From the NCBI GenBank assembly GCA_003165465.1, contig PLUM01000093.1:1-58243 (forward strand): a stretch of DNA of 58,243 bases, written 5' to 3'. Both the position numbers and the translations under genes were made by a program. The notes below the pieces were generated by a model. That model saw nothing but the letters and a program-made list of their open reading frames with translations. It made no database searches and was not told the origin of the DNA. This document shows, one piece after another, positions 1 through 58,243 of the stretch. Position 1 is the stretch's first letter. Each line of letters starts with the position of its first letter. The DNA comes from Acidobacteriota bacterium (GTDB lineage: Bacteria > Acidobacteriota > Terriglobia > Acidiferrales > UBA7541).

Positions 1-1275
1 CATGAACACCGGGTTCTTGGGGCCGGCCTTTTTCATCATCTGGATGATCTGGCCGGGGAGGGCACCGATGTAGGCGCGGCGATGGCCGCGGATTTCCGCT
101 TCATCGTGCATCCCGCCCATCGAGATGCGCACGAATTTGCGGCCTAGCGCCCGCGCAATCGATTTGCCGAGCGAAGTTTTCCCCACGCCTGGCGGCCCAA
201 GGAAGCACAGGATCGGCCCCTTCATGCCGGGCTTGAGTTTTTTCACGGCCAGATAATCGAGGATGCGCTCTTTCACCTTTTCCAGGTCGTAGTGATCCTC
301 GTTCAGAATGGCCTGCCCCTTGGCGATGTCGATGTCTTCCACGCCCGAGGATTTGTTCCACGGCAGCGAAGTCATCCATTCCAGATACGTGCGCGCAACC
401 ATGTACTCGGCCGACGCCGGAGTCATCTTCGCGAGCCGCTTCAATTCGCGGTCGCACTCCTTGCGCGCCTCGACCGACATGCCGGAGAGTTCGAGCTTTT
501 CGCGCAACTCGTCAATCTCGGCCTGGCCGTCGTCCGATTCGCCCAGTTCCTTGTGGATCGCCTTGAGCTGCTCGCGCAGCAAATACTCGCGCTGGCTCTG
601 GCTCACCTGCTCCTGCACCTGCTCCTGAATCTTGTTCCGCAGCTCCAGGACTTCCAGCTCCTTGGAGAGTTCGCGGATCAGGGTTTCCAGGCGCCGCCGC
701 ACATCGGCCGTCTCCAATAATTCCTGGCGCAGTAATGTCGGAAGAGAAGGCAGGTTCGCGGCGATGAAATCCGCGAGCCGGACCGGGTCTTCGATGTTGA
801 GCGCGGCGGTCTGCAAATCGTCCGAGAGTTGCGGCGAATGCGCCACCACGTCCCGGAACAATTCGCGCGCGTTGCGTTCGAGAGCCATCAATTCGGCGTC
901 ATGTTCGCCGACGATATCCGCCTGAACTTCCACGCGAGCCGTCAGAAATGGACGGAAGCTGATCAGGTCCACGACGCGAATGCGTTGCAATCCTTCGAGG
1001 AATACCACCACGTTGCCGTTGGGCATCCGCACCAGCTTGTGAATCTTCGCGGCCGTCCCCACCTGGTGCAAGTCCGTTGCGGTGGGCTCTTCCACGCGAG
1101 GATCGTGCTGCGCCACGATGCCTAGAATTTTTTCGTCCCCGTGCATGGAATTCAAGAGGGCCAGCGACCCTTCGCGACCCACGGTCAGGGGCTGTACGCC
1201 TCCTGGAAATAGAACAGTATCCCGCACCGGCAGGATCGGGAGCTCTTTTGGAATTAGTATCGACTTTTCACTCAT
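1..1275 (-). CDS. lon: ATP-dependent protease Lon, N-terminal part (gene continues past the window start)
   Basis: Lon is a cytosolic AAA+ serine protease that degrades misfolded and regulatory proteins. The 425 codons seen run from an ATG at 1275 in frame to the window edge. They cover the LAN substrate-binding domain (ILPVRDTVLFPG near residue 18, through about 210), the helical linker (SQREYLLREQLKAIHKELGE near 200) and the start of the AAA+ module, with Walker A GPPGVGKT at residues 360-367. The Walker B/sensor region and the Ser-Lys protease domain lie outside the window. AGGGGG lies just upstream of the start. The preceding gap is AT-rich and holds possible operators. Identity is secure; completeness cannot be judged. 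Confidence 0.97.
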   Translation of the reverse strand, partial: MSEKSILIPKELPILPVRDTVLFPGGVQPLTVGREGSLALLNSMHGDEKILGIVAQHDPRVEEPTATDLHQVGTAAKIHKLVRMPNGNVVVFLEGLQRIRVVDLISFRPFLTARVEVQADIVGEHDAELMALERNARELFRDVVAHSPQLSDDLQTAALNIEDPVRLADFIAANLPSLPTLLRQELLETADVRRRLETLIRELSKELEVLELRNKIQEQVQEQVSQSQREYLLREQLKAIHKELGESDDGQAEIDELREKLELSGMSVEARKECDRELKRLAKMTPASAEYMVARTYLEWMTSLPWNKSSGVEDIDIAKGQAILNEDHYDLEKVKERILDYLAVKKLKPGMKGPILCFLGPPGVGKTSLGKSIARALGRKFVRISMGGMHDEAEIRGHRRAYIGALPGQIIQMMKKAGPKNPVFM

Positions 1276-1296
1276 CAGTGTCCCCCTCAGATGGCT

Positions 1297-1310
1297 CGAT
1301 AAATATATCG
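1297..1310. promoter_or_regulatory. 14-bp palindrome CGATAAATATATCG upstream of lon
   Basis: Inverted repeat with CGATA/TATCG arms, 22 bp upstream of the lon start, in a markedly AT-rich stretch. It could be an operator for lon. A second inverted repeat, TTAGTG-TACAT-CACTAA, lies at 1405-1420. Neither matches a regulator site that I can name. Confidence 0.3.
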
Positions 1311-1376
1311 CTAATGTAACCTAGAATTTCCGTCTACAACTCATTTAGATGCGGAAAAAACAAAAAAGATGCCGAT

Positions 1377-1472
1377 ATGAAACAAAACGATTGGCAGCAA
1401 ACCTTAGTGTACATCACTAAAGAATTAGAAATTGGCGAAAAACAGAAAAAATACTCGGCAAAGCAATCATAA
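1377..1472 (+). CDS. possible 31-aa hydrophilic small protein (doubtful)
   Basis: ATG at 1377 opens a 31-codon frame ending TAA at 1470-1472, rich in Lys, Gln and Glu (begins MKQNDWQQTLVYI). There is no convincing ribosome-binding site; only an A-rich run precedes it. Composition is protein-like, but in AT-rich DNA such frames arise by chance. It could also be a relic of a transferred gene. Diverges from lon. Confidence 0.15.
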   Translation: MKQNDWQQTLVYITKELEIGEKQKKYSAKQS

Positions 1473-1599
1473 TAAAACTCTTAACTATGCCGTGCGCCGT
1501 CATCCACATCCCTGCCGCCCCCCTCTTCATCCGCATACAGCTCATATCGGCATTGCGGAAAACCGCGTGAGTTGGACGAGATGGGCCCCCTGCTATTGC

Positions 1600-3036
1600 T
1601 CAGGGCTGGCAGATGGAACGCGCGAGTTGCAGTGCGCTTTCCCGGTCCTGGAGCCGTCCTTCGAGCTGGGCCTCCTCAATCGCCAGCAGAATTTCCTTGA
1701 ACCGAGGGCCGGGGACGAGTCCCATACTCTTAAGATCATCGCCTGTCACCAGCTTTGGGGGATAGACTTTTTCGGGGGGAGTTTCCATAAGAAACCGCTG
1801 GACGAAGGTATAGGCGTCCAGGTTGCCGTGACTGGCCAGGCAGTCGAGGCGGTGCAGTTCCAGGTGCTCTTTTTCAAAACGCGGCAGGCGGACGAATCGC
1901 TTAAGCGTTGCCGTTCGCATTTGGAGTACGTCCTTGAAGCGCAGGTGATTCGCCACCAGCGTTTCGATCTGCGCGATGTCATCGTTCGAGAAGCGCAGTT
2001 CGCGGCAAATGTGCTCGGCCATGTGCGCGCCAACCTCCACGTGGCCGTCGAAGCGTATGCGCGTGCCCGGCCCCGCGGCGGGCGCAAACGTCGGCGGTTT
2101 TCCAACATCGTGCAGGAGCACGCCCCAGGCCAGCGTTGGGGAACAATTTGGCGGAAGTTTTTCAAGCATCATGCGCGTGTGAATCCACACGTCGCCTTCG
2201 GGATGAAACTGCGGCGGCTGCTCGACGCCCTTCATCCGCGCGATGTCCGGCAGCACTACGGCGAGCAAGCCCGCTTCGTCCAGCAGCTCGAATCCGCGCC
2301 GCGCCGTGCCTTCGGTGAGCAGCTTGGTGAGTTCGTCGCGGATGCGTTCGGCGGAAACTTGCGTGATTTGCGCGGCGAGCGTTTGCGCCGCCGCCAACGT
2401 TTCCGGCGCGATCCGGAAACCGAAGCGCGCGGCAAAACGCACGGCGCGCATCATGCGCAATTTATCCTCGGCAAAACGCAGGCGCGCGTCGCCAATCGCG
2501 CGCACGGTTCCTTCGCGCAAATCGGCGCGCCCGCCCACATAATCGAGCACTTCGCCCGTCGCCGGATCCATCAGCAATCCATTGATCGTGAAATCGCGCC
2601 GCTGCACGTCTTCCTGCGGCGTGTTCGCGTAGACGACGTGGTCCGGATGGCGGCCATCCGAGTAGCCAATGTCGGAGCGAAACGTAGCCACTTCGACCTG
2701 CGCTCCGTCCTGGAGTGCTCCCTGCTGTGCGCTCTGTTCTACGTTTTGTTCCGTGTTTTGTTGCGCGTTCTGCTGCGCGCTCTGTTGCACGTTCCGCTGT
2801 GCGTGCTGCTGGGCCCCCTGCTCGACCACCAGAATCACGCCGAATTTCGCGCCCACCGCGATGCTGCGCGGAAAAAGCTCCTGTACACGCTCCGGCCGCG
2901 CATCCGTGCAAACGTCGTAATCCGCCGCCTCGCGCCCCAGCTCCAGATCGCGCACACACCCGCCCACGAAGTACGCCCGATGCCCGTGCCGGCGCAGCGT
3001 CGCGCAGATCTGTTCGGCCAATTCGCGCGGAGTCAT
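1600..3036 (-). CDS. cca: CCA tRNA nucleotidyltransferase / poly(A) polymerase family with HD domain
   Basis: Adds or repairs the 3' CCA of tRNA (class II nucleotidyltransferase fold). Visible: the GG motif (residues 25-26), the metal-binding DYD (39-41), RRDFTIN (146-152) and a C-terminal HD phosphohydrolase-type domain (LLHDVGK near 305). At 478 aa it is longer than a minimal enzyme, partly because of the HD domain and partly because of a Gln/Asn-rich insert at about residues 74-110, between GVILVVEQ and VEVATFR in the catalytic palm. The insert is coded by degenerate 12-nt tandem repeats at about 2715-2830. The first 22 codons plus upstream DNA recur at 5122-5225. The function call is strong; whether it is a full CCA, CC- or A-adding enzyme cannot be told. 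Confidence 0.93.
   Translation of the reverse strand: MTPRELAEQICATLRRHGHRAYFVGGCVRDLELGREAADYDVCTDARPERVQELFPRSIAVGAKFGVILVVEQGAQQHAQRNVQQSAQQNAQQNTEQNVEQSAQQGALQDGAQVEVATFRSDIGYSDGRHPDHVVYANTPQEDVQRRDFTINGLLMDPATGEVLDYVGGRADLREGTVRAIGDARLRFAEDKLRMMRAVRFAARFGFRIAPETLAAAQTLAAQITQVSAERIRDELTKLLTEGTARRGFELLDEAGLLAVVLPDIARMKGVEQPPQFHPEGDVWIHTRMMLEKLPPNCSPTLAWGVLLHDVGKPPTFAPAAGPGTRIRFDGHVEVGAHMAEHICRELRFSNDDIAQIETLVANHLRFKDVLQMRTATLKRFVRLPRFEKEHLELHRLDCLASHGNLDAYTFVQRFLMETPPEKVYPPKLVTGDDLKSMGLVPGPRFKEILLAIEEAQLEGRLQDRESALQLARSICQP
2715..2830. repeat. degenerate 12-bp tandem repeat inside cca
   Basis: About nine units related to TGCTGCGCGTTC, keeping the reading frame and coding the Gln/Asn/Ala-rich insert of the cca product. 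The 12-bp period keeps copy-number changes in frame. Confidence 0.75.
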
Positions 3037-3073
3037 GCCAGGATTATGCGCCTGTCGGCGCGATGAGCAAAGG
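2970..3073. repeat. 104-bp direct repeat, copy 1 (5' end of cca)
   Basis: Covers cca codons 1-22 and 37 bp of its upstream DNA. The second copy, with about five mismatches, is at 5122-5225 in the same orientation. The two copies bracket the MscS-type gene. Confidence 0.9.
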
Positions 3074-3182
3074 ATTCCGCGAGCTGGGTATCGGCCATTT
3101 TCTTACCAGAGGACTGATCGGGAACTGGCTGGAGGCGAGTTTCTCTCCTACCTTTTAGCCGATTGTTTTCGATCTTCCATTG

Positions 3183-5039
3183 TCAGGATGATGTGAGCGC
3201 GGGGTTCGGCGAATCAGAAGCGGGCTGCGACGCAAGCCCATGCCCAAGCAGATCAATCGCGGCATGATTTAGCTTGGCGCGCAATTGAGAACGCTCGTTC
3301 GCGCGCGTGACATAACGCACGGAAATTTCAATTCCGCCGATGACGGGCCTGACGTTGATCGCAGGCGCGGTCGAGAGATGGTTCGAGACGCGCGATTTTG
3401 CCGCACTCTGCCATTCCTGCTCGGCCTGCCGCGCGCTTTCCGACGTCGCTTCCAGAACTATTTTCTGGATTGCATCGACGATCGGATACGGATTTTGTCC
3501 GGCCGGCAAAATAATCTGTAACTCATCCCACAGCCACTGCCCCGACGTCGAAAAATTAAAATAGTGACCCTCGATCGCAAAGCTATTTGTAAACGTGACG
3601 CGCCGGCCAGTCGGATGGCCCGAGTCCGTCCAATTCCCGGTCTCGAGCAGCACGGTATGAAACATTCCGAGCTCCACCACTTCACCGGTGACGCCATTAA
3701 TCTCCACCCAGTCGCCGAGCCGGATTCCGTTTTTTCCCATCAACACAAACCAGCCGACGAAGCTGATGATGAAATCCTTCAGCGCGATCGTCAGGCCCGC
3801 TCCCGCAAGCCCCAGAAACGTTCCGAGCTGGCTCGGGGGTCCGAATATGACCAGCAAAATCAAAAGCACTCCGACAATCTGGAGCGCAATGCGCGTGACC
3901 GTGCGCAGCGTCTCCACCTGCCGGCGGTCCATCGACATCTTCCCGAGCAGGCTTTCCATCCAGCCACCAGCGAAAAGTCCCATGATCGCGATCGCCAGAA
4001 TGACCAGCACGCCCCGCAGTCCGCCACTGACCACCGACCGCTGTTCAGCCACAATCGCGTCAATCCACTCGCCGTATATGCTGGCCAGGTGTTTTTCGTT
4101 ATCGATCCGTTTGTCCAGAGTGGCAAGCCTCTTCTGATCGGCAGCGCGACGTTTCGTCGTTTTCACCATGGCTGCCGATTCTTCGCGGCTGGGGTTGGTG
4201 CGCTCTCCAGCGCTGATCCGTGTAGATGCCGCACTGCCAGGCGCAACTGCGCCCGATGAATTCCTTTGCTGTGCGCCGATCTGCTGCTGAATGGAGTTGT
4301 GCTTGGACGAAAGCGCCATTGTCGCCGATGCCGCTTCTTGTTTCGCGCGCCACAATTGCAACTGTTTCTCATGCAGCGCCGACCATTGTTGGAAGCGTTG
4401 AATCAGGCCATGCATTTCGATCGGTGCGCTGACGGCTACCTTCGTGGCGTCCGAGGCCTGCGAACTCGCTTCGTGCTCCTGCACCACCGCCCGTATGCGC
4501 CCCTGCGGATCGCCTCCCGCATGAATTAAATCCTGTTGCGCATCATCCACTTCGTCCTGGCCAAGCTCCAGCCGCGCCTTGGCCAGATCGAGCTGATCGT
4601 CCAACGCGTCCTTCCTGGCTCCGGGGTCCTTCCCCTCCGCGGCCGTCAGCTGTGCGACCTGCGCCTGCTCCGCCGCCAGAGCCTCCTCAGCCTTCTCTAA
4701 CCGCGCCTGAATCTCCTTCGCCTCGGCGGTCAGTACCGGCGGGTGCTCCGTCGCGTCGAGAACCGCCTCGGCAAACGCCAGGTCCATCTCGTGATCCCCA
4801 AGCTGCAGCGAATGCTGTGCGAACGGCAACTCAGCCGCGCTGGTCGGCATGTGCGCCAACCTTTGGGCCGTAAGCAACGGCGTCTGATCCACGACCACGG
4901 CCTGCCCCGGAGTGGTTTCTGCTCCGATTCCATTCTCGGGAGGAAAGGTGGTCTGCCGTTCGGTGCGAATCAGTCCATACGTGGTCGCGCCCAGTAGCGC
5001 CACGAGTACGATCGATACGATCTTGCGTGTGGTTTTCAT
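3183..5039 (-). CDS. MscS-family mechanosensitive ion channel with long periplasmic coiled-coil domain
   Basis: Predicted inner-membrane channel that gates on membrane tension. An N-terminal hydrophobic signal/anchor (residues 5-23) is followed by about 310 residues of periplasmic, Gln/Glu/Ala-rich coiled coil. Three membrane spans follow: about 338-360, 382-402, and a pore-like helix GLAGAGLTIALKDFIISF near 413-430. The MscS beta domain comes next (GIRLGDWVEINGVTGEVVELG) and then a C-terminal alpha/beta domain, so the topology is MscK/YbdG-like, larger than MscS itself (286 aa). The 618-aa gene lies between the two copies of a cca-derived 104-bp repeat, which suggests it entered this place as a unit. 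The substrate or gating signal of the extra domain is unknown. Confidence 0.88.
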   Translation of the reverse strand: MKTTRKIVSIVLVALLGATTYGLIRTERQTTFPPENGIGAETTPGQAVVVDQTPLLTAQRLAHMPTSAAELPFAQHSLQLGDHEMDLAFAEAVLDATEHPPVLTAEAKEIQARLEKAEEALAAEQAQVAQLTAAEGKDPGARKDALDDQLDLAKARLELGQDEVDDAQQDLIHAGGDPQGRIRAVVQEHEASSQASDATKVAVSAPIEMHGLIQRFQQWSALHEKQLQLWRAKQEAASATMALSSKHNSIQQQIGAQQRNSSGAVAPGSAASTRISAGERTNPSREESAAMVKTTKRRAADQKRLATLDKRIDNEKHLASIYGEWIDAIVAEQRSVVSGGLRGVLVILAIAIMGLFAGGWMESLLGKMSMDRRQVETLRTVTRIALQIVGVLLILLVIFGPPSQLGTFLGLAGAGLTIALKDFIISFVGWFVLMGKNGIRLGDWVEINGVTGEVVELGMFHTVLLETGNWTDSGHPTGRRVTFTNSFAIEGHYFNFSTSGQWLWDELQIILPAGQNPYPIVDAIQKIVLEATSESARQAEQEWQSAAKSRVSNHLSTAPAINVRPVIGGIEISVRYVTRANERSQLRAKLNHAAIDLLGHGLASQPASDSPNPALTSS

Positions 5040-5121
5040 TTCTTCTCAGCGAATCCCGATGAATTTCATTCCAGGATGCGCCGTGACCTGCCCCCAGTTG
5101 TTGTACTCAGCCGCCCTCAAT

Positions 5122-5225
5122 AGTACGCCCGATGCCCGTGCCGGCGCAGCGTCGCGCAGATCCGTTCGGCGAGTTCGCGCGGAGTCATGCCAGGATTATG
5201 CGCCTGTCAGTGCGATGAGCAAAGG
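5122..5225. repeat. 104-bp direct repeat, copy 2 (cca start fragment)
   Basis: Near copy of 2970-3073, containing the cca start codon and 22 codons, then a stop (TAC TAT TGA on the minus strand) just past the duplicated end. Differences include a silent TTG-to-CTC Leu change and a Gln-to-Arg change. It is a dead gene fragment. Confidence 0.88.
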
Positions 5226-5283
5226 TTTCAGGAAATGCGGTTGGGGGCTGTTTTCCGACGAAAAGATTTCGCGGGCACTGGCC

Positions 5284-6111
5284 TCAGATTATTTGAACAA
5301 GTTCGTTCATGAATGCCTTCACGGTTGAAATTAAATCTGCGGCCTCTTCCAGCGTATATGTAATCTTTGGATGCATGGTGGGATTCCGCCATGCGACTTT
5401 GACGTTGTACAAGTGCCCAGCCGCTTGAGACAGAGCAATTGCCCGACCGTCCTTCCCTGGGAGCGCCTTGATCGCCTTATTGATCTCGTTAAGTATGTTC
5501 TGCCAGTCCTTCTCGTTTGTTAGCCTTATTCCCAGTGCCGTGCCAAATTCTTGTAAGGCTGATTCCATGACACGCATTAGATGAAACGCACACGCGGTTC
5601 CCCTCCCCGCAGCATAGCAATTACCAGATTCCTCTACGTCATACTGGCATCCAGGAAATCTCTTGTTTACAGCCTCGCCAAACAGTTGCGGTTTAGCATA
5701 GAACGCGGCCCGATCGGGCGAAATGATCATGAACAAGTTTTCGCGCAATTGGAGCTTGATAATCTTATCCAATGTTCCGAAAGCTTCGGAGGCATCGCTA
5801 TAGGTTTTTATCCTCCCGGATTCTAGCTCTACGCGAGAGTCTCTTGCTGCTTGGGTAGCTAATTTCAAACCGATGCAATCGCAGTGCTTCTCAACCGATA
5901 TCAGTATGCTTAGTACGCTCTTTTTCCACTCCGGAGGAATTTCCATACGAGTTCGGGCAGGCAGCAATTCAATCGACTCCATCTGGTCTGGTGATATCTC
6001 ACTACCCGAAAACTTGACCTTCCCAAACCGCTCGATCAAATTGCAAGCTGCACGCAGTTGTTCGAAAGTTCTCGCCATTTCGTACACAGCTGCTGCACTG
6101 AATGGTTCCAT
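5284..6111 (-). CDS. hypothetical protein with C-terminal HEPN-like Rx4H motif
   Basis: 275 aa, soluble, no signal peptide. The C-terminal half is helical and ends with a conserved-looking block (AGHLYNVKVAW then RNPTMH, then TLEEAADLISTVKAFM). R242-H247 fit the Rx4-6H signature of HEPN-domain ribonucleases, which serve as toxins or abortive-infection effectors in many systems. The fold is inferred from this motif and helix pattern only. GC content is visibly lower than in cca, dinB or lon, suggesting transfer. It lies downstream of dinB, 3 bp after a 23-aa frame, so it is probably co-transcribed. No MNT-type antitoxin is adjacent. It could also be a non-catalytic helical family. Confidence 0.75.
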   Translation of the reverse strand: MEPFSAAAVYEMARTFEQLRAACNLIERFGKVKFSGSEISPDQMESIELLPARTRMEIPPEWKKSVLSILISVEKHCDCIGLKLATQAARDSRVELESGRIKTYSDASEAFGTLDKIIKLQLRENLFMIISPDRAAFYAKPQLFGEAVNKRFPGCQYDVEESGNCYAAGRGTACAFHLMRVMESALQEFGTALGIRLTNEKDWQNILNEINKAIKALPGKDGRAIALSQAAGHLYNVKVAWRNPTMHPKITYTLEEAADLISTVKAFMNELVQII

Positions 6112-6114
6112 ATC

Positions 6115-6186
6115 TCACCAACTTTCGGGGTATCTCGGCTGAAATTCCTTGGCTTCACCAAGGATGCTGTTAATAGTTATCATCAT
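6115..6186 (-). CDS. 23-aa coupling or leader ORF between dinB and the HEPN-like gene
   Basis: The ATG at 6186 overlaps the dinB stop (ATGA); the frame ends TGA at 6115-6117, 3 bp before the next gene's ATG. It reads MMITINSILGEAKEF and ends ESW. It may only couple translation of the downstream gene to dinB, or be the worn end of a lost gene. Length and position are the only evidence. Confidence 0.35.
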   Translation of the reverse strand: MMITINSILGEAKEFQPRYPESW

Positions 6187-7448
6187 TCCTTCTCTTCCTC
6201 CCGCGCTTTTGTCACCGAGCCGCCGAATTGAATCTTGGAAAAACCGAAGCGGTCGCGCAGGGCGTCGTTGGCTTGCGCGAGGCGCTCGAGTTTTTCGCGG
6301 CGCGAGGCGTCGAGCAGGTCGAGTTGTTCGCCGCCGTGGGTGAAGGACGAGAGCGCCACGCCGAGGAGCCTCACTTTTCGAGCGCGGTCTCGGTGGCGCT
6401 CGAACAATTTTTTCACGGCGTCGAACACGATGGGGTCGAGGTGCGTGGCTTCCCTTAGTGTATGGGCGCGCGTGATGGTTTCGAATCCCGCGTAGCGGAT
6501 CGTCACGGTGACGACGCGGGCGCTCAGGCCCGCTTCGCGCAGGCGCTTCATCGCTTTCTGGCACAGCAGGCTGAGCGTGGCGTCGAGCGCGGCCGGGTCC
6601 CGCGTATCCTCGGAAAACGTGCGGTTGTGCGAAATGGATTTCGGCTCGGCATCCACGAAAAATTCATAGGTGTCGCCGCCGCGCGCTTTTCGGAAGAGCG
6701 CCGCGCCCCAGCGGCCGAATTTCGCTTCCAGCGTTTCGCGCGGCATCGCGGCGAGTTGCCCGACGGTTTCGATGCCCGCCGCTTTCAACGCCGCGTCAGT
6801 GACTTCGCCGATGCCGGGAATGCGCCGCACGTCGAGCGGCGCGAGAAACGCCTCCTCGCTTTCGGCCGGAACCCACACCAGGCCGCGCGGCTTGGCCTGA
6901 TCGCTCGCCACTTTGGCGACGAGCCGCGTCCGCGCCAGGCCCGCCGAACACGGCAGCCCGGTCGTGGCCGTAATTTCGCGCAACAATTTATCCGCCGCAG
7001 CAAGCGCAGGCCCGTGCAGACGCTCCGTCCCCGCAAGATCGAGATACGCTTCGTCGACCGAAGCCATTTCCACGATCGGTGAATATTTTCCGAGGATCGC
7101 CGCGACCCGATCGCTCCACTCGGAATAAAGATGGTGGCGCGGTTCGAGAAACACCGCGTGCGAGCACAGCCGCCCCGCCGTGCGCAGCGGCATCGCCGAA
7201 TGAATGCCGTATTTTCGCGCCTCGTAGCTCGCCGCCGAGACGATGCCGCGCTCGTCCGGCTGCCCGCCAACGACCACGGGCTTGCCGCGCAGCTCGGGCC
7301 GGTCGAGCAGTTCGCACGAAACGAAAAACGCGTCCATGTCGACGTGGAGAATGGGGGTTGAGGACGTGGAGGAAGTGGAGGAAATGGAGGACACCGATTC
7401 CGGGGCTGCGGAATCGGTCTTGGCTCGGAAGCTGGCGAGCTTGGGCAT
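6183..7448 (-). CDS. dinB: DNA polymerase IV (Y-family translesion polymerase)
   Basis: Error-prone, non-proofreading polymerase for lesion bypass. Motifs: HVDMDAFF (first catalytic Asp), ASVDEAYLDL (catalytic Asp-Glu), the thumb helix-hairpin-helix region (RRIPGIGEVT) and a little-finger domain ending near FGFSKIQFGG. The start is placed at ATG 7448 (MPKLASF); a further 17 codons upstream are open but unlike the family. Before the conserved HVDMDAFF lies a Ser/Thr-rich linker from a short repetitive DNA stretch (7362-7390). The extreme C-terminus lacks a clear beta-clamp-binding peptide. No LexA-type box was recognised upstream. It heads a likely operon with the 23-aa frame and the HEPN-like gene. 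Confidence 0.95.
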   Translation of the reverse strand: MPKLASFRAKTDSAAPESVSSISSTSSTSSTPILHVDMDAFFVSCELLDRPELRGKPVVVGGQPDERGIVSAASYEARKYGIHSAMPLRTAGRLCSHAVFLEPRHHLYSEWSDRVAAILGKYSPIVEMASVDEAYLDLAGTERLHGPALAAADKLLREITATTGLPCSAGLARTRLVAKVASDQAKPRGLVWVPAESEEAFLAPLDVRRIPGIGEVTDAALKAAGIETVGQLAAMPRETLEAKFGRWGAALFRKARGGDTYEFFVDAEPKSISHNRTFSEDTRDPAALDATLSLLCQKAMKRLREAGLSARVVTVTIRYAGFETITRAHTLREATHLDPIVFDAVKKLFERHRDRARKVRLLGVALSSFTHGGEQLDLLDASRREKLERLAQANDALRDRFGFSKIQFGGSVTKAREEEKE

Positions 7449-7869
7449 GGTGGCTGGGCTACTATACACCAGGGCGAATACAGAGCGAAGAGTGCACAAC
7501 TGCCTTTGTGCGCTTCAAACCATTCGCTCGCGTCGGTTCAGGGTCAACTCAGGGTCAACGGCTGACAGGTTTTGGATCGCTTTACGGAAGGCCGCGCCTC
7601 TGAAGAGGCGGGCTACAGCATCCCCCCGGATTCGCTTCATCCTGATTTCACCATGCCGTAACGCGCGGTTCATGTTCCCAAACTAATTTCCCTCTTCATT
7701 CCTTTTGCCGCGGAGCGCGAAGGGAGTGTTTGGCGTTTCCGGAAGCGCATTTCTCCGGGAATGCCCGCGGGTTTAACGCCTGGGGCGCCACTCACAGGAA
7801 ATTTTCTTTCGCGAGACAGGCGTATCGGCGTGGAAGTGTTGGCAAGGATTTCAAAAGGAGGATTCACTC
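7449..7869. other. divergent intergenic region between dinB and the TonB-dependent receptor
   Basis: Should contain both promoters. Seen: a tandem CAGGGTCAAC direct repeat (7539-7561), a family-B palindrome (7591-7620) and an AAAGGAGG ribosome-binding site at 7855-7862 for the receptor gene. No small gene or RNA recognised. Confidence 0.6.
7591..7620. repeat. family-B palindrome (CGCCTCTGAAGAGGCG core)
   Basis: CGCCTC-TGAA-GAGGCG hairpin followed by GGCTACAGCA. The same core recurs at 21001, 26971 and, altered, at 30971 and 52152. Confidence 0.85.
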
Positions 7870-10752
7870 ATGCGCAGGCGTATTTGTACCCTATTTTTAG
7901 TGGGGATTCTATGCAACGCCCTCGGGTTCGTCCCGGCGGCGGCTCAGGAAGCCAACGGCTCCATCGTTGGAACCGTGAAAGATTCAAGCAACGGAGTGCT
8001 GAGAGGCGCGCTCGTGGAACTCCAGCCGGCGGGAACGAGGGCCGTGTCGGACGATCAAGGCCAATTCAAAATTCAGAACGTCGCGGCGGGTGAATATAAC
8101 CTGACGATTTCGTACGTTGGTCTTTCGGATTTCACGTCCACCGTGAAGGTTGGCGCGGGCCAGGCGGCAAACGTCAATGCCGTTTTGAACGTGGCTGGCG
8201 TGAGCGACGAGGTCGTGGTCACAGCGGAACGCTTGCAGGGCGAGGCAGAAGCCATCAACATCGAACGCACGGCTGACGACATCGTGCAAGTGTTGCCGCT
8301 AAAAGTAATCCAGAGTTTGCCGAACACCAACATCGCCGATGCCGTCGGCCGCTTGCCCAGCGTAACGCTGGAGCGCGACGAAGGCGAAGGCAAGTACGTT
8401 CAGATCCGCGGGACGGAACCGCGACTGAGCAACATGACGATCAACGGAATTGATATTCCGTCGCCGGAAAGAAATGTGCGCAACATCAAAATGGACATCA
8501 TTCCCTCCGCCCTGGTGGATCGGATCGAAGTCAGCAAAACGCTTTCGGCCAGTCAAGACGCCGACGCCATCGGCGGCTCGGTGAACCTGGTGACCAAGAC
8601 CGCGGGTGACACGCCGACAATCAGCATCGACGGCATCGGAGGCTATACGCCCATTCAAAGCGGCCGCTGGCTCGATTCCTTTGATGGCGCAATTGGAAAT
8701 CGCTTTGGGGCGAGCAAGAAACTCGGCATCCTGTTTGGCGGCAGCTACGATTGGAACGGGCGCGGGATCGACGACCTGGAGCCTGGGCAAGGAGTCTATA
8801 CGTTTCCCGTTAGCAGCCCCTATGCTGGGCAAAGCGTTCAGTGGATCAACGGCGGAATTGACACCCGCACCTATCAATACTACCGGACGCGCTACGGCTT
8901 TGAAACTGGCGTGGATTATCGTCTGAGCTCGGGATCAAGCCTGTACGTCAAGGGTTTGTACTCTGACTTCCACGATTACGGAGACGTATGGGTGTACACA
9001 TATAATGGCGGAAACCCCATTGGGCTGCCGGTAAATGGAGTGACGCCTCTGGACAACACCGGTTCCATGCAATACCGCGAGTATATTCGGCGTCCGGATC
9101 AGCAGATCATGAGTTTCTCGACGGGCGGGCGGCACGATCTCACGAAAACGCTGATCAACTATGATTTCGCGGTTTCCCGCTCGCATCAGTATGGGGGCTT
9201 TCCCACCACCAAATTCTATAATGCGCCTTCGGGTATTATGTTTAACCAGGACATGTCGAACCCTTATATTCCGAAATTTACGGCCGTGGCTGGCGGTTCC
9301 GGAATATTCGATCCCACGCAATATGCCATGTCTCAACAGCAAAATATCGCCGAGAGCACCGCGGAACTCAGCCTCCAAGGATCCGCTTCGTTGGCCCAGC
9401 GGTACACTGTTGGTTCTCACATGGGAACGTTTGAGACGGGCTTCCTGATTCGGAATTCGGATAAGTTTAATTTATTCAATGATCCATATTGCGACTCGGG
9501 CTCGGGCACGGCTTTGCCGAATATTACGCTCAGCCAGGTTCTTGGTACTGTCACCAACCCCAATTATTACAATAATTCGCTCCAGATGGGGCCGATGTCC
9601 AACTACAACAAGATCACTAGCCTATTCAATTGCACCGCCAATTCAACCACCTACGATATCAACACTTCTCACTTAAACAATGACGGAGCCAATTACAACG
9701 GAACCGAGCGAATCATTTCAGGCTACGCAATGAACTCAATCAACGTCGGCAAATCGCGCTTCCAGGCAGGCGTCCGCTTTGAAAGCACGAACGAGACCTA
9801 CAATGCTAACAAGGTGCAGCTTAATCTGAACGGAAGCTGGAATTCCACATTGCCTGTCACGGGCGGTGGAAGCTACGTCAATGTCCTGCCCAGCGTGCAA
9901 TGGCAGTACGCGCTCGCTGCAAACACCAACATACGGGCGTCTTACGCCATGGCCATTTCCAGGCCAAACTTTTCGGACCTGGTGCCATCGGTGATGTTCT
10001 CGCCAAACAACCAACCGCCGACCGCTAACATCGGTAATCCGACGCTCAAGCCAACCCACGCCAACGATTTCGACCTCCTCGTCGAGCACTTCTTCCGACC
10101 TTTGGGAATCCTGCAAGCGGGCTTTTTCTATAAGGATTTGTCGGACCCCATTTACAACACGGCGCAGACGGGCACGGGCGCATATGCGGGGTATCAGGTG
10201 CAGCAATCCATCAATGGCCCGAAAGCTCACATCACCGGCGTTGAGGCGGCGTGGGAACAGCGGTTGTCGTTCCTGCCGGGACTCTTGAATGGTTTTGGCG
10301 TCGCCGCGAATTATAGCTATACGACGTCGCAGGTCAGCTTTCCGGCCAATTTCTCAGGTGGCCGCACGGACAGTCCGGCAATGCTTCGCCAGGCGCCGAA
10401 CACCTGGAACCTGGGCTTCACCTACGACAAGGCGCGCTTTTCGATGCGCTTTGGCGTAAGTCATAACGACGCAAACATTTATGCGTATAACTACCAGAAA
10501 TCGGCCAATGACGCCGATCCCATCATCGGCTTGCAGGGGCCCATGGGGGACATTTACCAGTACGCGCACACGCAGGTCGATGTTCAGGGCAGTTACCGGA
10601 TGTATAAAGGCCTGCAACTGGTTGTATCCGGACTGAACCTCACCAACGAAGTGTTCGGGTTCTACCAGGGCAGCCCCATCTATCCCATCCAGCGCGAGTT
10701 CTATCATCCGTCGGTCATGGTGGGCATGCGTTGGTCGTCATCGGTCGAATAG
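7870..10752 (+). CDS. TonB-dependent outer-membrane receptor with N-terminal carboxypeptidase-regulatory domain
   Basis: Energy-coupled outer-membrane transporter of 960 aa. Signal peptide 1-26 (cleavage near AAAQ-E), a carboxypeptidase-regulatory-like beta-sandwich at about 30-105 (GSIVGTVKDSSNGVLRGA), a plug domain at about 115-245 (DEVVVTAERL, IRGTEPRLSNMTINGI, SASQDADAIGGSVNLVTK), then a long beta-barrel. The DADAIGG plug form fits receptors for carbohydrates and other organic ligands rather than siderophores, but the ligand is unknown. A strong AAAGGAGG site precedes the ATG. The last residues are not the usual terminal aromatic. A secreted histidine phosphatase follows 37 bp later on the same strand. 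Confidence 0.93.
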   Translation: MRRRICTLFLVGILCNALGFVPAAAQEANGSIVGTVKDSSNGVLRGALVELQPAGTRAVSDDQGQFKIQNVAAGEYNLTISYVGLSDFTSTVKVGAGQAANVNAVLNVAGVSDEVVVTAERLQGEAEAINIERTADDIVQVLPLKVIQSLPNTNIADAVGRLPSVTLERDEGEGKYVQIRGTEPRLSNMTINGIDIPSPERNVRNIKMDIIPSALVDRIEVSKTLSASQDADAIGGSVNLVTKTAGDTPTISIDGIGGYTPIQSGRWLDSFDGAIGNRFGASKKLGILFGGSYDWNGRGIDDLEPGQGVYTFPVSSPYAGQSVQWINGGIDTRTYQYYRTRYGFETGVDYRLSSGSSLYVKGLYSDFHDYGDVWVYTYNGGNPIGLPVNGVTPLDNTGSMQYREYIRRPDQQIMSFSTGGRHDLTKTLINYDFAVSRSHQYGGFPTTKFYNAPSGIMFNQDMSNPYIPKFTAVAGGSGIFDPTQYAMSQQQNIAESTAELSLQGSASLAQRYTVGSHMGTFETGFLIRNSDKFNLFNDPYCDSGSGTALPNITLSQVLGTVTNPNYYNNSLQMGPMSNYNKITSLFNCTANSTTYDINTSHLNNDGANYNGTERIISGYAMNSINVGKSRFQAGVRFESTNETYNANKVQLNLNGSWNSTLPVTGGGSYVNVLPSVQWQYALAANTNIRASYAMAISRPNFSDLVPSVMFSPNNQPPTANIGNPTLKPTHANDFDLLVEHFFRPLGILQAGFFYKDLSDPIYNTAQTGTGAYAGYQVQQSINGPKAHITGVEAAWEQRLSFLPGLLNGFGVAANYSYTTSQVSFPANFSGGRTDSPAMLRQAPNTWNLGFTYDKARFSMRFGVSHNDANIYAYNYQKSANDADPIIGLQGPMGDIYQYAHTQVDVQGSYRMYKGLQLVVSGLNLTNEVFGFYQGSPIYPIQREFYHPSVMVGMRWSSSVE

Positions 10753-10789
10753 AACATCGAGAAAGTTGGCGAAGGGAGACGCGTTCTTG

Positions 10790-11314
10790 GTGAGAGCATT
10801 CGCAAGAATTGCGGGGATCTGCCTCTTTCTACAATTGACGATCGCTCCGGGTACGCACGCTCAAAACGTGCGCACCATTTTTTTTGTGCGCCACGCGGAC
10901 AAGGTTTCCGACGAAACGGACGCCCCTCTCAGCGACGCGGGACTCCGGCGCGCGGAATGCCTCGCAAACACATTGCCCGACGCGCACATCGAGCAAATCT
11001 TCACCTCCGACTTGCAGCGCACACGGCAGACCGCCGCGCCTCTGGCGGAAAAGCTGCGCTTGAAGCCGGTGGCGATTCCCTTGAGCAGGCCGGACAAATT
11101 GGTCGAAGCGATTCGTTCCAGCAAGGCAGGCAATGTGCTCGTCGTGTGGCACGACGCCACGCTGCCAAAAGTCATGCGCGCCCTCGGAGCGCCTGAAATA
11201 CCGCCCATCGGACACACCGAGTATGACCGCTTCTTTATTCTCACACTCGCCGGCGGCAAAACGCATTCCCGCCCCGGATTCACCTCCCTGCGCTATTGCG
11301 ATTGCACGAAGTAG
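10790..11314 (+). CDS. secreted histidine phosphatase (phosphoglycerate-mutase superfamily, SixA-like)
   Basis: Branch-2-like phosphohydrolase using a phosphohistidine. The active-site RHA is at residues 34-36 (RHG in most members), with the second basic cluster around SDLQRTRQTAAPLAE and a later His in VVWHDATLPK. The chosen GTG start at 10790 has AAGGGAG 11 bp upstream and gives a clean signal peptide (VRAFARIAGICLFLQL to AHAQ-like THAQ). A TTG at 10766 would add eight residues. It probably acts in the periplasm. It lies in the same direction as the TonB receptor and may be co-transcribed, hinting at a phosphorylated ligand; that link is inference. Confidence 0.85.
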   Translation: MRAFARIAGICLFLQLTIAPGTHAQNVRTIFFVRHADKVSDETDAPLSDAGLRRAECLANTLPDAHIEQIFTSDLQRTRQTAAPLAEKLRLKPVAIPLSRPDKLVEAIRSSKAGNVLVVWHDATLPKVMRALGAPEIPPIGHTEYDRFFILTLAGGKTHSRPGFTSLRYCDCTK

Positions 11315-11679
11315 CCGGCATTGTTCCCCAGAAGTTCCGAGAGAAGTGTAAGGTAGCGGGCTTCAGCCCGCTCCACTCACACCACTTACAGCAAACGCCC
11401 CGAATGTAATTTGTTTATACGCAACGCAAAAAATCCCAGATTTTCCACCCCCAATCGGCTCGCTGCGTGCCGGTGCAAATCCGCTAAAAAGAACGCTGGT
11501 GACCAAAGAGGCATGGTGCCGGGGCGTTGCCAAGCCATGTGTATCGAACAAAAAGGCCCAAATCGACGCAAACATGTCGTTTAGCCCTGATTTCCTTTCA
11601 ATTTCATGGAGATGTGGTCCTTGACCTGCATCTACCAGCGCGCTCAGCCGAAAATAATTTCGCACAGGGGGCCAAACCT
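11315..11679. other. intergenic region with one palindrome
   Basis: Contains a GTAGCGGGCTTCAGCCCGCTCC hairpin-type repeat at 11353-11374. The remaining 300 bp precede the next gene without an obvious promoter, RNA gene or coding frame that I can support. Confidence 0.5.
11353..11374. repeat. AGCGGGCTTCAGCCCGCT palindrome
   Basis: Perfect-arm palindrome 40 bp downstream of the histidine phosphatase stop. It shares the GCTTCAGC centre with the family-A CAGGCTTCAGCCTG repeats and could act as a weak terminator. Confidence 0.75.
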
Positions 11680-12009
11680 ATGTTTACAAACGCTGCTTCG
11701 GAAATTCGGGATCGAGAAACGTCGGAGGAAAAACTTTGGCGCGCGGTCATCGCAAAGACTCTGGAAGAATGGATTTCGGGGCCGCTAAGCTTCAGCCGCA
11801 AAGCCGAGCATTTCCTGTTTGAAGACGAGAAGGATTTTCAGGCGGTGTGCTCGTCCGCGGGAATGGATCCGGGACGCTTGAGAACGCGGCTCAAAACCAT
11901 ACGCGCGCGCGGCATCCAGAAAGAAAATGTCTCCTTCAGCATTCGTGCCCGCAAAAAACTGGGCCTTACGCAATCTTCTGGTTGGCGCCAAAGAGCGATT
12001 GAGGTTTAG
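11680..12009 (+). CDS. hypothetical protein, 109 aa, possible DNA-binding helix pair
   Basis: ATG at 11680 preceded by CAGGGGG at a workable distance; an open extension back to 11527 looks non-coding. The protein begins MFTNAASEIRDR, then LWRAVIAKTLEEWI, FLFEDEKDFQAVCSSAGM and RLRTRLKTIRARG. The pattern of amphipathic helices and an RLRTRLKTIR recognition-like helix resembles small uncharacterised proteins seen in soil bacteria, some near mobile DNA. There is no signal peptide, and the C-terminus is basic. Its stop overlaps the end of the convergent NUDIX gene by 4 bp. Function unknown. Confidence 0.65.
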   Translation: MFTNAASEIRDRETSEEKLWRAVIAKTLEEWISGPLSFSRKAEHFLFEDEKDFQAVCSSAGMDPGRLRTRLKTIRARGIQKENVSFSIRARKKLGLTQSSGWRQRAIEV

Positions 12010-12875
12010 CCCGCCACCGGGAGGCCAATCGCTCTTGCGATTGGCTCCGGCAATTCACCCTGCAATGCCATAAGGGCCACGCGAATGAGGGCCGCGACGC
12101 TCATCGAGTCGCGGATCTCGCCTCGCTTGGCGCGATCAACGGCCTCCCAGAAGGGCACGCGCGCCACTTGCAACTCTTCGGTCGCATCCGGTTGCGCGGG
12201 CACTTCGGAAAGTTGCCAGGCCAGGAACACCGTGCCGTGTTCATCGGAGACGCTGTTGGAAAGATCCATCTTCACAATTTCCATCCAGGAATTGGCTGCC
12301 AGGCCGCACTCTTCGCGCAATTCCCGCTGCGCGGATTCGAGTGCGGAGACCGAATGGGGCCCGCCGCCCTCGGGAATTTCCCAGCTGTAAGCGCCAAGCG
12401 GAAAGCGGTACTGCCCCACGAGGATGACGTTGCCCTGTTCGTCGATCGGGACGACCCCCGTGGCCTGATTCTTGAAATGGACCGTTCCGTACACTCCGGG
12501 CCCGCCCGCCGGGCCTAACACCTCGTGGTGATCCACGCGAATCCATTCATTTTCGTAAACAGCCGACCGCGCCACCACGGTCCAGGGATTGGAAATGAAG
12601 AGGGGTGATTTCGTGGGGCGAGAGAGGCCCCGCGAAAGCGGAGAGCGCCACGGCAACTGTGCGGTGCGCTGGTACGTGATGGAGCTTGTGCGCCTCGGCC
12701 CACGCTTCGCAGATGGCGCGGACGGTGCCGAGGCTGGGGCTTTTTTTGATTTGCTTTCGTTGCGGCGGGCCGTCTGGAAACGCGCGGCGGCTTTTTTGGT
12801 GGCGAAGGATTTGCGTTTGCGTGTTCCGGCTGAGTCGGTCCAGTCGGCGTAGTAGCGTCCGTACTTCTTTATCAC
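12006..12875 (-). CDS. NUDIX hydrolase (ADP-ribose pyrophosphatase type) with integrase-arm-like N-terminal extension
   Basis: Residues about 95-275 form a NUDIX domain that should hydrolyse a nucleoside diphosphate linked to another group, most like ADP-ribose pyrophosphatases (SWEIPEGGG, then RELREECGL with the REUxEExGU metal-binding core intact). The early Glu of the box seems to be Val. The first 40 residues (IKKYGRYYADW, KRKSFATKKAAARF) resemble the arm-type DNA-binding domain of tyrosine integrases, followed by a basic Ser/Ala/Pro linker. The start is a GTG at 12875; no usable internal start lies before the NUDIX domain, so the fusion appears to be translated. It could be a gene captured by integrase debris. 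Confidence 0.85.
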   Translation of the reverse strand: MIKKYGRYYADWTDSAGTRKRKSFATKKAAARFQTARRNESKSKKAPASAPSAPSAKRGPRRTSSITYQRTAQLPWRSPLSRGLSRPTKSPLFISNPWTVVARSAVYENEWIRVDHHEVLGPAGGPGVYGTVHFKNQATGVVPIDEQGNVILVGQYRFPLGAYSWEIPEGGGPHSVSALESAQRELREECGLAANSWMEIVKMDLSNSVSDEHGTVFLAWQLSEVPAQPDATEELQVARVPFWEAVDRAKRGEIRDSMSVAALIRVALMALQGELPEPIARAIGLPVAG

Positions 12876-12919
12876 TGTGACACCTTCATGACACCATCGT
12901 TAGATTCGCCGCGCTGGGC

Positions 12920-13273
12920 CTAGAGGGTTCCAGCCTCGTGCTTTCCAGCGCAGATCACGCAATGGCGCGCCCAGGGAACGGCTTCCAGGCGCTTTTGCTG
13001 CAGTTCCGCTTCGCACTCGACGCACGTGCCGTACGTGCCGGCCCTGATGCGCGCGAGCGCAGCGTCGACCAGTTGCAGAAGCGACCGGTCCGTATTGGTC
13101 TGCCCGAACAGGAATTCCTTGGTGTAGGAGTTCGCAGCCTTGTCCGCAAGGTCCACGGTGGGATCGTCATCCGCCGTCCGGCCCTCTTCCTCGGTCCGGG
13201 CGATGGTCCTAATCAATTCCTCGCGCCGGGTCTGCAACTTTTTCCTGTAATACTCCAGACGCTTCTTATCCAT
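12920..13273 (-). CDS. DksA/TraR-family C4 zinc-finger protein
   Basis: 117 aa from the ATG at 13273 (MDKKRLEYYRKKL); 11 codons upstream are open but less likely. An N-terminal coiled coil (about 1-70) carries an acidic tip (EGRTADDDPTVDLADKA). A C-terminal zinc finger of the form C-x2-C-x17-C-x2-C (CVECEAELQQ, HCVIC) follows. DksA-type proteins enter the RNA polymerase secondary channel and modulate transcription with ppGpp. Here the tip keeps acidic residues but not the exact DksA DxxDxA form, so it is best called a DksA-like regulator. An IS1-like element sits just upstream and may have displaced its promoter. Confidence 0.88.
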   Translation of the reverse strand: MDKKRLEYYRKKLQTRREELIRTIARTEEEGRTADDDPTVDLADKAANSYTKEFLFGQTNTDRSLLQLVDAALARIRAGTYGTCVECEAELQQKRLEAVPWARHCVICAGKHEAGTL

Positions 13274-13355
13274 AGTCGGGCCCCACTGTTCACTCAAGTA
13301 ATGCATTTACAAAGGGGTGATTGTAGGCCCGCTCCTCGCAACTGTCAAGGAAGGC

Positions 13356-13363
13356 CGGGAATT
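13356..13363 (+). repeat. 8-bp target-site duplication, left copy
   Basis: CGGGAATT directly abuts the left terminal repeat of the IS1-like element. The identical octamer abuts the right end at 14410-14417. Confidence 0.9.
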
Positions 13364-13381
13364 GGTAGTGACTCATTTTGA
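13364..13381 (+). repeat. left terminal inverted repeat (18 bp)
   Basis: GGTAGTGACTCATTTTGA; an exact inverted match to 14392-14409. Confidence 0.93.
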
Positions 13382-13399
13382 AAAGGATAGGAAAATGCG

Positions 13400-13882
13400 C
13401 TATTTCTGGCCGTATGGAGTAACAAGATCAGCCACAAAAAAATCCTTTGCTGTGGCTGTCTTGATGATCGGAGCATTGGGATTGACAGCAGGAGGCTTTT
13501 GGTTTTGGAGCATTGCCTGTAAATACGCGACGGTCACAGCAGTATTGGCGGCAGCACCGTATAGGTTCAACCGAATTTTGCCAGAAAACTTGGGATTGAC
13601 GAGACGCACAGGGCCTCCCCCATATGATAATTCGACATTTGTAAATGTGCAGTCGTCACATGCAAATCCATCTAAGGGTTGTTGTCCATTAGCGATGCCA
13701 ACTCCCTTGTTAAGGCCTCCTGTGAGTGGACGTACAACTGGTGCAAATGAGGGATTAGTAGCGACGAATCCCCCGTTAGGGGGCTCCTGTGCGGAAGTGG
13801 ATGTATGGCTACCAGAGAGCGCCAGAAACGCAGTGATAACTCCTAGCACAAACGACACCAACGCGGTCGTAACTTTGGACAT
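13400..13882 (-). CDS. secreted hypothetical protein, cargo of the IS1-like element
   Basis: 160 aa starting at ATG 13882 with a near-perfect GAAGGAGG ribosome-binding site. N-terminal signal peptide (ALVSFVLGVITAFLALSG, cleavage near TSAQ-E), then a Gly/Asn-rich mature protein with two close cysteines (DGFACDDCTFTNVELSYGG) that may form a disulfide or bind metal. GC content is lower and codon use looser than in neighbouring genes. It lies wholly between the left and inner 18-bp repeats, in the opposite direction to the transposase relic. The family is not recognised. The longer plus-strand frame over the same DNA lacks any gene-like feature. Confidence 0.75.
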   Translation of the reverse strand: MSKVTTALVSFVLGVITAFLALSGSHTSTSAQEPPNGGFVATNPSFAPVVRPLTGGLNKGVGIANGQQPLDGFACDDCTFTNVELSYGGGPVRLVNPKFSGKIRLNLYGAAANTAVTVAYLQAMLQNQKPPAVNPNAPIIKTATAKDFFVADLVTPYGQK

Positions 13883-13961
13883 AACGCCTCCTTCGGAAGA
13901 CTTTCGAGGGGATTGTGCAATATGGATATATCACTATGGCAATCCACCAAGCAAGCAATTA

Positions 13962-13979
13962 GGTAGTGACTCATTTTGA
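13962..13979 (+). repeat. internal copy of the 18-bp terminal repeat
   Basis: Exact copy of 13364-13381 in the same orientation. The bases before it (AGCAATTA) do not match the duplication CGGGAATT, so this inner copy was not the end used in the latest insertion. Confidence 0.92.
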
Positions 13980-14013
13980 CGGTAACGGGAAGTGACGGGG
14001 AATCGTGGGAAGC

Positions 14014-14214
14014 ATGCGGATGAGCATGCGGCGCTTTACCCGCTTAACAAACGCCTACAGCAAGAAAGTTGAGAATCATGTGGCAGCCGTGGCCCTTCAT
14101 TACATGTATTACAACTTCTGTCGGGTACACTAGTCCCTGCGGGTCACGCCAGGGATGGAAGCTTGAATTACAGACCATGTTTGGGATATAGAGCAAATCG
14201 CAAACCTTCTCTGA
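14014..14214 (+). pseudogene. C-terminal remnant of an IS1-family transposase
   Basis: In one frame: MRMSMRRFTRLTNAYSKKV, then ALHYMYYNFCRVH, stop TAG (14131), SLRVTPGMEA, stop TGA (14164), ITDHVWDIEQIANLL, TGA (14212). This matches the C-terminal pattern of IS1-type DDE transposases as I know it (MRRFTRLTNAFSKK, YNFCRVHKTLRVTPAMEA). The N-terminal and catalytic parts are gone: the inner 18-bp repeat lies only about 35 bp before the first recognisable residues. Two in-frame stops within the remnant make it non-functional. Confidence 0.82.
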
Positions 14215-14229
14215 AGGAGGAAGACCCAT

Positions 14230-14400
14230 ATGGATAGGGTTTTCGATGTCTTAGAGCGCATCCGGGCACTATGGAAACAACTAGGAGAACTTCGGCCAGG
14301 AACCCATGAGTATGAAGCACTCATGGACCGAATTCGCGCAAGGTCGGAAGAGTATCACGCGCTGATCAACGTCCCTAAAAAACCTGGAAAATCAAAATGA
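14230..14400 (+). CDS. 56-aa helical passenger protein of the IS1-like element
   Basis: ATG at 14230 preceded by a strong GAAGGAGGA site (14213-14221) that overlaps the stop of the transposase remnant; same reading frame as that remnant. The protein is charged and helical (MDRVFDVLERIRALWKQLG, then HEYEALMDRIRARSEEYHAL) with a basic tail KKPGKSK. The frame is intact although the transposase before it is broken. Its TGA stop is formed by bases of the right terminal repeat. It may be an accessory (DNA-binding or regulatory) protein of this IS group, or a host-retained small gene. Function unknown. Confidence 0.7.
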   Translation: MDRVFDVLERIRALWKQLGELRPGTHEYEALMDRIRARSEEYHALINVPKKPGKSK

Positions 14401-14409
14401 GTCACTACC
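14392..14409 (-). repeat. right terminal inverted repeat (18 bp)
   Basis: TCAAAATGAGTCACTACC, the exact complement of the left end; it includes the stop codon of the 56-aa gene. Confidence 0.93.
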
Positions 14410-14417
14410 CGGGAATT
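14410..14417 (+). repeat. 8-bp target-site duplication, right copy
   Basis: CGGGAATT, identical to 13356-13363. Joining the flanks restores GGCCGGGAATTTCTCGC as the presumed empty site. Confidence 0.9.
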
Positions 14418-14501
14418 TCTCGCAGGAATGACTCAGCGCGAAATTCCCCATCGATATCTTTGCACCGAACGCGACCTAACCGCACCACCGCGTTCCCCGG
14501 A

Positions 14502-14521
14502 GCGCCGGCATCTTGCCGGCA
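14502..14521. repeat. family-D half palindrome (GCCGGCATCTTGCCGGC)
   Basis: CGCCGGCATCTTGCCGGCAG. The same core forms a two-arm element at 33705-33771. Confidence 0.8.
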
Positions 14522-14680
14522 GGTTTTGCGATTGAAGATGAGACGTGGAGCCACCATAACCCCAGCGTGACCAATCCGGTAAGAATGCCCGCCACATTGC
14601 AAATGATTCCAGTACAATGTCGGGTCACGAAGCATAGCCTGAGCTAAGCGTCGGCGAATTGAGCGCGTAGGGGAGGAAGA

Positions 14681-15664
14681 ATGTCCGGAACGGGAGCATC
14701 TGCCCGCAAGCTGACGATGAACGACATTCACGCGGCGGCGGAGCGGCTGAAGAACTGGGGACGCTGGGGCGGGGACGATGAAATTGGCACGCTCAACTAC
14801 ACGCGGCCCGAGGATATTGTCGCGGCGACGCGGCTCGTGCAAAAGGGAAAAGTGATTTCGCTGGCGCTGCCCTACGATCATCGCGGTCCGCAAGGCGGAA
14901 AAACGAAATATCCCGCGATGGGGCGCTTTAATCCCATACATCTGATGCTGCGCACCGGGACCGATGCCTGGTCGGGCGTACTGGACAGCCGCAAAATTCG
15001 CGCCTCGGACGACGTGATCATGATGCCCACGCAATGCGGCACGCAGTGGGACGGGCTGGGCCACATTTTTTACGGCAATCACATGTGGAACGGCTACGAC
15101 TGCCGCACGGTGACTTCGGCGGGCGCGCAGAAATGCGGCATCGAGAAAACCAAGGACCGCATGGTGGGGCGCGGCGTGCTGCTGGACATTCCCCGCATGC
15201 TCGGCATGGAATGCCTGCCGGACGCCTTCGCGATCACGAGCGAGATGCTGGGCCAGGCCGAGCGCCATTTTGGCGTGGAAGTGCGGCGCGGCGATTTCCT
15301 GCTCGTGCGCACGGGGCAAATCGAAGCGATGCTCGCCGCGAACACCTGGGACGGCTATTCGGGCGGCGACGCTCCCGGCCTGGCGTTCGATACGCTTGAC
15401 TGGCTGCACGCCAAGCAAGTCGCGGCCATCGCCACCGATACCTGGGGCGCGGAAGTCCGCCCCAATGAGTCGGACGAGGCCAATCAGCCCTGGCATTGGA
15501 TTTCCATTCCGATGATGGGCCTCACCGTGGGCGAAATTTTCGACCTCGGGGAACTGGCGAAAGAGTGCGCGGAAGACAAGCGTTACGAATTCCTGTTCGT
15601 CGCGCCGGCATTGCCCGTAACGGGCGCGGTGGCTTCGCCCGTGAATCCTCTGGCGATCAAGTAG
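14681..15664 (+). CDS. cyclase-family metal-dependent hydrolase (kynurenine formamidase / isatin hydrolase superfamily)
   Basis: 327 aa; GAGGAAG lies just before the ATG. The family cleaves amides, lactams or enol-lactones using Mn or Zn bound by an HxGTHxD-type motif. Here the motif reads QCGTQWDGLGH (about residue 123), the variant common in one subfamily, so one His is replaced by Gln while Asp and the later His remain. The opening region RWGGDDEIGTLNY is typical. No signal peptide, so it is cytosolic. First gene of a plus-strand set with a ThDP enzyme, an MFS carrier, a DUF6282 protein and an RraA/LigK aldolase, suggesting ring-opening or amide cleavage of an organic acid. Confidence 0.88.
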   Translation: MSGTGASARKLTMNDIHAAAERLKNWGRWGGDDEIGTLNYTRPEDIVAATRLVQKGKVISLALPYDHRGPQGGKTKYPAMGRFNPIHLMLRTGTDAWSGVLDSRKIRASDDVIMMPTQCGTQWDGLGHIFYGNHMWNGYDCRTVTSAGAQKCGIEKTKDRMVGRGVLLDIPRMLGMECLPDAFAITSEMLGQAERHFGVEVRRGDFLLVRTGQIEAMLAANTWDGYSGGDAPGLAFDTLDWLHAKQVAAIATDTWGAEVRPNESDEANQPWHWISIPMMGLTVGEIFDLGELAKECAEDKRYEFLFVAPALPVTGAVASPVNPLAIK

Positions 15665-15681
15665 GGACTAAGAATCAAAGA

Positions 15682-15810
15682 TTTAACACAGAGAACACAG
15701 AGTAAAAACAGAGAAAGACGGAAGGAAGACAGAAAGAAGAACATTTCCGTGAATTCAGTGAACTCCGCGTCGGGTTCCACTTGTTTTTCTCTGCGTCCTC
15801 TGTGTTAAAA
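15682..15810. repeat. dispersed inverted repeat (TTAACACAGAG ... CTCTGTGTTAA)
   Basis: The arms at 15683-15693 and 15797-15807 face each other across about 100 bp. It sits between the cyclase and ThDP genes. This arm sequence is a familiar intergenic repeat in several bacterial phyla. Confidence 0.75.
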
Positions 15811-15811
15811 G

Positions 15812-15843
15812 CTTTTTCATTTGAAATCTTTTTCATTTGAAAT
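15812..15843. repeat. perfect tandem duplication of a 16-bp unit
   Basis: CTTTTTCATTTGAAAT occurs twice head to tail, ending a few bases before the AAGGAG site of the next gene. It may alter the spacing of a promoter or mRNA leader. Confidence 0.9.
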
Positions 15844-15856
15844 CAAGGAGAAGACT

Positions 15857-17587
15857 GTGGCGAACGTAACCGTGAGAGATTCGGGAAACATGATGACGGT
15901 ATCTCAGGCGCTGGCGAAACTCCTGCGGGCATACGGCGCGGAGTACGTTTTCACCTTGACGGGCGCGCCGCAGGACCCGCTGATTGACATGCAGAATCGC
16001 GAAGGACTGCGCGTGGTCCTCGGGCGCAGCGAACGCTCGGCCCTCGCCATGGCCGACGCCTACGCCCGCGTAACCGGCAAGCCGACGTTCGGCATCGTGC
16101 AATTCGGTCCCGGCGCGACGTATCTGCCCGCATCGATCATTGACGCGTTCTGGGCGTCCAGCCCGCTCATCGCCATCAGCGGCACGACCACGACGAAGAC
16201 ACGCTACCGCTACGAGTATCAGGAACTCGAGCAGACTTCCATGTTCCCCTCGATGACCAAGTGGGCGGGCGACCTGCCGCAGCCCGAGCGCATTGCCGAC
16301 GTGTTCCGCACGGCCGTGCGCGCATCCGTCAGCGGCGTGCCGGGGCCGTCGTATCTGGGCATCCCCGCGGATTGGTTCAGCAAGAAGCTCACTGTTGCGC
16401 AGGACATCTATGCCGAGCCTTCTTTTCTCCGCACTCCCGCATGTAGAGTCGCGCCCGTCGCGCCGGACATCGAGCGCGCCATCGCCCTGCTCACGAGCGC
16501 TGAAAGGCCCGTGCTGATTGCCGGCGGCGGCGTGATCCTGTCCGAAGCCTGGATGGAACTGACCGCGCTGGCCGAGACCCTGAACATTCCCGTCGTGACC
16601 ACCATGGCGGGCAAGGGGAGCATTGCGGATACGCATCCGCTGTCGGTCGGCGTGTGCGGCCGCTACTCGCGCAAGGTTGCCAATGACACACTGGCCGGTG
16701 CGGATTTCTGTCTCGCGATCGGCACAAAATTGAGTTCGATGGGAACCAATGTATTTCAGTATCCGGGCAAGGGCACGCGCATCGTCCACGTCGATCTCGA
16801 TCCAAATTCGCTGGGGCGCACGTACCGCGAGGAGTTGTCGATCGTCGGGGATTCGCGCGAAGCGCTCACCATGTTGCGCGAGGCGGCGATCGCGGCGAAC
16901 GTCAACGGCGGCAAATGGGCCGGCTGGACGAAGCAGGTGCAAGGCACGGTGGGCGCGTGGCTCGAAGATCTCGAGCGCGTCTGCCGCGAGCCCATGCATG
17001 AAGGGAAACTGAATCCGTATCACATCATGCGCCTGATCGATCAAAACCTCGGCGCCGAGGATCTGCTGGTTGCGGACACCGGCTACATGGCGGCGTGGGC
17101 CGTGACCCTCTTGCAGCAGAAGAAAGCCGGACGCAACACGCTGCGCGCGGCGGGCTCTCTCGGCTGGGCGTTCCCCGCGGCGTTTGGCGCAAAGCTCGCG
17201 GTGGGAGCGGGGCGCCGCGTCTTCGGCCTCTCCGGTGACGGCGGCGCTGGCTACCACCTGCCCGATCTGGAAACCGCGCTGCGCCTGAAAATTCCCGTCG
17301 TGCAGATTGTGATGAACAATTGCTCGCTGGCCTTCGAGTATCACGTGCAGAAATATGTGCACGAAGAGATGTGCCCGGAGGCGAGCGAATTTCTCGACGT
17401 GCCGTTTGCCGACGTGGCCCGCGCGTTCGGAGCGCACGGCGAGCGCGTCACCTCCGCCGACCAATTTCTCCCGGCGTTGCGCCGCGCGGAGGAGTCGGGC
17501 AAGCCCGCGATTGTCGACGTGGTCGTGAGCCGCGAGCTGCCGCCGCCCGTGACGCGCTACGAAGCGGCGGGACTGCGCAAAGTCTGA
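15857..17587 (+). CDS. thiamine-diphosphate-dependent enzyme (acetolactate synthase / benzoylformate decarboxylase family)
   Basis: 576 aa from a GTG at 15857, with AAGGAG nine bases upstream; an in-frame ATG at 15821 lies inside the 16-bp tandem repeat and is less likely. N-terminal pyrimidine-binding domain with the activating Glu in LGRSERSALAMADAYAR (about residue 50), a central domain, and a C-terminal diphosphate-binding domain with GDG at about 460-462 followed 26 residues on by NN. Members decarboxylate or carboligate 2-oxo acids. It lacks features that would identify a true acetolactate synthase, and no small subunit is nearby, so a decarboxylase in the local catabolic cluster is likelier. 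Substrate unknown. Confidence 0.9.
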   Translation: MANVTVRDSGNMMTVSQALAKLLRAYGAEYVFTLTGAPQDPLIDMQNREGLRVVLGRSERSALAMADAYARVTGKPTFGIVQFGPGATYLPASIIDAFWASSPLIAISGTTTTKTRYRYEYQELEQTSMFPSMTKWAGDLPQPERIADVFRTAVRASVSGVPGPSYLGIPADWFSKKLTVAQDIYAEPSFLRTPACRVAPVAPDIERAIALLTSAERPVLIAGGGVILSEAWMELTALAETLNIPVVTTMAGKGSIADTHPLSVGVCGRYSRKVANDTLAGADFCLAIGTKLSSMGTNVFQYPGKGTRIVHVDLDPNSLGRTYREELSIVGDSREALTMLREAAIAANVNGGKWAGWTKQVQGTVGAWLEDLERVCREPMHEGKLNPYHIMRLIDQNLGAEDLLVADTGYMAAWAVTLLQQKKAGRNTLRAAGSLGWAFPAAFGAKLAVGAGRRVFGLSGDGGAGYHLPDLETALRLKIPVVQIVMNNCSLAFEYHVQKYVHEEMCPEASEFLDVPFADVARAFGAHGERVTSADQFLPALRRAEESGKPAIVDVVVSRELPPPVTRYEAAGLRKV

Positions 17588-17592
17588 CGACG

Positions 17593-18972
17593 ATGCACAC
17601 AGAGCAAGCCGCGGCGATCGGCGCACGGCTCGACCGGCTTCCTTCCACGCGCTCGATTTGGAAGCTTGTGCTGATGCTTTCGCTCGGCGGATGCTTCGAG
17701 TATTACGATCTTTTTTTCACCGCCTACATTGGCCCCGGCCTGGTGCGCAGCGGGATTTTTTCCAGGACCTCGGCGCTGTTCTTCGGGTTTACGGGGCTTG
17801 CCAGTTTCGTTGCCGCGACGTTCGCCGGGCTGTTCATCGGAACGCTTCTGTTCAGCTTCACGGCGGACCGTTCCGGGCGGCGCACGATTTTCACTGGCTC
17901 CCTGCTGTGGTATTCCGCCGCCAGCGTGGTGATGGCCTTCCAGCACTCCGCGTCCCACATTCTCATTTGGCGGCTCGTCGCGGGCATCGGCATCGGCGTG
18001 GAACTCGTGACGATCGATGCGTACATCGCGGAACTCATGCCTAGAGAGATGCGCGGGCGCGCGTTTGCCTTCAACGCCATCGTGCAGTTTTCCGTCGTGC
18101 CGGTGGTCGCGCTGGCCGCGTGGCTGCTCGTGCCTCGCCATCCGCTGGGGCTCGATGGCTGGCGCTGGGTTGTGCTGATCGGCGCGGCGGGCGCGATCTT
18201 CGTGTGGTTCATCCGTAAAAACGTTCCGGAAAGTCCGCGCTGGCTAATCGCGCACGGCAAATTGGAAGAGGCCGAGCGCGTGGTCCGCGTGATGGAAGCG
18301 CGCGTGGAAGCCGAATTGGGCGCGGCGCTGCCCGCTGCCGTGCGCGTTGCGAGCGAAGAGGCGAAGGGGAAATTCTCGGATATTTTCCGCAAACCTTATC
18401 TCGGCCGCACGCTGATGCTGGTCGTCTTCCAATTTTTTCAGACCGTCGGATTTTACGGTTTTGCGTCCTGGGTTCCCACGCTCATGATTTCCGCGGGCGT
18501 GACGACCACGCTCAGCCTGCGCTACTCGTTTCTCATCGCGCTGGCGGCTCCGCTGGGGCCGCTCCTGGCCATGAATATCGCGGACCGCACCGAACGCAAA
18601 TGGCAAATTGTGGTGAGCGCGATTTGCATTGCCGTGTTCGGACTGCTTTTTGCCAGGCAGCGGAATCCGGCGTGGCTGATCGCCTGCGGCGTGATGCTCA
18701 CGTGCTCGAACAATTGCATGTCCTATGCGTTTCACGCGTATCAGTCCGAGCTTTTTCCCACGCGCGTGCGGGCGCAAGCCGTGGGCTTCGTCTATTCCTG
18801 GAGCCGGCTCAGCGCGATTTTTAGTAGTTTTCTCATTGGATTTTTCCTGCGCGATTTCGGCGTGACCGGCGTCTTCGCGTTTATCGCCGTCTCCATGCTG
18901 GCCGTCGTCCTCTCGATCGGCATCTTCGGGCCTCGCACGCGCGGCCTCGCGCTGGAAGTCATTTCCCGCTAA
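17593..18972 (+). CDS. MFS transporter (aromatic-acid / sugar-porter-like)
   Basis: 459 aa starting 5 bp after the ThDP gene stop (TGA CG ACG ATG), so clearly co-transcribed. Twelve membrane helices are expected. Visible motifs: GGCFEYYDLFFTAYIGP in helix 1, the loop 2-3 signature DRSGRRTIF, and ADRTERKWQ in the second half. The Asp-containing helix 1 (EYYD) resembles aromatic-acid:H+ symporters (DGYD-type) and metabolite:H+ symporters. It likely imports the substrate degraded by the neighbouring enzymes; the substrate is not deducible. Confidence 0.9.
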   Translation: MHTEQAAAIGARLDRLPSTRSIWKLVLMLSLGGCFEYYDLFFTAYIGPGLVRSGIFSRTSALFFGFTGLASFVAATFAGLFIGTLLFSFTADRSGRRTIFTGSLLWYSAASVVMAFQHSASHILIWRLVAGIGIGVELVTIDAYIAELMPREMRGRAFAFNAIVQFSVVPVVALAAWLLVPRHPLGLDGWRWVVLIGAAGAIFVWFIRKNVPESPRWLIAHGKLEEAERVVRVMEARVEAELGAALPAAVRVASEEAKGKFSDIFRKPYLGRTLMLVVFQFFQTVGFYGFASWVPTLMISAGVTTTLSLRYSFLIALAAPLGPLLAMNIADRTERKWQIVVSAICIAVFGLLFARQRNPAWLIACGVMLTCSNNCMSYAFHAYQSELFPTRVRAQAVGFVYSWSRLSAIFSSFLIGFFLRDFGVTGVFAFIAVSMLAVVLSIGIFGPRTRGLALEVISR

Positions 18973-19106
18973 GAAGCATTTCCTTCCTGATCTTCCGACG
19001 CGAAGCGGTTCCGCCGAACAAGTGGCCCTAGAAGCCGGGCCGCAATCGCAGTACTCTAAGCATAGGCAATCGGCCGCAGTTCTATTCGCATGGAAGCGAG
19101 GTCATC

Positions 19107-19793
19107 ATGAGAGATCGCAGCGGAATTTTCCACTTCTTCCTATTCGGATTTGTTTTACTGTTCGCGGGAATCCTATTAGCGCAGAACAAGCCGGATCGGG
19201 CATTGATTGTAAACGGAAAGTCCGCCGGAATGGCCATGCAGGTGGACGGCCACGCGTACATCGAGGTCGAGACCGTCGCTCAGTTTACGCATGGCATCGT
19301 CACTTTCGAGCCCAATCGAATCGTGCTTACCTTTCCGGCACCGGGAACCAGCATGGCTCCGACCGCAACTCCAGCGCCACTGCCGCCTCCAGGATTATCT
19401 AGAAATTTTGCAAGTGCGGCGATCGCTGAACTGGCGGAGATGCGCGAGTGGAGGGGAGCCGTAAGCACCATCCTCACTTACGGATCCACAGTCGTGGGAA
19501 ACTGGCCGCAGGACTATCACGATCACGTGGACTCCAGCCTCATGCAGGTCAAGGTGGCCGCGACAACCGCTGCCGACCAGGACGCGATGCAACTCCTCCA
19601 GAACGAATTTTCAAACCTCGCGCGGTGGGCCACTGACGTTGTGACAACGCGCCAGTCCTTGAATGCTACAAACACTGTTCGTCCCGACACCATTCAGAGC
19701 GATCAAGCCCTTGCAAAAATTTCCAATTGCAGCCGGTTCCTTAATTCGATGCTTGTCAGTGGATCGTTTGCCGACGATCCAAGCTGCCACTAA
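19107..19793 (+). CDS. secreted hypothetical protein with stalk-like N-terminal domain
   Basis: 228 aa. Signal peptide 1-26 (FFLFGFVLLFAGILLAQ). Residues about 33-75 (LIVNGKSAGMAMQVDGHAYIEVETVAQF) resemble the small repeat of copper-amine-oxidase-like N-terminal domains. A Pro/Thr linker follows (APGTSMAPTATPAPLPPPG), then a helical C-terminal domain of about 130 residues. Two cysteines near the end (NCSRFLN, DPSCH) may pair. It sits between the MFS and DUF6282 genes with its own upstream gap, so it may not belong to the catabolic set. Family not recognised. Confidence 0.75.
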   Translation: MRDRSGIFHFFLFGFVLLFAGILLAQNKPDRALIVNGKSAGMAMQVDGHAYIEVETVAQFTHGIVTFEPNRIVLTFPAPGTSMAPTATPAPLPPPGLSRNFASAAIAELAEMREWRGAVSTILTYGSTVVGNWPQDYHDHVDSSLMQVKVAATTAADQDAMQLLQNEFSNLARWATDVVTTRQSLNATNTVRPDTIQSDQALAKISNCSRFLNSMLVSGSFADDPSCH

Positions 19794-20009
19794 GCCTCTG
19801 CGGGACGCGACCACCCTCGCGAAAAATCCGCCGCATTCCCTAGTGAAACATTCCGGCGTTGGGGTATATTCAGTGCCTGCCGGTTTTCCCGGGTGGTTTT
19901 CGATTTTTCGAATCCATTCGAAATTGATACGCCATTTTAGCCGGCCAGGCTCCATTCTGTTTCCGGGCCTGCCGAATATTGAAGATCGAAATCGAAAGGA
20001 AATAACCAT

Positions 20010-20960
20010 ATGACTGCAGCATCGCCAAGCGCCGGTGAGGGCGCGTCTGGAGCGAAGGCCACGCCGGTTTCCGACGCGGCATGGAAGTGTCTGGAGGGCG
20101 CGTATGACGTGCAAGTGCACGTCGCGCCGGACGTAATTGAGCGGCGCATCGACGACCTGGACCTGGCCAAGGAATTTCTGGGGCGCGGGCTGAAAGGTTT
20201 TGTGCTCAAGTCGCATTATTTTCCGACGGCGGAGCGCGCTCAGGTCGTCAGGAAAGCCGTGCCGGGCATCGCCGCGTATGGGGCCATTACGCTGAATCAT
20301 TCCGTCGGCGGGCTGAATCCCGTGGCGCTGGAACTTGCCGGGCGCTCGGGTTGCAAGATGGTGTGGTTCCCGACGGTCGATGCCAAGAACGAAACTGCGG
20401 GGCGCCTGGACGGACCGAACGTGAAGCTGCCGTTCTGGGCGAAAATTCAGCGCGAGCTTGCGGCCACGGGCATCGCTCCGCCGCCGCTGACTGTGCTCGA
20501 CGCGAATGGAAAAGCTTCCGAAGTCGTGCGCCGCTGCATCGAGATCATCGCCAAGCACAATATGATTCTGGCAACGGGGCACCTCGGGCGGGTGGAAATT
20601 TTCGAGCTGGTGAAAACGGCGCGTGAAATGGGGACGAAGCGGGTCCTCGTCACGCACGCGGAATTCCCCTCGCAGAATCTGACGGCCGGCGAGCAGAAGC
20701 AGCTCGCGGACATGGGCGCCTTCATCGAACACTGCTTCACCACCATGCACACGGGAAAAGCGCCGTGGGACGCGGTGCTCGAAGCGATTCGCGCGGTTGG
20801 CCCGGAACGCTGCGTGCTCTCGACCGACCTGGGCCAGACGATCAACCCGCCCGTCGCCGAAGGTTTTGCCATGTTCACGCAGAAGATGCTGGATGGCGGA
20901 TTCAGCGTGGATCAGATTCGCCGAATGACGGTCACGAATCCGACCGCGCTTCTGGAATAA
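20010..20960 (+). CDS. DUF6282-type amidohydrolase-like protein
   Basis: 316 aa; AAAGGAAAT site before the ATG. It looks like a TIM-barrel metal hydrolase of the amidohydrolase/PHP type: an early VQVHVAPDV (HxxP near residue 38), LKSHYFPT, a His in ATGHLGRVE, VTHAEFPSQN and a C-terminal STDLGQ where the catalytic Asp is expected. I associate this pattern with the uncharacterised DUF6282 family, not with a proven reaction. It is followed within 150 bp by an RraA/LigK-type aldolase. Lactone or dicarboxylate hydrolysis before aldol cleavage, by analogy with LigI-LigK, is a plausible guess. Confidence 0.8.
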   Translation: MTAASPSAGEGASGAKATPVSDAAWKCLEGAYDVQVHVAPDVIERRIDDLDLAKEFLGRGLKGFVLKSHYFPTAERAQVVRKAVPGIAAYGAITLNHSVGGLNPVALELAGRSGCKMVWFPTVDAKNETAGRLDGPNVKLPFWAKIQRELAATGIAPPPLTVLDANGKASEVVRRCIEIIAKHNMILATGHLGRVEIFELVKTAREMGTKRVLVTHAEFPSQNLTAGEQKQLADMGAFIEHCFTTMHTGKAPWDAVLEAIRAVGPERCVLSTDLGQTINPPVAEGFAMFTQKMLDGGFSVDQIRRMTVTNPTALLE

Positions 20961-21000
20961 GTATGTTTTTAGGGAACGTGTTGCATCGGCCGGCGATAAT

Positions 21001-21069
21001 CCCCGCCTCTGAAGAGGCGGGCTACAACACCGGCGTATTGCTGCAGCCCGTCTCTTCAGAGGCGGGGAT
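21001..21069. repeat. paired family-B palindromes
   Basis: CCCCGCCTCTGAAGAGGCGG and its inverted partner (CTCTTCAGAGGCGGGG) face each other around a short spacer, between the DUF6282 and RraA-like genes. The element could form one long hairpin. Confidence 0.88.
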
Positions 21070-21110
21070 TTTCCGCGGCGTTCGAGAATTCGTTTAGGGA
21101 GAGTTTATTC

Positions 21111-21791
21111 ATGAAGCCAAGAATCGTTCGCAACATCGAAAGACCGGATGCGGAACTGGTCCGGAAACTCGGCGAGTTCGGCACCGCCACGGTGCACGAA
21201 GCGCAGGGCCGCGTCGGCTTGATGCTGCCGTACATGCGTCCGATTTATCCGACGGCTCGCATCGCGAGCCCGGCCGTGACCGTGCTGTGCCACCCGGGCG
21301 ATAACCTGATGTTTCATGCCGCGATCGAAGTGTGCAAGCCGGGCGACGCGCTGGTCGTCACGACGCATTCCGATTCGACCGACGGATTTTTCGGCGAATT
21401 GCTGGCGACTTCCTGCCGGGCGCGTGGAATCAGTGGGCTGGTGATTCACGCGGGCGTGCGTGACGTCGCGGACCTGACCGCCATGCAGTTTCCGGCGTTC
21501 TCGCGCGCGATCTCGGCGCAGGGAACGGTGAAGGAAACGGCTGGCTACGTGAATATCGACATCGTGTGTGCGGGCGCTCTGGTTCATCCGGGCGACGTGA
21601 TCGTGGGCGACGTGGACGGCATCGTGGTGGTTCCGCGGCTGGACGTTGCGGAAGTCGTCGCAGCGTGCGAAGCGCGCCTCGCGAAGGAAGCGAAAAACCG
21701 CGAGCGCCTGAAGGCCGGCGAATTGGGCCTGGACATGTACGGCCTCCGCGAAAAGCTCAAGAATTTGGGCGTGGAGTGGGTGGATCGCTAG
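21111..21791 (+). CDS. RraA-family aldolase (LigK-like 4-carboxy-4-hydroxy-2-oxoadipate / HMG aldolase)
   Basis: 226 aa, matching LigK/ProA aldolases rather than the roughly 160-aa RraA. These class II, metal-dependent pyruvate aldolases cleave 4-hydroxy-4-carboxy- or 4-hydroxy-4-methyl-2-oxo acids to pyruvate plus a second acid. Seen: GTATVHEAQGRVG (about 25-37), the phosphate-loop-like GELLATSCRARG (about 94-105), GVRDVADL with the metal-site Arg-Asp (about 117-124), and PGDVIVGDVDGIVVVP (about 162-177). AGGGAGAG precedes the ATG. It is the last gene of the catabolic set and gives the pathway its likely end: pyruvate formation. Confidence 0.88.
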   Translation: MKPRIVRNIERPDAELVRKLGEFGTATVHEAQGRVGLMLPYMRPIYPTARIASPAVTVLCHPGDNLMFHAAIEVCKPGDALVVTTHSDSTDGFFGELLATSCRARGISGLVIHAGVRDVADLTAMQFPAFSRAISAQGTVKETAGYVNIDIVCAGALVHPGDVIVGDVDGIVVVPRLDVAEVVAACEARLAKEAKNRERLKAGELGLDMYGLREKLKNLGVEWVDR

Positions 21792-22096
21792 AGGTAGCAC
21801 AGGCTTCAGAGCCTGTGTAGCAACGGGCAAATCTTTGTAGGGCACGGCTTCAGCCGTTTCGTAACGTACGAGGAATTTCTCTATTTCCGTGGGTGCCCCA
21901 TCCTTCGCGCCTTTTGCGAAGGGTGGGGGTCTTGCTCCCTACTTCCCGCTTCCTATGTCGATCCTCCGTAACGGACCCACCCTTCGCAAAATGCGCGAAG
22001 GATGGGGCACCCAGATCTTCCGGAGTTGAGTTGCCACAAATTAAAACCGCACAGGCAAGAGTGCCTGTGCCACTGGAATATCGCCGCACACTCGGG
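21792..22096. other. intergenic region filled with palindromic repeats
   Basis: Between the convergent aldolase and thiE genes. Holds ACAGGCTTCAGAGCCTGT (21799-21816), a GGCACGGCTTCAGCCG half unit (21841-21856), the family-C element (21871-22012) and ACAGGCAAGAGTGCCTGT (22051-22068). No gene is seen. The repeats could terminate both transcripts. Confidence 0.8.
21871..22012. repeat. family-C long inverted repeat, copy 1
   Basis: Core 21893-22010: GTGCCCCATCCTTCGCG ... CGCGAAGGATGGGGCAC arms around a conserved loop. The copy at 49769-49906 has the same core orientation but keeps the outer CACGGAAATAGAG arm on the other side. Confidence 0.88.
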
Positions 22097-22780
22097 CTAA
22101 ATCGTCTTCAACCGCGCGGCCAGTTCCTCCGTATTTCCAGTCTCCTGGAATAAACGTATCGCCGCGGCGCCGCCTGCTCCCGCCGAGAGGCACACGCGCG
22201 CATTTTCCAAATTCACTCCGCCAATCGCGATCACCGGAATCTTGACCGACGCGCACACTTCGCGCAGGCGATCGATTCCCTGCGGCGCTCCAAAGGCCGC
22301 CTTCGACGGTGTTGCAAACACCGGCCCGAAAAAAATGTAGTCCGCCCCGCCCCGCTCGGCCGCGCGCGCCGATTCCAGCGAATGGCAGGAAACGCCGACG
22401 AGAAAATCCAATCGCCCGGTGGAGCGGCGCCACTCCGTGACTGCTTCCAGCGGCAAGGACTTTTCCCCGAGGTGAACGCCCGCGGCATTCGCGGCCAGCG
22501 CGACATCCAGCCGGTCATTGACCAAAACGCGCGCGGAGGCCACACGCGCCTCGGCAACGGCGAAACGCGCGAGATCCAACAGAGAGCGCGTATCGAGATC
22601 CTTTTCGCGAATTTGAATCCACGCGGCTCCAGCGGCGGCCGCGCGCCGGATGGAATCATGGAGCGAAGATGCAGGAGGCGGAGTGCGATCGCTGGAAAAC
22701 ACATCGGATGAACCGGGCGTGGCTGCAAACGCGCGGCGGTCCGTTACATAACAGAAAAATGGTTTATGTTCGGGCGTCAA
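22097..22780 (-). CDS. thiE: thiamine-phosphate synthase
   Basis: Joins HMP-pyrophosphate and thiazole phosphate to thiamine phosphate. TIM-barrel features: YVTDRRAF, the substrate-binding IQIREKDLDTR, ARVLVNDRLDVALAANAAGVHLGEKSLP, GVSCHSLESARAAERGGADYIFFGPVFATPSK, and the phosphate loop IPVIAIGGVN. The start is uncertain: a TTG at 22780 (LTPEHKPFF) gives about 227 aa and overlaps the upstream membrane-protein gene by 17 bp; a GTG at 22834 would add 18 residues. The overlap implies coupling to that gene. No TPP riboswitch was recognised upstream. Confidence 0.92.
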   Translation of the reverse strand: MTPEHKPFFCYVTDRRAFAATPGSSDVFSSDRTPPPASSLHDSIRRAAAAGAAWIQIREKDLDTRSLLDLARFAVAEARVASARVLVNDRLDVALAANAAGVHLGEKSLPLEAVTEWRRSTGRLDFLVGVSCHSLESARAAERGGADYIFFGPVFATPSKAAFGAPQGIDRLREVCASVKIPVIAIGGVNLENARVCLSAGAGGAAAIRLFQETGNTEELAARLKTI

Positions 22781-23006
22781 CGGAATCCGTCCGCCCCCGC
22801 AACATGCTCGCGGCAAGAAAAATATCCAGCGCACCGAGGCCAGTCACCGCGCCTCGCACCGAAGGATGAAGAAGAAACGGAATCAGAGCGGGATATTTGT
22901 CGAGAAAAAAATTGTGGTCCCAATACCCAAGCCAGGGAACCAGAATCAGCAACGCTCCAAGAAGAAACATATCGAGGGCCAGCAAGATATGCAGGAAAGA
23001 TTTCAT
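22764..23006 (-). CDS. small inner-membrane protein, 80 aa
   Basis: Two hydrophobic spans (FLHILLALDMFLLGALLILVP at about 4-24; VRGAVTGLGALDIFLAASML at about 50-69) joined by an aromatic loop (YWDHNFFLDKYPALI). It begins 12 bp after the TPR gene stop in the opposite reading sense of distance, that is, just upstream of thiE, and its 3' end overlaps the thiE start. No family recognised. The position suggests a thiE-linked transcript but not necessarily a thiamine role. Confidence 0.7.
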   Translation of the reverse strand: MKSFLHILLALDMFLLGALLILVPWLGYWDHNFFLDKYPALIPFLLHPSVRGAVTGLGALDIFLAASMLRGRTDSVDART

Positions 23007-23018
23007 TCCGGATCGAGT

Positions 23019-25943
23019 TTACCGCGCCTTCCCGAGAAGGGCCAGCCGCTCGGACACATCGCGATAATCGATGTTCGTGGCGTAAACCTGCGAAAAACTG
23101 TTGAAAGCCGCTTGCGTGTCGCCCGCCAATTCCTGGGCCACGCCTAAATCGTACCGCAACGCGAGAATCGATTCCTGATCCAGTCCAGGCGTCTTGAGAG
23201 CCCGTTCGTACCAGATCGCGGCGATGGCCGGCTGCCCCTTCTCCATGAATGCCAGGCCCAGCAGCGTACTGCATTGCATGGCATATCGGAATGCGGGCCC
23301 CTTGTCGGTCGAGTTGGCGACCTTCTGGAATTCGCTGATGGCTTCTTCCAGCAAACCCATTTCGCGGTAGGCAACCCCCAAGCTGTAGTGGGTCTCGACA
23401 TCTTCGTTGTTATCCTTGCCCGTTTCCCCTAGCTCGGCGCGGAATTCTTCAAACAGATCTCCCAGAGGTCCGCTGAGCGGATCGGAAGCTTTGGCCGCGG
23501 GAACACTGCTGCCAGATGACGGGCGAGCCGGAGCGGAGCTTGGCGGGGTGTAATTCTGCGTTTTGGCGGACGCACTCTCTTCCGTTATTCCCAGAGACGA
23601 AGTAAACGCTTCCAAATCTCCGGCGAGATCGGCGATGAGCGAATCCCCACCCAGGGCTTTGAGCGCTTTCAAATCCACAGGCTCTTCAGCCTCTAGCTCA
23701 ATGTCAAAGGCCGGCGCCTCTTCGATTGCTTCAGCCTGCATCTGCACCGGTTCGACCGGAGCGGGTGGAGGAGGCGGTGGCGGTGGCGCGACCCGCGGAG
23801 GCGGTGGAGTCGGCGCAGCAACCCGTGTAGGAGGCGGTGGTGGCGCAGCCTGTCGCGGAGGCGCGGCTGGTGGTTCAGGTTCATGTGGTGGCGCAACCGC
23901 GCGTGGTGGTGGTTCAACCCGCGGTGGTGGGGGTGGCGGCGCGGCCTGTTGCGGAGGCGCGGCTGGTGGTTCAGGTTCAGCTTCAAGCACTGGTTCAAGC
24001 ACTGGTTCAAGTACGGATTCAAGCTCTGATTCTGGAGGAGGCACCTCCTGAATGGGCCGGGCTTTCTCTTCGATCGCCGCCTCTTCCACCTGCTGGGCCA
24101 AAGCTGCCCACTCATCCGATAGATCGACCTCATGCACGACCGATTCAACAGGAGCGGGAACGCTCTTCGGTTTCGCGGGCACTGCTTCCGGCACGGGTGA
24201 AACAGCCGGTTCATCGAGTTGAGACGGGACAAAGGGAACGGAAAATTCTTGTACTGGCGGCGCGGATGGCGCAGGCGCCACACGCGCAGGCGCTACGCGC
24301 ACAGGCGGCGCAGGAGTAGGCGGCGCCAATTCTGGAGCGGCTGTCGCGGGAGCGAGTCCGGCTGCGCGCCCGAAACGGCGGCGAAATTCGGCAAACCGAT
24401 CGACGGCCGCGCCGTCGTTGCGCTCGGCCGCAATTTGTTCGAGAAGCGTGGCGATCTCGGCGGCGCGAAGGTTATCACCGGCGCCAACGGAGAAATCGAA
24501 CAGACGCTCAAGAATCGTGGGGTGGCGCGGCACTCGCACCAGCACATTTTCCATGAGGTTAATGGCCTTTTGCGTCATACCATAACTGGAAAACAAATCG
24601 GCGTCGGTCAAAGCCTGCGTGACATAGCGCTGAGTTTCCTCATCCAGATCCGGACCGGACGCCGCAGGCGCTTCGCCTTCTATATCCAGGGACGCGGACA
24701 CGGTTGGTATGACTTGCTGTTCCTGCTGCGCCACAATCATGGGAGGAGTAATTCCACGCGAGGCGGGCTTTTGGCCGGTCTTTGCCTGCAAGCGCGCGCA
24801 TTGCCGCCGCACGGTTTCGTCCTCGGGAGTTCGTTCCTGCAATTTTTCATAGGTGGCGAGGGCCTTGTCGTCGTCTCCCGCAATTTCATAGGCGTTCGCG
24901 AGCTGAGCGAGCGCGTCCGGCATCCGGAACGAATCGCTGGTCCGCCCGAAGAGTTCCACCAGCCACTCGAGCGGCTCGATCTCGCCCGGGCTGCGTTCCG
25001 AGAGAGTGGTAAGCGTTTGCGCGAGCAATTCGTGCTCGCCCGAGTCGGTCATCGGTTCACGAATCAGCGCGATCAGAACCTGCGCGCGCTCCGCATCGCC
25101 CGCCTCCAGCAATGCGCCGGCAACGCGGTTCGGCAACGCATAATTTTTTGGATCGTGGGCAAATACTTTTCCGGCAAGCTCAGCCGCTTTTGACGGCTGG
25201 CGGCTTTCCATATACAGATCCACCAGCATCAACGTCGTATCGCCGCCCGCATGGTGGTCCGGAAGCGACTCGAGAAGTTTCGCCGCCTCGTCGCTTTTGC
25301 CGGAGGCGGTCAGCGCGCGTACCTTCACCTGAAACGCCGGTTGGTTCGCTGGATCGAGTTTCAGGATGCGTTCCGCCAGTCGAATGGCCTCGGCGGGATC
25401 GCCACCCTGCATGACCCTCTGCATGGTGCTTTGGAACGTTTCAACGGCGTCTTCTTGCTTTCCCGTGGAAATGAGCAGTTCCCCCAGGCGCATTTGTATG
25501 CGCTGGTTATCGGGCTCGGCTTCCGCCAGCTTGCGGAAAAACGCCACGGCTTGCGCCGGGCGCCCCGCTTTGATTTCAATTTCGGCGAGTTGCAAGTAGA
25601 TGGGCCGCGCCTCGCTCAAAACTCCCTGCTGGACGTAAAGTTCCGCCAGTCGTTCCAGAGGACGGCTTTCCTCGGGAGCGAGCTTGGTCACCTTTTTGTA
25701 AATGGCGATGGCTTTGGTCGTGAAGCCATCGTTCACAAAAATCTTTGCCAGGTGCTCGAAATAATCCAGGGCCTGCGCATTATCTTTTTGCCGGACAAAT
25801 AGATCCCCCAAAGTCATCAGGGTAACCTGATCGCCAGGCTCATTTTTCAGAATTTGCTGGTATTCGAGAATGGCTTGCGGGATCTTCCCCTGCTGGAGAT
25901 ACTTTTGCGCCGAATTGAGATGCTTGGTCTTGTTGTAAGCCAT
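23019..25943 (-). CDS. large tetratricopeptide-repeat protein with proline-rich linker
   Basis: 974 aa from the ATG at 25943 (MAYNKTKHLNSAQKYLQQGK); the open extension before it is unlike a gene. Tandem TPR helix pairs fill about 1-420 (AILEYQQILKNEPGDQVTLMTLG, ALDYFEHLAKIFVNDG, AVAFFRKLAEAEPDNQ and so on). A second helical block lies at about 440-540, then a Pro/Ala/Val-rich low-complexity linker at about 560-760 with runs of PPPPP. C-terminal TPRs follow (HYSLGVAYREMGLLEEAISEF, IWYERALKTPGLDQ). No signal peptide. A protein-protein scaffold, perhaps for motility or secretion machinery; the partner cannot be named. Confidence 0.9.
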   Translation of the reverse strand: MAYNKTKHLNSAQKYLQQGKIPQAILEYQQILKNEPGDQVTLMTLGDLFVRQKDNAQALDYFEHLAKIFVNDGFTTKAIAIYKKVTKLAPEESRPLERLAELYVQQGVLSEARPIYLQLAEIEIKAGRPAQAVAFFRKLAEAEPDNQRIQMRLGELLISTGKQEDAVETFQSTMQRVMQGGDPAEAIRLAERILKLDPANQPAFQVKVRALTASGKSDEAAKLLESLPDHHAGGDTTLMLVDLYMESRQPSKAAELAGKVFAHDPKNYALPNRVAGALLEAGDAERAQVLIALIREPMTDSGEHELLAQTLTTLSERSPGEIEPLEWLVELFGRTSDSFRMPDALAQLANAYEIAGDDDKALATYEKLQERTPEDETVRRQCARLQAKTGQKPASRGITPPMIVAQQEQQVIPTVSASLDIEGEAPAASGPDLDEETQRYVTQALTDADLFSSYGMTQKAINLMENVLVRVPRHPTILERLFDFSVGAGDNLRAAEIATLLEQIAAERNDGAAVDRFAEFRRRFGRAAGLAPATAAPELAPPTPAPPVRVAPARVAPAPSAPPVQEFSVPFVPSQLDEPAVSPVPEAVPAKPKSVPAPVESVVHEVDLSDEWAALAQQVEEAAIEEKARPIQEVPPPESELESVLEPVLEPVLEAEPEPPAAPPQQAAPPPPPPRVEPPPRAVAPPHEPEPPAAPPRQAAPPPPPTRVAAPTPPPPRVAPPPPPPPPAPVEPVQMQAEAIEEAPAFDIELEAEEPVDLKALKALGGDSLIADLAGDLEAFTSSLGITEESASAKTQNYTPPSSAPARPSSGSSVPAAKASDPLSGPLGDLFEEFRAELGETGKDNNEDVETHYSLGVAYREMGLLEEAISEFQKVANSTDKGPAFRYAMQCSTLLGLAFMEKGQPAIAAIWYERALKTPGLDQESILALRYDLGVAQELAGDTQAAFNSFSQVYATNIDYRDVSERLALLGKAR

Positions 25944-26247
25944 CTTTAAATACTCTTTCCATTGTCCCGGCTGGAAAGGGGGTAGCCGGACAAGGGTCGA
26001 TTCTCGGGCCCATTCTCGGGCCGTTTCTTGACCGTTTTCGTTTCGGCTCCCGCGGGCCGGCACGCTGCCGCGGCCCAGGCAGACTGGCTCAGCCGGATCT
26101 CTAAACGTAGACCCGGGCAGGCTCGTATTTCACGCTAGCATGCCGGAAAATCCGAAGTCAACGCGGCTCATTCAAAAGCGTACGTGGCAGTAATGAGGGG
26201 GGTTAACGGGCGAGACACTCAGAACCGCTCTTTGGGCCACCGGCACT
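25944..26247. other. intergenic region between rnhB and the TPR gene
   Basis: Holds the TPR gene promoter presumably, and the 3' side of rnhB's neighbour region. Nothing else recognised: no RNA gene, palindromic repeat or convincing ORF. Confidence 0.5.
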
Positions 26248-26913
26248 TTAAGAATTTTCCAATGTTGACAGGGGCAATGCGACTTGCGTCGCGCCCGCCG
26301 CCCAGCAGGAAGCATCCCGCACCGGCGCGAAGGAAAAACGATGATGTGGTGTGGGGCCATGCGCGCGCAGCGCGGCAAGATGCTCGGGCGTGGCATAGCC
26401 TTTGTGTTGCGCCAGCCCGTAGTGCGGGTAGATGCGGTCCCACTCGATCATCCTGCGGTCGCGTTCCACCTTGGCGATGATCGATGCCGCCGCGATCGAA
26501 ATGGAAAGCGCGTCCCCGTGAATCAGCGATTTCTGTTCGATCGGCACGTCGAGTTGCATCGCGTCCAGCAGCAAATAATCCGGAGAAATGCTCAATCCGC
26601 GCAGGGCTTCGGCCATGGCCTGGCGGCTGGCTTGATATATATTCCAAGCGTCGATGCGGCGCGCGTCGACATCCGCGACCGCCCAGGCAAGCGCATGTTC
26701 GCGTATGCGCATCGCCAGAATTTCGCGGCGCGCGGCCGATAATTTTTTCGAATCGTCCAATCCGGCAATTCGCCGCTTGGGATCGAGAATGACGGCCGCG
26801 GCCACAACCTCGCCAAACAGACAGCCGCGCCCCACTTCGTCCAGCCCGGCAATCCTTTGCCAGCCGCACTTGCGCGCTTCGCGTTCGAATCGGGAGGAGC
26901 ATCGCTTCCGCAT
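26248..26913 (-). CDS. rnhB: ribonuclease HII
   Basis: Cleaves the RNA strand of RNA-DNA hybrids and single misincorporated ribonucleotides. The type-2 signature GLDEVGRGCLFG gives the first Asp-Glu pair; DDSKKLS, LLLDAMQLD (third acidic residue) and KVERDRRM (fourth) are present, and the C-terminal HKGYATPEHLAAL is typical. The start is placed at ATG 26913 (MRKRCSSRF), giving 221 aa; an upstream open frame merely runs through a palindromic repeat. Downstream of rplS on the same strand, as in many genomes. Confidence 0.93.
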   Translation of the reverse strand: MRKRCSSRFEREARKCGWQRIAGLDEVGRGCLFGEVVAAAVILDPKRRIAGLDDSKKLSAARREILAMRIREHALAWAVADVDARRIDAWNIYQASRQAMAEALRGLSISPDYLLLDAMQLDVPIEQKSLIHGDALSISIAAASIIAKVERDRRMIEWDRIYPHYGLAQHKGYATPEHLAALRAHGPTPHHRFSFAPVRDASCWAAGATQVALPLSTLENS

Positions 26914-27249
26914 CGCCGCGAATTTTATCACGGCGGAATTGGGAATGTGCTGCTTAACCCGGCGGAAGACCCCGCCTCTGAAGAGGCGGGCTACAGCAGC
27001 CTCGCAAATGTTGTAGCCCGGGTCTCTTGTCCTGAACCAGTGAAGGATCAGACCCCGGGTTTTTCTTGCGGCGTTCGAAAATCTCAATCCCAGGGAATCG
27101 GCCTCACGGCATCTCCCCATCGATCCAAAATTTTGTTATGTGCGACTGGTTTCAGGATGAGTTGCGCATGGTTTGCGCGGGCGATGAAAGTGCGGGGAAG
27201 CTTCGCTCCCCTGGGCTTTCACGAAATGTTAAATTTCCGATTCGAACTA
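26914..27249. other. rplS-rnhB gap with composite palindromic repeat
   Basis: Contains the 91-bp composite repeat (26971-27061) and a GGGGAAGCTTCGCTCCCC hairpin at about 27196-27213, just past rplS, that could terminate it. No gene recognised. Confidence 0.65.
26971..27061. repeat. composite repeat: family-B palindrome plus AGACCCGGGCTACA palindrome
   Basis: CCCGCCTCTGAAGAGGCGGG, then a spacer ending GCAAATGTTGTAGCC, then the long-arm unit GGGTCTCTTGTCCTGAACCA ... GGATCAGACCCCGGG. An inverted copy of the same two-part arrangement is at 52152-52264. Confidence 0.88.
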
Positions 27250-27642
27250 CTAAGACTTCTTTTCCGCTGCCGCCGCTTCCGGCGTCTCCACGCGCTCGAC
27301 ACGCTGCAAGCGCGCCGCCTTGCCCTTCAGTCCGCGCAGATAATACAGCTTTGCGCGGCGGACGCGTCCCTGTCGCAGCACTTCGATGGAACTGATCGAA
27401 GGTGAGTTGGCGGGGAAAACGCGTTCAATCCCGACTCCGAAGCTCACGCGGCGCACGGTGATGCTTGCACCGGTCGATTTCCCGCGCTTCTTGATGATCA
27501 CGCCTTCGAATGGCTGGATGCGTTCCTTGTCCCCTTCGCCTTCCTTCAACCGAACATGGATGCGCACGGTATCCCCCGGACGCAACGCAGGAAGATCTTT
27601 TCGCACTTGTGCTTGCTGAAACTTTTCAATGACCAGATTCAT
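27250..27642 (-). CDS. rplS: 50S ribosomal protein L19
   Basis: 130 aa. Features: [49 protein letters not shown] and [20 protein letters not shown]19 sits at the 30S-50S interface. The C-terminus carries an extra Ala/Glu/Lys tail. It follows trmD in the usual order, but a plus-strand membrane-protein gene lies between, so it must have its own promoter here. Confidence 0.97.
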
Positions 27643-27956
27643 GGCTCAGATTCCCGGCAGACCCACTCAGGCGGGGTCAGCACTGCAAAGATAACAACTG
27701 AGTATAGCGAAAACCTCGCCTTTTCACCATAACAAAGTCGCGGCGAACGGAGAGGCGGGGATACCCGGCAAACCAGCTTTCCTTCGGCGGCGCCTGTGCG
27801 CGTGCGTGCCGGGTACCGTTCACGGCGCAACCGCGGCAAAAAACCTGCGATCTTATTGAGATTTCAGGTTGAGATTTCAGAGACTTCCCGAACGGGTGTG
27901 GATGGGAGAGAATCTATCCGGTCGATACAGGGACTTTTCGAGACGGGCGGATTTTC
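27643..27956. other. divergent gap between rplS and the GT-C-like gene
   Basis: Must hold the rplS promoter and that of the membrane-protein gene. A direct repeat GAGATTTCAG occurs at 27859 and 27871. No palindromic repeat family or RNA gene seen. Confidence 0.5.
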
Positions 27957-29831
27957 GTGTCTAGACTGGATTGGATTGTCGCCACGGTTTGCTTGCTTCT
28001 CATCTGGCCCAAGGCCGGATTCGGCGAGCCGATTTTTGCCTGGATCGAGAGAAAGTTCGCTGCGTTCGCGCGAAACAAGCGGCTCGCGATCGCGAGCATT
28101 GGCGCGGTGACGATCCTCGCGCGTGTGGCGCTCCTGCCATGGCTGCCCGTGCCGCAGCCCAAGGTTCATGACGAATTCAGCTATCTGCTTGCCGCGGACA
28201 CGTTCGCTCACGGGCGGCTCGCGAATCCGCCGCACGCGCTCGGGATTTTCTTCGACACATTTCACGTAATCCAGCATCCGTCGTATGCGTCCATGTATCC
28301 TCCGGCGCAAGGGATGGCGCTGGCCGCCGGAAAATTATTTGGCCAGCCGTGGATCGGCGTGCTCTTGAGCGTTGCGGCGATGTGCATGGCGTTCACCTGG
28401 ATGCTGCAAGGGTGGGTGCCGCCGGAATGGGCGCTCGTCGGCGGCGTACTGGTTTGGGCGCGTTTGGGCGTGTTCAGCTATTGGATGAACAGCTATTGGG
28501 GCGGGGCGGTGGCCGCGACCGGCGCCGCGCTTGTGCTGGGTGCGTTGCCGCGCATCTGGGATCGCTCGCGATCGCGCTTGCACGATGCAATTATTTTCGG
28601 TTTGGGAGCCGGCATTCTGGCGATCAGCCGGCCTCTCGAAGGATTTATTTTCTGCGTTCCCGTGGGCGTAGCGCTCCTCTGGTGGGTGCTGCGGCTGGAG
28701 GCATCCGCGCGCCGCACCACACTGAGGCGCATCGTTGCGCCCATCGCGGCAATTCTCGTTTGCGTCGCGGGGTTCGTCGGTTTTTACAATTTGCGCGTGA
28801 CAGGCAGCCCGCTGGTGTTTCCGCACTTCATCGAACAGAAAATGATCACCACGGCGATTTTCCTGTGGCAGCAGGACAAGCCGCCCATCCCCTACGCCAA
28901 TCCGCAATTTAACGACTTCTACCACAATTTCATGCCGGGTCTGTATCAGGCAAGCTGGCCGGCGGCCGTGGGGCAGTGGTCGTATAAGGCCGGCGATTTC
29001 TGGGAATTTTTTCTGGGGCCGGCGCTTTCGATTCCTTTCCTCGCGCTGCCGTGGCTGCTCAGGGAACCGCGAAATCGCCTACTGCTTTTTCAGGCCGCGC
29101 TTTCGGCCTTCGCGCTCTGGATCGTAGTGTATTACCACTCGCATTACGCCGCACCGCTCATGGCCACGGTGTTCGTGCTGCTGATGCAGTGCATGAGGGC
29201 GCTGCGGCGATTGCGCTTCGCGGGCAGGGCGGTCGGCGTGGGATTAACGCGGCTCGTCGTTCTCTTCAGCCTGCTGATTGGTCCCATTTATTTCGCGCAG
29301 GCAATCGTTTCCCAGCCGGGCGTTTTTTTCAAATGGCTGCATGCGCACGCTCACGCTGCGCTGCCGCTTGAAGTTTCGGTGATTGCCCTGGCGCTCGTGC
29401 GTGTGGGGTCGTGGCTCATCGCGCGGCGCAAGAGCCGCCCGCTTCGGCTGGTGGCGGCCTTCGAATGTATGCTGGTCGCTGGAACCGTGCTGCAAATTTG
29501 CGTGATTCAAAAGAATTTCTATCCGGACAATTTTCCGTATGTGGACGACCTGAGCGAACCCTTTCGAAAACCGGTCGAAGAAAAGTTGGCTCAGCTTCCC
29601 GGCGAACACCTGGTTTTGGTGCGCTATTCGAAAAGTCATAATTCGGGCGAGGAGTACGTTTACAACGACGCCGACATCGATCGCGCGAAAACCGTTTGGG
29701 CGCGCGAAATCCCCGGCATGGACCTCGCGCCGCTTCTCAAATATTTTCAGAATCGGGATGTCTGGCTGTACGAGCCGGATGAGGACGATGCAACGGTGGT
29801 CCCGTACACAACCGCGGAGAATCCCCAGTAG
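27957..29831 (+). CDS. multi-spanning membrane protein, GT-C glycosyltransferase-like
   Basis: 624 aa starting at a GTG (27957) with about a dozen hydrophobic segments. After the first span comes a luminal-type loop beginning VHDEFSYLLAADTFAHGRL, whose acidic DE pair resembles the catalytic loop of GT-C (PMT/ArnT-like) enzymes that use lipid-linked sugars. A hydrophilic C-terminal domain (about 520-624) follows. I infer a polyprenyl-sugar transferase. It lies on the opposite strand inside the trmD-rplS interval. Its TAG stop is the TAG of a family-A repeat (GTAGCACAGG), suggesting that the original 3' end was replaced. Confidence 0.78.
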   Translation: MSRLDWIVATVCLLLIWPKAGFGEPIFAWIERKFAAFARNKRLAIASIGAVTILARVALLPWLPVPQPKVHDEFSYLLAADTFAHGRLANPPHALGIFFDTFHVIQHPSYASMYPPAQGMALAAGKLFGQPWIGVLLSVAAMCMAFTWMLQGWVPPEWALVGGVLVWARLGVFSYWMNSYWGGAVAATGAALVLGALPRIWDRSRSRLHDAIIFGLGAGILAISRPLEGFIFCVPVGVALLWWVLRLEASARRTTLRRIVAPIAAILVCVAGFVGFYNLRVTGSPLVFPHFIEQKMITTAIFLWQQDKPPIPYANPQFNDFYHNFMPGLYQASWPAAVGQWSYKAGDFWEFFLGPALSIPFLALPWLLREPRNRLLLFQAALSAFALWIVVYYHSHYAAPLMATVFVLLMQCMRALRRLRFAGRAVGVGLTRLVVLFSLLIGPIYFAQAIVSQPGVFFKWLHAHAHAALPLEVSVIALALVRVGSWLIARRKSRPLRLVAAFECMLVAGTVLQICVIQKNFYPDNFPYVDDLSEPFRKPVEEKLAQLPGEHLVLVRYSKSHNSGEEYVYNDADIDRAKTVWAREIPGMDLAPLLKYFQNRDVWLYEPDEDDATVVPYTTAENPQ

Positions 29832-29907
29832 CACAGGCTTCAGCCTGTGTGGTTTTGATTTGTGGCAAGCTAAAGTCAAAAGAACACAGGCTGAAGCATG
29901 TGCTACT
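29828..29907. repeat. family-A bipartite palindrome
   Basis: AGCACAGGCTTCAGCCTGTGT, then a spacer, then ACACAGGCTGAAGCATGTGCT. Overlaps the stop codon of the GT-C-like gene. Could serve as a bidirectional terminator against trmD. Confidence 0.9.
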
Positions 29908-29947
29908 CAAACCCTTCATCTGCGGCAATAAATTGGAATTAATTCTA

Positions 29948-30835
29948 TTAAGCGCTGCGGGACAATAAATCCGGGCGGTTGCGCCGCGTTTTTTCCAGGG
30001 CTTTTTCCCGGCGCCAGCGGCGAATCTCTTCGTGATTTCCTCCGAGCAAAACTTCCGGCACGGTCCAGCCGCGAAATTCCGCGGGGCGCGTGTAGTGAGG
30101 GTAGTCGAGGAGGAGGTGACTGGTGACTGGTGATTGGTGACTCGTGGAAACCGTCGCTTCGCCACTCGCTGCGTCTCCACTCGCCGAATCGGCGGCGCTG
30201 AAGGATTCATTGATTGCCGAATCCTCGTTGCCGAGTGCGCCGGGGAGGAGGCGCGTGACGGCGTCCACGATGAGCGCGGCGCCAAGCTCGCCGCCGGAAA
30301 GCACGTAATCGCCAATGGAAAGTTCGTCCGTGACCAAGTGTTCGGCCACGCGCTCGTCCACGCCCTCATAGCGGCCGCAGAGCAGGACGATCCGGTTGAG
30401 CTGCGCCAGTCGGCGCGCCGTATCTTGACGAAATAATTTTCCGGAAGCGGAGAGCAGCACAATCGCCGTGCCGGGCGCGGCGATCGGCGTTGCCACGCCT
30501 GGTAGGGGCACGGCATGCCGTTCACGGAGAACGTTCTCGGTGAACCGTGCCCCTACGTCAATCTCGGAACTGTTTTCCACGCGCGCGCCGGATGGAACAC
30601 TTCCGTCGCCCAGCAGCGACTCCACGGCCTCGAACAGCGGCTCGGGTTTCAGCACCATGCCTTCGCCGCCGCCGAACGGGCGGTCATCGACCGTGCGATG
30701 GCGGTCGTGCGTGAAGGTGCGCAGGTCGTGCAGGCGCACGTCCATCAGGCGAGCCTCGCGCGCACGCCGGACGATGCCGAAGTCCAGCGGGCCGGCAAAA
30801 AATTCAGGGAATATCGTAACGATGTCGAACTGCAT
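29948..30835 (-). CDS. trmD: tRNA (guanine-N1-)-methyltransferase with two repeat-derived insertions
   Basis: Methylates G37 of tRNA with S-adenosylmethionine, preventing +1 frameshifts. The SPOUT knot is evident: [137 protein letters not shown]. At 295 aa it exceeds the usual roughly 230-250. One insert (about residues 86-115) contains a family-E palindrome in frame; the second (about 210-235, [11 protein letters not shown]) comes from a GTGACTGGTGATTGG tandem repeat before the LDYPHYTRP block. Catalytic residues look intact, so it should still work. Confidence 0.95.
30117..30150. repeat. short tandem repeat (GGTGACT-type) inside trmD
   Basis: About four imperfect 7-bp-type units (GTGACTGGTGACTGGTGATT) that code part of the second TrmD insertion. 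Confidence 0.75.
30502..30556. repeat. family-E palindrome inside trmD
   Basis: Arms GTAGGGGCACGG (30502-30513) and CCGTGCCCCTAC (30545-30556), with inner GTTCACGGAGAACGTTCTCGG also self-complementary. It reads in frame as about 18 residues of TrmD. A shorter relative is at 32234-32263. Confidence 0.9.
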
Positions 30836-30900
30836 GGCAGGGACAGTGTAACGCGACCACGCTCATGCGTTGGGCAAATCCTGAACGGATCATCCAATTT

Positions 30901-30932
30901 TTGTAGCCCGCGTCTTCCGACGCGGGGTTTTT
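30901..30932. repeat. hairpin with T-run (GCCCGCGTCTTCCGACGCGGG)
   Basis: CCCGCGTC-TTCC-GACGCGGG then six T on the plus strand, in the rimM-trmD gap. It resembles a plus-strand terminator, but the surrounding genes run on the minus strand, so it is more likely another palindromic repeat. Confidence 0.6.
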
Positions 30933-30970
30933 TCCTGTAATTTACGGAGTAATTTGTAGAGCGGGAAAAC

Positions 30971-30996
30971 CTCGCCTCTAAAGAGGCGAGCCACAA
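30971..30996. repeat. family-B palindrome variant
   Basis: CTCGCCTCTAAAGAGGCGAGCCACA: both arms carry a matching substitution relative to other family-B copies, so pairing is preserved. Confidence 0.8.
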
Positions 30997-31008
30997 TGCC
31001 CCAGGCGG

Positions 31009-31572
31009 TCAGGAGCGGTTCAAATCGCGCAAGCCTTCCGGGAGGATCACGTCAATACGCTTCGCTTTCACGTCGATGCGCACGCAGAATTCGGCGGCCA
31101 GCGGCACGAGAACTTCGCCATCGTTTGTATCGACCGCAAGCAACGGAGTGCCGCCGGGAAGCTCGACGTCGCGAACGGAGCCGAGCGCCGACAGAGCGCC
31201 CGCTTCCCACACTTCGCAGCCGACGAGATCGCCGACAAAATAGTTTCCCGCTTCAAGCCGCGCGCGCTGCTCGATCGGCACCTGCACTTCCAGGCCGCGC
31301 AATGTTTCAGCGGCATCTATATTGTTAATATCCGCGAAATGAAAAATGGCCTGGCCGCCACGGCTGGTCGAAAGCCAGCAGCGCTGCACGCCGACGCGCC
31401 GGGGCGCGCTCCGCCCGTCGGCGAGCCACACTTCGCGCAGCTTCGGCAAACGCTCGGGAAAATCGGTGAGGATTTCGGCGGCCACTTCGCCGCGCAGGCC
31501 TCGGGCGCGCAGAATTCGCGCAAGAGTTACGCCGGTGAATTCTTCCGCGGACAATTTATTCGAGGATTTCAA
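31009..31572 (-). CDS. rimM: ribosome maturation factor RimM
   Basis: 16S rRNA processing and 30S head assembly factor that binds S19. 187 aa with the N-terminal beta-barrel ([28 protein letters not shown]) and the PRC-barrel domain ([42 protein letters not shown]). The start overlaps the 3' end of khpA by 17 bp, indicating translational coupling. Upstream of trmD as usual, though 170 bp of palindromes separate the two. Confidence 0.95.
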
Positions 31573-31801
31573 GCGTCAGGCGCTTCCGAGTTTTCGCCCC
31601 GGCGGCGCCGAGGATCGTGCGAATGGATTTCGCCGTGCGTCCCTGCCGTCCAATCACCTTGCCCAGATCGTCGGGATGCACGCGCAACTCCAGCACGGTG
31701 ACTTGCTCACCATCTACGGATCGCACCTGGACTTGTTCGGGATGATCGACCAACGCCTTGGCAATCGCTTCCACAAGGTCTTTCATGGGGCCCTCCACCA
31801 A
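31556..31801 (-). CDS. khpA: KH-domain RNA-binding protein KhpA (YlqC)
   Basis: 81 aa, single KH domain with the GxxG loop in [15 protein letters not shown]. Typical opening [20 protein letters not shown]. In other bacteria KhpA pairs with KhpB to bind many RNAs and affect cell elongation. It sits between rpsP and rimM, its usual place. Confidence 0.93.
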
Positions 31802-31886
31802 TCACATTCGCGGGTTCAGCTCGAGTCCTCACTGGTGCAGGCTCCGAGGGCCGGCGGAACCTTTCTCTTGAGCCACCGCGAGGTGG

Positions 31887-32126
31887 CTAGGCGATTTTTC
31901 GGGCCGTTAGAAAACTGCGAACGGTATCGCTCGGTTGCGCACCGACCGACAGCCAATACTTCACACGATCGGCGTCCAACACAATGATCGCCGGCTTCTT
32001 GAGCGGATCGTAGGTTCCCACAACCTCAACGGTCCTGCCATTACGGGGTTTGCGCTTGTCGAGCACGACAATGCGATAAAAGGGCTGCTTCTTCTTGCCA
32101 AATCTAGCCAAGCGGATTGCCAGCAC
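31887..32126 (-). CDS. rpsP: 30S ribosomal protein S16
   Basis: 79 aa; [30 protein letters not shown] and the [34 protein letters not shown] block (split in text, continuous in the gene) are diagnostic. Binds 16S rRNA and is needed for 30S assembly. Preceded by ffh and followed by khpA on the same strand. Confidence 0.97.
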
Positions 32127-32233
32127 GTTTCACTTCCTCCTGGCCAAGGATTATAGCTGGTTCCACTTGTTTGCGATACCCCGCAGGCTGTTCCGCCTCA
32201 TTTGTGACCCGAATAGGCGGATCTGTCGCGATT

Positions 32234-32263
32234 GTAGGGGCACGGCATGCCGTGCCCCTATGC
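32234..32263. repeat. family-E short palindrome at the ffh 3' end
   Basis: TAGGGGCACGGCATGCCGTGCCCCTA, a perfect palindrome. The TAG on the minus strand is the ffh stop codon. Confidence 0.92.
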
Positions 32264-33601
32264 GCCGCCGGAAAGTTTGCCCAGGCCCTTGAGACGGCCC
32301 TGGGCGGCCAGGGCTCCGTACTGCTTCATCATCTGCCGCATTTGCAGGTATTGCTTGAGCACCTGATTCACTTCCTGTACGGAAGTGCCGCTGCCGCGGG
32401 CGATGCGCTTGCGCCGCTTGCCGTCGATCAGGTTGTGATCGTCGCGCTCGGAGTGGGTCATCGAATTGATGATGGCCTCGATGCGCTTCAGGCGCGATTC
32501 GTCCACCTGCACGTCCTTAGGCATATTCGCCAGCGGACCGATTTTTGGCAGCATTCCCATCACTTGTTCGAGCGGACCCATCTTGCGGATCTGGCGCAAC
32601 TGGTCGCGGAAATCCCCCAGCGTGAATTCGCTGCGGCGCAATTTGCGCTCCAGCTCGGCCACTTGTTTGACGTCGACCGATTGCTCGACGCGCTCGATCA
32701 GTGAGAGCACGTCACCCATGCCGAGGATGCGCGAGACGATGCGGTCGGGATAAAACGCGTCGAGCGCATCGTATTTTTCGCCCGTGCCCACGAATTTTAC
32801 GGGCGCGCCCGTCACTTTGCCGATGGAAAGCGCCGCGCCGCCGCGCGCGTCGCCATCGAGTTTCGTCAGCACGACGCCGGTCAGTCCCAGCCGCTTGTGG
32901 AATTCGCCGGCCGAGCGGACCGCGTCCTGCCCGATCATGGCGTCGGCCACAAACAACATTTCTGCCGGCGCAAGTTCGCGCTTCAGCGTGCCCAGTTCTT
33001 CCATCAGCGTGTCGTCGATGTGCAGGCGGCCGGCGGTGTCCACGAGAATTACGTCGTGCGCGGAAAGTTTCGCTTCGCGAATCGCGCCGCGCACAATTTC
33101 CATCGGCTTGTCCGTGCCCGCGCCAGGCCAGCACGGAACGTGGATCGCTTTGGCCACCTGGGAAAGCTGTTCGCGCGCCGCGGGACGGTAGACGTCGGTG
33201 GAAACCACGATCGGCCGGTGGCCATTCGCGGCCAGCCATTTCGCCAGCTTGCCGGTGGTGGTCGTCTTGCCCGAGCCTTGCAGGCCGACGATCATCCACA
33301 CGGACGGAGGGCGCGAGGAGTAAATGGGTTTGGCTTGCTTGCCGAGCAGGAGAGAAAGCTCGTCGCGCACAATCTTGATGACCTGCTGGTCGGGCGAAAG
33401 TTGCAGCAACACTTCCGAGCCGAGCGCCTTGTCGCGAATGTGCGTCAGCAACTCGTCGATCACACCTACGTTGACGTCGCCTTCGAGCAGCGCCTCGCGG
33501 ATTCCGGCGAGCGCTTCGTCCACGTGCTCCTGCGTGAGTTTTCCCTGCCCACGCAGGTTTTTGAAGACTCGCTGCAGCTTGTCTGTCAGGTTCTCAAACA
33601 T
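32258..33601 (-). CDS. ffh: signal recognition particle protein Ffh
   Basis: SRP54 homologue that binds signal sequences and, with FtsY, targets nascent membrane proteins. 447 aa: N domain (FENLTDKLQRVFKNLRGQG), G domain with GLQGSGKTTTTGKLA, DTAGRLHIDDTLM, TKLDGDARGGAALS and GTGEKYDALDAF, then a methionine-rich M domain (MGPLEQVMGMLPKIG; MRQMMKQYG). The stop codon lies in a family-E palindrome, so the last residues after KLSGGA may have been trimmed. First gene of the ffh-rpsP-khpA-rimM-trmD run. Confidence 0.97.
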   Translation of the reverse strand: MFENLTDKLQRVFKNLRGQGKLTQEHVDEALAGIREALLEGDVNVGVIDELLTHIRDKALGSEVLLQLSPDQQVIKIVRDELSLLLGKQAKPIYSSRPPSVWMIVGLQGSGKTTTTGKLAKWLAANGHRPIVVSTDVYRPAAREQLSQVAKAIHVPCWPGAGTDKPMEIVRGAIREAKLSAHDVILVDTAGRLHIDDTLMEELGTLKRELAPAEMLFVADAMIGQDAVRSAGEFHKRLGLTGVVLTKLDGDARGGAALSIGKVTGAPVKFVGTGEKYDALDAFYPDRIVSRILGMGDVLSLIERVEQSVDVKQVAELERKLRRSEFTLGDFRDQLRQIRKMGPLEQVMGMLPKIGPLANMPKDVQVDESRLKRIEAIINSMTHSERDDHNLIDGKRRKRIARGSGTSVQEVNQVLKQYLQMRQMMKQYGALAAQGRLKGLGKLSGGA

Positions 33602-33704
33602 CGGGCGTTGTCCCTTATGATCGATCTATCGCTTGCCGTCAGAACGAATCCTCATTCTAGCAGGGTGGGCAAGGACTTGCTGGTAGCAGAGGCCCTTCCG
33701 TAAC

Positions 33705-33771
33705 GCCGGCATCTTGCCGGCGGTCTTGCGCCGCGACACGGGCACGAAAATCGCCGGCAAGATGCCGGCGC
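33705..33771. repeat. family-D bipartite palindrome
   Basis: GCCGGCATCTTGCCGGCGG and CCGCCGGCAAGATGCCGGC-type arms around a 25-bp spacer, upstream of the rhodanese-like gene and near the ffh promoter. Confidence 0.88.
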
Positions 33772-33914
33772 TACCAAAACCAAAACATCGGAATGACAAG
33801 GTTTTCCTAAATGATTCGCTACCAACGGGCGGCTTCATTTTGCAAAGTGGGCAAGGAGTGAGAGAATGTCGGGGCGGAGTTTGCATCCATCGGAAAAATA
33901 GGGAGAGTCATTCC

Positions 33915-34340
33915 ATGAGAAAACTGTTTACCCTGATTCTGCTGGCGGCCGCGGTGAGTTTTGCGCAGCAGCCAGCCGCCGAACCTGCATCGAAGGCCAA
34001 GATCTTTACACGCGCGGAATTTGACACGTTGCTTTCAACCCCCGGCAGCGTGCTGTTGATTGACGTACGGCGTCCCACGGAAATTGCGATTAACGGAGGT
34101 TTCCCGGTGTACCTCAACATCCAGGCCGCGGACCTCGAAAAACATCTCGCCGAAATTCCCAAGGGCATCCCGATCGTCACCGTCTCGAATCATGCGCACC
34201 GCGCCGGAATCGCGGCGGATTTGCTGGAAAGCAAAGGGTTCAAGATTGCTGGCGCCATCGGTGCGCAAGTCTACGAATCGGAAGGCGGCAAGCTGATTAA
34301 GTACGAAATACCGAAACCGGTTGCTGGCGACAAGAAGTAA
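33915..34340 (+). CDS. secreted rhodanese-like protein lacking the catalytic Cys
   Basis: 141 aa with signal peptide (MRKLFTLILLAAAVSFAQQ). The rhodanese fold is seen in ARAEFDTLL-like FTRAEFDTLL, VLLIDVRRPTEIAINGG, NIQAADLEKHLAEIPKG and the active-site strand IVTVSNHAHRAGIAADLLESKGF. Where active enzymes have Cys (YC-x4-R type loop), this protein has Ser-Asn, so sulfur transfer is unlikely. It may bind a partner or ligand in the periplasm. AGGGAGAG lies before the start. The frame is open further upstream through a repeat but is not coding. Confidence 0.85.
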   Translation: MRKLFTLILLAAAVSFAQQPAAEPASKAKIFTRAEFDTLLSTPGSVLLIDVRRPTEIAINGGFPVYLNIQAADLEKHLAEIPKGIPIVTVSNHAHRAGIAADLLESKGFKIAGAIGAQVYESEGGKLIKYEIPKPVAGDKK

Positions 34341-34361
34341 AGCGGGCTTGCGATTGTATTC

Positions 34362-34377
34362 GTAGCGCTGGCGCTAC
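34362..34377. repeat. GTAGCGCTGGCGCTAC palindrome
   Basis: Perfect 7-bp arms, 21 bp after the rhodanese-like gene; possible weak terminator or palindromic repeat remnant. Confidence 0.7.
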
Positions 34378-34410
34378 TTAATACCGAATTATCGAAATAT
34401 CACAGCGCTT

Positions 34411-34427
34411 CTGAAAATGAGTCACTG
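34411..34427 (-). repeat. possible solo IS1-like terminal repeat relic
   Basis: TGAAAATGAGTCACTG shares AAAATGAGTCACT with the right end of the element at 14392-14409. Partial match only, and no partner end nearby. Confidence 0.35.
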
Positions 34428-34440
34428 TCAGGAATGAAAA

Positions 34441-35214
34441 CTACTTGCTGATTTCCTCGATTTCCTTGTTGGTGAAATTTTCCTCGCAAACGTATTCCGA
34501 GATGTGCCAGTCGGGGCGGAGCTTGAACTGTTTCGTTCCCGCCCAGGGTTTTGTATACGCCTTCGGATCGTCGAACGTAAAATCGATTTGCAGCATGTCC
34601 GGAGCCGTGCGGTGGATGCGCTCGATGAGGTGCAGCGCTTCCGTGTGCGGGTGTCCTACCTGATCGAGCCAGGTCTTGTCGTTGAAACCGACGGTATCGA
34701 CGACCAGCGTGTCGCCCTCCCACTTTCCGATCGAGTCGCCCATCCAACTGGGATTCATATCCTTGGGATGCGGCCGGCCGTCGGTCCAGATTTGGCGGAT
34801 GAAGTGGCCGAATTCGTGGACGATGAGCACACGCCCGGGAACTATGAGAATTTCCATGGGAAAATTGAACAGATAAATACGCGGCACGCCCGGAGGGAAG
34901 CACTGCAAGGTGGTGTCGTCCGACGGGCCCGTGTAGCCGCCCGTGTGCGGGGCCTTCGTGGCCTTGAGCTTGGCGAGCGCCCAGGGCGTCATCGGCGGTT
35001 CTTCCTTGCTGAAAACAAAGCCGCCATCGCCCGCGCTGAGAGCGCCAATCCGCGGGAACTGCGTCCAAACCCCGGTCAGATCGGCTCCCGGTGCGGCAAC
35101 CGTCGGAACTTTTGCCGCGCCAGCGCTGTCCGCGTTCTGCGCCCGCGTGGCGGACGCAATCGAAAGCGTCGCGAGCAGCGCGCAACCAAAAACCGTCAGG
35201 CAATTTCGCAGCAT
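34441..35214 (-). CDS. secreted hypothetical protein of an acidobacterial-type family
   Basis: 257 aa from the ATG at 35214, with GGAAGGAG well placed. Signal peptide 1-25 (LTVFGCALLATLSIASA, cleavage near RAQ-N). The mature part has FPRIGALSAGDGG, LQCFPPGVPRIYLFNFPMEI, a conserved-looking GKWEGDTLVVDTVGFNDKTW, and LIERIHRTAPDMLQIDFTFDDP. I know this pattern from expanded, uncharacterised families in Acidobacteriota, often beside DUF6152 genes as here. A lipocalin- or beta-propeller-like binding protein is possible; no catalytic motif seen. Confidence 0.8.
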   Translation of the reverse strand: MLRNCLTVFGCALLATLSIASATRAQNADSAGAAKVPTVAAPGADLTGVWTQFPRIGALSAGDGGFVFSKEEPPMTPWALAKLKATKAPHTGGYTGPSDDTTLQCFPPGVPRIYLFNFPMEILIVPGRVLIVHEFGHFIRQIWTDGRPHPKDMNPSWMGDSIGKWEGDTLVVDTVGFNDKTWLDQVGHPHTEALHLIERIHRTAPDMLQIDFTFDDPKAYTKPWAGTKQFKLRPDWHISEYVCEENFTNKEIEEISK

Positions 35215-35238
35215 CAAAAAACTCCTTCCCGATTTTCA

Positions 35239-35319
35239 GTAGCACAGGCTTCAGCCTGTGTTCTTTTGACTTTGGCCTGCCGCAAATCAAAGCCACACAG
35301 GCTGAAGCCTGTGCCACTA
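35239..35319. repeat. family-A bipartite palindrome
   Basis: AGCACAGGCTTCAGCCTGTG and CACAGGCTGAAGCCTGTGCC separated by a spacer, between the DUF6152 gene and the secreted 257-aa gene. Confidence 0.9.
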
Positions 35320-35351
35320 AAACCCATCAGCATACTTGTGAGAAAAGCAGA

Positions 35352-35756
35352 TTAATACTCGTCGCCCTCGCGCGGCTTCAGCACTTTGCCGTCCGCGAAA
35401 ACCACTTTTTGCAGGCGCATGACTTTCGAGCCGTCCTTCAAACGATTTCCGGTAATGGTGACCTGGTCGCCGGGCTTCAACGAATCCCGTGTCCAGCCGG
35501 CCCGGGCCAGATTGTTCGGGCTGTCAGCCTCGATAAGCCATTGTTCGGCGATGCCCTTATCGTCTTTAGCTTCCAGATGAATGGCCGAGTGCGGATTAAT
35601 AAATTCGAACCCTGTGACGGTCCCCTTCACGGACACGGCCTTCGTCGTGTCATAGTTGGACGATCCGTGATGTGCGGCCGCCGGCCCGCAGGCGATGAGA
35701 AGGGCGAGCGCCGCGCCTAGTACGAATAGGAATTGTTTATTCGTGTTTTTATTCAT
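35352..35756 (-). CDS. DUF6152 family secreted protein
   Basis: 134 aa with signal peptide (FVLGAALALLIACGPAAA-HHG). The mature chain starts HHGSSNYDTTKAVSVKGTVTGFEFINPH, matching the DUF6152 pattern, followed by an OB-fold-like run (GDQVTITGNRLKDGSKVMRLQKVVFADG). The N-terminal His-His may bind metal. Lies 138 bp upstream of the secreted 257-aa gene on the same strand, with a palindrome between; the pairing suggests a common role, unknown. Confidence 0.87.
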   Translation of the reverse strand: MNKNTNKQFLFVLGAALALLIACGPAAAHHGSSNYDTTKAVSVKGTVTGFEFINPHSAIHLEAKDDKGIAEQWLIEADSPNNLARAGWTRDSLKPGDQVTITGNRLKDGSKVMRLQKVVFADGKVLKPREGDEY

Positions 35757-36173
35757 GGCTGTCTCCGAATGTTGAAAAGTAATTCTCCGGCGTTTTTCGC
35801 GGCGCCGATTTCAATGGTCACATTCAACGGCAACGCAATTTATGACGAATCGTAATATTTCGTCCATTCATCCTGCAAGTCACTGTACACCAGGCAGATA
35901 CAAAGATTCAGCGTTCTCCACATCTCCCGGCCCGGGGCCCGCAATTCAGCCTTTGTAACACAGAATTAACATTCCTCTCACAGACCATTAAGCGTCTCCC
36001 GATACGCTCGACGCAGCTAAAAAGTGTCTGCCGAGAAGAGTAGTCGAGAGAAAATCACCGCAGACAAGTACGGTTGCAATTGCATAGGGGAACTGCAAGC
36101 AAGCGGCAATCCCAATTTAAAGAGTTTAGGAATGAAATCAAGTCATAGAATTTTATTTTCAGGAGGAAATGGA
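35757..36173. other. divergent intergenic region upstream of the porin and DUF6152 genes
   Basis: 417 bp. Contains an inverted repeat GACGAA-N9-TTCGTC (35844-35864) that could be an operator for either divergent gene, and an AGGAGG site at 36161-36166 for the porin. No gene or repeat family recognised. Confidence 0.55.
35844..35864. promoter_or_regulatory. inverted repeat GACGAA-N9-TTCGTC
   Basis: Perfect 6-bp arms 88 bp upstream of the DUF6152 start. Operator-like spacing; the regulator is unknown. Confidence 0.35.
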
Positions 36174-37889
36174 ATGCGAGTATTCGCAATAGTATTGCTG
36201 GGCATGAGCCTCGTGACGTCGCCGCTTCTGGCGCGCAACGCCGGCGAAACCGAAAAAGAAGCGACCCCTGCGGCGGCCGCCAGCCCTTCGGCCACGCCAG
36301 TCACGCCGAAGGAAGCCGTGACGCCCGCAACCACGGCCATTGAGAGCGAAGTGCAAGATCTTCGCAGCCTCATCGCGGAACAGCGAGCGGAACTCGAAGC
36401 GCAACGCGCCGCGCTCAAGGCAGAGCAATTGAAGATGGCGGCGCTCGAAGCAAAGCTCGCCCCAGCGCCTGCCGCAACGGCAGCCGTTCCCGCCGAAGCA
36501 ACCTCGGCCATCTCCCCGGCAGCGCCCGCCGCCGTAACGCCGAAGACTCCCGCCGCAAATCCGGCGCAAAAAGACGGCGATGAAGTTTCACCGCTTCAGT
36601 TGCGCATTGGGTCCGCCTACATCACGCCAGTTGGATTCATGGATTTCACCAGCGTATGGCGCAACCACGATGGCGGCAGCGGGATCGGAACAAACTTTGC
36701 CGGCATACCTTACGGCAACGTTTATCAAAATCATCTGAGCGAACTCCGCTTGAGCATGCAAAACTCCCGCATCGGGTTCCGCGTGGACGCCATGGTCAAG
36801 GGCGCTCAGGTCATCGGATATATGGAGTCGGACTTTCTTGGCAACAACCCCGGAAACGTGGCTGTCAGCAGCAATAGCAACACGCTGCGGTCAAGGTTGT
36901 ACTGGGTCGACGTCCGCAAGGGCAAAGTGGAGTTGCTTGCCGGACAGACATGGAGCTTGATTACTCCCGGCCGCAAGGGTATCTCGCCCCTGCCCGGAGA
37001 TCTGTTCTATTCGCAAGACATCGATGTGAATTACCAGGCGGGCCTGGTTTGGGGACGCATTCCCGAATTGCGGGTTGTTTTGCACCCCACGGACACGGTG
37101 GCCTTCGCCGTTGCCCTGGACAGCCCGGAACAATATACGGGCGGTTCGGCTGGCGGTTCGACCATTACCTACCCCACAGCCTTGTCTACTCTTGGTGGCA
37201 CGCAACTGAACACCGGCGGCACAACTCTGGGCACGCCGAACGCCGCTCCCGACGTGATCGTAAAGCTTGCGTTCGATCCATCGAGCAAGTTTCATGCCGA
37301 GATTGGCGGGGTCGCGCGTGAGTTCAAAGTATGGAATCCAAATCCGACGCCTACAGGGGCCACCTTCACGAGCACCGGCGGCGGAGGTTTTGTAAACCTG
37401 AGCGTCGAGGCGTTCAAGGGCTTCCGTTTGCTCACGAACAATTTTTGGAGCGACGGTGGTGGCCGCTATATCTTCGGACAGGTTCCGGACTTGATCGTGC
37501 GGAACGATGGCAGCCTCTCCCCGATCAAGACCGGGTCCACGGTTTCGGGCATTGAGTACACACAAGGAAAATCCTTCCTGTATGCCTACTACGGCGGGAT
37601 TTACATTCAACGGAATACCGCTCTCGACGTCAACGGCACCACGCCGATCGGTTATGGATTTGCCACTTCTTCGAGCGGCCAGAACCGCACGATTCAAGAA
37701 GAGACCGTCGGCTTCAACCAAACGCTGTGGAAGGACGGAAAATACGGCGCGTTGAACCTCATGGGCCAGTATTCCTACCTCAACCGCAACCCGTGGGCTA
37801 CTTTGGACCCCAAGGAAGCGCATGTGAACATGGTGTTCTTGAACCTGCGTTATACGCTCCCAGGCTCGGCGCCTACACTCGGCAAGTAA
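36174..37889 (+). CDS. outer-membrane porin with N-terminal coiled coil (DcaP-like)
   Basis: 571 aa. ATG at 36174 with AGGAGG seven bases upstream. Signal peptide 1-21 (VFAIVLLGMSLVTSPLLA), Ala/Thr/Pro-rich linker, coiled coil about 60-105 (IESEVQDLRSLIAEQRAELEAQR), a second Ala/Pro linker, then a beta-barrel from about 135 (IGSAYITPVGFMDFTSVWR, SRIGFRVDAMVKGAQVIGYMESDF, SRLYWVDVRKGKVELLAGQTW). The layout is that of trimeric DcaP-type porins, whose coiled coil holds the trimer in the periplasm. It should pass small anionic or organic solutes. A strong terminator follows. Confidence 0.88.
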   Translation: MRVFAIVLLGMSLVTSPLLARNAGETEKEATPAAAASPSATPVTPKEAVTPATTAIESEVQDLRSLIAEQRAELEAQRAALKAEQLKMAALEAKLAPAPAATAAVPAEATSAISPAAPAAVTPKTPAANPAQKDGDEVSPLQLRIGSAYITPVGFMDFTSVWRNHDGGSGIGTNFAGIPYGNVYQNHLSELRLSMQNSRIGFRVDAMVKGAQVIGYMESDFLGNNPGNVAVSSNSNTLRSRLYWVDVRKGKVELLAGQTWSLITPGRKGISPLPGDLFYSQDIDVNYQAGLVWGRIPELRVVLHPTDTVAFAVALDSPEQYTGGSAGGSTITYPTALSTLGGTQLNTGGTTLGTPNAAPDVIVKLAFDPSSKFHAEIGGVAREFKVWNPNPTPTGATFTSTGGGGFVNLSVEAFKGFRLLTNNFWSDGGGRYIFGQVPDLIVRNDGSLSPIKTGSTVSGIEYTQGKSFLYAYYGGIYIQRNTALDVNGTTPIGYGFATSSSGQNRTIQEETVGFNQTLWKDGKYGALNLMGQYSYLNRNPWATLDPKEAHVNMVFLNLRYTLPGSAPTLGK

Positions 37890-37924
37890 CACCACGCATC
37901 GGGGGGAGTAACCCCGTCATCGAA

Positions 37925-37962
37925 CCGGCGCGGACTTTTCCAAGGTCCGCGCCGGTTTTTTT
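37925..37962 (+). terminator. rho-independent terminator of the porin gene
   Basis: CCGGCGCGGAC-TTTTCCAAG-GTCCGCGCCGG followed by seven T. An 11-bp GC-rich stem with a U-run, 36 bp after the stop. Confidence 0.93.
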
Positions 37963-38061
37963 GTGTGCATACAGTGGAGTTACATTGCGATTCGTGGCGC
38001 GGGCCACTAAAACAAAATTACCATTCGAATTGCTACCATGCGCTGACAGAAGCCTGGCGGG

Positions 38062-41000
38062 TTATGCGGCGTCGGGATCGTAATTCAAATTGGGGGCGAG
38101 CCAGCGCTCGACGGCTCGCAGATCGAGGCCCTTGCGGCGGCTATAGTCCTCGACCTGGTCGCGGCCGATTTTTCCGACGGCGAAATATTTCGCTTCGGGA
38201 TGCGAAAAATAGAAGCCGCTCACCGAGGCCGCCGGATACATCGCGAAATTTTCCGTCAGCGTAATGCCCGTGTTCTCTTCCGCGCGCAGCAGATCGAAGA
38301 GCGGGCGTTTTTCGGTGTGATCGGGCAGCGCGGGATAGCCCGGCGCGGGACGAATGCCGCGATAGCGTTCGTGCAGGAGATCGTCGTGGCTCAGGCTCTC
38401 CGCGCGGCCGTAGCCCCATTCGATGCGCGCGCGCTGGTGCATGAGTTCGGCGAGGGCTTCGGCGAGGCGGTCGGCAAGCGCCTTGGACATCAGCGCGTTG
38501 TAATCGTCATTCTCTTTTTCAAAATGTGCGACGAGCGGTTCGATGCGCAATCCCGCCGTGACCGCGAACATGCCGAGATAATCCAGCTTGCCGCTTTCGC
38601 GCGGCGCGACAAAATCCGACACCGCGTAGCTGGGCTCGCGATTGCCTTTCACGAGTTGCTGCCGCAGCGTGTGGAACGTTGTGAGCAGATGGCGCGATTC
38701 GTCCGCGTACACTTCAATGTCGTCCTGCACGGCGTTCGCCGGAAAAAATCCAATCACGGCGCGCGCTTCGAGCAATTTTTCGCGCACGATGCGGTCGAGC
38801 AATTTCCGGCCTTCGTCGAACAGTTCTTTCGCGCGCGGGCCGACGCCTTCCTGCTCGAATATTTTTGGAAAAATCCCGCGCAACTCCCAGGCGTGGAAAA
38901 ACGGCGTCCAGTCGATGTACGGAACGATTTCCTCGAGCGGCACGGGATTGTACACGCGCGTTCCGAGGAACGAAGGGCGCGGCGGCTCGTACGCCGACCA
39001 ATCGTAAGCCGGGCGTTTCGCGCGCGCCTCGGCGAACGGCAAAAGCGGCTGCGCTTTCCGCTGGGAATGTTTTTCCCGCGCGCTCGCCTGCTCGCGGCGA
39101 TTCTCTTCCGTGAAACTTTTCTTCAGCGCGGGATTCAGCAAATTTCCCACGACGCCGACGGCGCGCGATGCGTCCTGCACGTAGATTACGGGATGGCCAT
39201 ACGAAGGCGCGATTTTCACCGCCGTGTGCGTGCGGCTGGTCGTCGCGCCGCCGATCAGCAGTGGAACGGTAAAACCTTCGCGCTCCATTTCCTTCGCGAC
39301 GTGCGTCATTTCCTCGAGCGAAGGAGTGATGAGGCCGCTCAGCCCGATGAGATGGGCGTTCGTTTCGCGCGCGATTTGCAGAACCTTCTCGGCGGGCACC
39401 ATCACGCCGAGGTCAATCACTTCGTAATTGTTGCAGGCCAGCACCACGCCCACGATATTTTTGCCGATGTCGTGAACGTCGCCCTTCACGGTGGCCATCA
39501 CGATGCGTCCCTTGACCGACACGCCGCCCGCCATCTTTTCCGCTTCGAGATAAGGCTGCAGATACGCAACGGCCTTTTTCATCACACGCGCGCTCTTCAC
39601 CACCTGCGGCAGAAACATCCGCCCCGATCCAAAGAGGTCTCCCACTACGCTCATGGCGCTCATCAGTGGGCCTTCAATCACCGCGAGCGGCTTGCCAAAC
39701 TTTTGTCGGGCTTCTTCGGTGTCCTGCTCGATGAAATCCGTGACGCCCTTGACGAGGGCGTGCGTCAGGCGCTCCTCGAGCGTGCCCTTGCGCCAGGCGT
39801 CTTCCTCCACCTGCCCTTTTTCTTTCGCCTTGACGGTTTCGGTAAAGGCCAGCAAACGCTCGGTCGAGTCGGCGCGCCGGTTCAGGAGCACGTCCTCGAC
39901 CAGATTCAGGAGATCCTTGGGAATCTCCTCGTAGACCGCAAGCTGGCCCGCGTTCACGATGGCCATGTCCAGGCCGGCTTGAATCGCGCGGTACAGAAAC
40001 GCGGAGTGCATCGCCTCGCGCACCACGTTCTGGCCGCGGAAAGAAAACGAAATATTGCTGACGCCGCCGCTCACTTTCGCATGGGGGAGCGTGGCCTTGA
40101 TCCACCGCGCGGCTTCGATGAAATCGACGGCGTAATTGTTGTGCTCCTCGATGCCCGTCGCCACGGTCAGAATGTTGGGATCGAAAATAATTTCTTCCGG
40201 CGCGACGCCCGCCTCTTCCGTCAGAATCCGGTAGGCCCTCCCGCACACTTCCATCTTGCGCGCGAGCGAATCCGCCTGGCCCTTTTCGTCGAACGCCATC
40301 ACGATCATGGCCGCGCCGTAGCGGCGGACGAGCCGCGAGCGCTCGCGGAAAGCCTCTTCGCCTTCCTTCAGGCTGATGGAATTGACGATGGCGCGGCCCT
40401 GAATACATTTCAGGCCGGCCTCGATGATTTTCCAGTTCGAGCTGTCGATCATGATCGGCACGCGGGCGATATCGGGCTCCGCCGCGATGTGGTGCAGAAA
40501 CGTGGTCATGGCCTGCTCGGAATCGAGCATGGCTTCGTCCATGTTGATGTCGATGATCTGCGCGCCGTTTTCCACTTGCTGCCGCGCCACGGAAAGCGCC
40601 GCTTCGATTTCGCCGCCGAGAATCAATTTCGCGAATCGGGGCGAGCCCGTGACGTTCGTGCGCTCGCCAACGTTGACGAAGCGCGAATCCGGCCGCAACA
40701 CCAGCGGTTCGAGGCCACTGAACCGCGTGTAGCGCTCCGGCGTCGAGAGCACGTGCGGAGGAACACCGCGCACGGCCTCGGCAATCGCCCGGATGTGCGC
40801 GGGCGTCGACCCGCAGCATCCGCCGGCGATGTTCAGCCAGCCGTTCGACGCAAAGTCACGCAGATCGGCGGCCATTCGCTCGGGCGTTTCGTCGAATCCG
40901 CCAAACGCGTTCGGAAGCCCGGCATTCGGGTGGCAACTGATGTGGACCGGCGCGAGACGCGAAAGCTCCTCGACGTATGGGCGCATCTGCTTCGCGCCGA

Positions 41001-41766
41001 GGGCGCAGTTGATGCCCACGCTCAAGAGGTCCATGTGCGAAACGGAAATCCAGAACGCTTCGACCGTCTGGCCGGAAAGCGTGCGGCCGCTCTGGTCGGT
41101 GATGGTGACGGACACCATGACCGGAACGCGCGCTCCGGTGGCCGCAAAATGTTCGTCGTTGTATTGGCTGATGGCGAAGAGCGCGGCCTTGGCGTTCAGC
41201 GTGTCGAAAATGGTTTCGAGCAGGAGCAGATCGGCGCCGCCTTCGACGAGGCCGCGCGCCTGCTCGTAATACACTTCGCGCAATTTGTCGAACGTGACGC
41301 CGCGCGAGGCCGGGCTGTTCACATCCTGCGACATCGACGCGGTCCGATTCGTCGGCCCCATCGATCCCGCGACGTACCGATACTGGCCGGGATGCGCGGC
41401 TTCAAACTCGTCGGCCACTTGCCGGGCGATTTTCGCGCCCGCGACGTTCAGTTCGCGAGCGTGATGTTCGAGGCCGTAGTCGAGCGCGGAAATCGCGTTC
41501 GAATTGAACGTGTTGGTTTTGACGATGTCGGCGCCCGCTTCGAGATAGGCGCGCTGAATGGACTGCACGATGCCCGGCTGCGTGATGTTCAGCACATCGA
41601 AATTTCCGCGCAGGTCGCGCGGGTGGTTCGCGAATTGCGCGCCGCGAAACGCCGCTTCGTCAATCTCCCGCGCCTGAAGCATCGTGCCCATGGCGCCGTC
41701 CAAAATGACGATCCTCTCCTTCAGGAGATTCTTCAGGGCGGCGATTCGTGTTTCTTTCAAGTTCAA
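38062..41766 (-). CDS. metH: cobalamin-dependent methionine synthase
   Basis: Transfers a methyl group from 5-methyl-THF to homocysteine through cobalamin. 1,234 aa with all four modules: homocysteine-binding (GAMGTMLQ; zinc Cys in GINCAL and [11 protein letters not shown]), pterin-binding ([23 protein letters not shown]), cobalamin-binding ([14 protein letters not shown], with the lower axial His in DxHxxG) and reactivation domain ([30 protein letters not shown]). The start is a TTG at 41766 (LNLKETRI) with GGGGAG upstream. No cobalamin, SAM or SAH riboswitch was recognised in the 200 bp before it. Monocistronic and convergent with the porin. Confidence 0.97.
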
Positions 41767-41973
41767 TTACAATCTCCCCTGCACGAGGTGGCTTTGAAAT
41801 TGGGACGGCCGCGCGAATGCGGACACCTTCTTTGAAAACTTGCTTCCAGCATTCCCCCATAGTTTACCGGATAGCGCATTGCGGCTGTAGTTTCATTCTC
41901 GCGCCGCGCGCTCTTGCGAGAAACCCACGCCATTTCATTGACCTAAGGCAGCGGCGGAGGTATCGTCCTACTG

Positions 41974-42291
41974 ATGAGATCGCAAGCCTCCTTCCGAACC
42001 GCCGCGGTCGCGCTGGCAATCTGTTTTGTTTGCCAGGTTGCCGAGATCTTTGACCAGTGGGACCACACGCTTCAGACGGGAGACGATACCGAGTACACTT
42101 TCGTCATACTCGCGTTGTGCGTGGGCATTGGCTATTCCCTGAAATGGTTTATACCTAGAATCGCTTTGCCGGAATCTCAAACCGAAGCGATTATGTATCG
42201 CCGTTGCCGCCTCTTTTTTTCGGTCCTCGACAGTTGGACTTCGGCTGTTCCGATCCCCGCAAGTCCGCCCTTAGCCGCGCTGCGCATCTAG
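41974..42291 (+). CDS. small membrane protein, 105 aa
   Basis: N-terminal hydrophobic segment (TAAVALAICFVCQVAEIF), then FDQWDHTLQTGDDTEYTF and a second span (VILALCVGIGYSLKWFI). The WDHTLQTGDDTEY loop looks conserved and is familiar from hypothetical proteins of soil acidobacteria; two cysteines lie in the spans. GGAGG occurs 13 bp before the ATG. Divergent from metH, upstream of a TonB-type receptor. Function unknown. Confidence 0.7.
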   Translation: MRSQASFRTAAVALAICFVCQVAEIFDQWDHTLQTGDDTEYTFVILALCVGIGYSLKWFIPRIALPESQTEAIMYRRCRLFFSVLDSWTSAVPIPASPPLAALRI

Positions 42292-42429
42292 AATTCCCGA
42301 AACTGCCGCATCCCCGATGCCGGAAGATTCATTCTGTCCGACGCGGAAACACGCGCGGATGGCCGTCTATGAACTTTCCACGACATATTTTTTCTATCGC
42401 TGTTTATCAGGCGAAAAAGGAGATAGGGA

Positions 42430-45351
42430 ATGACTGTAAAAAGCCTTTCGTTTTGCGCGCGCAACGCAGCCATGCTGTTGGCAGCTGCGATGGTCATGTT
42501 CCTGTTCCCGCCCAGTGATAAAGCGCAAGGATCGAGAGTAGGAGCGGCGCTGGAGGGCACGGTGAAAGACAGCAGCGGCGCGGTAATCCCCGGAGCGGCC
42601 GTTGTTGTGCGCAATCTTTCCACGAATCAGGTTCGCGACGCGGAAACCGATGCCGAGGGCGTATTCCACGCAGAGGCGCTGGCGGTTGGTCCCTATGAAT
42701 TGAAAGTCGATCGGGCGGCCTTTGCGCCTTACCGGCACGCGGAAATCGATCTGACGCTTGGACAAACGTTTCATTTGGACATCGTTCTGGTTCCCGCTTC
42801 GGCCTCCGGCGAAATTACGGTGAATGCCCAGCCGGAAATCGTGGACACGTCGCAAACCTCCGTCGTGTCTTCCGTGGACCGGGAAAGAATCGAGGAGTTG
42901 CCCGTCCAGAGCCGCAACTCCCTGGACTTCGTTCTCCTCTCTCCCGGTGTTTTGGCCGCTCCCTCCGCGCCGGCCATCAGTGGAGCCACGCCGCTGGGCG
43001 GCAGCGGCTTCACGTTCGGCGGCCTGCGCGCGCGCAGCAATACGGTTTCGATCGACGGGCTCGACAACAATGACGAATACGCGGGATCTAGCCGCACCGA
43101 ACTTTCTCCGGAAATCGTGCAGGAATTTCAGGTGGTCAATAACGGACTTTCGGCGGAATCGGGCGGAGCCTCCGGGGGCTCGATCAATGTCATCACGCGC
43201 TCGGGAACGAACGTCATCCACGGCGACGCATTTCTTTTTGCGCAGGATGGATCGCTCAATGCGCGCGACCCGTTCGAAACCGAACCGGGAAAACCGTCCT
43301 TCCGCCGCTATCGCGCCGGCCTTGCTCTCGGAGGCCCGCTGGTCAAGGATCGCACGTTCTACTACGTGGCGGCGGAGCAGGAACACAATCGCGGCCAAAG
43401 CGGCTCGGAAATCGACCCCGCGACCTCATCGGCCATCAACACAATGCTCGCAACGGGAGCGTTCCCGCTCCTCGCGACGCGCCAGATCACCACGGGCTTC
43501 TTTCCCATCTCGCGCGCGGAAACCGAAGCCGCCGGAAAAATCGATCACCGCCTCACGAAGAATACTTCCCTGATGCTGCGCTACGCATTCACCAATAACC
43601 GGGAGGCGAGCGACGCGTTCAACACCAGCGGCCTCGTGGATGCAAGCGGCCGCGGCAACTCGTTCATCGCCGATAACGCGCTCTCCGGCTCGCTCACGAC
43701 GATTTTCGGTTCGAATGCGGTGGGCGATTTTCGTTTTCAGGCCGCGACGCGCCACGCCGTCCTGCGCACGAATGACGCGGCTGGCCCGGAAATTAGCATC
43801 GCGGGCCTCGTGGATTTCGGGCGTCCCTACGCCGGGCCGGGCCAGCGCCGCGAAAATCATTATCAGGCGGGCTACACGTACACGCGCACAAAGGGAAAAC
43901 ACACGTGGAAGGCGGGCGGCTCGATCAACCGCGTCAGCCTGCGCGCTTCGGTCGAGGACGGATTTGGCGGAGCGTACCTGTTCAACACGCTCCAGGATTT
44001 TCTGGCCGGAAATCCCGACCAGTTTCGTCAGGCGTTCGGCGGAACGACAGTGACCTTACCCGTTACCAGCGTTGGCGCTTTCGTGCAGGACCACTGGTCG
44101 CTCGCGCCGCGTGTCACGCTCGATCTCGGAGTTCGCTACGACTTCGAACGCTTGCCAGGCGTCTTCCATCAGGACGCCGACAATTTCAGCCCGCGAATCG
44201 GCCTGGCGTGGAGCGCGTCTTCGCGTTTGGTGCTGCGTGCCGGTTACGGAATATTCTTCGACCGCCAGGTGCTTGCCAATTTGAGCCGCGCGATGGAAAA
44301 GAACGGCGTTCAGGCCTTCGAACAGGTGGCCGATGGCAATGCGGCGGCGAATTTATTTTTGGCCGCGCAGGGCGGCGCGCTGGCGTCTCCCGCGCCGGGG
44401 ATTGCGCCGTCTATTTTTAGCCCGGACCCGCGCTTGGCCACTCCCTATAGCCAGCAGGCCAGCGCGGGCGTGGAATATTCGCCGGAGAAAAATCTCTCGC
44501 TGCGCGCGGATTACATGTTCGTTCGCGGCACGCACCTGGCTCGAACCCTCAACGTCAATCTCCCGCCGCCCGTGATTCTGACTCTGGCGAACGCCGCAAG
44601 CCTCGGCGTCTCGAATCCCACGCCGCAGCAAATCGGCCGGGAAGTATTTTCGACGGGCAGGCTGAACCCGCAATATGACGGCATTTACCAGATCTCGAAT
44701 TCCGCAAGTTCCACGTACAACGGTGTCTCCTTCACTCTAAACCGCCGCATGAACGACGAACTGACATTCGCCGCGAGCTACACCATTTCAAAAACATTCG
44801 ACGACGCTTCTGACTTCGACGAGCAGCCGCAAAATCCATATTTGCTGCCAGCGGAACGCAGTCTCTCACGCCAAGATCAGCCGCAGCATTTTGTGTTCAA
44901 CGCCCTTTGGGAATTGCCGATTGGCGACGACGAGGACAAGCCCGCGGATCAGCGAGGGAATCCAGGATGGCTGACCCGAACTTTCCAGCACATCGAGGTG
45001 GCCCCGATTTTCACGGCGGGCAGCGGACAGCCGGTAAATCCGTTGACGGGGCTGGATACGAGCCGCAGCCATGCGTTCCCGCTCTCGGCCCGCCCGCTCG
45101 ATGCGGGAAGAAACTCGCTGCGCAATCCCGGAATCGTGAACATGGATTTCCGCGTGCTGAAATATTTTCCGTTTGGCGCGTCCAGGCATCTGGACGTGGT
45201 CGCGGAGTTTTTCAATCTGCTGAATCACGCGAATGTTCTGCAAATCAATCCCGTGTTTGGTTCAAACCTTGCGCCGATTGCCGGATTTGGCGCGCCAATC
45301 GAAGGAATGGGCGCGCGCCAGATTCAGTTTTCCCTGGATTTCGAATTTTAG
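42430..45351 (+). CDS. TonB-dependent-receptor-like outer-membrane protein (Oar type)
   Basis: 973 aa with AAAAAGGAGA before the ATG. Signal region 1-36 (MLLAAAMVMFLFPPSDKAQG), carboxypeptidase-regulatory-like domain about 40-115 (LEGTVKDSSGAVIPGAAVVVRNLST), plug about 125-250 (VDRERIEELPVQSRNSLDFVLLSPGV; FTFGGLRARSNTVSIDGLDNNDEYAG; SAESGGASGGSINVITRSGTN), then a large barrel ending with an aromatic (QIQFSLDFEF), the usual assembly signal. Oar-type receptors are abundant in Acidobacteriota and may import oligosaccharides or peptides. It stands alone, so no ligand is suggested. Confidence 0.92.
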   Translation: MTVKSLSFCARNAAMLLAAAMVMFLFPPSDKAQGSRVGAALEGTVKDSSGAVIPGAAVVVRNLSTNQVRDAETDAEGVFHAEALAVGPYELKVDRAAFAPYRHAEIDLTLGQTFHLDIVLVPASASGEITVNAQPEIVDTSQTSVVSSVDRERIEELPVQSRNSLDFVLLSPGVLAAPSAPAISGATPLGGSGFTFGGLRARSNTVSIDGLDNNDEYAGSSRTELSPEIVQEFQVVNNGLSAESGGASGGSINVITRSGTNVIHGDAFLFAQDGSLNARDPFETEPGKPSFRRYRAGLALGGPLVKDRTFYYVAAEQEHNRGQSGSEIDPATSSAINTMLATGAFPLLATRQITTGFFPISRAETEAAGKIDHRLTKNTSLMLRYAFTNNREASDAFNTSGLVDASGRGNSFIADNALSGSLTTIFGSNAVGDFRFQAATRHAVLRTNDAAGPEISIAGLVDFGRPYAGPGQRRENHYQAGYTYTRTKGKHTWKAGGSINRVSLRASVEDGFGGAYLFNTLQDFLAGNPDQFRQAFGGTTVTLPVTSVGAFVQDHWSLAPRVTLDLGVRYDFERLPGVFHQDADNFSPRIGLAWSASSRLVLRAGYGIFFDRQVLANLSRAMEKNGVQAFEQVADGNAAANLFLAAQGGALASPAPGIAPSIFSPDPRLATPYSQQASAGVEYSPEKNLSLRADYMFVRGTHLARTLNVNLPPPVILTLANAASLGVSNPTPQQIGREVFSTGRLNPQYDGIYQISNSASSTYNGVSFTLNRRMNDELTFAASYTISKTFDDASDFDEQPQNPYLLPAERSLSRQDQPQHFVFNALWELPIGDDEDKPADQRGNPGWLTRTFQHIEVAPIFTAGSGQPVNPLTGLDTSRSHAFPLSARPLDAGRNSLRNPGIVNMDFRVLKYFPFGASRHLDVVAEFFNLLNHANVLQINPVFGSNLAPIAGFGAPIEGMGARQIQFSLDFEF

Positions 45352-45371
45352 CCGATGCTTCTCACACTTCG

Positions 45372-45450
45372 GTGGCACAGGCTTTAGCCTGTGTTCTTTT
45401 ACTTTTCGCCTGTCGCAAATCAAAACCACACAGGCTGAAGCCTGTGCCAC
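45372..45450. repeat. family-A bipartite palindrome
   Basis: GTGGCACAGGCTTTAGCCTG and CAGGCTGAAGCCTGTGCCAC arms, 20 bp after the Oar-type gene stop; possible terminator. Confidence 0.9.
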
Positions 45451-45570
45451 TGGAATCGCAAAACTAGCGGCGCGATTACATAATGAATTTCGGCTAGTTA
45501 CTAAGCCGCGCGCGGAGGATGGAGAGCGAATTTTATTCCGCGCTGGAATCGGTTACTCTTTCAGATTCAT

Positions 45571-46758
45571 ATGGAACGCACCGTAAAATTCGATGGACGT
45601 CCGATCTGGGCGGAAATAAGCCTGGGAGCGCTGACGCACAATCTGCGCGCGATTCGCAAACACGTGAATGCCGGCGTGGGCCGCGGCCCGCGCCGGAAAG
45701 TTCTCGCCGTCATCAAGAGCAACGCCTACGGCCACGGAATCGTTCCCGTCGCGCGCGCGCTGTCCCGCGCGCAAACGGATTGGTTTGGCGTGACCTGCTC
45801 GGCCGAAGGCACGGAACTGCGCGAGAGCGGCATTCGCGAACCAATCCTGATTCTCACCGGCTTCTGGGCCGGCGAAGAGCGGCAAATCATCGACAATCGC
45901 CTGACGCCGGCGATCATGCGCATCGACCAGCTGCGGCTCCTGGAAAAAGCGGCCGCCCGGCAGCGCAAGACGCGTAAAGGCCCCGTCGATTTCCATCTGA
46001 AGATCGACACGGGAATGAACCGCCTGGGCATTCCACCGTCGGAGCTTCCGGCGTTCGCGCGCTCTCTTGCCGACTGCCCGCATTTGCGGCTGGCCGGGAC
46101 GTTCACGCACATCGCGTCGTCCGAAGTGTTCACCACGGAGCAAACCGTCGAGCAGGAAACCATTTTCGATGCGGCGCTCGGGTTCATGCAATCGCTGGGG
46201 CTCGATCCCGGCATCGTGCACATGGCCAATAGCGCCGCCATCGTTGCCCGCCCCACCACCTGGCGCGACATGGTGCGTCCGGGCGCGATTCTCTACGGCT
46301 ATCATCAGTTCTTCGAGCCGTCCGAGCTGAATCCGAAAATGGAGGCTCTGCTTCCCGTGCGGCCGGTACTTTCGTTCCGCACGCGGATTATTTCGCTGAA
46401 GGATTTGCAGCCGGGATCGCGCGTCGGATACAACGCGCGCTGGACGGCCTCGGTCCCTTCCCGCGTGGCCGTGCTCTCGGCGGGATACGCGGACGGCCTC
46501 GTGCGCTCGCTTTCGAATAAAGGACGCGTCATCGTTCGCGGCGGGATCGCTCCCATCCTCGGCACGGTTTCGATGGACCTGACGACCGTCGACGTGACGG
46601 GAATTGCTTCGGCCCGAGTGGGGGACATCGCCACGATCTACGGCACGGACGGCGGCACGACGCAATCCGTTCCGGACGTCGCGCGAATCGCCAACACGGC
46701 CAGCGCGGATCTGCTCTGCGCGCTGGGAAAACGCGTTCCTCGCTTCTACCTGCCTTGA
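45571..46758 (+). CDS. alr: alanine racemase
   Basis: PLP enzyme that makes D-alanine for peptidoglycan. 395 aa: PLP Lys in VLAVIKSNAYGHG (about residue 51), WFGVTCSAEG, FHLKIDTGMNRLGI, FTHIASSE, VRPGAILYGYHQF, then the C-terminal beta domain with GYNARWTASVPSRVAVLSAGYADGL (catalytic Tyr) and GTVSMDLTTVDVTG. Cytosolic. Convergent with the unknown gene ending at 46888; a family-A palindrome lies between. Confidence 0.96.
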   Translation: MERTVKFDGRPIWAEISLGALTHNLRAIRKHVNAGVGRGPRRKVLAVIKSNAYGHGIVPVARALSRAQTDWFGVTCSAEGTELRESGIREPILILTGFWAGEERQIIDNRLTPAIMRIDQLRLLEKAAARQRKTRKGPVDFHLKIDTGMNRLGIPPSELPAFARSLADCPHLRLAGTFTHIASSEVFTTEQTVEQETIFDAALGFMQSLGLDPGIVHMANSAAIVARPTTWRDMVRPGAILYGYHQFFEPSELNPKMEALLPVRPVLSFRTRIISLKDLQPGSRVGYNARWTASVPSRVAVLSAGYADGLVRSLSNKGRVIVRGGIAPILGTVSMDLTTVDVTGIASARVGDIATIYGTDGGTTQSVPDVARIANTASADLLCALGKRVPRFYLP

Positions 46759-46806
46759 TTGGCCGATTCTGTTTCCTGTATTGAAAGAACGGAACGGACG
46801 CTTTCA

Positions 46807-46890
46807 GTAGCACAGGCTCCAGCCTGTGTGGTTTCGGTTTTCGAGTGCGCACGAAAGTCAAAAAAACACAGGCTGAAGCCTGTGCCACTA
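46807..46890. repeat. family-A bipartite palindrome
   Basis: GTAGCACAGGCTCCAGCCTG and CAGGCTGAAGCCTGTGCCAC arms between convergent genes. The TAG in its right end is the stop codon of the next minus-strand gene. Confidence 0.9.
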
Positions 46891-47454
46891 CTGCGGGCGG
46901 GCGACTTCCACGGGCAGGGCCGCGGTGGCGGGTTTGATGCGGCGCAGGACTTCGCTGGTCCACAGTTGTTCGGTGAGCAGGGTGAGAAAACCGTTTTCGA
47001 AATCGCAGACCGCGCAAAACAGATAATTCCGAAATGCGGCGTGATAGGCGTCCACGCCGTGCCGCGCGAGTTCCCCTTCGACGTGCGGATCGCCCGCGTC
47101 CACGAGCGCGCCCGCGCGAACGCCAAAGGTTTCGTCCGCGAATCGTTCCAGGAGCCGGACGAGCGCATCGCCCGGCGGCGCGGGAATCACGAGGCAACGT
47201 CCCGCGGCTTTTTCCTCGAACGCCACATCGTTGATGCGGCAATACTCGCGCACGCGGTCGAGATGCGCGTAAAAGTCGAACGCCCACGGCTCGTTGCCCG
47301 GAAGCGCGCCGAGCGCGGCGGCCCACAGGCGCGCCGCATCCGCGCCGCGCGCCGGCTCGCGGGTTTCAATCTCGGCAAGATCGAGCCCGACGGCCTTGAC
47401 GTCCGCCCCCAGATCGAGCGGCTCGACTTCCAACACGTATTGAAGATCCGCCAT
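46888..47454 (-). CDS. hypothetical protein, last gene of the ruvX-mltG operon
   Basis: 188 aa from the ATG at 47454 (MADLQYVLEVEPLDLGADV), 7 bp after the preceding gene's stop. Alpha/beta, acidic, no signal peptide. Segments: WAFDFYAHLDRVREYCRINDVAF, CLVIPAPPGDALVRLLERFADETFG, FCAVCDFENGFLTLLTEQLW. No family recognised. The stop codon is supplied by a family-A repeat, so the true C-terminus may have been shortened or extended. Position suggests a function tied to its operon partner. Confidence 0.72.
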   Translation of the reverse strand: MADLQYVLEVEPLDLGADVKAVGLDLAEIETREPARGADAARLWAAALGALPGNEPWAFDFYAHLDRVREYCRINDVAFEEKAAGRCLVIPAPPGDALVRLLERFADETFGVRAGALVDAGDPHVEGELARHGVDAYHAAFRNYLFCAVCDFENGFLTLLTEQLWTSEVLRRIKPATAALPVEVARPQ

Positions 47455-47461
47455 CGCGCTT

Positions 47462-48025
47462 TCAAACCTCCGCCGAAGCGCTCTTCGCAAATCGCCTCTG
47501 AAAATCCGGCGATGCCTTGCGCGCTTCGAGCCAGTCGAAAAATAAGTCGGGCGTATCGAGCCACACCTTGAACCACTGCATAATTTCTTCCTTCTCGGCG
47601 CGTTTTCCCGGATCCACCTTGTGATTTCGCGCGATCATTTCCGCGCGGCGGCGTCCCATGCGCGCCACTTCCAGCACGCGCTCGAAGGCGGCGCGCTCTT
47701 TTTCCTGTTGAAATTTACGGTACAGCTCGTCGAGACGCATGATGCACATTTCCGCGTCCTCGAGATTCGCGAAATGCAGCAGGTCCTGGAATTCCTCCTC
47801 GTACTGGCCCTGCGTGTCGGCCTTCGTGGTCCACACGATGCGCATGCCGGCCGTTTCCAGCACGCCCGCGATGTAGTCGGAGGAAGTTTTTCCCGCCGCG
47901 CCCAGGCGCGCCACGAGTTGCCGCCGGATTTGCTCGACCTCGGCGGGAGTGAATCGCACCACGGAAAGCTCGCGCGCGATCTCCAGAATCGCATTCTTTT
48001 TAGTGGGATGCTCCTCGTGCGTCAT
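47462..48025 (-). CDS. hypothetical protein coupled to mltG
   Basis: 187 aa, helical and charged, soluble. The ATG overlaps the mltG stop (ATGA), so translation is coupled. Segments: VRFTPAEVEQIRRQLVARLG, TSSDYIAGVLETAGMRIVW, QYEEEFQDLLHFANLEDAEM, RVLEVARMGRRRAEMIARN, and WFKVWLDTPDLFFDWLEAR. No known domain recognised. Followed 7 bp later by another unknown gene. The four-gene arrangement ruvX-mltG-this-next looks like one transcript. Confidence 0.75.
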   Translation of the reverse strand: MTHEEHPTKKNAILEIARELSVVRFTPAEVEQIRRQLVARLGAAGKTSSDYIAGVLETAGMRIVWTTKADTQGQYEEEFQDLLHFANLEDAEMCIMRLDELYRKFQQEKERAAFERVLEVARMGRRRAEMIARNHKVDPGKRAEKEEIMQWFKVWLDTPDLFFDWLEARKASPDFQRRFAKSASAEV

Positions 48026-49101
48026 CGCGATGACCTCACAGGCCGAGATTTTTTCTTCCTTGCCGGGACCGGTGGCGCGCTCGCGGGCGTCGGATTCCGC
48101 GCCGCTTCCAGCAAATGCCGGTAACGCGCCACGTTACGATTATGCTCCTTCAGTGTCGCGCTGAAAAAGTGCCCGCCTTCGGTATTCGCCACAAAATAGA
48201 GATCGCGCGTGGGAATCGGATCGATGGCCGCGCGCAGGGCCGCTTCCCCCGGATTGGCGATCGGCCCCGGAGGCAGGCCCTTGTTTCGATACGTGTTGTA
48301 CGGAGAAGCAAAATGTATATCGGCGCCGCTCAGTTTGCCGGTGTACGCTCCCGCGAGGGTGAGCGCATAGGCGACCGTGGGATCGCATTGCAACGGCTGA
48401 TGAATGCGCAGACGGTTCTCAAACACTCCGGCGACGTGGGGCCGCTCTTCCGGGCGCGGAGTCTCGCGCTCGACGAGCGACGCGAGAGTCACGATCTCCT
48501 GAACGCTGCGCTGTGGGGGATCGCCCGAGGGCGGCAATGACAGCCACTCCTGCCGGAATTTTCTTACCAGGGCCGCGGTCATCTCTTTTCCCGTCATATG
48601 GCGAGGGAATTCGTAGGTCGCGGGGAAAAGGAATCCTTCGAGGCTGGGCGCATCGGGAGCAAGATCGCGGATCGGCGAAGGGTCGCGCGCGGCGGCGAGA
48701 AATTCGTCGCGGGAAAGAAATCCCTGGCTTGCGGCCAGGTCCGCAATATCGAACATCGTGAAGCCCTCGGGGACTGCGAATTCCTTGACGAACACGCGGC
48801 CGTTGACAATGGTGTCGTACACGTCAAATGAGGTTGCGGGGCGGTCGAAAAAGTATTCGCCGGCCTCCATCGTGCGCTTGTTTCGGTAGCGGCACAAAAG
48901 TTCAAAGGCGATCCGGCTGCGCACAACTCCGTTATCGGCAAGCAGGCGCGAGATGGTGCGTTGCGACGCACCACGCGGGATGTCCACATACACGCCGTCA
49001 CGGGAAAAGCCTTGATAGGGCTGGTGCAGCGCCTGGTGGAGATAGCCGGCCGCGAGGATCGGCACAAGCAACAGCAGGAGGATGAGAAGGGCTCGCCGCA
49101 T
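48022..49101 (-). CDS. mltG: endolytic murein transglycosylase MltG (YceG)
   Basis: Cleaves nascent peptidoglycan strands to set glycan length. 359 aa: N-terminal membrane anchor (ALLILLLLLVPILAAGYL), a LysM-like domain (VYVDIPRGASQRTISRLLADNGVV), and the YceG domain with SLEGFLFPATYEF, EIVTLASLVERET (catalytic Glu) and LQCDPTVAYAL. The periplasmic C-terminus ends in a basic tail (PARKKKSRPVRSSR). The start lies one base past the ruvX stop (TAATATG), and its end overlaps the next gene. Confidence 0.93.
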   Translation of the reverse strand: MRRALLILLLLLVPILAAGYLHQALHQPYQGFSRDGVYVDIPRGASQRTISRLLADNGVVRSRIAFELLCRYRNKRTMEAGEYFFDRPATSFDVYDTIVNGRVFVKEFAVPEGFTMFDIADLAASQGFLSRDEFLAAARDPSPIRDLAPDAPSLEGFLFPATYEFPRHMTGKEMTAALVRKFRQEWLSLPPSGDPPQRSVQEIVTLASLVERETPRPEERPHVAGVFENRLRIHQPLQCDPTVAYALTLAGAYTGKLSGADIHFASPYNTYRNKGLPPGPIANPGEAALRAAIDPIPTRDLYFVANTEGGHFFSATLKEHNRNVARYRHLLEAARNPTPASAPPVPARKKKSRPVRSSR

Positions 49102-49102
49102 A

Positions 49103-49696
49103 TTAGTCGCCCGGCCCTTCGACTGGTTTGACGAGTGGTTTGGCGAGCGCCTTGGCGGGCGATCCAGCGCGCGATTCGGCGCGCGATTCGGCGCGAGCGT
49201 GTGTGCGCTCCAGATAATCCCGCAGGATGATGGCGGCGGCGATTTCGTCGAGAGGCGCTTTTGACTTTTGTCCTGCCGCGTCGCGCCCGGAAGAGCCGCG
49301 CCGCGCGCGCTTGCCGGAAGTTTCCGAGGCCAGCGTCTCGTTCGCTTCCCACGAACTCAGGCGCTCGTCCATCATTTCCACGGGAAGTCCAAGGGCTTTT
49401 TCGACGCGCGCCGCGAAACTTTTCGCTTCTTCGGACATTTCGCTCGGCGTGCCATCCAGATGCAGCGGAAGCCCAACCACAATGCGGCGAACGCGCTCGT
49501 CGCGCACGAGATCGCGCAAGCGGGCAAGATCGCGGCGGCGGTTGATCCGCGTCCAGGTCGCGTGCGGGCGGGACGTCGAGCCATGCTCGTCGGAAAGCGC
49601 GAGGCCCAGCCTCTTTTTTCCGTAGTCGATTGCGAGAATTACACCCGGAGCCGCGGATGTAACGGTAAAGGACGAAGCGCGCAGAGAAATCGCCAC
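49103..49696 (-). CDS. ruvX: Holliday-junction-resolvase-like / pre-16S rRNA nuclease YqgF
   Basis: 197 aa from a GTG at 49696 (VAISLRASSF); the open frame further upstream runs through repeats. RNase H-like fold: ILAIDYGKKRLGLALSD (first Asp), VVGLPLHLDGTPSEMSEEAKSFA (Glu region), MMDERLSSWEANETL and the last Asp in LDEIAAAIILRDYL. Family members process the 5' end of 16S rRNA. The enzyme is usually about 140-150 aa; the excess is the N-terminal 25 residues, a basic Gly/Arg patch and a low-complexity tail (RAESRAESRAGSPAKAL). Confidence 0.92.
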   Translation of the reverse strand: MAISLRASSFTVTSAAPGVILAIDYGKKRLGLALSDEHGSTSRPHATWTRINRRRDLARLRDLVRDERVRRIVVGLPLHLDGTPSEMSEEAKSFAARVEKALGLPVEMMDERLSSWEANETLASETSGKRARRGSSGRDAAGQKSKAPLDEIAAAIILRDYLERTHARAESRAESRAGSPAKALAKPLVKPVEGPGD

Positions 49697-49715
49697 GACA
49701 TGATTATAGCCCGAA

Positions 49716-49740
49716 GTAGCACAGGCTTCAGCCTGTGTTC
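49716..49740. repeat. family-A half unit
   Basis: GTAGCACAGGCTTCAGCCTG followed by TGTTC; only one arm pair is kept, 20 bp upstream of ruvX. Confidence 0.85.
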
Positions 49741-49768
49741 TTTTGACTGTATGGTTTTGATTTTGCCA

Positions 49769-49906
49769 GGGTGCCCCATCGCTCGCGCTTTTTGCGAAGG
49801 GTGGGGTCTTGCTCCCTGCTTCCCGCTTTCTATGTCGATCCCCCGTCACGGACCCACCCTTAGCAAAAAGTGCGGAGGATGGGGCACCCACGGAAATAGA
49901 GAAATC
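49769..49906. repeat. family-C long inverted repeat, copy 2
   Basis: Core 49771-49888 matches 21893-22010 closely, including the loop (CTTGCTCCCTGCTTCCCGCT). Here the outer ACGGAAATAGAGAAAT arm is on the right. Confidence 0.88.
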
Positions 49907-49920
49907 TCGTTCTTCGTGGC

Positions 49921-51033
49921 TTAAGGCAAGCGTCCGCGCTGGCCTGATTCCCAGAGCGGCCATAGCCCCGCGGTTTTCATTTGCAGTTCCAAACCCGAGG
50001 TTTTTAGCAGTGTTTCGATCTCGGCGCGGGATTGGCGCGGACCGAGCGGCTCGGCGCGTTCGGCGATGCCAAACGCGGTAACGGCGGCGATGGCCGTGTT
50101 GCGTTTAACGTCCGCGATATTGGCAGACTCACGGATGGGAGCTGGAGAATCGATCGAAATTGTTGTCAGCAACGGAAAGGCGGTGAGAGCCGGCACCCCT
50201 TCGAGAAGGAAGTCGAAATTGTCAGCTTCCAGCAAGGGACGGAAATCGAAATGATTGGCTCCGAAGGAGTCGATTGGTTTCAATGCTTCCCGTACTCCAG
50301 GTTCCATGGCAGGTCTTCCGTTCAGCAAATACTCATTTACTCTGCTGCAATCGGACCGAATAACGATCGCGGCGCGAGCGTGATCAAGCTCCGAGCGATG
50401 GGACCGCACATATGCCCAAGAACTCGGTACACCGCGGGAATCGCGAGTAAATAGAACGAATCGAATCGATTGGCGGGGGTGCACACCGGTGAGCTGAATA
50501 TCGCGGGCCGCTTCAATCACTGCTGCGGCGTCGCAGCTGTAGTCGACCGCTCCGGGATCGTGCGCGTGGGGACCAAGACGCGCGCCGAGGAGCACCCAAT
50601 TATCGGGGTTTTCCCGTCCGCGAATTTCCGCAACCACGGTTTCCTGTTCCGCCGGTCCACCATTGTGACTCGCATATTTCTCGACGTGGGCATCCATTCC
50701 TGCGCTGCGAAACGCCGCGACCGCCCAGGCAATCACGGCAGCTTCCTTGGAATCCCATGTTTTATGGCCTTTCGTCTCCTTGGAAAATCGGCGGAGATTT
50801 TCGGCGAGCGGCGATTCGCCCATCGCATTCTCAATGATCTTGGGCGCGACCTGCTCGCACAGCGTTTCGGCGGTCGCGGAACACGCCTGCACATTCGATT
50901 TCGCGGCGTCGCGGATGCGCGCGAGCGGATCGGGCTCCGCTGGCGATAATTGCGCCGCCGCCGGAATGCAGGCCGCCAGGAAAATCGGCAATAAGCTTAA
51001 CGAAAATCTATTCAGGCGCATGACAACCCTCAT
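49921..51033 (-). CDS. secreted M28-type peptidase homologue with degenerate zinc site
   Basis: 370 aa; signal peptide about 1-28 (FSLSLLPIFLAACIPAAAQ; the Cys could mark a lipoprotein). The M28 aminopeptidase fold is recognisable: ETVVAEIRGRENPDNWVLLGA, VIEAARDIQLTGVHPRQSIRFVLF, SWAYVRSHRSELD. But the usual AHLDS reads ARLGP, the SGEEQG catalytic-Glu loop reads TRDSRG, and the later acidic ligand is lost (VIRSDCS). It is therefore probably not a peptidase and may be a binding protein. GAGG precedes the ATG. Upstream of the repeats before ruvX. Confidence 0.82.
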   Translation of the reverse strand: MRVVMRLNRFSLSLLPIFLAACIPAAAQLSPAEPDPLARIRDAAKSNVQACSATAETLCEQVAPKIIENAMGESPLAENLRRFSKETKGHKTWDSKEAAVIAWAVAAFRSAGMDAHVEKYASHNGGPAEQETVVAEIRGRENPDNWVLLGARLGPHAHDPGAVDYSCDAAAVIEAARDIQLTGVHPRQSIRFVLFTRDSRGVPSSWAYVRSHRSELDHARAAIVIRSDCSRVNEYLLNGRPAMEPGVREALKPIDSFGANHFDFRPLLEADNFDFLLEGVPALTAFPLLTTISIDSPAPIRESANIADVKRNTAIAAVTAFGIAERAEPLGPRQSRAEIETLLKTSGLELQMKTAGLWPLWESGQRGRLP

Positions 51034-51100
51034 GGAAGTGCCTCATTTTCATTCGCGGCGCTCCCAAGCCGGATTATAGACCTGCGGCGGGATTCGACGC

Positions 51101-51985
51101 TTATTTCCGCGCATCCCGCGCGGCGGCAATCCGGTCCGCCACGCGGACGACTCCGGCCATCTCCGCCACGTCGTGGACGCGCACGATGTGCGCGCCGCCC
51201 AGAATCGATGCGGTGACCGTAGCGGCGGTGCCGAGGAGGCGCTCACCGGGCGGCACGCTCGGGCCTCCGGGCGGCGCAAGCGCGCTTCCAAGAAACGCTT
51301 TCCGCGACGTGCCAATCACCATCGGGCAGCCGAGGCGCGCAAACTCGGGCAGGCGCGCGATGATTTCGAAATTCTGTTCGTGTTTTTTTCCGAAACCGAT
51401 TCCAGGATCGACGAGGAGTTGCGATTGGGGGAATCGCGCGCGTTTCGCTCGCGCCACCGCATCGCGCAGCCCGGCCATGACGTCGCGGATAACGTCGCGC
51501 GCGAAGGGTCCTTGCTGCATGGATCGCGGCCTGCCGCGCATGTGCATGAGGATCAGCGGAGCATGGGCCCGCCGCGCGACCTCGGCCAGTCGCGGGTCCG
51601 TTCGCAAGCCGGAAACGTCGTTGAGAATTTCCGCGCCCGCGCCAAGCGCCGCCTCCGCGACCTCGGCCCTTTGCGTGTCCACCGACATCGGAATGCGGAG
51701 CTTGCCGCGCAATACCTGAATCACGGGCAGGATCCGCCGCAGTTCCTCCTCCGAGGAGATCGCGGCGGCGCCGGGGCGCGTCGATTCGCCGCCGATATCG
51801 AGAATGTCCGCGCCGTCGCGTTCGAGTTGCAAAGCGTGCGCGATGGCGGCTTCCGAATCCAGATACGCTCCGCCGTCGGAAAAGCTGTCCGGCGTGACGT
51901 TCAAAACGCCCATGACCAGAGTGCGCTCGCCAAGGATCAGCGCGCGGGAGCGAAGACTCAGCCGAAATCGTTTGCGGGGAAACAT
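51101..51985 (-). CDS. folP: dihydropteroate synthase
   Basis: Condenses p-aminobenzoate with dihydropterin pyrophosphate in folate synthesis. 294 aa from the ATG at 51985 (MFPRKRFRLSL); a longer open frame upstream is not conserved. Diagnostic: VMGVLNVTPDSFSDGG, ILDIGGESTRPGA, PMSVDTQRAEVAEAAL, ILNDVSGL, LMHMRGRPRSMQ, LLVDPGIGFGKKHEQN, VIGTSRKAFLG and IVRVHDVAEM. The insert APPGGPSVPPGERLLGTAA is a small Pro/Gly loop. Confidence 0.96.
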   Translation of the reverse strand: MFPRKRFRLSLRSRALILGERTLVMGVLNVTPDSFSDGGAYLDSEAAIAHALQLERDGADILDIGGESTRPGAAAISSEEELRRILPVIQVLRGKLRIPMSVDTQRAEVAEAALGAGAEILNDVSGLRTDPRLAEVARRAHAPLILMHMRGRPRSMQQGPFARDVIRDVMAGLRDAVARAKRARFPQSQLLVDPGIGFGKKHEQNFEIIARLPEFARLGCPMVIGTSRKAFLGSALAPPGGPSVPPGERLLGTAATVTASILGGAHIVRVHDVAEMAGVVRVADRIAAARDARK

Positions 51986-52151
51986 GCCGGAATCATCATA
52001 CAAAAAATCGGCGCCATTGGGGGCGGACGCGCAAGCGTTTTGCCTGGATGTTGCGGCACAATCCAACCGGGAATGTTTGTTTAGAGATTTCTTGAGAGAT
52101 TCGACGAGTCGGTCTGTTAGCGGGAAATTATCGATCGCTGCAAGAAACACT

Positions 52152-52264
52152 CCGGGTCTGATCCTTCACTGGTTCAGGACAAGAGACCCGGGCTACAGCA
52201 TTTGCGAGGTGCTGCAGCCCGCCTCTCTTGCCCTGAGAGAACGCGAAGGGGCAGAGGCGGGGCG
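52152..52264. repeat. composite repeat, inverted copy of 26971-27061
   Basis: CGGGTCTGATCCTTCACTGG ... AGAGACCCGGGCTACAGCA, then CCCGCCTCT ... AGAGGCGGG. The loop of the second palindrome is about 25 bp longer than in copy 1. Confidence 0.87.
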
Positions 52265-52446
52265 TTGCCCCAGGCCAGGCAACCCGTTTTAGTTGCATTC
52301 TGGAAGAGGGCTTGCCGGAAGACTGCGTTGCATCGTAATGCGTATGGTACGATTGTTTCGAGATTTTGCTTCGGGATTTGGAGTTGTTCTTCCGGCAAAA
52401 GCGGGCAGCGATCGGAAAAAAATCAAATCAGGGAGAAACCGGTTTA

Positions 52447-53166
52447 ATGACAGCGTCAGGAATTGTTCGCAGGATCGCTGTAGGTTTGTGCGTGGCGATG
52501 GCCGTGGCCTCGTTTTTTTCGGCGGCCCGGGGCGCCACATCCCAACAAGCCGGGATGTCGTTGGAAACCGTCCTCAAGCAGCTCGACGCGCAGGCGGCGG
52601 ACTTCCAAAGCCTCTCCGCGGATTTGGAACGAACTAAAGTGACCGTCGTCGTAAACGACAAGTCCACCGAATCCGGGCGAATTTTAGTGCGGCGCGACGA
52701 CAAGATGCGAATTGAGGTCGTGAAACCCGATGCGCGCACAATCCTCCGCAACGGCGACGATTTCTATATCTACAACCCGAAGATTCACCGCGTCGAGGAA
52801 TATAATATTGGAAAGAAAAAATCCGTCGTTGACCAATTCCTGCTGCTGGGCTTCGGCACATCCGGAAGTTCGCTGAAAGAAAGCTACACCATCGCGCTGC
52901 AAGGCGAAGAAACCATCGACAATCGCAAGGTTCTTCTCCTGGAACTTCTGCCGAAGACGGATGAAGTGCGCAAACAGCTTTCCAAAATTCGCTTGTGGCT
53001 GGACGAATCCTCGTGGCTTCCGGTGCAACAGCAATTTTACGAGACCGGGTCGGGCGATTACTTCATCATCCACTACCGCAACATGGTGCGAAACGCGCGC
53101 ATCCCGGATACCGAATTCAAGCCGAAATGGCCGCACGGCACAACCAGAGTGCAGCCGCAGGGATAG
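52447..53166 (+). CDS. LolA-like outer-membrane lipoprotein carrier family protein
   Basis: 239 aa; signal peptide 1-30 (IAVGLCVAMAVASFFSAARG). The mature part has the LolA/LppX pattern: LETVLKQLDAQAADFQSLSADLERTK, RRDDKMRIEVVKPDARTILRNGDDFYIYNPK, VDQFLLLGFG, VLLLELLPKT, IRLWLDESSWLPVQQQFYE. An unclosed beta-barrel that would carry lipid or lipoproteins across the periplasm. Canonical LolA is about 180 aa of mature chain, so this is similar but not proven to be the lipoprotein carrier. GGGAG lies 11 bp upstream. A long palindrome follows the stop. Confidence 0.85.
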   Translation: MTASGIVRRIAVGLCVAMAVASFFSAARGATSQQAGMSLETVLKQLDAQAADFQSLSADLERTKVTVVVNDKSTESGRILVRRDDKMRIEVVKPDARTILRNGDDFYIYNPKIHRVEEYNIGKKKSVVDQFLLLGFGTSGSSLKESYTIALQGEETIDNRKVLLLELLPKTDEVRKQLSKIRLWLDESSWLPVQQQFYETGSGDYFIIHYRNMVRNARIPDTEFKPKWPHGTTRVQPQG

Positions 53167-53200
53167 GTTTTCTGCTAGCGAAAAAAGTCCCTCACTGTAT

Positions 53201-53290
53201 TTTGTCATTCCGAGCGAAGCGAGGAATCTCTCTTTCTTTTCCTGAGCACAGATCGAAGAGAGATTCCTCGCTTCGCTCGGAATGACAAAA
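53201..53290. repeat. long inverted repeat (GTCATTCCGAGCGAAGCGAG)
   Basis: TTTTGTCATTCCGAGCGAAG ... CTTCGCTCGGAATGACAAAA: arms of about 33 bp with few mismatches around a 20-bp loop, 35 bp after the LolA-like gene. The motif is a familiar bacterial interspersed repeat; the T/A flanks would let it terminate on either strand. Confidence 0.9.
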
Positions 53291-53353
53291 GTAGCCCTGA
53301 CAGCTCACCACGTTTCGAATAATTGAACATTTCGTTGTGCGGAATGGTTTCTT

Positions 53354-53380
53354 GTGGCGCCGGCGGGACGCCGGCGCCAC
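53354..53380. repeat. GTGGCGCCGGC-GGGAC-GCCGGCGCCAC palindrome
   Basis: Perfect 11-bp arms just before the 3' end of panC; possible terminator for panC or repeat. Confidence 0.88.
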
Positions 53381-53398
53381 AAAGCCCGCGCCACTGGC

Positions 53399-54271
53399 TT
53401 ACAGCTTCGTAAGAAACGCTCCGTCGCGCTCCTCGATCAGAAGATTGTCAATCAGGCGAACCCGGCCGATACGCACGGCCACGAGGGCGAGGCACGCGCG
53501 GCGCAGACGCGTCACGGATTCGAGTGTTTCGGCGTCGACCAGTTCCGCGTACTCAGGCTCGGCGAGCGGCTCGGCGCGGAGCATTTCGCGGATTGCGGCC
53601 TTGATCCGCAGCGCATCGCGTTCGCCATGTGCGATGGAAGCGCGCGCGCCGTCCAGTGCGCGAAAAAGAATCGTGGCCGCCCGGCGCTCGTCGGAATTCA
53701 GATAAACGTTGCGCGACGACATCGCCAGCCCATCCGGCTCCCTCACAATCGGGCAGACGACAATTTCCGAATCCAGGTGCAGATCGCGCGCCATCTGCTG
53801 GATGATCCGCCCCTGCTGCGCGTCCTTGCGCCCGAAATACGCCTTTTGCGGTTGAACGATTTCGAGGAGTTTCAGCACCACGGTCGTGACGCCGCGAAAA
53901 TGCCCCTGCCGCACGCGCCCTTCCAGGCATTCCGACAGGCCCTCGACATTCACCCAGGTGCGGAATCCTCGCGGATACATCTCCAAAGCATCGGGCGCAA
54001 ACAAATAATCGACGCCGGCGTCCTCGAGTTGCTGGCTGTCCGCTTCCATCGTGCGCGGATATTTCTGGAAATCCTCGTGCGGTCCAAATTGTGTGGGATT
54101 CACGAAGATGGAAGCGATCACCGGGTGGCATTCGGCAAGGGCCGAGCGAACGAGTGAGAGATGCCCGGCGTGGAGCGCGCCCATCGTGGGCACAAAGCCG
54201 ATCGAGCTGCCATCGGCGCGCACCTGGCGCGCCGACTGCTTCATCCAATCGATCGTGCGTATGATTTCCAA
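53399..54271 (-). CDS. panC: pantothenate synthetase
   Basis: ATP-dependent ligation of pantoate and beta-alanine. 290 aa starting at TTG 54271 (MEIIRTIDWMKQ as initiated). Motifs: GFVPTMGALHAGHLSLVR (nucleotide-binding HxGH type), SIFVNPTQFGPHEDFQKYPR, YFGRKDAQQGRIIQQMARDL, PIVREPDGLAMSSRNVYLN. Follows the DinB-fold gene by 24 bp and panB on the same strand; one operon likely. panD is not in the window. Confidence 0.96.
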   Translation of the reverse strand: MEIIRTIDWMKQSARQVRADGSSIGFVPTMGALHAGHLSLVRSALAECHPVIASIFVNPTQFGPHEDFQKYPRTMEADSQQLEDAGVDYLFAPDALEMYPRGFRTWVNVEGLSECLEGRVRQGHFRGVTTVVLKLLEIVQPQKAYFGRKDAQQGRIIQQMARDLHLDSEIVVCPIVREPDGLAMSSRNVYLNSDERRAATILFRALDGARASIAHGERDALRIKAAIREMLRAEPLAEPEYAELVDAETLESVTRLRRACLALVAVRIGRVRLIDNLLIEERDGAFLTKL

Positions 54272-54295
54272 CGGTGTTGTGTTCTTCGGAAAAGA

Positions 54296-54808
54296 TCAGG
54301 CGTGCGCGACGGCCGCCTGCTCGCGGTAGAACAAAATCAAATCAGTTGAGACCGGCTTCACGCCGAGCTGCCGCAACATGGTAACCACTTGTCCACGATG
54401 GTAGCTCGCGTGGTTTGTGAGTTGATGCAGGCTCTGCCACAGCGGGTTCGAGAATTCATCGCCCGTAAAACCCTTGTAGCGAATGATCTGGTCCATGTCC
54501 TGCTGCGTGAGCTTGGAAACGTAATCGATGTAATAGCGGTCCATTTCCTCGAGCGCGGTGCGAATGGAATCAAGATCGGGATACGCGGCCCCGGAAACAA
54601 GCGTGGTAGGCGAGCGTCCCTGTATCCGCTCATTCCACACCCATTCGGCGCCGTACAGGTGCGCCACCGTGTCGCGCACGGAACTGAAACTCGATCCGAG
54701 GCTGCGCGTGAATTGTTCGTTCGAGAGCGCGGAGCAGGCTTCCAGAATTCGCAGATCGGCCCAGGCGTTGTACTGGAACAGAAAACGGATCAGTTCAGGC
54801 GTAACCAT
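54296..54808 (-). CDS. DinB/YfiT-fold metal-binding protein inside the pan operon
   Basis: 170 aa four-helix protein, unrelated to DNA polymerase IV. The three-His metal triad is visible: His near 51 (TVAHLYGAEWVW), and the pair in HQLTNHASYHRGQV near 133-141. Opening LIRFLFQYNAWADLRILEAC is typical of the superfamily, whose members include thiol S-transferases and other metalloenzymes. GGAGGATTTTCG precedes the ATG. It sits between panB (48 bp upstream) and panC (24 bp downstream), so it is probably co-expressed with pantothenate genes; role unknown. Confidence 0.87.
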   Translation of the reverse strand: MVTPELIRFLFQYNAWADLRILEACSALSNEQFTRSLGSSFSSVRDTVAHLYGAEWVWNERIQGRSPTTLVSGAAYPDLDSIRTALEEMDRYYIDYVSKLTQQDMDQIIRYKGFTGDEFSNPLWQSLHQLTNHASYHRGQVVTMLRQLGVKPVSTDLILFYREQAAVAHA

Positions 54809-54856
54809 CGAAAATCCTCCGGAGTGGATTCTAGCGCATGATGCGACAATGCGCTT

Positions 54857-55756
54857 TTATTTGCGCTGCGAAATCAACTTGCCGCCCTGGCTTGCCGGCG
54901 CATGGTACGACTCTTCGTCGGAAGGAAACGATCCCTGCCGCACGTCGCGGCAATATTCGGCGGCCGCGCGCGAGATGATTTCTCCCACATCGGCGTAGCG
55001 CCGCGTGAATTTCGGCTTGTGGCCAAAGCTCATGCCCACAAGGTCGTGGATCACGAGGATCTGGCCGTCGCAGTCCGGCCCCGCTCCGATTCCAATGGTG
55101 GGAATGCGTAGTTCGGCCGTGATTTGCGCCGCCAGCTCCCTCGGTATCGATTCGAGCACGACGGAAAACGCGCCTGCGGCTTCCACGGCCCGCGCGTCGC
55201 GCAAAATCTGTTCTCCGGCCTCCGCCGTTTTTCCCTGCACGCGGAAACCTCCGAACGCGTTCACCGATTGCGGGGTGAGCCCGATATGCCCCATCACGGG
55301 AATCTCCGCTTCCACCAGGCGCGCGATCAGTTCCATGCGCCGCTCGCCGCCCTCGACCTTGAGGGCTTCCGCGCCCGCTTCCTTTACGAAGCGCACGGCG
55401 TTGCGCACCGCCTGATGCGGGTCGTCGTGATAGCTGCCGTAGGGCATGTCCGCGACGAGCAGGGCGCGCCGCACGCCGCGCCGCACGGCTCGCGTGTGGT
55501 GCAGCATTTCTTCCATCGTTACGGGCAGCGTGCTCTCGTATCCGAGCACGGCCATTCCCAACGAATCGCCGACGAGCAAAACGTCCACGCCCGCTTCGTC
55601 CAAAAGGCGCGCCGTGGGGTAGTCGTACGCCGTAAGGCACGTGATCTTTTCCGGTAATGAAGCCGGTAAAGAATTTTGTGAAGGAACCGCCGACTTGCGT
55701 TCGAGGATACTCGGCACGGTAATTTTACCGTTGCCTGTGGATGGAACCATGCTCAT
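54857..55756 (-). CDS. panB: 3-methyl-2-oxobutanoate hydroxymethyltransferase
   Basis: Makes ketopantoate from 2-oxoisovalerate and methylene-THF. 299 aa with a strong GGAGG before the ATG at 55756. Conserved: KITCLTAYDYPTARLLDEAGVDVLLVGDSLGM (metal Asp in VGDS), MEEMLHHTRAV, ADMPYGSY, VKEAGAEALKVEGG, GHIGLTPQSVNAFGGFRVQG, IGIGAGPDCDGQILVIHDLVGM. About 30 extra N-terminal residues compared with the usual start. First gene of panB-DinB-fold-panC. Confidence 0.96.
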   Translation of the reverse strand: MSMVPSTGNGKITVPSILERKSAVPSQNSLPASLPEKITCLTAYDYPTARLLDEAGVDVLLVGDSLGMAVLGYESTLPVTMEEMLHHTRAVRRGVRRALLVADMPYGSYHDDPHQAVRNAVRFVKEAGAEALKVEGGERRMELIARLVEAEIPVMGHIGLTPQSVNAFGGFRVQGKTAEAGEQILRDARAVEAAGAFSVVLESIPRELAAQITAELRIPTIGIGAGPDCDGQILVIHDLVGMSFGHKPKFTRRYADVGEIISRAAAEYCRDVRQGSFPSDEESYHAPASQGGKLISQRK

Positions 55757-55851
55757 AACCGCCTCCGGTGCCGCTCCCTGAATTCGGGATACAGCCCAGC
55801 GATACGAATTTTAACAGAATAGGCGCCGGCAAACCAGTGCGCGTTTTTCCC

Positions 55852-55934
55852 AGTGGCACAGGCTTCAGCCTGTGTTCTTTTGACTTTCGCTTGCCACAAA
55901 ATAAAAGCACACAGGCTGAAGCCTGTGCCACTGG
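55852..55934. repeat. family-A bipartite palindrome
   Basis: AGTGGCACAGGCTTCAGCCT and AGGCTGAAGCCTGTGCCACT arms between gdhA and panB; may end the gdhA transcript. Confidence 0.9.
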
Positions 55935-55953
55935 TCAGGCGAAGCCGCCGGGA

Positions 55954-57255
55954 TTACGGAAACAGGCCGCGCACCAGAGTCGCTTCGGCGACGCGCCCGA
56001 CGGCCAGAATGTAGGCGGCCGCGCGCGGGGAAACTCGGAATTTGCGCATGGTTTCGTGCACGTCATTGAACGCGCGGCGCATCACGAATTCCAGCTTGGA
56101 ATTCACTTCCTGCACTTGCCAGAAAAATCCCTGCAAATCCTGCGCCCATTCGAAATAACTGACCGTCACTCCCCCGGCGTTGGCCAGAATGTCCGGCACC
56201 ACAAACACGCCCTTGCGGGCGAGGATTTCGTCCGCGTGCGGCGTAGTGGGGCCGTTCGAGGCTTCGGCCACGATTTTCGCCTTGATCTGATCGGCGTTAT
56301 GCAGGGTGATGACGTTTTCGAGCGCCGCGGGAACCAGAATGTCGCACTTCATCGCCAGAAGTTCGTCATTCGAAATGCGCGACGCGCCCGGCATGCCCAC
56401 AACCGTGCCCGCGCGTTCCTTATACCGCAGGGCGCGCAGAGGATCGATGCCGCGAGGATTTTGCACGCCGCCGCGCGAATCGCTGATCGCCACGATTTTC
56501 GCTTTCTTCTCCGCGAACAGGCGCGCCACGGCCGAGCCCACATTCCCAAATCCCTGAATCGCCACCGTCGCGCCACGCAAGGAAATTTTCTTCACCTTGC
56601 AGGCTTCCTCGACCACGCACAGGACGCCGCGCCCGGTCGCATCAACGCGCCCCTCCGAGCCGCCAATGGAAACCGGCTTGCCGGTCACGACGCCGGGAGA
56701 CGCGTGTCCGACCGTCATGGAATAAGTATCCATGATCCACGCCATCGTCTGCGCGTCGGTGTACACGTCCGGCGCGGGAATATCGATTTCCGGGCCGATG
56801 ATCGGCTGAATTTCCGCGGCGTAGCGGCGCGTCATACGCTCGAGTTCGCCCTTGGACATGTGCTTGGGATCGCAAACGACTCCGCCCTTGGCGCCGCCAT
56901 ACGGCAGATTCACCGTCGCGGTCTTCCAGGTCATCCATGCGGCGAGCGCCTTGATTTCATCGAGCGTGACGTTGGGGTGATAGCGCAGCCCACCCTTGGC
57001 CGGGCCGCGCGATACATTGTGCTGCACGCGATATCCGGTGAACACTTTCGTCTGGCCGTTGTCCATTCTCACGGGGATGGAAACTTCCAGCACGCGCTTC
57101 GGCGTGCGCAGGATCTGGCGCAGGCCCGGATCGAGCTTCAAGTATTCCGCCGCCATGTCAAACTGCAATTGCGCGATGCGGAATGGATTCAGCTCTTCGC
57201 GCGGAGCCATACGCGGAATAATTGGTTGTGGAACGGCTTTCGCCACCGTGGCCAT
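55954..57255 (-). CDS. gdhA: Glu/Leu/Phe/Val dehydrogenase (glutamate dehydrogenase)
   Basis: NAD(P)-dependent oxidative deamination of glutamate. 433 aa; AGGAGAG before the ATG. Conserved: ISIPVRMDNGQTKVFTGYRVQHN, GPAKGGLRYHPNV, GGAKGGVVCDPKHMS (catalytic Lys region), PAPDVYTDAQTMAWIMDTYS, GKPVSIGGSEGR, and the Rossmann loop VAIQGFGNVGSAVARLF. The length and motifs fit the roughly 420-aa hexameric GDH group, which covers both NAD and NADP enzymes; cofactor is not deduced. Upstream is a small Cys-rich gene. Confidence 0.94.
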   Translation of the reverse strand: MATVAKAVPQPIIPRMAPREELNPFRIAQLQFDMAAEYLKLDPGLRQILRTPKRVLEVSIPVRMDNGQTKVFTGYRVQHNVSRGPAKGGLRYHPNVTLDEIKALAAWMTWKTATVNLPYGGAKGGVVCDPKHMSKGELERMTRRYAAEIQPIIGPEIDIPAPDVYTDAQTMAWIMDTYSMTVGHASPGVVTGKPVSIGGSEGRVDATGRGVLCVVEEACKVKKISLRGATVAIQGFGNVGSAVARLFAEKKAKIVAISDSRGGVQNPRGIDPLRALRYKERAGTVVGMPGASRISNDELLAMKCDILVPAALENVITLHNADQIKAKIVAEASNGPTTPHADEILARKGVFVVPDILANAGGVTVSYFEWAQDLQGFFWQVQEVNSKLEFVMRRAFNDVHETMRKFRVSPRAAAYILAVGRVAEATLVRGLFP

Positions 57256-57294
57256 GGACGTTTCTCTCCTTGAATCGTAAGACGAGTATTGCGA

Positions 57295-57576
57295 CTACGC
57301 ACTTGCCGCGCGCCGCGCCGTTCCGCGATATTGCGCGCGACATTCTGCTGAACAGAAGTGCAACACCTGGCCCGCTTGCTCCAAGGGAAATGAAACTTCA
57401 GGTGAGACATACGTTCCGCACCAGGGATCGCGATGCAAGGGAATCGCCGCGCGCGTTTCCTCCCTGCGAGGCGCGGACGGCGTCCCCGAATTTCCCAGGG
57501 CCCGCTCCATCAGCTTGCGCACGAACCACGCCAGCCCCCGGCTCACCCACCGATCGATTCGCTCTTGTAAACTCAC
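57295..57576 (-). CDS. small Cys-containing YHS-like protein
   Basis: 93 aa. The core DPWCGTYVSPEVSFPLEQ followed by LHFCSAECRAQYR resembles YHS/TRASH-type metal-binding modules: Cys, a 24-residue hairpin, then Cys-x3-Cys. The N-terminal third is an amphipathic basic helix (LQERIDRWVSRGLAWFVRKL) that may touch the membrane. Ends in a basic tail. It precedes gdhA by 39 bp on the same strand and could share its transcript. Metal (possibly Cu, Zn or Fe) and function unknown. Confidence 0.75.
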   Translation of the reverse strand: MSLQERIDRWVSRGLAWFVRKLMERALGNSGTPSAPRREETRAAIPLHRDPWCGTYVSPEVSFPLEQAGQVLHFCSAECRAQYRGTARRAASA

Positions 57577-57928
57577 CCGCTCGACGCTTTCCAGCGGCTC
57601 GTGTGGCCCAGCCTGCCGCGCGTGTGCTTCGGAAAACCTCTCCTGCTGCGATCTTCCAAAGCCAGGCTGGCTGAAGCCCCTTGAAATGGTTAACTACTCT
57701 TACTTCGTGCGCGGTTGTTTACCGTGCAATGACGCGAGTGTAGTCAACCTATAAAAGCGGTGTCAACCAAAGAACGGGGATATTTTGAGGAGAGATGCTC
57801 TGGAAACACACCTTAGGGCTGAAGATTAGAACCGAAAAACTACATAAGCTGCTGATAATAAATATCTTACGTATCAGTTGTCGCGAAAATGCACCTCACC
57901 CAGGACCGCCTGCCCTTAGCACCCAAAT
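57577..57928. other. gap between serS and the YHS-like gene
   Basis: Contains a candidate minus-strand promoter (57737-57766) and an AT-rich stretch (57780-57880). A short plus-strand ATG frame at 57795 with GAGGAGAG in front runs into serS antisense and is not credited. No repeat family. Confidence 0.55.
57737..57766 (-). promoter_or_regulatory. candidate sigma-70 promoter for the YHS-like gene
   Basis: On the minus strand TTGACA (57766-57761), an 18-bp spacer, then TACACT (57742-57737). The -35 box is a perfect match, the -10 box 4 of 6. It leaves a leader of about 155 nt before the gene. GGTTGAC occurs twice in this stretch, which could be an operator. Confidence 0.45.

Positions 57929-58243
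<315 letters not shown>

Follow-up and report, generated by a model that had tools for sequence, protein, structure and literature searches.

IS1 serves as a model for a minimal insertion sequence (IS). In its classical form it has two overlapping frames joined by a frameshift, and across the IS1 family the inverted ends start with GGT and the target duplications measure 8 to 9 bp. Some long members of the family are listed in ISfinder, and passengers in IS1 relatives may already be recorded. MIC231 has ends of the IS231 type, not the IS1 type, and the transposase family of Tn3-family transposons differs from that of IS1-type elements.

Insertion sequence copies with passenger genes are described as transporter ISs in passages of PMC3129680 and PMC9330008, through which the concept is credited to Siguier, Gagnevin and Chandler (2009); a passage of PMC3129680 also cites, for these elements, a study of the IS1595 family and of its relationship with IS1. 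Mobile insertion cassettes (De Palmenaer 2004) are treated in a passage of PMC3129680, and Tn3-family transposons with toxin-antitoxin passengers are the subject of PMC7157771. Nothing like the IS1-type lineage studied here is described in the passages of PMC6563490 and PMC7371123 considered, and none of the titles listed in searches of the open literature dealt with IS1-type elements that carry passengers in these bacteria.

Here we analyzed a window of 58,243 nucleotides from an Acidobacteriota genome that contains a 1,046-bp unit bounded by IS1-type ends. This unit is very probably an inserted, non-autonomous IS1-type element that carries the gene of a protein predicted to be exported and would be mobile only through a related transposase acting in trans; because no more than a fragment of its own transposase is left, it would need such a relative to move. 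The 25 relatives that we delimited resemble transporter ISs in combining a single IS-type transposase and IS ends with passengers unrelated to transposition, and differ from them in belonging to an IS1-type lineage, in having passengers in 25 out of 25 elements and in carrying, in 14, a small gene inside one end. Like a mobile insertion cassette, a related cassette in genome G032 lacks a transposase gene and has a passenger enclosed by IS ends; the window unit fits this class in function, yet it still contains part of a transposase along with an inner end. The likeness to the Tn3 family lies in stability or defence-like passengers in transposons, and none of the passengers scanned in these elements was recognized as a resolvase. 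With the IS1 family the lineage has in common the DDE_Tnp_IS1 domain and 8-bp duplications, whereas its transposase is encoded by one continuous frame of ∼277 aa and scores 59 bits against an NCBIfam cut-off of 100. Transporter ISs and mobile insertion cassettes are established types, to which this lineage, with its layout and cargo, adds a variant.

Structure and insertion site of the unit

The unit extends from position 13364 to 14409 and is bounded by perfect 18-bp inverted ends, the left one (GGTAGTGACTCATTTTGA, 13364 to 13381, plus strand) being 100% complementary to the right one (14392 to 14409, minus strand). Outside these ends is an 8-bp direct repeat, CGGGAATT, with copies at 13356 to 13363 and 14410 to 14417 (no strand assigned). 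A longer direct repeat, CCGGGAATT, can be read at 13355 to 13363 and 14409 to 14417, and since its first C falls within the right end, the duplication proper is 8 bp. The repeat search also located a second, direct copy of the 18-mer inside the unit (13962 to 13979, plus strand, 100% identical), which we take as the end of a truncated IS. Together with the right end it delimits a perfect-ended stretch of 448 bp (13962 to 14409) that has no duplication, its flanks being unequal (AGCAATTA versus CGGGAATT). The outer pair fits the duplication and is therefore taken as the pair used in the last movement. The perfect ends, the duplication and the length of 1,046 bp given in an initial annotation of the window are borne out by the repeat search, and its view that the outer ends and not the inner pair were used last agrees with the unequal inner flanks.

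In Markov-shuffled windows, exact inverted 14-mers at a spacing of 100 to 3000 bp occur 1.86 times per window, and the real window holds several other inverted 14-mer pairs besides the ends of the unit; an 18-mer pair that is perfect and flanked by an 8-bp duplication goes far beyond the shuffled-window expectation. The G+C content is 48 to 50% in the unit, 61 to 62% in the flanks and 59% in the whole window, and the drop spans the entire unit. The host assembly, a 4.6-Mb draft (89% complete, 6.9% contamination), holds a single copy of the unit and 19 sites within 3 mismatches of the 18-mer, the unit's three counted, compared to 1 in the control.

To the right of the inner end lies the transposase remnant (14011 to 14214, plus strand), which comprises the last ∼68 residues and is 76% identical to residues 208 to 275 of a full-length relative. 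Three stop codons fall in the matched stretch, the last of them near the natural end. Among the charged residues shared by at least 24 of the 25 relatives' transposases are D66, D138 and E203, the predicted catalytic triad, and all three are absent from the remnant. Only fragments of transposases of this type are present in the host assembly (on contigs C103, C18 and C20), so the source of the transposase was not seen. A 56-aa ORF taken from the ORF list comes right after the remnant (14230 to 14400, plus strand) and has a GGAGG-type ribosome site in front; no relatives of it were found in the 25 delimited elements or the fetched loci. A 34-bp match to this ORF in G075 was dropped because it sits in an apparent helicase gene.

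The DksA-like gene that the initial annotation had placed beside the unit was confirmed at 12920 to 13306 (minus strand; PF01258, 39 bits) and reads away from the unit. The gene and its upstream DNA (12900 to 13363) are present in four of the five other congeneric genomes at 78 to 85% identity, with the match ending at 13352 to 13356, the edge of the duplication, and none of these four dksA loci has an end-like site (up to 4 mismatches). The cyclase gene of the right flank has orthologue-level matches (79 to 84%) in G002 to G005 and only a 66% relative in G001. The same annotation had proposed a search for an empty site joining 13355 to 14418. Searching relatives with both flanks did not find it; the site is unreadable because, wherever a relative has both the dksA and the cyclase flank, the two are on separate contigs, and the intergenic DNA between the two genes has diverged in relatives. 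What supports the insertion is the duplication together with the absence of the unit in relatives, and no clean empty site was recovered.

A palindrome with 13-base arms at 14411 to 14448 overlaps the target and opens the right flank, so the element may have entered a hairpin. Farther right, at 14495 to 14532, is a REP-like hairpin motif, gcgccggcatcttgccggc. Elsewhere in the host genome (G000), this motif or a variant of it fills short MITE-like pairs with IS1-type ends, the motif itself at C114:23226-23386, C40:42422-42581 and C13:27081-27252 and variants at C110:136418-136577 and C20:104222-104347. Six MITE-like pairs of 126 to 172 bp in this genome are bounded by similar ends, with an exact 8-bp duplication (TGAGCGTC) in one, seven of eight duplicated bases in four and six of eight in one, where one duplication is a run of T and one pair spans Ns. 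They suggest that a transposase using such ends has been at work in the lineage.

The cargo gene and its cassettes

Between the outer left end and the inner 18-mer, the ORF list gives a gene at 13400 to 13882 (minus strand) that encodes a 160-aa protein with a hydrophobic N-terminus and an invariant A31-Q32 at a signal-peptidase-like site, recognized by eye. The initial annotation had described a signal-peptide gene of low G+C content here, and export of the cargo protein is indeed predicted; the N-terminus is the sole basis for predicting an envelope or exported role. In the AlphaFold model (mean pLDDT of 75.6), residues 61 to 130 reach values of 88 to 93 and form short repeated strands. Since a Foldseek search of the PDB gave no match at an E value of ≤0.001 (best, 0.51), the fold of this core is described only as short beta-helix-like, as predicted by the model. 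The protein has no match in Pfam, NCBIfam or PADLOC. Upstream of the start, the region is conserved in two other genomes, with 83% identity in G077 over 13802 to 13936 and 72% in G021 over 13827 to 13942. The stretch at 13883 to 13936 (minus strand), overlapped by a partial palindrome at 13916 to 13941, is a predicted promoter or operator, as judged from this conservation and the palindrome.

A protein search found the cargo in 10 of 300 genomes, six of them at an E value of 1.3e-10 or better and one more at 3e-9. A search of metagenome proteins returned 19 sequences, the window's own and 18 others that are 38 to 70% identical to it, and these relatives have the hydrophobic N-terminus and the invariant A31-Q32. 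No relative was found in a named-genome collection scanned with six exact cargo peptides. A wider profile search gave matches in 56 of 399 genomes, which are not counted as cargo cassettes, most of the listed matches covering a core of ∼75 residues only. Apart from those in G032 and G048, the fetched profile matches are not enclosed by an IS1-type end pair; at L065, a 215-bp pair of such ends adjoins the match and does not enclose it.

The cassette in G032, which belongs to another genus, is 693 bp long, carries the same cargo family without a transposase and is flanked by a perfect 8-bp duplication of its own, CGAAATCG. Its two IS1-type ends are mismatched at 2 positions, and the cargo lies directly inside them without any IS copy; in the window, by comparison, the transposase is reduced to a broken remnant. 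Because the same cargo family stands here between IS1-type ends with a different duplication, the cargo is judged to be mobile, in line with the claim of the initial annotation that an IS1-type element had mobilized it. A decayed cassette of 616 bp in G048 has both ends, a broken cargo gene and no duplication. IS1-type ends thus enclose the cargo at three of the seven stronger loci (the window, G032 and G048), and none were seen around the cargo of G021, G077, G181 and G135, which means either that the cargo occurs outside such ends as well or that decay has affected the ends at these loci. The distance from the cargo stop codon to the end is 36 bp in the window, 39 bp in G032 and 42 bp in G048, and the window and G032 have TAGCGCATTT in common from the stop codon onward. 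This common sequence and the similar spacing suggest that the linkage of cargo and end dates back to a common ancestor, though the window and G032 proteins are only 40% identical.

At another cargo locus, L174 (G077:C92, 2180 to 3960), a cargo relative without IS1-type ends adjoins an ORF that is SIR2-like by eye, and repeated GTGGACACC motifs lie between small genes; this is perhaps another kind of cassette.

IS1-type relatives and their passengers

A transposase of this type was found in 95 of 201 related genomes, and 40 loci with a near-full-length copy were fetched among the matches listed. Two of the transposases, L003 and L009, were scanned, and for both the NCBIfam IS1 model NF033558 gives the highest score, 59.2 and 52.4 bits, under its cut-off of 100; the IS1595 model gives 22.4 bits for L003. 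With Pfam DDE_Tnp_IS1 (PF03400; cut-off, 24.1), L003 reaches 26.5 bits and L009 falls just below at 22.1. The initial annotation had called the element in the window IS1-like, which the Pfam score of a full-length relative of its remnant upholds, and transposases of this kind are named 'IS1 family transposase' by their sources. One of them, from G006, a genome of the same family as the window host, is identical to a protein labelled as coming from an Acidobacteria bacterium, which points to an acidobacterial host. The relatives with a listed frame have a single open frame of 273 to 324 aa and not the two frames of IS1, and GGT starts with duplications in the range of 8 to 9 bp, as in IS1, are found at 25 of the 40 loci, all with perfect 8-bp repeats. 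As L003 passes PF03400 and the NF033558 cut-off is missed, we file these elements as a divergent, IS1-like lineage.

To delimit elements, a script looked for inverted 18-mers starting with GG, with up to 5 mismatches, that enclose the transposase within 7 kb, and for a duplication of 8 to 9 bp with up to 1 mismatch; no minimum element length was set. Such ends enclose the transposase at 25 of the 40 loci, and the duplication is 8 bp and perfect in every case; with the right flank reversed as a control, 1 locus of 40 gave an end pair. The 15 loci without a pair are no evidence of plain ISs because in 8 cases a contig end is no more than 700 bp away. The delimited elements measure 1,852 to 5,278 bp (median, 2,511 bp), and their transposase gene takes up ∼0.83 kb, so all 25 carry extra genes. 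An intact transposase with passengers inside one end pair and a duplication, the make-up of a transporter IS, is therefore present at these 25 loci, whereas the transposase of the window unit is broken. The initial annotation had held passenger carriage to be rare in IS1 relatives; in this lineage the opposite was found, all 25 delimited elements exceeding 1.85 kb.

The annotation had also expected an autonomous parent in the form of a compact IS1-type element with the same ends. Elements with the window's exact 18-mer at both ends and an intact-looking transposase do exist, L132 and L133, the latter from the same genus as the window host, and L130 has the 18-mer with one mismatch at one end and again an intact-looking transposase. 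Judged by their sequences, these three are the best candidates for autonomous relatives. No compact parent was found, since passenger carriage is common in the lineage.

Many of the elements have a small inward-reading gene at one end, then passengers, and a co-directional transposase that often abuts the other end. A small protein ending in GGLKGG...ARA...IA.KAA.ARW is encoded in 15 of the 25, possibly an accessory DNA-binding factor, and 14 of the 15 genes lie 14 to 75 bp from one end, read inward and are on the strand of the transposase (L133, L135, L137-L140, L142, L148, L149, L151, L153, L162, L164 and L165). A proteasome-like (Ntn-hydrolase) passenger, defined as a BLAST cluster, is present in eight elements (L135, L137, L138, L142, L143, L151, L154 and L165), in five of which it passes the PF00227 cut-off. 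Other passengers include Fic proteins, a methylase with an under-cut-off Mrr match, an MmeI-like type IIG enzyme, an AAA ATPase, HTH proteins with PD-Lambda-2_B matches, and Bro-N, SocA/Panacea and DUF3800 proteins.

Taking the longest non-transposase ORF of each element as the passenger sample, at least 8 of 25 have a PADLOC match at an E value of ≤1e-20, a lower bound because 13 of the 25 were individually scanned and the tally of all 25 lists 25 of 37 families. The control consists of the 45 longest ORFs in equal-sized flanks and is a soft one, as some of these may be spurious; it gave 1 to 3 matches of 45, the range arising from 3 hits in the family tally that are spread over one, two or three proteins. 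The excess of passengers over flanks has a one-sided Fisher p of 0.0008 to 0.008, with PADLOC names standing for model matches and not for tests of defence.

Two further loci have reduced transposases. L011 (G103:C669, 478 to 3016) spans 2,539 bp, has perfect ends and the duplication GCCAGCCG, and surrounds a C-terminal transposase remnant (residues 208 to 276); one of its passengers has an under-cut-off DUF3800 match, and another ORF is proteasome-like by eye, with no Pfam match. Transposase loss with retained passengers is thus not unique to the window. L020 (G096:C296, 80 to 667) is a 588-bp element whose ends match at 17 of 18 positions, one end being identical to that of the window, with 7 of 8 duplicated bases; it keeps the transposase C-terminus (residues 185 to 277) and the downstream DNA to the second end. 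From its sequence it is likely an internally deleted IS, a parallel of the inner part of the window unit.

Origin of the unit and the biology of the lineage

We infer that the unit arose when a cargo cassette like that of G032 was joined to a decayed, internally deleted IS copy like the 588-bp element of G096. In this fusion the promoter-side end of the cassette would have been lost and replaced by that of the IS. A transposase supplied in trans by an intact relative, such as the 2.3- to 2.7-kb elements with the same 18-mer, would then have used the two outer ends of the fused unit together. The fusion is favored by the inner end, which is unusual: an internal copy of the element's own end (up to 3 mismatches) was found in none of the 25 delimited elements. 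This absence argues against the unit having arisen by deletion from a single larger element in which cargo, internal end, transposase and ORF were already combined, as do the presence of the window's cargo in none of these 25 relatives and its standing alone as a cassette in G032. A deletion origin would agree with the passengers that all 25 relatives carry on one or both sides of the transposase and with the low G+C content throughout the unit, and we regard it as unlikely.

Two other origins would dispense with both the fusion and the larger element. Had the left one of two IS1-type copies in a composite transposon been reduced to its end, the two direct-orientation ends and one inverted end seen here would be expected; the two IS copies flanking cargo that define such a transposon are, however, not present, as DNA of the cargo side begins 18 bp in from the left end and no transposase match lies to the left of 13962 or of the cargo, while in G032 the cargo is directly inside two ends without an IS copy. 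A composite origin is accordingly very unlikely in our view. Insertion of the IS by itself (13962 to 14409) beside an unrelated left 18-mer and cargo appears scarcely credible. The inner pair is perfect-ended on its own and G096 has an internally deleted IS of like make-up, but the duplication is absent at the inner pair and perfect at the outer one, the G+C drop covers the whole unit, and G032 has the same cargo family between such ends with its own duplication and a nearly equal 3'-end spacing.

Beyond the fusion origin of the unit, we tentatively propose, as possible rather than probable, that the lineage found in this class of bacteria carries passengers as a rule and in a fixed layout (a small inward accessory gene at one end, passengers that can be exchanged, and a co-directional transposase), that it is specialized in shuttling phage-defence and related genes and also yields transposase-free cassettes and MITEs, and that the exported-protein gene of the window is a long-term cassette passenger with an envelope-based protective role. 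A widespread IS1-type lineage with passengers in every delimited copy and recurrent defence-type cargo would blur the boundary between insertion sequence and transposon, and would point to a route by which defence and other small genes travel among these bacteria. The window unit shows a further step, a cargo cassette without a transposase of its own that has kept perfect ends.
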